A stretch of DNA of 20,365 nucleotides from Gemmatimonadota bacterium. Lineage in GTDB: Bacteria > JBHIER01 > G020348925. Location of the stretch: positions 935,413 through 955,777 of the forward strand of contig CP070758.1 in NCBI GenBank assembly GCA_020348925.1. The letters are read 5' to 3'. This document shows, one piece after another, positions 1-20,365 of this stretch. The notes under the pieces were generated by a model. The model searched no databases, was not told the DNA's origin, and saw only the letters and a program-made list of their open reading frames with translations. The position numbers and the translations under genes were made by a program. Numbering within the stretch: position 1 is the stretch's first letter; each line of letters starts with the position of its first letter.

Positions 1-393
1 AGGAAATGGATACAGACATAGCACTACTAGCAAATCACTAAAATAAAAAAGTGTTATCTATTAACTTAAGTTGATAACAGTTAAGATTAAATTGTGAAAA
101 TATATAAAAAAAAACTTAAAAAAAAAGATAAAAAGGAACCTCTCCCCGACATATTTTCCTGATCTCCTGGTTTCTTCAAGAACGCTCATTCCGGCCCCGA
201 AGTCTCGGGGAATCTTCTCGATTGATGCAACAGATCCTCTATTCAGATTGTCCGACAGGCCTGGAAATGTCAGAGCAGGGTGTTGCGGAGGATGCCCTGG
301 AATAAAGTTGAAGACCAAGGTTCATTTTAATTCCATAATTATATTTATGTTACGTTGAGTTTACGGAGATTTGCGAATGATCCGGAATCTCTC
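1..393. other. AT-rich intergenic region downstream of the glycan operon
   Basis: No convincing gene is visible. The left part is very AT-rich, with long A runs around 105-135. It contains a dyad at 53-78 (GTTATC/GATAAC arms around the palindrome AACTTAAGTT at 63-72). At 195-210 there is a small perfect hairpin (CCCCGA, AGTC, TCGGGG) inside a stretch resembling the 'CATTCC...GGAATCT' palindromic repeats of many bacterial genomes. Positions 292-364 are one copy of an inverted repeat whose partner is at 11344-11416. No clear intrinsic terminator with a T-run was found for the operon that ends at 394. The longest open frame (61-318, minus) has low-complexity composition and I did not accept it. 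Confidence 0.6.
292..364 (-). repeat. 73-nt inverted repeat, left copy
   Basis: Read on the minus strand, this segment aligns without gaps to plus-strand 11344-11416. The first 18 bases are identical, about 40 of the first 44 bases match, and similarity is looser further on (TTCCA.GGCAT at the far end is conserved). Both copies lie just downstream of a stop codon and in the same orientation relative to the gene before them. Confidence 0.7.
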
Positions 394-1923
394 CTATCCT
401 CTTTTGCTTCTTTTCCCTCTTCTCCGTTGGTGTTTCTCCTGAGGAGCGGGTTCCTTTGTGTCGGAAAGAATCGGCTCCGAAAGAAAATATCCGGAGATGA
501 GCGCCATGAGAACGAGCACGAATAAGGATCCGATCATCCATAGGGGAAGATTGCCACTCCGAAGGTTTTTATAAAACATGAAATCTGTGTGCCCTCTCAA
601 AAGGAGCCTCATATTCAATAGAAGGAGGCTGAATTTCGGCTCCATTGTCAGCATGATTCGAGCCTTCTCCGAACCAAACTGTCTTTCCATTGGTGCTTGA
701 AAGTTCTGATAGTTCTGGCTCGCACCGATGATTTGAATGAGTATCGAGACCACAAGCACACCGATGAACAGAATTCGCAGACGTCTCTTTCCGGCCGAGA
801 AGACTCTTTCGATAAAAAGTCCCATGGGGAGCACCATAAAGGCTGTCATGGGGAGGAGATACCGTTGCCCCCAGGCAGCACTGCCGGCGAATCCGTACGG
901 TCCTCTGTTGGCATACAGCAGGGCATAAAAAACAAGGGCGACGCCAATGATTATCGCCGATCTCCTAAATTTTCTCCAGAAACCCTTCATTGAGATAAGA
1001 CTGAATATGAGAACCGGATTGAGAAAGAATATACTTCTGTTGGGAATAATCCACATTCCGGCCAATCCCAGGAGCAACTTTTTCAATTGAAAGTCACCCA
1101 ATAATTTTGTCGAAGCCAAGCCCCGTTCCTCGACGACTTTGGTGTATCCCGTTTCCAGAATACTCCCAAATCTCAGAGAGTTGTACAGGGCAAAGAGTAC
1201 GAGGAAGCCGAAAACAGGAAGGGCAAAGGCAGTTATATCTGACACTGTCTTCCGAACGCTTCTCTCCTTTCCTGCAAATTCTTTCTTGAAAATGAGAAAG
1301 AGACCGACCAAAATACCTATGACGAAAAGGAACGAGTCCGGCCGCACGTGAGCGGCTGCCCCGCATAATCCTCCCAAGAACACAAGCCATTTGCGATCTC
1401 CGTTTTTCTCATACTTAAGGAAACAGAGAAAAATGGATAAAAACACCAAGGACGCTAAGGGATCGGGCATAAGAAACTTTGTATGAACCAAAGCCTGCGT
1501 GCCCAGGCTGTAAGCGAAAACAAGGAGCAATGAGGTTCGCATCGAATATCCCATTTCCCTCGCTACCAGCAACAACAAGAGCGACACAAAAGCGGTAATA
1601 ATCCCATTTGTGAGAAGGGCCAATACTCCCGTACTCATCCCCATCGCTTTGGATATGAGAACGAGAGGCACAGGTGAAAGCATAATAATCAATCCCTCAT
1701 AGCTATAGTATTTTCCGTCTTTGCCCTGGGCCAATTCGTGAGTTATGCGCTCCGAGAAACCCCATTGCCTGTTTTCAACGAGATTCAGTGCCGTTCGAAA
1801 GGCAGTGAAATCCATCGATGTCGTGAAATGTCCAGGGGTTAACAGGACGAAGATGGATAGTGTGAACAGTACCACAACAATGCACATCCGAGTGCGAACC
1901 AGAGGCTCTCTCTCTTGTGACAT
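394..1923 (-). CDS. Integral membrane glycosyltransferase-like protein (GT39/ArnT-like)
   Basis: A 509-residue polytopic membrane protein and the last gene of the minus-strand operon. After one N-terminal hydrophobic helix, the first extracytoplasmic loop carries an acidic pattern (MDFTAFRTA) and then GKDGKYYSYEG, as in lipid-phosphate-sugar-dependent glycosyltransferases of the GT39/GT83 superfamily. About ten more hydrophobic segments follow, and the C-terminus is a short basic tail (RRRGKRSKRG). By family, it should take a sugar from a polyprenyl-phosphate donor on the outer face of the cytoplasmic membrane; the acceptor is unknown. I chose the ATG at 1923 because AAGGA lies 11 nt upstream; an in-frame GTG at 1968 would add 15 residues. 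It lies 122 bp after the flippase-like gene, with a GC-rich hairpin in the gap, so it may be expressed less than the rest. Confidence 0.75.
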   Translation of the reverse strand: MSQEREPLVRTRMCIVVVLFTLSIFVLLTPGHFTTSMDFTAFRTALNLVENRQWGFSERITHELAQGKDGKYYSYEGLIIMLSPVPLVLISKAMGMSTGVLALLTNGIITAFVSLLLLLVAREMGYSMRTSLLLVFAYSLGTQALVHTKFLMPDPLASLVFLSIFLCFLKYEKNGDRKWLVFLGGLCGAAAHVRPDSFLFVIGILVGLFLIFKKEFAGKERSVRKTVSDITAFALPVFGFLVLFALYNSLRFGSILETGYTKVVEERGLASTKLLGDFQLKKLLLGLAGMWIIPNRSIFFLNPVLIFSLISMKGFWRKFRRSAIIIGVALVFYALLYANRGPYGFAGSAAWGQRYLLPMTAFMVLPMGLFIERVFSAGKRRLRILFIGVLVVSILIQIIGASQNYQNFQAPMERQFGSEKARIMLTMEPKFSLLLLNMRLLLRGHTDFMFYKNLRSGNLPLWMIGSLFVLVLMALISGYFLSEPILSDTKEPAPQEKHQRRRGKRSKRG

Positions 1924-2022
1924 GAGCGTTTGAATCCTTATGATGATAGCGCTACTCGATATTTTCACGGTATTGATGCCCGGCTGGTCCAGGCCAACAT
2001 CCCGAAAAATTTCGAGAATACC

Positions 2023-2046
2023 GACTCGCCCGCTTCGGGGCGAGTC
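2023..2046 (-). terminator. GC-rich hairpin between the last two operon genes
   Basis: Perfect 9-bp arms GACTCGCCC (2023-2031) and GGGCGAGTC (2038-2046) enclose the loop GCTTCG, overlapping the stop codon of the upstream gene. No T-run follows directly on the minus strand, so it may be a weak terminator or an mRNA-stabilising or processing structure that lowers expression of the last gene. The hairpin is certain from the sequence; its role is inferred. Confidence 0.4.
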
Positions 2047-3056
2047 TAAGGCGTCGTATGGGATGCATGATCTTCAACTCCCGGTCGAAAAACCTCGCTC
2101 CTTTTCAGCTCTCGAAAAGACAAATTCCTCTTGAAGAAGAAAACGAAACCGAGCACTGTCAGCGGAATATATTGCGACGCATGCAGGATGACGGCAAAGC
2201 CGAGAGACTGCGACTTCCCCACGGCAAAGAGCGAGAGAGCGCTTATGCAAAAAAAATGATACGTCCCAATGGCACCCGGTGAGGATGGAATCAGATATCC
2301 GAAGCTTACAAAGATGAGTACGACTAACGAAGCGTGCCACGGGGCTCGAATGTTCATAGTCCAGAAAATCGAAGAGACCACGAAGGCCGTAACACACCAA
2401 ATGACCAATGAGAGAACAAAGGTGAAGATGACTCTCTTTGTCCCCCTCAATATCCGGAATCCCGTAACAAACCTCTCCATGAGAGAGATCACTTTCCCAG
2501 AAAAGGACGACGAAAAGAATCCCAAAAGCTTTCTCATGAACCGTAAAAATTGATCCTCTTTGTAAAGGAGCAATGCCAGACAGCCAATGATGATACAAAA
2601 AACGAGTCCGAGCACACTCCCGGCATGCCTGATCTCCGGCGAGAGGGGAAACAAAAGTGACAGACCGGCCAAAACGAACAGGAGAGATACTGTATCGTAT
2701 ACTCTCTCGACAATAATCGTGGCAAACACCTGGGCTCCGCTCATTTTTTCTCTGAGTATCAGGGCTCGCACAAATTCACCCGCTCGCGCCGGCAGAATAT
2801 GATTGGCCATGGCTCCTATCATAATCACTTCAAAAAGTTCAGCGACGCGAAATCTTCTCAATGGTTTTAATATATATTGCCACCGTATGCTTCTGAACAG
2901 AAAAGCGAGCAGTGTGAAAAAAAGAGCGGGTAGGAGATAGATATATCGCGCCTGAGACAGCGTCGTTCCGACCTGCTGAGGATCGACTTTTCTGATGATG
3001 AGAAACAGAAAAAGAAGGCTGATGAGGATCCCCATCCAGACTCTGAGTTTCCGCAC
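2046..3056 (-). CDS. UPF0104 / lysylphosphatidylglycerol synthase TM-region family protein
   Basis: A 336-residue multi-spanning membrane protein. Family hallmarks are PARAGEFVRALI in an early loop and SSPGAIGTYHFF near the C-terminus, which fit the LPG synthase transmembrane-region family (AglD/UPF0104-like). Relatives that stand alone, without the soluble aminoacyltransferase domain, often sit beside GT2 enzymes and are thought to act in lipid-linked sugar handling or flipping. This one ends after the membrane domain, so aminoacylation of lipids is unlikely. Start: the GTG at 3056 has AGGA 8 nt upstream and clears the stop of the GT2 gene (3067-3069). A TTG at 3077 would add seven residues and overlap that gene. 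Same operon as its neighbours; specific substrate unknown. Confidence 0.8.
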   Translation of the reverse strand: MRKLRVWMGILISLLFLFLIIRKVDPQQVGTTLSQARYIYLLPALFFTLLAFLFRSIRWQYILKPLRRFRVAELFEVIMIGAMANHILPARAGEFVRALILREKMSGAQVFATIIVERVYDTVSLLFVLAGLSLLFPLSPEIRHAGSVLGLVFCIIIGCLALLLYKEDQFLRFMRKLLGFFSSSFSGKVISLMERFVTGFRILRGTKRVIFTFVLSLVIWCVTAFVVSSIFWTMNIRAPWHASLVVLIFVSFGYLIPSSPGAIGTYHFFCISALSLFAVGKSQSLGFAVILHASQYIPLTVLGFVFFFKRNLSFRELKRSEVFRPGVEDHASHTTP

Positions 3057-3066
3057 GATCTTCTTC

Positions 3067-3795
3067 CTACTTCGCAAAGGGATTCATAAAATACATCAAT
3101 GGTTTTAACCGCTTCCACCAACCGATGAACGGTTTGACCTTTGTATACTTCCCGTATGAGACGTTCGACGGATACAGTTTTGTAACCGGCACTTCTTTCA
3201 CGTTGTAGTTCAATTTGAGCACCGCCAAATGGAGATAGTACTCTAATGGCTCATCCAACCAGCTCTGATGAATATTGATTCTCTTGTCCTGAAAAATGTG
3301 TGTTTTGTAAGCTCGAAAACCGTTCGTTGCATCCGTTGCCCAGAACCCGGTGACGAACCGCACAAGAAACGGGTACACCCGTGTGGTTATTTTTCTGTGG
3401 AGCGGCATTTTCCCGAACTTGCCGCCCTTCAAATATCGAGAGCCCTGCACGTAATCATAACCCTCCTTCAGTATGGGTTCCAATAATCGTGGAATCTCGG
3501 CAGGATTGTCCTTGTCATTGCCCGCCATAACGACAATAATATCATACCCGTTGGCGACCGCGTAGTCAATACCGCTCCGTATAGCAGCCCCTATCCCTCT
3601 TCTCTTTTCATGGTGATACACTTTTGCCCCTTCACCTTCGGCTTCTCGCGGTGTGGCATCCGTCGAACCATCATTGATCACCAATATTTCATCCACAATT
3701 TCTTTGGGGATTTTTCGGACAACATGACCGATTTTTGTCTCTTCATTGAAGGCGGGAATCAAAGCGATTATTCTCTCAGGCACGGCTCTATCCAT
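3067..3795 (-). CDS. Family 2 glycosyltransferase, dolichyl-phosphate-mannose-synthase-like
   Basis: A 242-residue soluble GT-A glycosyltransferase. The N-terminus has the GT2 signature IALIPAFNEE (10-19), the nucleotide-binding segment NDGSTDAT (41-48), a variant metal-binding region AGNDKDNP (91-98) in place of the usual DADxQxxP, and QGSRY (117-121). It has no C-terminal membrane helices, like the short DPM1-type enzymes that transfer a sugar from a nucleotide donor to polyprenyl phosphate at the inner face of the membrane. That would supply the donor for the two GT39-like proteins in this operon. It lies 11 bp after the epimerase gene and 10 bp before the flippase-like gene. Family assignment is firm; the sugar is unknown. 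Confidence 0.88.
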   Translation of the reverse strand: MDRAVPERIIALIPAFNEETKIGHVVRKIPKEIVDEILVINDGSTDATPREAEGEGAKVYHHEKRRGIGAAIRSGIDYAVANGYDIIVVMAGNDKDNPAEIPRLLEPILKEGYDYVQGSRYLKGGKFGKMPLHRKITTRVYPFLVRFVTGFWATDATNGFRAYKTHIFQDKRINIHQSWLDEPLEYYLHLAVLKLNYNVKEVPVTKLYPSNVSYGKYTKVKPFIGWWKRLKPLMYFMNPFAK

Positions 3796-3806
3796 TGATG
3801 CGCATC

Positions 3807-4766
3807 TCAGTAATAGGAGTCCTCTTGAATATCCTTTTCAATCCATCTCTTCGTGATTTCGAGTCCTTCCTCAAAGGCCATTTTTTCCTTGAAACCCAGA
3901 CCTTCGATCTTTTCGGTGTCGGGAATGGGTCTCAAATTTTCACCCTGCCTCGCCGGAGCGTACACAGGCTCCATCTTCTCCGAGGCGTACTTCTCAATAA
4001 TCATCTCCGCCAAATCTTTCACGGTGACCCTCGCCCGCGAGGCAAGATTGTACACCTCGCCAACCGTATCCTCCTGAAAGGCAACGAGTATGTTGGCATC
4101 GACGTTGTCCTCGACGTATGTGAAACAGCGAATCTGCTCCCCGGTCCCGTAAATGACCGGGGGCTCGCCTCCCAACACCCTTGACAAAAAGATATTGACG
4201 ACGCCGGCTTCCCCATGATAATCCTGGTGAGGACCGTATACATGAAAGTACCGCAGAACACTCACCCGGACCCCGAACTCTCTGGCGTAGAACAGGCAAT
4301 ACTTCTCCGCCGTCAATTTACTGATGCCGTAAAGTGTCGTGGGTTCAGGCAGATGATTTTCCGGCATGGGCTTATCCGCACTCCCCAGAACAGACCCTGT
4401 CGAAGCGTGAATGATGCGCACGTTCGTGCCTTTGGCCGCCTCCAGAATATTGAACGTGCCGACGATATTGGTTCCCAGATCGATGCGTGGCGTCTTGAGA
4501 GAGACCACCAGCTTCGAAGCAGCTTCGTGAAAAACGACATCGCTCTGCTTGACCAGCGGTTGGATCACTTCGACATCACGGACATCCCCCGGTATGATCT
4601 CAAGCTTTTTGTCGCGAGCCACGTTTCTCAGATTCTTATGCTTCCCCGCAACGAAATTGTCAATGACGATGACCTTTCTCGCATTCTCTTTCAATGCCCG
4701 CATAACAATATGACTGCCGATAAATCCGGCTCCTCCCGTCACAAGCACGGTAGCATCAGATAACAT
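3807..4766 (-). CDS. NAD-dependent epimerase/dehydratase (extended SDR, UDP-sugar epimerase type)
   Basis: A 319-residue extended short-chain dehydrogenase/reductase. The Rossmann motif TGGAGFIG is at 10-17, the D36 region (VIDNF) fits NAD binding, the substrate serine region is HASTGSVLG (120-128), and the catalytic Y146xxxK150 sits in LYGISKLTAEKY. The C-terminal half has the family's FHVYGPHQ and FTYVEDNVDA segments. Expected reaction: NAD-dependent C4 epimerisation or a related rearrangement of a nucleotide-sugar in the cytoplasm, feeding the adjacent GT2. GalE-, WbpP- and glucuronate-epimerase-like roles cannot be told apart by eye. The ATG at 4766 is strongly supported by GGAGG 7 nt upstream. 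It follows the large membrane protein gene by 25 bp. Confidence 0.87.
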   Translation of the reverse strand: MLSDATVLVTGGAGFIGSHIVMRALKENARKVIVIDNFVAGKHKNLRNVARDKKLEIIPGDVRDVEVIQPLVKQSDVVFHEAASKLVVSLKTPRIDLGTNIVGTFNILEAAKGTNVRIIHASTGSVLGSADKPMPENHLPEPTTLYGISKLTAEKYCLFYAREFGVRVSVLRYFHVYGPHQDYHGEAGVVNIFLSRVLGGEPPVIYGTGEQIRCFTYVEDNVDANILVAFQEDTVGEVYNLASRARVTVKDLAEMIIEKYASEKMEPVYAPARQGENLRPIPDTEKIEGLGFKEKMAFEEGLEITKRWIEKDIQEDSYY

Positions 4767-4791
4767 ACACGAACCTCCACGTCATAGCGAA

Positions 4792-7236
4792 TTAAAATAT
4801 TTCATACCCAGAAAAATAGACATCGGCTTGCCTCTGCATCCTCCCGACCAAATAATCCTGAGGAAGAGGAACATCACCTTCCCTCGGTACGGTCCATAGA
4901 ACTCTCTGTTCACCGGATTCGTCTGTACTGGCGTAATACCCGCCCACATGTTTGAGCTCCAAGCGGATACGATACTGACCTGACTGGAGCCCTCTCCGTG
5001 TTGAAAGATCATCATACCGCAGTCTCCGGCCATCGTAGAACGAGGAGACCGTCCTGACGCTCCTCAAGGGCGTCACCTTGCGCAGGCGATTGTCCGCTTT
5101 CTCCCGCTGGCTCAGAGACGCCCAGAATTTCCAACGCGACGTCTCAAAGGGGGTACGGGCAAATGAAGGGCCATCGAAAACATCCCCTTGCGTTGTCCCA
5201 TAATCCCCATACACGATGAGATAGTTTCTCTTGCCGCCAATCGCACCTTCCAAATGCAGCTCGATTTTCAGGGGCTGACGAGGATCGATGAGATGTATGT
5301 CGAAGGGGATGGTGAACCACTGGCGAAAGTCCTCCTCCCCATAGACATCCGTCGAAAAGTTCCTATTCCGGTTTTCAGCCGCAGTTTGAAAAAGCTCCGG
5401 GTGCACGTTATTTTCGAATTTTACGCTGTCGGAGGTCAATCCCCCCGCATACCGCTTCACCACGGTGCCATTCACTTTGAAAACGACATCATACTCTTTT
5501 CCCAAACCACCCAGCATATCCACCTTCAGGGCAGATTTTTCAAACTTGCTCAAATCGAGATCCGACGGGAGTGTTATTTCCTGCACGATCCTTTCGTCGC
5601 CGTGGTCCAAAAGAGCCTCCCACTCGTGCCAATTTCTATCGTTCAAGCGCCAGCCAACGAACGAAAGAGAATAGAGCATGATGGGCAATAGGGATGCCAA
5701 CAGGATGTTCCCTTTGATCTTTCTCCACCTGTATAATTCGTGCAGGGCGATCCCAGAAACAATGAGGGCACCCAGCCCCAGCAGCGTCGTGCAATGAAAC
5801 ACGAACCGAATCGACGAAAAGGAAAGAAGTGAAAACAGCACACTGGTCTTCAATACGAAAAACAGGATCCACAATCCGATGAGCGGTATCACAATCCGGA
5901 CAAGCCCGCGTGATTTGAAAAGCGCCCACCCCTCTTTTCTGAAACGTTCGGAGCACCTCTTCAGGACACCCAGGAAAAATGACATCTGGAACACGGCGAA
6001 GATGATGATGAAGGGCATGGAGGGGACGTTGAACCGATGTTCATATCCCAGCGTCAAGTAGATTCCAATACTGTATACCACCGGTACGGCCATCAACAAC
6101 GCGTTTCGCCAGTCCCGACAAAACAGCGACAGAAAGAATCCCAACAGGCCCATAATGACGATGAGGCGATGCCAATGGAGCATCGGGGGAAGCGTTATCA
6201 GGCTCGTCCTCATTGGGGTTCGATAGGCGGGCTCACGCCACAAAAATGACGAGACTCCAATTCTGAGTATGACGGATTCGGCGAAGCGTTCCTTGACGAA
6301 TGTCTTGACAGCTTTCGAACAGGCCTCATTATAGTCACTCGAGACCTGAAACGCTTCGCGAAGCTCTCTGGTATGGACCGCTCCGGGATAATCGGTGTGA
6401 TACCCCTGGACATGGAGGTTGGAACCACGATAGAGAAGATCGCCCCCCTGCCTCGAATAGCTCCCGATCAGGGGTGTTCCAACGATGAGGCTGGTCAGGA
6501 TCATCCACAGGACCAGACACAAGAAAAACCCGGCCATGAAAAGTCCTGTCAATCTCTTCCAATTCTTGGTGTGACTTTTCCACAGAAAAAGAATCCCCAC
6601 AACTCCAAAGAATATGAAGGAATACTTGAACGCCGCCCGTGCGAGTATCAAGAAAAAAATGGATGCGCCAAAGAGTGCATATCGCTTCCCATCCGTTGAT
6701 GGGAACGTTGCCAATCCGATGTATACGACGGCAAGCACCATAAACACGGCAATCGGCTCCGACAGGATTGTCCCATCTATGTGGAGTAACGGTGTGTAAA
6801 AAATCGCAATAAGTGCGGAAAACAGACCGACTCTGTGGGAAAAGACCTGCCTCCCTATGAGGTAGATGAGAACCATGGATAACGACGACAGGAGCATGTG
6901 GAAGATATGAATGGTGAGCAGACTGTTCCCGAATATCAGAAAGAGGACACCGAAGCTGAAACTGACCAGGGGGCACCGGAAGAATCCCTTGGCATCGTTG
7001 TTCATCCCCAGTTCCGCCCGCTTCTCTTCATCCAGTTCCCCCTTGAGGAGCGGCAGTCCCACCTGGCTGAAATTTTGAACAATCGTCTTGAACCCAAGGG
7101 CTCCGAGATCATACCACCTGGCGTCCCCGGACAGTGGTCGCTGTTCAATATTTCCGTCAGCCAGATAGGCCGCTCGTATTCCCACGGACAGGGTAAACAG
7201 TATGACTATGTATGGAAGGACTTTTTTCGACACCAT
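4792..7236 (-). CDS. Large GT39-like membrane glycosyltransferase with C-terminal soluble domain
   Basis: An 814-residue protein and the first gene of the operon. An N-terminal helix (about 8-26) is followed by an extracytoplasmic loop with SGDARWYDLGA (36-46), matching the acidic catalytic loop of GT39/PMT-like enzymes. Many hydrophobic segments run to about residue 560. The rest, to 814, is hydrophilic and looks beta-rich (for example VVFKVNGTVVKRYAGG), probably an extracytoplasmic domain that could recognise an acceptor or glycan. Expected role: transfer of a sugar from a polyprenyl-phosphate donor to a surface acceptor. The ATG at 7236 has only a weak purine-rich upstream stretch. The 155-bp gap to the M24 gene makes this a plausible start of the operon, but I saw no convincing promoter there. 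Confidence 0.75.
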   Translation of the reverse strand: MVSKKVLPYIVILFTLSVGIRAAYLADGNIEQRPLSGDARWYDLGALGFKTIVQNFSQVGLPLLKGELDEEKRAELGMNNDAKGFFRCPLVSFSFGVLFLIFGNSLLTIHIFHMLLSSLSMVLIYLIGRQVFSHRVGLFSALIAIFYTPLLHIDGTILSEPIAVFMVLAVVYIGLATFPSTDGKRYALFGASIFFLILARAAFKYSFIFFGVVGILFLWKSHTKNWKRLTGLFMAGFFLCLVLWMILTSLIVGTPLIGSYSRQGGDLLYRGSNLHVQGYHTDYPGAVHTRELREAFQVSSDYNEACSKAVKTFVKERFAESVILRIGVSSFLWREPAYRTPMRTSLITLPPMLHWHRLIVIMGLLGFFLSLFCRDWRNALLMAVPVVYSIGIYLTLGYEHRFNVPSMPFIIIFAVFQMSFFLGVLKRCSERFRKEGWALFKSRGLVRIVIPLIGLWILFFVLKTSVLFSLLSFSSIRFVFHCTTLLGLGALIVSGIALHELYRWRKIKGNILLASLLPIMLYSLSFVGWRLNDRNWHEWEALLDHGDERIVQEITLPSDLDLSKFEKSALKVDMLGGLGKEYDVVFKVNGTVVKRYAGGLTSDSVKFENNVHPELFQTAAENRNRNFSTDVYGEEDFRQWFTIPFDIHLIDPRQPLKIELHLEGAIGGKRNYLIVYGDYGTTQGDVFDGPSFARTPFETSRWKFWASLSQREKADNRLRKVTPLRSVRTVSSFYDGRRLRYDDLSTRRGLQSGQYRIRLELKHVGGYYASTDESGEQRVLWTVPREGDVPLPQDYLVGRMQRQADVYFSGYEIF

Positions 7237-7391
7237 GCCATCTCTCGAATTCCGCTCTCCAAAACGCTCAAGTGTTTCCGCCGGGTGTGCCGTGACAAAT
7301 ACCTTGGGGAGCTTCCAGCCTCACGTGTTTTTTCTCTCGCTTATTAAGGTGACTCCGCACTTCACAAAACGATGTCATTCCGCCCGCCGCT

Positions 7392-8570
7392 CTATTTCAG
7401 CAGGGCCAGCACCTCCTCCTGCCTCGGCCCTGTGACAATGACCTCGTTGTCGTACGAGACGTAGACATCGATCTCCGAGCGCACGCCGAAGTCCTCCAGA
7501 TAGATGCCCGGCTCGATGGAGAAGCAGTTGCCCGGTGCGATCTTGCGCTCGTCCTTGGTTTCGAGATTGTCGATATTGACGCCGTTGCCGTGGACCTCCT
7601 CGCCGATGGAATGGCCGGTGCGGTGGGTGAAGTACTCGGCGTAGCCGGCATCTGTGACGACCTTGCGGCAGGCATCGTCCACCTCCCAGCCGTAGACGTC
7701 CTGGCCGGACCCGAAGCGCTCCTCCAGAAAGCTGACGGCCCGGTCCCGGGCACTCTTCACAATATCGAACACCTTGGCCTGCTTTTCCGGCACATCGGAA
7801 CCCACGTACCCCATCCAGGTGATGTCGAAATAGATGGCCCTAGGCCGGTCCATCTTGGCCCACAGGTCGATAAGCACCAAATCGCCCTCTCGAATCGGAT
7901 GTGTATTCTCAATCGTTGGCTCGAAGTGCGGATCGGAGGCGTGCTCGTTGACGGCCACAATGGGATCATCGGCCCAGGCCATGCCGTTCTCCTTATACTT
8001 CTCTAACATCATCTGCTGGATCTCGTATTCCGTCGGTGTCTGGCCGGCCTTGACCCGGCCGGCGATCTCCCCGAAGGCGAATTCGCAGATGGCGTGCATC
8101 ACTTTGCCCGCCTCGAGGTGGCTGTCATACTGCTCCTGCGTCAGACGGGCCTCGAACTGCTGCACCAGATCGGCGCTGGAGACCACTTCGACGCCGAAGC
8201 TCCGCACCAGGTCGATGGTCCCCCCGTCCACCAGGGAGACGTAGGGTATAGCGTTCATGGGCGAATACTGCATGGCCACCTTTTTGGCTCCACCCAGCAT
8301 CTCCCTGAGCAGCGTATGCTGCTGCGGCCAGGGCAGGTAGATCTGCTTCTCACCGGGAAGCGAATCCAGTTTCCCTCTCTCGATACTGTGGACCAGTTTT
8401 CTCGGCCCGCCCTCGGCCGGGATGAAGTAGTACCAGCGGCGGGTGGCCATGGCCTTGGGGTCCAGGCCCAAGATACTGGCGGCAATGGGATCGCGATTGT
8501 GGAAATCGTAGAAGAGCCAGCCATCGAAGCCATACTCTTTCAAGGCGTTTTGAATAGCTGCAAGGTCCAT
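7392..8570 (-). CDS. M24 family metallopeptidase (Xaa-Pro aminopeptidase-like)
   Basis: A 392-residue cytoplasmic enzyme with the two-domain architecture of aminopeptidase P/prolidase relatives: a creatinase-like N-terminal domain (about 1-140) and a pita-bread catalytic domain (about 145-390). Metal ligands can be read as D235 (LIDLW), D249 (YFDITW), H320 (THRTGHSIG), E353 (FSIEPG) and E366 (RSEIDVY), with H327 as the second active-site histidine. The spacing between the two Asp ligands (14) is wider than in the classical DxGxxxxGYxSDxTR form, as in a known M24 subgroup. Expected reaction: release of N-terminal residues next to proline, or dipeptide hydrolysis. The ATG at 8570 is fixed by AAGGAGG 5 nt upstream. 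It is visibly more GC-rich than its neighbours. Confidence 0.9.
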   Translation of the reverse strand: MDLAAIQNALKEYGFDGWLFYDFHNRDPIAASILGLDPKAMATRRWYYFIPAEGGPRKLVHSIERGKLDSLPGEKQIYLPWPQQHTLLREMLGGAKKVAMQYSPMNAIPYVSLVDGGTIDLVRSFGVEVVSSADLVQQFEARLTQEQYDSHLEAGKVMHAICEFAFGEIAGRVKAGQTPTEYEIQQMMLEKYKENGMAWADDPIVAVNEHASDPHFEPTIENTHPIREGDLVLIDLWAKMDRPRAIYFDITWMGYVGSDVPEKQAKVFDIVKSARDRAVSFLEERFGSGQDVYGWEVDDACRKVVTDAGYAEYFTHRTGHSIGEEVHGNGVNIDNLETKDERKIAPGNCFSIEPGIYLEDFGVRSEIDVYVSYDNEVIVTGPRQEEVLALLK

Positions 8571-8626
8571 AGAATCCTCCTTATACGTATGATGAGACGT
8601 ATTCTCTTCAATGAAAACAAAATTGA

Positions 8627-8654
8627 AATATACCCTCTAAACCCCTACGAGCAA
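8627..8654 (-). promoter_or_regulatory. Possible promoter of the M24 peptidase gene
   Basis: On the minus strand TTGCTC (8649-8654) and TATATT (8627-8632) are separated by 16 bp, about 57 bp upstream of the start codon. The match to the sigma-70 consensus is partial, so this is tentative. Confidence 0.3.
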
Positions 8655-8715
8655 AGGATTTTTTTAAGAATTTACAATTTCTATAGGAAAAACTTCGGCC
8701 GACAGGGAAAAACCC

Positions 8716-8744
8716 TTGACTTGTATCGAAGCATTTCATATTCT
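8716..8744 (+). promoter_or_regulatory. Sigma-70-like promoter pointing into the PKD remnant
   Basis: TTGACT (8716-8721), a 17-bp spacer and TATTCT (8739-8744) give a good plus-strand promoter match. No intact gene follows at a normal distance; the next readable coding signal is the broken PKD domain. It may be the old promoter of that lost gene. Confidence 0.4.
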
Positions 8745-8850
8745 TTTAATCAATTCACACGACACAAGACATCCGTGACTCATTTCTATTCAGTGGAGGC
8801 CGACGATATGGACCACTCCAATACATGACGCCGAAAAGCCGCAGTTGGCA

Positions 8851-9198
8851 GACTGTCAGTGCGACTCCGGTTTCGATCCGGGGAAACCACCACTTGAAGT
8901 CACGTTTACTGATAAATCTTATACGGCTGCAATCCAATGGGACTGGACTTTTTATCCAGGCACACCAGCCGAAGCGAAAGGACAAGGACCTCATACAGTG
9001 AAATAGGACAGGCCGGCTGAATACGATGTCTCGCTGAGTATATTATCTTCTGTGCCAGATGATTCTATCCCACAGGGAGATATAGAAATCAAAAGGAAAT
9101 ATATTAAAGTGACAGCAAATAACTTTAACGATGTGCGAAAAATGGAGAGTCACATCTTCGATCTTTCATTCTGTCACGCATTGCATTGGATTACGTAA
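8851..9198 (+). pseudogene. Remnant of a secreted protein: PKD domain with in-frame stop
   Basis: One plus-strand frame reads as a PKD (polycystic kidney disease/Ig-like) domain. It has the GKPPLEVTFTDKS opening, IQWDWTFYPG in place of the usual I..W.WDFGDG core, a segment like 'P.HT...PA.YDVSLSI', and KRKYIKVTA at the end. A TAG at 9004-9006 interrupts the domain between the W.W.F strand and the YDVSL strand. The frame stays open and domain-like past that stop until TAA at 9196-9198. There is no start codon or ribosome-binding site, and the frame is closed upstream by TGA at 8776-8778. PKD domains usually occur as repeats in large secreted proteins, so this is probably a decayed gene fragment. 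Confidence 0.65.
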
Positions 9199-9374
9199 AA
9201 AAGGTCGGTCTGGGACTCAGCAATGAATCGGGATCAAACCTCAAGAAAAAAACAAGGATATATTGTTTGCCAGGTGTTGCGTGATAAGTGCTTTGAGATT
9301 CATTCCCAGTATCCCTCGAAACTCGGTCCTCATTTCACTTGAAATTTTCGAAAATGCGAGTTTTTTTACCTCTA

Positions 9375-9402
9375 TCGGAAAATAGAAGCGTGTATTTTCC
9401 GA
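9375..9402. promoter_or_regulatory. Perfect 10-bp inverted repeat upstream of the M49 gene
   Basis: TCGGAAAATA (9375-9384) and TATTTTCCGA (9393-9402) are perfect complements around an 8-nt loop (GAAGCGTG). No T-run follows, so it is more like an operator or mRNA hairpin than a terminator. It lies about 97 bp upstream of the putative -35 of the peptidase gene. Function unknown. Confidence 0.45.
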
Positions 9403-9498
9403 TGGAAACGGAAATTCGTCTTCAGGCGCATGATGGCTTCAGGGAAACACAAAACATTCAGGATACATCAAGTGTTGCTCCAGAGTCACAAAAACCAT

Positions 9499-9527
9499 TT
9501 GCTTTCCCACAAAATCTTCAATATTTT
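9499..9527 (+). promoter_or_regulatory. Possible promoter of the M49 peptidase gene
   Basis: TTGCTT (9499-9504), a 17-bp spacer and TATTTT (9522-9527) lie about 50 bp upstream of the start codon. The match to the sigma-70 consensus is partial. Confidence 0.35.
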
Positions 9528-9577
9528 TGATGCTCATTCATTTTATGCAACCGTTTCACTTTTACAAGGAGGGTATC

Positions 9578-11245
9578 ATGTCCAAACGGATTGCGATTGA
9601 ACTTCTGTTACTGGCCCTTTTGGGACTGATGGTCGGTGTTGCGCCTTTGTGGGCGCAGTACAAGGCCGATGTGAAACACATCACCGGCCAGCTCAAAAAG
9701 TTGGCCCCGGTGACGATCTCCTATGACGAATCTATTCTCTCGGCTGAGGAGAAGAAGGTCATCGCCAAGCTCGTCGAGGCCTCCCGCATTATGGACGAAA
9801 TCTTTCTGCACCAGGTCTACAGTAAAAATATGAAAATACGGGACGAACTGGCCACATCCAAAGACCCCAGCGACTCAAAGGTGCTGGAGTATTTCACCAT
9901 CATGTTCGGCCCCTTCGACCGCCTCGACGAGGACAAACCGTTCCTGGGGACGGAGACGAAACCTCTGGGCGCCAACTACTATCCGGAGGACATAACCAAG
10001 GAGGAGTTCAACCAATGGCTCGAGGACCATCCTGAAGATCGAGAGGCCTTTGAGGGGACCTTCACCGTTATCAAGCGCCGGGGGAACAAACTGGCCGCCG
10101 TCCCCTACTCTGAAGAATATCGGAAATGGCTTGAGCCTGCGGCGAAAATCCTCAAAGAGGCAGCTCAAATCACCTCGGATGCCTCTTTGAAAAAGTACCT
10201 CAACTCCCGAGCCGAGGCGTTCTTATCCAACGACTACTACCAGAGCGACATCGACTGGATGGACCTCAAAGGTTCCATCGAAGTCGTCATCGGACCGTAC
10301 GAGGTCTACGAGGACAATCTCTTCGGCTACAAGGGTGCTTTTGAGTCCTTCGTCACCGTGGTCGACCCGGTGGAGAGCGAACGGTTGGCGACTGTGGCCA
10401 ATTATCTCAACGACATGGAGCGCAACCTGCCCATCCCTGACGAGCACAAAAATCCCAACAGAGGGGCCTCCTCCCCGGTCAAAGTCGTACAGGAAATCTT
10501 CACCGGCGGTGACACCAAGGCTGGCATTCAGACGACGGCCTTCAACCTGCCCAACGACGAGCGGGTCCGGGAGGCCAAGGGCAGCAAAAAGGTCATGCTC
10601 AAGAATGTATCCCAGGCCAAGTTCAACAATTCCTGGATCCCCATCGCCGACGTCGTCCTGGATCCCGAGCAGCGCCAGGAGGCCTCCTTCGACGCCTATT
10701 TCACCCACGTCCTCCTCCATGAGTTCTCCCACGGCCTCGGACCCGGCAACATCACCCTAACCGACGGCACCCAGACCACCGTCAACAAGGCTCTTCAAGA
10801 CACCTATTCCACCATGGAAGAGGCCAAGGCCGACGTTCTTGGGAATTACAATTTTCAGTTCCTCATGGACAAGGGCGTCTATCCCAAAGACTGGGAGCGG
10901 ACCGTCTACATCTCCTACCTGGGCGGCATGTTCCGCTCCATCCGTTTCGGCATCAACTCCGCCCACGGACGGGCCAACATGATTCAATTCAACTACCTGT
11001 TGAACAAAGGCGCTTTTCTCTACGACGAAGGGACCGGCCGGTTCAGCGTCGATTTTAAGAAGATTAAGAATGTGGTGCGTGATTTAGCTCAAGAGCTGCT
11101 CATGATCCAGGCCCAGGGTGATTATGAAGGTGCCAAAAGGTTTATCGACACATACGGAAACATGACACCTGTAATGGAGGCCACCTTGGCGAGGCTCTCC
11201 CACGTCCCCATCGACATCAAGCCCATCTACGCCATCGCGCAATAG
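9578..11245 (+). CDS. Secreted M49-like (dipeptidyl-peptidase III related) zinc peptidase
   Basis: A 555-residue protein. The N-terminus is a signal peptide (ISKRIAIEL-type basic start, a leucine-rich core, then APLWAQ with likely cleavage around residues 24-27). The zinc motif is H381-E-F-S-H385-GLGP, followed by YSTMEEAKADVLG with E414/E415. This is the pattern of the Nudix-associated branch of peptidase family M49 (HExxHGxGP...EEAKAD), not the classical DPP III HEXXGH with one extra residue. The downstream FRSIRFGINSAHGRAN and LLNKGAF segments also match that branch. There is no Nudix domain. The activity is probably removal of dipeptides or short-peptide hydrolysis in the periplasm or outside. 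Start: ATG 9578 with AAGGAGG 5-6 nt upstream, preferred to an in-frame ATG at 9527. Own promoter and terminator, so monocistronic. Confidence 0.85.
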   Translation: MSKRIAIELLLLALLGLMVGVAPLWAQYKADVKHITGQLKKLAPVTISYDESILSAEEKKVIAKLVEASRIMDEIFLHQVYSKNMKIRDELATSKDPSDSKVLEYFTIMFGPFDRLDEDKPFLGTETKPLGANYYPEDITKEEFNQWLEDHPEDREAFEGTFTVIKRRGNKLAAVPYSEEYRKWLEPAAKILKEAAQITSDASLKKYLNSRAEAFLSNDYYQSDIDWMDLKGSIEVVIGPYEVYEDNLFGYKGAFESFVTVVDPVESERLATVANYLNDMERNLPIPDEHKNPNRGASSPVKVVQEIFTGGDTKAGIQTTAFNLPNDERVREAKGSKKVMLKNVSQAKFNNSWIPIADVVLDPEQRQEASFDAYFTHVLLHEFSHGLGPGNITLTDGTQTTVNKALQDTYSTMEEAKADVLGNYNFQFLMDKGVYPKDWERTVYISYLGGMFRSIRFGINSAHGRANMIQFNYLLNKGAFLYDEGTGRFSVDFKKIKNVVRDLAQELLMIQAQGDYEGAKRFIDTYGNMTPVMEATLARLSHVPIDIKPIYAIAQ

Positions 11246-11273
11246 AACTTTTTGCTACACATAGTTTTCAGAC

Positions 11274-11306
11274 AAACGCCCCGTCACAAGCGGGGCGTTT
11301 TATTTT
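11274..11306 (+). terminator. Strong intrinsic terminator after the M49 peptidase gene
   Basis: AAACGCCCCG (11274-11283) pairs perfectly with CGGGGCGTTT (11291-11300) around the loop TCACAAG, followed by the T-rich stretch TATTTT. It sits 28 bp after the stop codon: a textbook Rho-independent terminator. Confidence 0.92.
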
Positions 11307-11343
11307 CCCCGGAATGCTAACCTGGATACTTCATAAAATAAAA

Positions 11344-11416
11344 GTAAACTCAACGTAACATGAATATATTTATGGAGTTAAAATAAAGATGCATTTTTAC
11401 ATTTGTTCCATGGCAT
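11344..11416 (+). repeat. 73-nt inverted repeat, right copy
   Basis: Partner of the copy at 292-364, in opposite orientation about 11 kb away. It starts 38 bp after the terminator of the M49 gene. It could be a dispersed intergenic repeat, or a relic of the ends of a mobile unit that carried the segment between the copies. Confidence 0.7.
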
Positions 11417-11435
11417 GTTCGGCGATTACAGACCA

Positions 11436-11522
11436 TGTCATTCCGAGTTTATGCCGGAATCTCCTGACTAGAAAGTATGTTGCGTTAAGGGAGGAGATTC
11501 GGGCACTCCGGCCGTAACGACA
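11436..11522. repeat. REP/MITE-like imperfect palindrome
   Basis: Left arm TGTCATTCCGAG...GCCGGAATCTCC (about 11436-11465) and right arm GGAGATTCGGGC...GGCCGTAACGACA (about 11493-11522) are imperfect reverse complements around a roughly 27-nt centre. 'TGTCATTCCGAG...GGAATCT' is a common intergenic palindromic repeat form in many bacterial genomes, and fragments of the same type occur near 187-215. No coding capacity. Confidence 0.6.
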
Positions 11523-11578
11523 GTTCATGAATAAAGCAGGCTAATATGCATCGGAAAAAGAATTTCTTAAAATACTGC

Positions 11579-11608
11579 TTGACTTGGTTACTCATTAGTG
11601 ACTATTAT
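11579..11608 (+). promoter_or_regulatory. Promoter A of the radical SAM operon
   Basis: TTGACT (11579-11584), an 18-bp spacer and TATTAT (11603-11608). The spacer contains an imperfect dyad (GTTACTCATTAGTGAC). The element closely resembles the promoter at 16245-16274: same spacing, same -10, and GACTATTATTA in both. It gives a leader of about 350 nt before the first gene at 11966. Confidence 0.6.
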
Positions 11609-11638
11609 TATTCAAATTTGTGTAAGATGTAACCTCGT

Positions 11639-11657
11639 AACAAGGAGGTGAACTCCT
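11639..11657 (+). promoter_or_regulatory. Orphan Shine-Dalgarno with self-pairing hairpin in leader A
   Basis: AACAAGGAGGTGAACTCCT holds a strong ribosome-binding sequence whose AGGAG (11643-11647) can pair with CTCCT (11653-11657). It lies more than 300 nt upstream of the first gene. The only frame it could serve is a six-codon GTG frame ending in TAA. The same AAC(A/G)AGGAGGTGA box is found at 16303-16315. Confidence 0.45.
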
Positions 11658-11798
11658 CGGATATATAAACAGCCTTAATATTTCTCCGAACACGACGAAC
11701 ACCATCGAATAATTCTTATATGACTATTTTCGTCGATACCGTCCATCTTTCAAATTTTATTAGATTTGAAGCTGAGCGATTCATCAGACCAAAATACC

Positions 11799-11917
11799 GG
11801 ATGTATCATTCTGAATCCCGAATCGAGTTCGGGACAGGCTCCGCAGCGCAAAGTGATGAATATCATTCATAAGGCAAGAGATTCTTCGCCCGATACATCG
11901 AGCTCAGAATGACATCG
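11799..11917. repeat. MITE-like palindromic repeat in the leader of the radical SAM operon
   Basis: TCATTCTGA (11806-11814) and TCAGAATGA (11904-11912) are inverted outer arms, with GGATGTATC and GATACATCG further extending the symmetry. Inside is a perfect 7-bp hairpin, TCCCGAA (11816-11822) and TTCGGGA (11828-11834). It looks like a non-coding miniature palindromic repeat of the 'CATTCTGA...TCAGAATG' type. It sits between promoter A and the first gene, so it becomes part of the leader RNA. Confidence 0.55.
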
Positions 11918-11965
11918 AAGTCACATTGTCAGTCAGGAATCCCTCAATTTAGGCGAGAGTAAGAT

Positions 11966-13339
11966 ATGTTTCCCAGCAAGTATACGAACACTATTGATAT
12001 CCGGGATTTCGATTGTGATTATGATTATGTTGTCTATAACTCTCTGACCGGATATGTCTCGATGATTGACCGGACGTGCTATGATATAGTAAAGGAAGTA
12101 GAAAACGATTCATCGGCTGGAGGGCATATTTCGAAATTGGACGAAGGCAGAAGCACTTTTCTGACATCACGCGGGTACATTTTAAGGCACGCACAACAAG
12201 ATACCGATACTCTGATAAAACTTACTTCCTTTATTGAGACGTTAAAGAACAGTTACGAACAATTCAGCATCGTCTTTTATCCAGCGGAAAAGGATTCGGC
12301 CTGTGCGCAAGAAAAGCTCACCGCCATCTTCAATACAATTGCGACACTTGCGACTTCAAAGAATCTCGAAAGATATTTCTTCCACTTTTGGGCCTTTCAT
12401 GACATTGAAACCCTTCTCTTTGAGGCCTCAGTGAGAATGCTGAAAAATGTCATAGATCAGGAACTGGCGCTGAGACAATGCGAAAAACTGTACATCACCC
12501 TTCATTCCAACGGAGTTGAGAATCTGAATTTTCATCAGCTGACACCTCTCAATACCTCGAAGGTGCTGAAAATCTTTGTTGACTGTTCGATAGTGAAAGA
12601 ATTTCATCATCCGAACGACTATGTTAGCCGCGTTAAGGATACTATTAAACAGGCGGCCGAAGTCGGATTTGAAACGCGTTTATATTTTATCATTACTGAG
12701 GAAAATAAAACTTTTGTTCTGAACGATCTGCTGGACCGGTTTGTTGTCGGCGGATTATTTCCCTGGACCATTTATCGATTCTATGTCTTACCCTTTAAAG
12801 AGGAAAGGCACAAAGCCAGAATCATGTGCGATATGAATGTTACCCATTGGTCATCCCTGGGCTCACTTATTCGAGATATGGCCGAAACGCCCAAGTATCA
12901 CTTGACTTCCTTGTTCGGAGGAGGAGTTATATCAAAATTTCAGTTCCTCCTGAACAACAGGGAGCGGTTGCTTCCGGACGTTTACTACTGTCCTTATATT
13001 CAAAACTCCTACGTCTTCGACCTGGACGGGAACATCTTTTCATGCCCTGAAGCGTGTTATGCTCGAGAACAGCCCGAGCACACACGAGTAGGGACATATA
13101 TCCCCAAGTTGATGGTAAAGAAAAAAAGGTTGCATGTGTGGCGAGATCGAAAGGTTACAGAGTTGAAAAAATGTATGGATTGCTGCGACGCTTTCATCTG
13201 CGCAGGCGGATGTCCCTACGAATCGCTCAGAGCGAAAGGGAATCCGTATGAAACAGAATGTCAGCCTGTAAGCAAAATCCTCCGAACAGGCATAGCGGCA
13301 CATCTGAACTCTTTCCTGAGTGATTTTGGCCCCAGGTAA
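11966..13339 (+). CDS. Degenerate radical SAM protein with complete SPASM domain
   Basis: A 457-residue protein with the layout of a radical SAM/SPASM peptide maturase but no radical SAM cluster motif. Residues 15-85 (YVVYNSLTGYVSMID...LTSRGYIL) resemble the N-terminal RRE-like region of such maturases. At about 98-116 the usual FYPTxxCNxxCxYC is replaced by SIVFYPAEKDSACAQEKL, leaving one Cys (C113). The GGE region is also lost, although SNGV (181-184) and the barrel pattern remain. The C-terminus is an intact seven-Cys SPASM: C342-x12-G-x4-C360, then C403-x2-C406-x5-C412-x3-C416 and C432. It should bind auxiliary Fe-S clusters but not cleave SAM. First gene of a four-gene operon; ATG 11966 has only a weak AGAG upstream. 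Probably a scaffold or partner of the enzyme at 15085-16188. Confidence 0.85.
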   Translation: MFPSKYTNTIDIRDFDCDYDYVVYNSLTGYVSMIDRTCYDIVKEVENDSSAGGHISKLDEGRSTFLTSRGYILRHAQQDTDTLIKLTSFIETLKNSYEQFSIVFYPAEKDSACAQEKLTAIFNTIATLATSKNLERYFFHFWAFHDIETLLFEASVRMLKNVIDQELALRQCEKLYITLHSNGVENLNFHQLTPLNTSKVLKIFVDCSIVKEFHHPNDYVSRVKDTIKQAAEVGFETRLYFIITEENKTFVLNDLLDRFVVGGLFPWTIYRFYVLPFKEERHKARIMCDMNVTHWSSLGSLIRDMAETPKYHLTSLFGGGVISKFQFLLNNRERLLPDVYYCPYIQNSYVFDLDGNIFSCPEACYAREQPEHTRVGTYIPKLMVKKKRLHVWRDRKVTELKKCMDCCDAFICAGGCPYESLRAKGNPYETECQPVSKILRTGIAAHLNSFLSDFGPR

Positions 13340-13375
13340 TAGTAGTTCTTCTTGAGATAGGATTTGATTGAAATC

Positions 13376-14692
13376 ATGAGAGTAGTCTTAGTTTCACCAC
13401 AATCGGAGAAGCCCTTTACCATCAGTTATAAAGTACGAAAAAGTAAATTGAGTCCACCCACGGGCATACTGTATCTGGCCTCGGCTATTCAGGACAACTT
13501 TGAGACGGCAGTAATTGACAGTCAATTTTACGACGTATCCTCGGAAAAAATAGCCGAGCGGATACTTTCGTTATATCCCGATGTGGTAGGACTAAGCGTG
13601 AACTATCACTTTTTTTTGAGAAATGCAAAAAAAATTGCCCAAAACGTAAAAAAAATTGAACCGAATATTACGATTGTTTTCGGCGGAAGTTTTGCGACCT
13701 TCCTGGCCGATGAGCTCATAAAAGAAACGTTCATAGATATCGTTGTTTTAAAAGAGGGTGAGGTATCGTTTGGCCTGTGTCTGAAACGATTGGAACGCAA
13801 GACATCGCTCAGGGACATTCCGGGAATTGTATTTAAAGAGAATAGCCGTACGCACCGAAATGAATTTTCCTCGTACATCAATAATCTGGACAGTGTTTCT
13901 TTTCCGGATTATTCTTTTTTAGAAAATCCTGAACAGTATCTGGCAAAAATCGTGTCCAGCCGCGGCTGCAATTTCAACTGTATCTACTGCACGACACCGA
14001 CTATGTGGAAAAAATGGAGGGCCCGGACTCCCTCAAATATCATTGAGGAGATAAAGGACAAGGTGAGAAGATTCAACATCGATAGTTTTCACTTTGCCGA
14101 CGATAACTTTTGTGTCGACAAAAAACGCATGTATGAGATTATGCATCGTATTGAAAAAGAAAATTTAGGAATCCGCCTGGGCTTTTCTTCGAGAATCGAG
14201 CTGGTGGATGACGACATGCTCGAACAATGCGCCAAAGCCAACTTCAAGACCATCTTCTTCGGGGTCGAGAGCGGAAGCGAACGCATACTGAATCATTTGA
14301 GAAGGAGATATTCAGTTTCCGATATCGAAAAAACGATTGACAAAGCTATCGAATGCGGGATCCTCCCATTTGTGTCGTTTATGATAGGGATGCCTTGGGA
14401 GACGGCCGATGATATTGAACAAACGTTCCGTCTGATGCAACGCATAAACACACCCGCCATAGGCCTCCATGTGTTCACACCGTATCCGGGCACAGAGGTG
14501 TACAATCATCCTGAAAAATACGGTATAACCGTTGAGGTGCATCATCCCGAGGATACGATCGGTGAGACCGTCCTGCATCGCACCAGACACTTGCGTTCGG
14601 AGGATCTCAGGAAAATGTGGATCGAGGGATTAGGCATTGCCGCGAAGCGGGAAAGGGAAGCTAAGGCATATCTTGGACGGTTAGCGTTTTAA
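13376..14692 (+). CDS. B12-binding domain radical SAM protein
   Basis: A 438-residue protein of the cobalamin-dependent radical SAM class (class B methylase-like). Residues 1-150 form a Rossmann-like B12-binding domain (PPTGILYLASAI, VVGLSVN, IVFGGSFAT, VVLKEGE). It lacks an obvious DxHxxG, as is common in this class. The radical SAM motif is C198-x3-C202-x2-C205 in SSRGCNFNCIYC. IFFGVESGSERIL, FMIGMPWET and FTPYPGTEVY match later strands of the family. Reactions known for the class include methylation of unactivated carbon; the substrate here is unknown. I chose ATG 13376; a TTG at 13364 would add four residues. It begins 36 bp after the SPASM protein gene, in the same operon. Confidence 0.88.
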   Translation: MRVVLVSPQSEKPFTISYKVRKSKLSPPTGILYLASAIQDNFETAVIDSQFYDVSSEKIAERILSLYPDVVGLSVNYHFFLRNAKKIAQNVKKIEPNITIVFGGSFATFLADELIKETFIDIVVLKEGEVSFGLCLKRLERKTSLRDIPGIVFKENSRTHRNEFSSYINNLDSVSFPDYSFLENPEQYLAKIVSSRGCNFNCIYCTTPTMWKKWRARTPSNIIEEIKDKVRRFNIDSFHFADDNFCVDKKRMYEIMHRIEKENLGIRLGFSSRIELVDDDMLEQCAKANFKTIFFGVESGSERILNHLRRRYSVSDIEKTIDKAIECGILPFVSFMIGMPWETADDIEQTFRLMQRINTPAIGLHVFTPYPGTEVYNHPEKYGITVEVHHPEDTIGETVLHRTRHLRSEDLRKMWIEGLGIAAKREREAKAYLGRLAF

Positions 14693-14704
14693 GACGAGAA
14701 CATA

Positions 14705-15067
14705 ATGCGTGAGAAATTAATAGCAACGGTTTTCGAAGAGGTCCGAAATCTTGTCCCGATGAGAACGGACCCTCTCAAAAGCCGTCTGGAAGAAAAAGGA
14801 CGGATACTCATTGTTTCTCTTCAGGGTCAGGAGAAACGCAGGGAACTGCACTGGCTGAACCGGACGGCTTCGGAAGTTCTGAACATGTGTGACGGTCGTC
14901 GTACCATCGACCAAATTGTTCAGGAAATGTCACAGACATACGCACAGACAAAAAAAGGAACCGTAACCGAGGATGTCATTTCTGCCGTCAGGGTCATGGA
15001 AGAAAAGGGCCTCGTGCGTTTCGAATCTCAATCCATATCGGCAGAGTGCGACATTTCCCATCCGTAG
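14705..15067 (+). CDS. PqqD-like protein (RiPP recognition element)
   Basis: A 120-residue protein. Its centre reads LHWLNRTASEVLNMCDGRRTIDQIVQEM...VTEDVISAVRVMEEKGLVRFE, the PqqD pattern (LN.TA..I...CDG..T...I...L, then a DV...L..L...GLV end). PqqD proteins are small winged-helix chaperones that bind the leader of a precursor peptide and present it to a radical SAM/SPASM enzyme. It lies 12 bp after the B12 radical SAM gene and 17 bp before the radical SAM gene. About 45 residues precede the PqqD core, longer than in classical PqqD. The start has only a weak purine-rich site. This protein is the main evidence that the cassette acts on a ribosomal peptide. Confidence 0.85.
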   Translation: MREKLIATVFEEVRNLVPMRTDPLKSRLEEKGRILIVSLQGQEKRRELHWLNRTASEVLNMCDGRRTIDQIVQEMSQTYAQTKKGTVTEDVISAVRVMEEKGLVRFESQSISAECDISHP

Positions 15068-15084
15068 AAAAAGTGTGAAGTGAC

Positions 15085-16188
15085 ATGAATGAAATGATCG
15101 AAACCCTACTCAACGACTGTAAAGGCGCTCGAATCATCGATGCGAACTGCAACATATTCGACGCACGACGGTTGTTCCAATCCTTGATGGACAGAGATCG
15201 CGACAGCAAGAGAGCTGGAATTACACCGAAGGATGTCTTCGAGGTGCCTTTGAAAGTTCACTTCGAATACACGAGCCAGTGCAACATGGACTGCCTCTTC
15301 TGCTACAACACATCCTCAACGTCCCGAGAGCAAGGGCTCGACACCGATGAGATTGTACGTACCATCGAAGAAATGGCTGTCATCGGGGTGATGGAGGTGG
15401 GGCTATCCGGAGGCGAAGTTTTCTGCGATCAGAAGCTTCTCCTTCGAATTATAAAAATGCTGAACGATCATTCCATCGCAATCTCGATCAAAACAAACGG
15501 TTGGTTCTTGAACGAGAGGACCGTTGAAAAGCTCTCACCGTACACTTTTCAGAGCATTGACGTCAGTATTGACGGCTCCAGTGAAACAGTACACGACAGA
15601 ATGCGGGCAAAACCGGGAAGTTGGAGAAAAGCAATACACGCGTTGAAGCTCTTGAAGGAGGCGGGCGTATATTCAAAAGCCGCCTGCCTCGTAACGGGGG
15701 AAAATGTGGAATCCCTTGAAGATTATATCGACCTCTGTTTCTATCTGGGGGCAAAGGAAGTTATGTTCACTCCGTGCATCATGTTTGGTCGGGCCGCCCA
15801 GAACAAAGACAGGATGGGTCTCACGGAACAGCAATTCGAGGAGGCTTCGTCAATCATTGTAAGAAAACACCTGCAGTATCGCGGTTTCATGAAAACGTAT
15901 CTCGCTTTGGATTTTGGATACGAAATATTGTCAAAGGTTCTCCTCACTCAGAATTCGTGTGTCATAAGATCGGATGGGTCTGTGCACCCATCGTGTTTGA
16001 TTCCGATATCCTTCGGAAATATCCGAGACCAAAAACTGAAAGACATATGGAATTCCGGTTTGAATCGATTACTTACGAAGAAAGAGGTTCAAGATTTTGT
16101 GAGTACTTTGAAATTTGAAAAAACGGCTACCCTGAGATTGCTGCGGACTTCGCTAACCCAGGACGTTGTGCACTGTTATCACGCCTGA
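15085..16188 (+). CDS. Radical SAM peptide maturase with truncated SPASM domain
   Basis: A 367-residue protein. The radical SAM motif is C66-x3-C70-x2-C73 in TSQCNMDCLFCYN. It is followed by the SAM-binding LSGGE segment, IKTNGWFLNE, DVSIDGSSETVHDRMR and VTGENVESLEDYI, all as in SPASM-type maturases. The auxiliary-cluster domain starts normally (C292-x5-G-x5-C304, then SFGNIRDQKLKDIWNS), but the CX2CX5CX3C part is missing. After about residue 345 the sequence is unlike the family and holds only one Cys near the end. An A6 run at 16117-16122 could hide a frameshift, but neither alternative frame restores the missing cysteines. Last gene of the operon. It would form the 5'-deoxyadenosyl radical and modify the peptide, perhaps together with the SPASM-only protein. 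Confidence 0.88.
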   Translation: MNEMIETLLNDCKGARIIDANCNIFDARRLFQSLMDRDRDSKRAGITPKDVFEVPLKVHFEYTSQCNMDCLFCYNTSSTSREQGLDTDEIVRTIEEMAVIGVMEVGLSGGEVFCDQKLLLRIIKMLNDHSIAISIKTNGWFLNERTVEKLSPYTFQSIDVSIDGSSETVHDRMRAKPGSWRKAIHALKLLKEAGVYSKAACLVTGENVESLEDYIDLCFYLGAKEVMFTPCIMFGRAAQNKDRMGLTEQQFEEASSIIVRKHLQYRGFMKTYLALDFGYEILSKVLLTQNSCVIRSDGSVHPSCLIPISFGNIRDQKLKDIWNSGLNRLLTKKEVQDFVSTLKFEKTATLRLLRTSLTQDVVHCYHA

Positions 16189-16244
16189 GGGAAGAAATTC
16201 ATGTTTGGCATCGATTCCGAGAGAGAATGGTTTTAAAAAATTGC

Positions 16245-16274
16245 TTGACATCGTCAGTCATAGTTGACTATTAT
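16245..16274 (+). promoter_or_regulatory. Promoter B, upstream of the Tat-signal peptide gene
   Basis: TTGACA (16245-16250), an 18-bp spacer and TATTAT (16269-16274). A dyad AGTCA-TAGT-TGACT (16256-16269) lies in the spacer and touches the -10, a good place for a repressor. It is a near duplicate of the promoter at 11579-11608, and the AACGAGGAGGTGA box at 16303-16315 repeats the one in that leader. So the maturase operon and this gene probably share a regulator. Confidence 0.65.
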
Positions 16275-16314
16275 TAACGAAGTTGCAGATTCATCTTTTG
16301 GCAACGAGGAGGTG

Positions 16315-16518
16315 ATGTTACTCGAATACGTTTACACTCCATCCGCTTCTTTTGTTTCAGCAGTACCACGAAACATTATCTTTCGAGCAATCTTGTTAGA
16401 ATTATTCATGCTTAATCCTGACTTGCCGAAGTGGGTTCCATGTACGCATGAGTGTAAAGTTTTTCACAAGGATTCGGTCACATATCCAAGGGGAGGATTT
16501 TCAAATGACAACAAATGA
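16315..16518 (+). CDS. Doubtful small ORF in the leader of the Tat-signal peptide gene
   Basis: A 67-codon frame starts with ATG two bases after the strong AGGAGG at 16307-16312, which is closer than usual. The predicted product begins MLLEYVYTPSASF and has a hydrophobic middle (NIIFRAILLELFML) and two Cys (CTHEC). It overlaps the start of the next gene by 14 nt. I do not recognise it. It may be a leader peptide, translationally coupled to the gene behind it, or only a chance frame after a regulatory ribosome-binding box. Confidence 0.25.
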   Translation: MLLEYVYTPSASFVSAVPRNIIFRAILLELFMLNPDLPKWVPCTHECKVFHKDSVTYPRGGFSNDNK

Positions 16519-16870
16519 CAAGAAAGGTCGGAGCGACGAAAATCGAGAGGCAAAACCAACGGACAAACAGAACCAGACTGAACGGCGTCAATTCCTGAGG
16601 GATGCAGCGGCTGCCGCAGCAGGTGCGGCCCTTTTAACTGCCGGTGCGGGAAAAGCCATGGCACAAGAATGTCCGAAAAAGAAGTTAACTCTCGATGAGA
16701 TGAAGGCATTTATGAGAGATATTTCAAGTGCGGCTGATGTTGACATGGAAAAAGTCGATGCACAGCTTGCAATTGTTGAGCAATATATGAGGCCTCTTGT
16801 TGATGAGGATGGCAACATTCCTGACGCCTATGTCAATGCTTTGCTGGCGCAGCCAACATTGGGGGCATAA
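16505..16870 (+). CDS. Small Tat-exported protein, candidate substrate of the radical SAM cassette
   Basis: A 121-residue protein. Residues 1-25 are hydrophilic and charged. R27-R28 lies in ERRQFLRDAAAAAAG, a twin-arginine (RRxFL) signal with an Ala/Gly-rich core and a likely AMA-QEC cleavage after residue 53. The mature part (54-121) is short, mostly helical in appearance, rich in acidic residues and Met, with one Cys (C56), and ends in LLAQPTLGA. I do not recognise the family. The ATG at 16505 has GGGGAGG 7 nt upstream; an in-frame ATG at 16448 is less likely. Its place right after the PqqD/radical SAM operon and its shared promoter type make it the best candidate precursor or modified protein. 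The long pre-RR stretch could be a recognition leader. It may instead be an unrelated Tat substrate. Confidence 0.75.
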   Translation: MTTNDKKGRSDENREAKPTDKQNQTERRQFLRDAAAAAAGAALLTAGAGKAMAQECPKKKLTLDEMKAFMRDISSAADVDMEKVDAQLAIVEQYMRPLVDEDGNIPDAYVNALLAQPTLGA

Positions 16871-17154
16871 GGGCAGATATTTCTATAATTCCCTATATAC
16901 GGAACAAAAGGAAAGTTCTTTTGAGATGGAGAATGCGCCGTGAGAGCGTTTGTTCTGTATAGCTTCTTCACAGTAGGATAATGCTGTGTTATAATACTAA
17001 TAATTTGATGGCCATAGCTTGCACCCAAGACCTCCTGACGTTAAGGAGAAAAATAAAAAAATCGTCGTACTTGAGGCTGTACCTTTTTGGGATTATCCAA
17101 TACCAAAGGTTCTAAGATATCACGAGTTGTTATCATACGTAAAGGATGGGATCC
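16871..17154. other. Intergenic region between the Tat-signal peptide gene and the mosaic repeat gene
   Basis: No accepted gene. It contains the TATAAT promoter at 16967-16995 and a small dyad, CTCCT/AGGAG (about 17031-17047). A stop-free frame runs from about 17003 into the next gene (protein-like KKIVVLEAVPFWDYPIPK) but has no good start codon. No convincing terminator for the Tat-signal gene was found. Confidence 0.5.
16967..16995 (+). promoter_or_regulatory. Promoter of the mosaic repeat protein gene, with spacer dyad
   Basis: TTCACA (16967-16972), a 17-bp spacer and a perfect TATAAT (16990-16995). CACAG (16969-16973) and CTGTG (16984-16988) form an inverted repeat across the spacer, a possible operator. 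The gene starts about 160 bp downstream. Confidence 0.6.
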
Positions 17155-19134
17155 ATGTTAAGAATCGGTTTGCGTAGGGCATTTTTATTAGCTGTCGTTA
17201 CGGCAATCGCCATTTTTTCCGGATTGAGCCTCGGGGATTCCTATTACTTCGAGTTGGAAACACCTGTATGCTTCGACCCTCATGGGATCGAGTACTATCC
17301 TGAGCATGGTACTTTTGTTCTCATCGACCCTACCTATGATTTCATGTATGAAGTTGGGCCTGAAGGGCATCTTGTTTCCAAACACGACTTAGGGACTCCC
17401 GCATGTTTTGATCCCGAAAAGATCGCCCACCACCCTGAGAGAGGGACGTTCTTCCTCATTGATCCCGACTACGATATGTTCTTTGAGGTAACGCCTACCG
17501 GTGGATTGGTTTCCTCGTGGGATGTTGACATCCCGACATGTTTTGATCCCGACGGGATCGAGTACTATCCTGAGCATGGAACCTTTCTCCTGACCGATCC
17601 CGCCTACGATTTCATGTATGAAGTTGGGCCTGAAGGGCATCTTGTTTCCACACACGATTTAGGAACTCCCGCATGTTTTGATCCCCACCTGATCGCTTAT
17701 CATCCCGGACAGCTCAACGTTTGGTTCTGTGATCCTGATGAGGATTTAAAGTACATCTATATACTTCAGTCTGTCTTTGAACCCGATGATCCCCTTTTCG
17801 ATCCCATGGATATGCATCCCTCTGATGGTGTGATCCCTCCTGATCTTGTACCCGAATATCCCATTGATTCAGGATTCATCGTATTCGTCGATCCTTTATG
17901 TGATGCGCTTATAGTTCATCCCATGGACACGGATGGAGATACCATCCCTGATTTCTACGATAACTGTCCTGATATGTATAATCCCGATCAGGTGGACAGC
18001 GACGGCGATGGAATCGGCGATGCCTGCGAAATCTGCGAAGGTATGAGAGGGGATCCCAACGGCGATGGAGAGAGTAATATTCTGGATGTTCTGTATCTGG
18101 TACGCGGTATTCTCAATCTTGAGGATTTATCCTTTTGTGAACGTGTGAACGGCGACTGCGATGGCAGCGGTGGTCAAATCGATATTCTGGATGTGTTGGG
18201 AACGGTCAATTTAGTACTGAGAATTTCCACCTGCGTCACCTCCTGTGAGGAGTTGAACTGCGACGACAATAATCCGTGTACAAGAGATTACTGTAACCGG
18301 TTGCATGCGCGATGTATCCATGCTGCAGTTGCCGGCGGGATACCCTGTAATGACGGGAATCTCTGCACCGATAACGACCTGTGTGCCGATGGCGTCTGCC
18401 TGGGCACACCGAAGGACTGCGACGACGGCGACCCGTGCACACAGGACATCTGTAACCCGGCGGACGGTACGTGTTACCACTCTTACATCGGCGAGCCGGA
18501 GATATGCGACGACGGTATTGACAATGACTGTGACGGACTCATCGATTGCGACGATGACGACTGCATTGTCGATTATGATGGGGACGGGTACTCCGACGAA
18601 CCCTGCGGCGACGATTGTGACGATGAGGACAGGAATACCTATCCAGGAGCCCTGGAACTCTGCGACGGAGTGGACAACGACTGCGACGACCAGATCCCGG
18701 CCGACGAGGCCGACAATGACCAGGACGGCTACAGGGTGTGTGATGGTGTCTGCGATGACAGCGAGGACGTGATCTTTCCAAGGGCTCCGGAACTCTGCGA
18801 CGGAATGGACAACGACTGCGACAGCCAGATCCCGGCCGACGAGGCCGACAACGACCAGGACGGCTCCAGGGTCTGTGATGGTGACTGCGATGACAACGAC
18901 GACGATATCTTTCCAGGGGCTCCGGAACTCTGCGACGGAATGGACAACGACTGCGACGACCAAATCCCGGCCGACGAGGCCGACAACGACCAGGACGGCT
19001 ACAGGGTCTGTGATGGTGACTGCGACGACGGCGACCGGACCATCAATCCAGGGGCCACGGAGAATTGCAACGACCGCATTGACAATGACTGCGATGGTTT
19101 GACAGACTACGATGACGCGGAGGATTGTCCCTGA
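17155..19134 (+). CDS. Secreted mosaic protein: 45-aa repeats, TSP type 3, dockerin and MopE-like metal-binding repeats
   Basis: A 659-residue protein with an N-terminal signal peptide (basic LRIGLRRAF, then a hydrophobic core to about residue 27). Order: four 45-residue repeats beginning CFDP (39-83, 84-128, 129-173, and a diverged one from 174), whose GTFxLxDPxYDxMxEVxPxGxLVS pattern looks like beta-propeller or NHL-type blades; a thrombospondin type 3 stretch (about 258-290, DTDGDTIPD, DSDGDGIGDACE); a dockerin-like pair of Ca loops (about 300-360, DPNGDGESNILDVL, IDILDVL); a Cys-rich module (about 360-445, DDNNPCTRDYC); then MopE-like putative metal-binding repeats (449-659, CDGxDNDCD) including three nearly identical 45-residue units. 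Probably a surface or extracellular Ca/metal-binding adhesin. ATG 17155 is chosen for its AAAGGA 9 nt upstream; an ATG at 17146 overlaps that site. Confidence 0.85.
   Translation: MLRIGLRRAFLLAVVTAIAIFSGLSLGDSYYFELETPVCFDPHGIEYYPEHGTFVLIDPTYDFMYEVGPEGHLVSKHDLGTPACFDPEKIAHHPERGTFFLIDPDYDMFFEVTPTGGLVSSWDVDIPTCFDPDGIEYYPEHGTFLLTDPAYDFMYEVGPEGHLVSTHDLGTPACFDPHLIAYHPGQLNVWFCDPDEDLKYIYILQSVFEPDDPLFDPMDMHPSDGVIPPDLVPEYPIDSGFIVFVDPLCDALIVHPMDTDGDTIPDFYDNCPDMYNPDQVDSDGDGIGDACEICEGMRGDPNGDGESNILDVLYLVRGILNLEDLSFCERVNGDCDGSGGQIDILDVLGTVNLVLRISTCVTSCEELNCDDNNPCTRDYCNRLHARCIHAAVAGGIPCNDGNLCTDNDLCADGVCLGTPKDCDDGDPCTQDICNPADGTCYHSYIGEPEICDDGIDNDCDGLIDCDDDDCIVDYDGDGYSDEPCGDDCDDEDRNTYPGALELCDGVDNDCDDQIPADEADNDQDGYRVCDGVCDDSEDVIFPRAPELCDGMDNDCDSQIPADEADNDQDGSRVCDGDCDDNDDDIFPGAPELCDGMDNDCDDQIPADEADNDQDGYRVCDGDCDDGDRTINPGATENCNDRIDNDCDGLTDYDDAEDCP
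17269..17808 (+). repeat. Four tandem 135-bp repeats (CFDP blades)
   Basis: Units begin at 17269, 17404, 17539 and 17674, exactly 135 bp apart. Units 1 and 3 are nearly identical in DNA (for example the stretch from GGGATCGAGTACTATCC on), more so than adjacent units, which suggests a 270-bp duplication. The fourth unit is diverged and its end is not sharp. Confidence 0.85.
18655..19059 (+). repeat. Three tandem 135-bp MopE-like repeats
   Basis: Units start at 18655, 18790 and 18925 (GAACTCTGCGACGGA), exactly 135 bp apart, with a fourth partial unit at 19060. Each encodes ELCDGxDNDCDxQIPADEADNDQDG..., and the DNA is nearly identical between units, so the array is young or homogenised by recombination. 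Confidence 0.9.
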
Positions 19135-19216
19135 TTGGAGAAATCTATACTGTGAAAAACCTTTCCAGATACCCTCTACCTCAGACCGGGCATTCCTAAT
19201 TCCTGCAGCATCATGA

Positions 19217-19255
19217 TGGCAAATCATTTGACACAGTTTGCCAATTCTGATTAAT
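19217..19255 (+). promoter_or_regulatory. Promoter C with flanking 7-bp dyad
   Basis: TTGACA (19228-19233), an 18-bp spacer and TAATAT (19252-19257). TGGCAAA (19217-19223) and TTTGCCA (19237-19243) are perfect inverted arms bracketing the -35, a likely operator. The 18-bp spacing and the AACAAGAGGTGA box just after it echo promoters A and B, but the match is looser. Confidence 0.5.
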
Positions 19256-19274
19256 ATCAACAAGAGGTGAGGTG

Positions 19275-19331
19275 ATGTGCTTGCATGTGTTCGAGTCTTG
19301 CAGTCATATCCTCATCTTGGACTGCATGTGA
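19275..19331 (+). CDS. Possible 18-residue Cys-containing leader peptide
   Basis: ATG at 19275 follows AAGAGGTGAGGTG, a good ribosome-binding region. The frame encodes MCLHVFESCSHILILDCM and ends at TGA 19329-19331. It has three Cys, and its last codons overlap the 3' arm of a terminator-like hairpin, an arrangement seen in attenuators. It could also be a chance frame; nothing but position and the ribosome-binding site supports it. Confidence 0.3.
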   Translation: MCLHVFESCSHILILDCM

Positions 19332-19337
19332 TTTTTT
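19299..19337 (+). terminator. Terminator-like hairpin (possible attenuator) in the LRR leader
   Basis: TGCAGTC (19299-19305) and GACTGCA (19320-19326) pair perfectly around a 14-nt loop; TGTGA and then T6 (19332-19337) follow. It lies between promoter C and the LRR start codon, so it could stop transcription early under some condition. Confidence 0.45.
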
Positions 19338-19455
19338 AAATCCATAGTGATTCTTCGCGTGCAGATTCCGATTTGTGCCCGAAATAGGAATCCAGAACAT
19401 AGTAGATCATGCCGTTATTAATGTTGAAATAGGATATTTTCGAACCGGAGGAAAA

Positions 19456-20365
19456 ATGAACAGAATGCGTTTATTAATATTTGTGACATTCGCGGTAGGA
19501 AGTCTCGGAATAATAACAGACAAGGTTTATGCAGTCAACGAAACCGACTCCCTGGCATTGGTTGCTATATATAATAGCACTGATGGTACAAACTGGACGG
19601 ACAACTCCAACTGGCTGACAGGACCTGTTTCAACCTGGTACGGTATTACCGTATCTGGCGATAATGTGACTAAGATCGATTTGGGGTATAATAACTTAGT
19701 GGGGACAATTCCCCCTGAAATCGGCAATCTCTCAAATCTAAAGCAGTTGGATTTATACCGTAACCAACTTTCAGGTCCCATTCCAGCCCAAATAGGTAAT
19801 TTGACGAATCTGACCGACTTATCACTGAATCAAAATGCACTTTCAGGCCCTATTCCAAGTGAAATAGGCAATTTGACAAATTTGACATTTTTAACTTTCT
19901 ACAATAATGAACTATCAGGTTCTATTCCAAGTGCTATAGGAGATCTGATAAATCTGCACACTTTATCACTTGGCTACAACCAATTATCGGATAGTATTCC
20001 GTCAGTTATCGGGAATCTGACCAATATGAAAGCTTTGGTTCTTCAAGACAATCAATTATCAGGTTCCATTCCTCCTGAAATAGGACATCTCACCAATTTG
20101 AACAGTTTAGATTTACACAATAATCAACTCTCAGGTTTCATACCACCTGAGATAGGTAATCTGACCAATTTGAAAAGTTTGAATTTTAATCAGAACCGAC
20201 TTTCAGGTTCAATTCCTTTGGAAATTGGTAACCTTACAGGTTTAACGGGATTGTATCTTTATGGAAATCAACTCACCGGTTCCATCCCCACTGAAATTGG
20301 GAATCTGACTCTTTTAGAAGGCTTGAACCTTTCTATCAATCAACTTTCAGGCTCCATTCCTTCAG
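19456..20365 (+). CDS. Secreted leucine-rich-repeat protein, plant-type 24-residue repeats (3' end outside window)
   Basis: A partial gene: 303 codons are visible and the frame is open at the window edge. The signal peptide is MNRMRLLIFVTFAVGSLGII..., with likely cleavage near VYA-VN (about residue 26). An LRR N-cap with LVAIYNSTDGTNWTDNSNWL follows, typical of bacterial proteins that start an LRR array. From about residue 85 there are nine complete 24-residue repeats (IPxEIGNLTNLxxLxLxxNQLSGS) and the start of a tenth, the plant-specific type LRR. Likely role: a cell-surface or secreted protein for binding or adhesion. ATG 19456 has GGAGG 5 nt upstream. AT-rich compared with upstream genes, and its repeats are diverged in DNA, unlike the arrays in the preceding gene. 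The C-terminus, which may carry a sorting signal, is not visible. Confidence 0.9.
   Translation, partial: MNRMRLLIFVTFAVGSLGIITDKVYAVNETDSLALVAIYNSTDGTNWTDNSNWLTGPVSTWYGITVSGDNVTKIDLGYNNLVGTIPPEIGNLSNLKQLDLYRNQLSGPIPAQIGNLTNLTDLSLNQNALSGPIPSEIGNLTNLTFLTFYNNELSGSIPSAIGDLINLHTLSLGYNQLSDSIPSVIGNLTNMKALVLQDNQLSGSIPPEIGHLTNLNSLDLHNNQLSGFIPPEIGNLTNLKSLNFNQNRLSGSIPLEIGNLTGLTGLYLYGNQLTGSIPTEIGNLTLLEGLNLSINQLSGSIPS

Follow-up and report, generated by a model that had tools for sequence, protein, structure and literature searches.

A radical SAM cassette with a pseudo-radical-SAM/SPASM protein and a neighboring Tat-signal protein

Introduction

The locus described here raises the question of what is modified, and by which enzymes, when a SPASM protein devoid of the SAM-cluster motif is encoded beside a radical SAM protein that has kept this motif and lost half of its SPASM domain. 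How electrons are recycled between the auxiliary and SAM clusters of radical SAM enzymes is an open question, and the present pair, one protein with auxiliary-cluster sites only (P1) and one with a SAM site and no second-cluster motif (P4), would allow a direct test of intermolecular transfer. The genes lie in a window of 20,365 nucleotides, that is, the whole stretch of contig CP070758.1 from a Gemmatimonadota bacterium that was analyzed, and all positions refer to it.

Results

Organization of the locus

Listed in Table 1 are the features of the locus. An earlier note had described four adjacent genes on one strand and a gene for a small Tat-signal protein, and all five open reading frames were recovered on a single strand (as first called, 11966-13339, 13364-14692, 14705-15067, 15085-16188 and 16448-16870). 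The genes for P1 to P4 are tightly spaced, with gaps of 24-36, 12 and 17 nt, the first being given as a range on account of an alternative start for P2. For that protein the ATG at 13376 is more likely than the TTG at 13364. Likewise, translation of P5 more likely begins at the ATG at 16505, which has GGGGAGGA on its 5' side, than at the ATG at 16448. P5 is not simply a fifth gene of the operon, since it lies 316 nt downstream of P4 and is preceded by a promoter-like element of its own.

Table 1. Features of the cassette and its surroundings
Feature	Position	Strand	Basis
P1, pseudo-radical-SAM/SPASM protein	11966..13339	+	TIGR04085, alignment, family profile
P2, B12-binding radical SAM protein, CNFNCIYC	13376..14692	+	Pfam
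P3, PqqD-family protein	14705..15067	+	Pfam PqqD
P4, radical SAM protein, C-terminal SPASM truncated	15085..16188	+	Pfam, motif count
P5, small Tat-signal protein, 121 aa	16505..16870	+	TIGR01409
Operon upstream region	11548..11655	+	Alignment with 16208-16320
P5 upstream region	16208..16320	+	Alignment with operon upstream region

By inspection, a further open reading frame with a clear ribosome-binding site was found neither in the 720-nt upstream gap nor in the intergenic stretches. The operon has no identified gene for a dedicated transporter or protease, and a search of positions 9000-17200 for known RNAs and riboswitches gave none, the one chance match falling far under its gathering score.

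P1 and the loss of the SAM-cluster motif

The SPASM domain of P1 scores 37.3 bits against TIGR04085 (cut-off 27), its sole NCBIfam match above cut-off, and P1 has no match in Pfam, radical SAM included. Its description in the earlier note as a SPASM-only, degenerate protein is thus in keeping with the domain searches. P1 was aligned along its length with eight relatives from seven sampled genomes at 17-21% identity; the search matches themselves spanned the SPASM end only. Both CxxxCxxC and GGEP are kept in all eight relatives and missing in P1, in which the SAM-cluster loop is deleted or replaced and reads YPAEKDSAC where the relatives carry CxxxCxxC. Without these motifs P1 cannot act by itself as a SAM-cleaving maturase. 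Seven SPASM cysteines, Cys 342, Cys 360, Cys 403, Cys 406, Cys 412, Cys 416 and Cys 432, are invariant across the alignment, P1 included. Their order matches that of the ligands in PapB, namely Cys 352, Cys 370 and Cys 421 for AC1, and Cys 408, Cys 411, Cys 417 and Cys 440 for AC2 (PMC10470005).

A profile of the P1 family matches CteB (5WGG) at positions 8-439 with an E value of 5.5e-39, and on the basis of its sequence P1 belongs, in degenerate form, to the CteB-type RRE/rSAM/SPASM family. Given that the N-terminal domain of CteB is a leader-binding RRE (PMC6231123), the N-terminal domain of P1 may, by analogy, be one as well. One relative of P1 (L031) is flanked by a B12 radical SAM gene on its 3' side and a 73-aa peptide on its 5' side, a single case. 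AlphaFold models of P1 (from a two-sequence alignment) and P4 gave mean pLDDT values of 38-39 and were discarded.

P4 and the truncated SPASM domain

P4 displays Pfam matches above the cut-offs to Radical_SAM (93 bits) and, in part, to SPASM, with CNMDCLFC and GGE intact. In its C-terminal region Cys 292, Cys 304 and the last cysteine, Cys 364, are kept; the CxxCx5C motif of the second cluster is missing. The label "active-type" given to P4 in the earlier note thus holds for the SAM-cluster motif and has to be qualified for the SPASM domain. As judged by alignment and motif count (11 relatives), CxxCx5C is present in all 10 relatives of P4 from other genomes; the two proteins that lack it, P4 and L018/L092, are from one and the same genome. 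L018/L092 is likewise encoded in a cassette with a further radical SAM protein that bears a SPASM domain and is fused to PqqD (L018, 6635-8089). P4 and the L018/L092 protein are not sisters in a quick, weakly resolved tree. A frameshift behind the lost SPASM half was not found, and neither of the two other frames contains CxxCx5C.

To judge from the motifs, the defect of P4 is the reverse of that of P1: the SAM-cluster motif is kept, and the second-cluster half of the SPASM domain is lost. The best match of P4 among solved structures is SkfB. Twitch-type enzymes such as SkfB operate with a single auxiliary cluster (PMC6231123), and for this reason P4 may not need P1.

P2 and P3

P2 scores 99.3 bits for Radical_SAM and 66.0 bits for B12-binding in Pfam and carries CxxxCxxC in the form CNFNCIYC, which places it among the B12-dependent radical SAM proteins. 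No NCBIfam equivalog cut-off is reached by P2, which scores 167 of 481 bits against BchE and 165.5 of 750 bits against ApyD. Two relatives from other genomes with the same C-terminal form, L046 and L047, are without PqqD or SPASM partners.

P3 is a protein of 120 aa with an N-terminal extension of about 45 aa. It matches Pfam PqqD with 47.7 bits and lies under the NCBIfam cut-offs (37.4 of 46 bits for TIGR03859, 23.2 of 100 for TIGR04302). Both assignments made earlier, P2 as a B12 radical SAM protein and P3 as PqqD-like, accordingly rest on Pfam matches above cut-off. P3 is a candidate leader-binding chaperone, and its gene is located directly upstream of that for P4, a PqqE/GeoRSP-like radical SAM protein. 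The two look like a standard pair, inasmuch as PqqD genes lie beside or near most P4 relatives elsewhere (L094, L098-L102, L105). The pseudo-radical-SAM protein, the B12 enzyme and the Tat-signal protein look like additions to this pair.

P5 and the shared promoter-region sequence

The N-terminus of P5 scores 20.3 bits against the Tat-signal model TIGR01409 (cut-off 16.7) and 9.1 of 22.7 bits, under the cut-off, against Pfam TAT_signal. A Tat-signal protein next to the cassette, as claimed earlier, is therefore borne out as to the signal; as to its place, the gene stands 316 nt off with its own promoter-like element. The signal reads ERRQFLRD...GKAMA|QE, and the predicted mature part of 68 aa contains one cysteine. 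This part matches no Pfam family, and a RiPP core motif is not recognizable in P5. No convincing homologues of P5 were found in its own genome, in 386 genomes or in plasmids. Two genome matches, each with an E value of 5e-4, were rejected as relatives: one lies inside a 347-aa coding frame, and the other overlaps a gene for a Tat-signal oxidoreductase, its frame being broken by two stops.

The regions upstream of P1 and P5 align from positions 11548 and 16208. Ahead of the operon is a promoter-like element, TTGACT-18-TATTAT, at 11579-11608, followed by the conserved AAGGAGGTGA; ahead of P5 is TTGACA-18-TATTAT at 16245-16274, followed by GAGGAGGTGA. In both, AGGAGGTGA lies downstream of the -35/-10-like pair. 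Over the intergenic regions the local alignment score is 95; 500 dinucleotide shuffles gave 43 ± 6.8, with 70 as the highest value. When the operon copy was used in a BLAST search of the whole genome, its sole match with E < 1 besides itself was the P5 copy (E 4.5e-4, 80% over 44 nt). Given this common promoter-region sequence, of which no further copy was found in the genome, P5 is probably co-regulated with the operon. Nothing else ties P5 to the operon as strongly as this shared upstream sequence, which is independent of conservation elsewhere; the connection drawn earlier between cassette and Tat-signal protein thereby gains support beyond adjacency alone. The 18-nt spacers are partly dyad-symmetric, at 12 of 16 and 10 of 16 positions, and this dyad is possibly an operator.

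Search for relatives of the whole set

A second copy of the set was found neither in two contig scans with P1 nor in the 372-386 sampled genomes searched with each of P1 to P5. The scans demand short, near-exact patterns, the sampled genomes are few and distant, and the genome studied here is the sole representative of its phylum in the compared set, so that the failure to find a second copy counts for little in either direction. For P1, a single-protein contig scan gave no relatives, a scan with a three-sequence alignment gave only a Candidatus Aerophobetes contig (seemingly L029 again), and the 386 sampled genomes yielded only active relatives, aligned at the SPASM end.

Discussion

Proposed function

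The RiPP or protein-maturation role put forward in the earlier note is supported by a PqqD gene 5' of a PqqE/GeoRSP-like radical SAM gene, a B12 radical SAM protein and a SPASM-only partner. The reading preferred here, to which we give about an even chance, is that P1 to P4 form a RiPP-like maturation cassette and that P5, the probably co-regulated Tat-signal protein, is its substrate. It builds on the gene set, the losses and retentions of domains and cysteines, and the common promoter-region sequence. From these we infer a path in which P3, probably with the RRE-like N-terminal domain of P1, would, in the cytoplasm, hold P5 by its N-terminal leader/Tat region. P4, by cleaving SAM, and P2, as a cobalamin radical SAM enzyme, would each modify the 68-residue C-terminal part. 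P1, unable to cleave SAM, would serve as a substrate-binding and/or electron-transfer partner with two auxiliary [4Fe-4S] clusters. The modified P5 would then be exported by Tat and its leader cut at GKAMA|QE.

The tight operon, the adjacency of PqqD and radical SAM genes, the common upstream sequence and the opposite losses in P1 and P4 argue for such a maturation of P5. There are precedents for its parts. In work on PapB, electrons were shown to pass between two different radical SAM proteins, with the second auxiliary cluster as the likely route (PMC10470005). B12 radical SAM enzymes methylate or cross-link RiPP precursors and cluster with RRE partners (PMC10635010, PMC12257519). RiPP precursors with signal peptides exist, namely the bufferins, which use Sec (PMC12452194). 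Sec signals have already been called highly unusual among RiPP precursors (PMC12452194). A precursor that is modified by radical SAM enzymes and bears a Tat signal would also be unusual, and a limited literature search gave no case of a RiPP precursor with one. Speaking against P5 as the substrate are the single cysteine after the signal, the lack of a recognizable core motif, the separate promoter-like element, from which, and not with the operon, P5 would be transcribed, the lack of an identified dedicated transporter or protease in the operon and the negative outcome of the search for a second copy of the whole set.

A more specific arrangement would be a radical SPASM enzyme split over two chains, in which P4 cleaves SAM and has lost its outer auxiliary-cluster site, P1 is dedicated to giving both auxiliary clusters in trans and is at once an obligatory electron relay and a leader-binding platform, and the two act together with the B12 enzyme on a small protein, which Tat exports afterwards. 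Taken as a whole, this arrangement is unlikely.

Alternative explanations

The substrate could also be encoded elsewhere, as a different peptide or as a larger protein, with P5 being a neighbor that shares the regulator of the cassette and serves, for example, as a Tat-exported accessory protein or metal carrier. The promoter-like element of P5 and its distance of 316 nt would fit this explanation, as would the lack of a recognizable RiPP core motif. Tat, moreover, usually exports folded, cofactor-bearing proteins. However, the upstream gap and the intergenic regions offer no further open reading frame with a clear ribosome-binding site, and the common upstream sequence was found at two places only. 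A substrate elsewhere is regarded as a possibility, albeit a rather doubtful one.

That the cassette is a small-molecule or cofactor pathway in the manner of PQQ, mycofactocin or haem d1, with radical SAM proteins that act on a metabolite in free form or on a cofactor derived from a peptide, is improbable. P4 is also close to the PqqE, mycofactocin and NirJ/AhbD-type models, PqqD is part of the PQQ pathway, and P2 is distantly BchE-like (167 of 481 bits), but the cut-offs of the PqqE, mycofactocin, NirJ/AhbD and BchE models are all missed, and the operon contains no peptidase, dehydrogenase or tetrapyrrole gene. Least credible is the explanation that P1 is a decaying gene in an operon that is degrading rather than specialized. 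It would account for the missing catalytic SAM motif of P1, for the lost half of the SPASM domain in P4 and for the same P4-type loss in the second cassette of the genome. Against it stand the long intact frames, the short operon gaps and the retention of seven out of seven SPASM cysteines in P1; furthermore, inactive SPASM partners recur in other systems, as in the GeoRSP SPASM protein of L100.

Comparison with known systems

The earlier note inferred that the set differs from those of GeoRSP and SynChlorMet, and the family-model scores agree. GeoRSP resembles the cassette in having PqqD, a radical SAM/SPASM protein and a SPASM protein without a SAM site, adjacent and on one strand (models TIGR04302, TIGR04303 and TIGR04304, respectively). 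GeoRSP-type loci in two sampled genomes, L100 and L102, served as a positive control. Against TIGR04303, P4 scores 118.9 bits (cut-off 400), as compared to 408.3 for L100. Against TIGR04302, P3 scores 23.2 bits (cut-off 100), and the controls, L100 with 61.3 and L102 with 58.7, are also below the cut-off yet far higher. P1 has no match to TIGR04304 at E ≤ 1, whereas the L100 control scores 100.9 (cut-off 300), its best match. On these scores the cassette is organized like GeoRSP and does not belong to its families; in addition, it contains the B12 radical SAM and Tat-signal proteins, and its P1 comes from a CteB-like family instead.

SynChlorMet (ScmD/E/F) combines a PqqD relative with two SPASM-family proteins. 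The cassette does the same, and its scores are far apart from these models (P3, 12.4 of 100 bits for ScmD; P4, 96.7 of 400 for ScmE; ScmF, 72.3 of 400). Given that none of the proteins reaches an NCBIfam equivalog cut-off, the cassette, as measured by these models, lies outside GeoRSP, SynChlorMet and every other NCBIfam-modeled system.

With the CteB/SCIFF and PapB-type maturases P1 shares the three-domain order and the seven SPASM cysteines, and differs from them in lacking CxxxCxxC and GGEP. The B12 radical SAM RiPP enzymes ApyD and PbsB are like P2 in joining B12-binding and radical SAM domains beside an RRE-type partner, within a cluster that modifies peptides; the cassette differs in that an MNIO, a P450, an arginase and a methyltransferase are all missing from it. 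The bufferins are similar to P5 as small-protein precursors whose N-terminus is an export signal, and differ in the use of Sec rather than Tat, of an MNIO rather than radical SAM enzymes, and in a cysteine-rich core (PMC12452194). This comparison suggests that the cassette, together with P5, is a new variant among the systems that chemically remodel small proteins.

Related loci

The genome that carries the operon P1-P4 also contains a second cassette of the peptide-modification type (L018). It encodes a radical SAM protein without the second-cluster motif (CxxCx5C), a 233-aa protein, a radical SAM/SPASM-PqqD fusion, and a further PqqD fusion protein. About 3.4 kb beyond these genes, an ABC transporter is encoded. 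At L019, in the same genome, the gene for a stand-alone PqqD-domain protein is positioned immediately 3' of, and on the same strand as, that for a large multi-pass membrane transporter-like protein. At L031, the gene for an active radical SAM/SPASM relative of P1, the pseudo-radical-SAM/SPASM protein, is preceded by a 73-aa peptide gene and followed directly by a B12 radical SAM gene. L031 is possibly a RiPP cluster combining these two enzyme types.

Positions of the features described
Feature	Locus	Position
M49 peptidase gene	window	9527-11245
Inverted-repeat-like segments	window	11430-11530, 11790-11940
Partial dyads (operon, P5)	window	11587-11602, 16253-16268
MopE-type-repeat protein	window	17146-19134
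Second cassette	L018	G000:C1, about 3897.6-3906.8 kb
Stand-alone PqqD	L019	7688-8104
P1 relative/B12 radical SAM	L031	7245-10918

Surroundings of the operon and P5

A gene for a secreted-looking M49 (dipeptidyl-peptidase III family) peptidase, which might take part in leader removal, lies 720 nt upstream of the operon. Downstream of P5, the Tat-signal protein, is encoded a large protein, likewise secreted-looking, that contains MopE-type metal-binding repeats and in which the N-terminal motif CFDPxxIxYxPExGTFxLxDPxYD occurs repeatedly. The short intergenic inverted-repeat-like segments GGAATCTCCTGAC...GGAGGAGATTC preceding the operon may be small mobile-element remnants. Partial dyad symmetry is observed within the 18-nt promoter spacers of both the operon and P5. 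In other bacteria, the promoter spacer is where MerR-type regulators bind.
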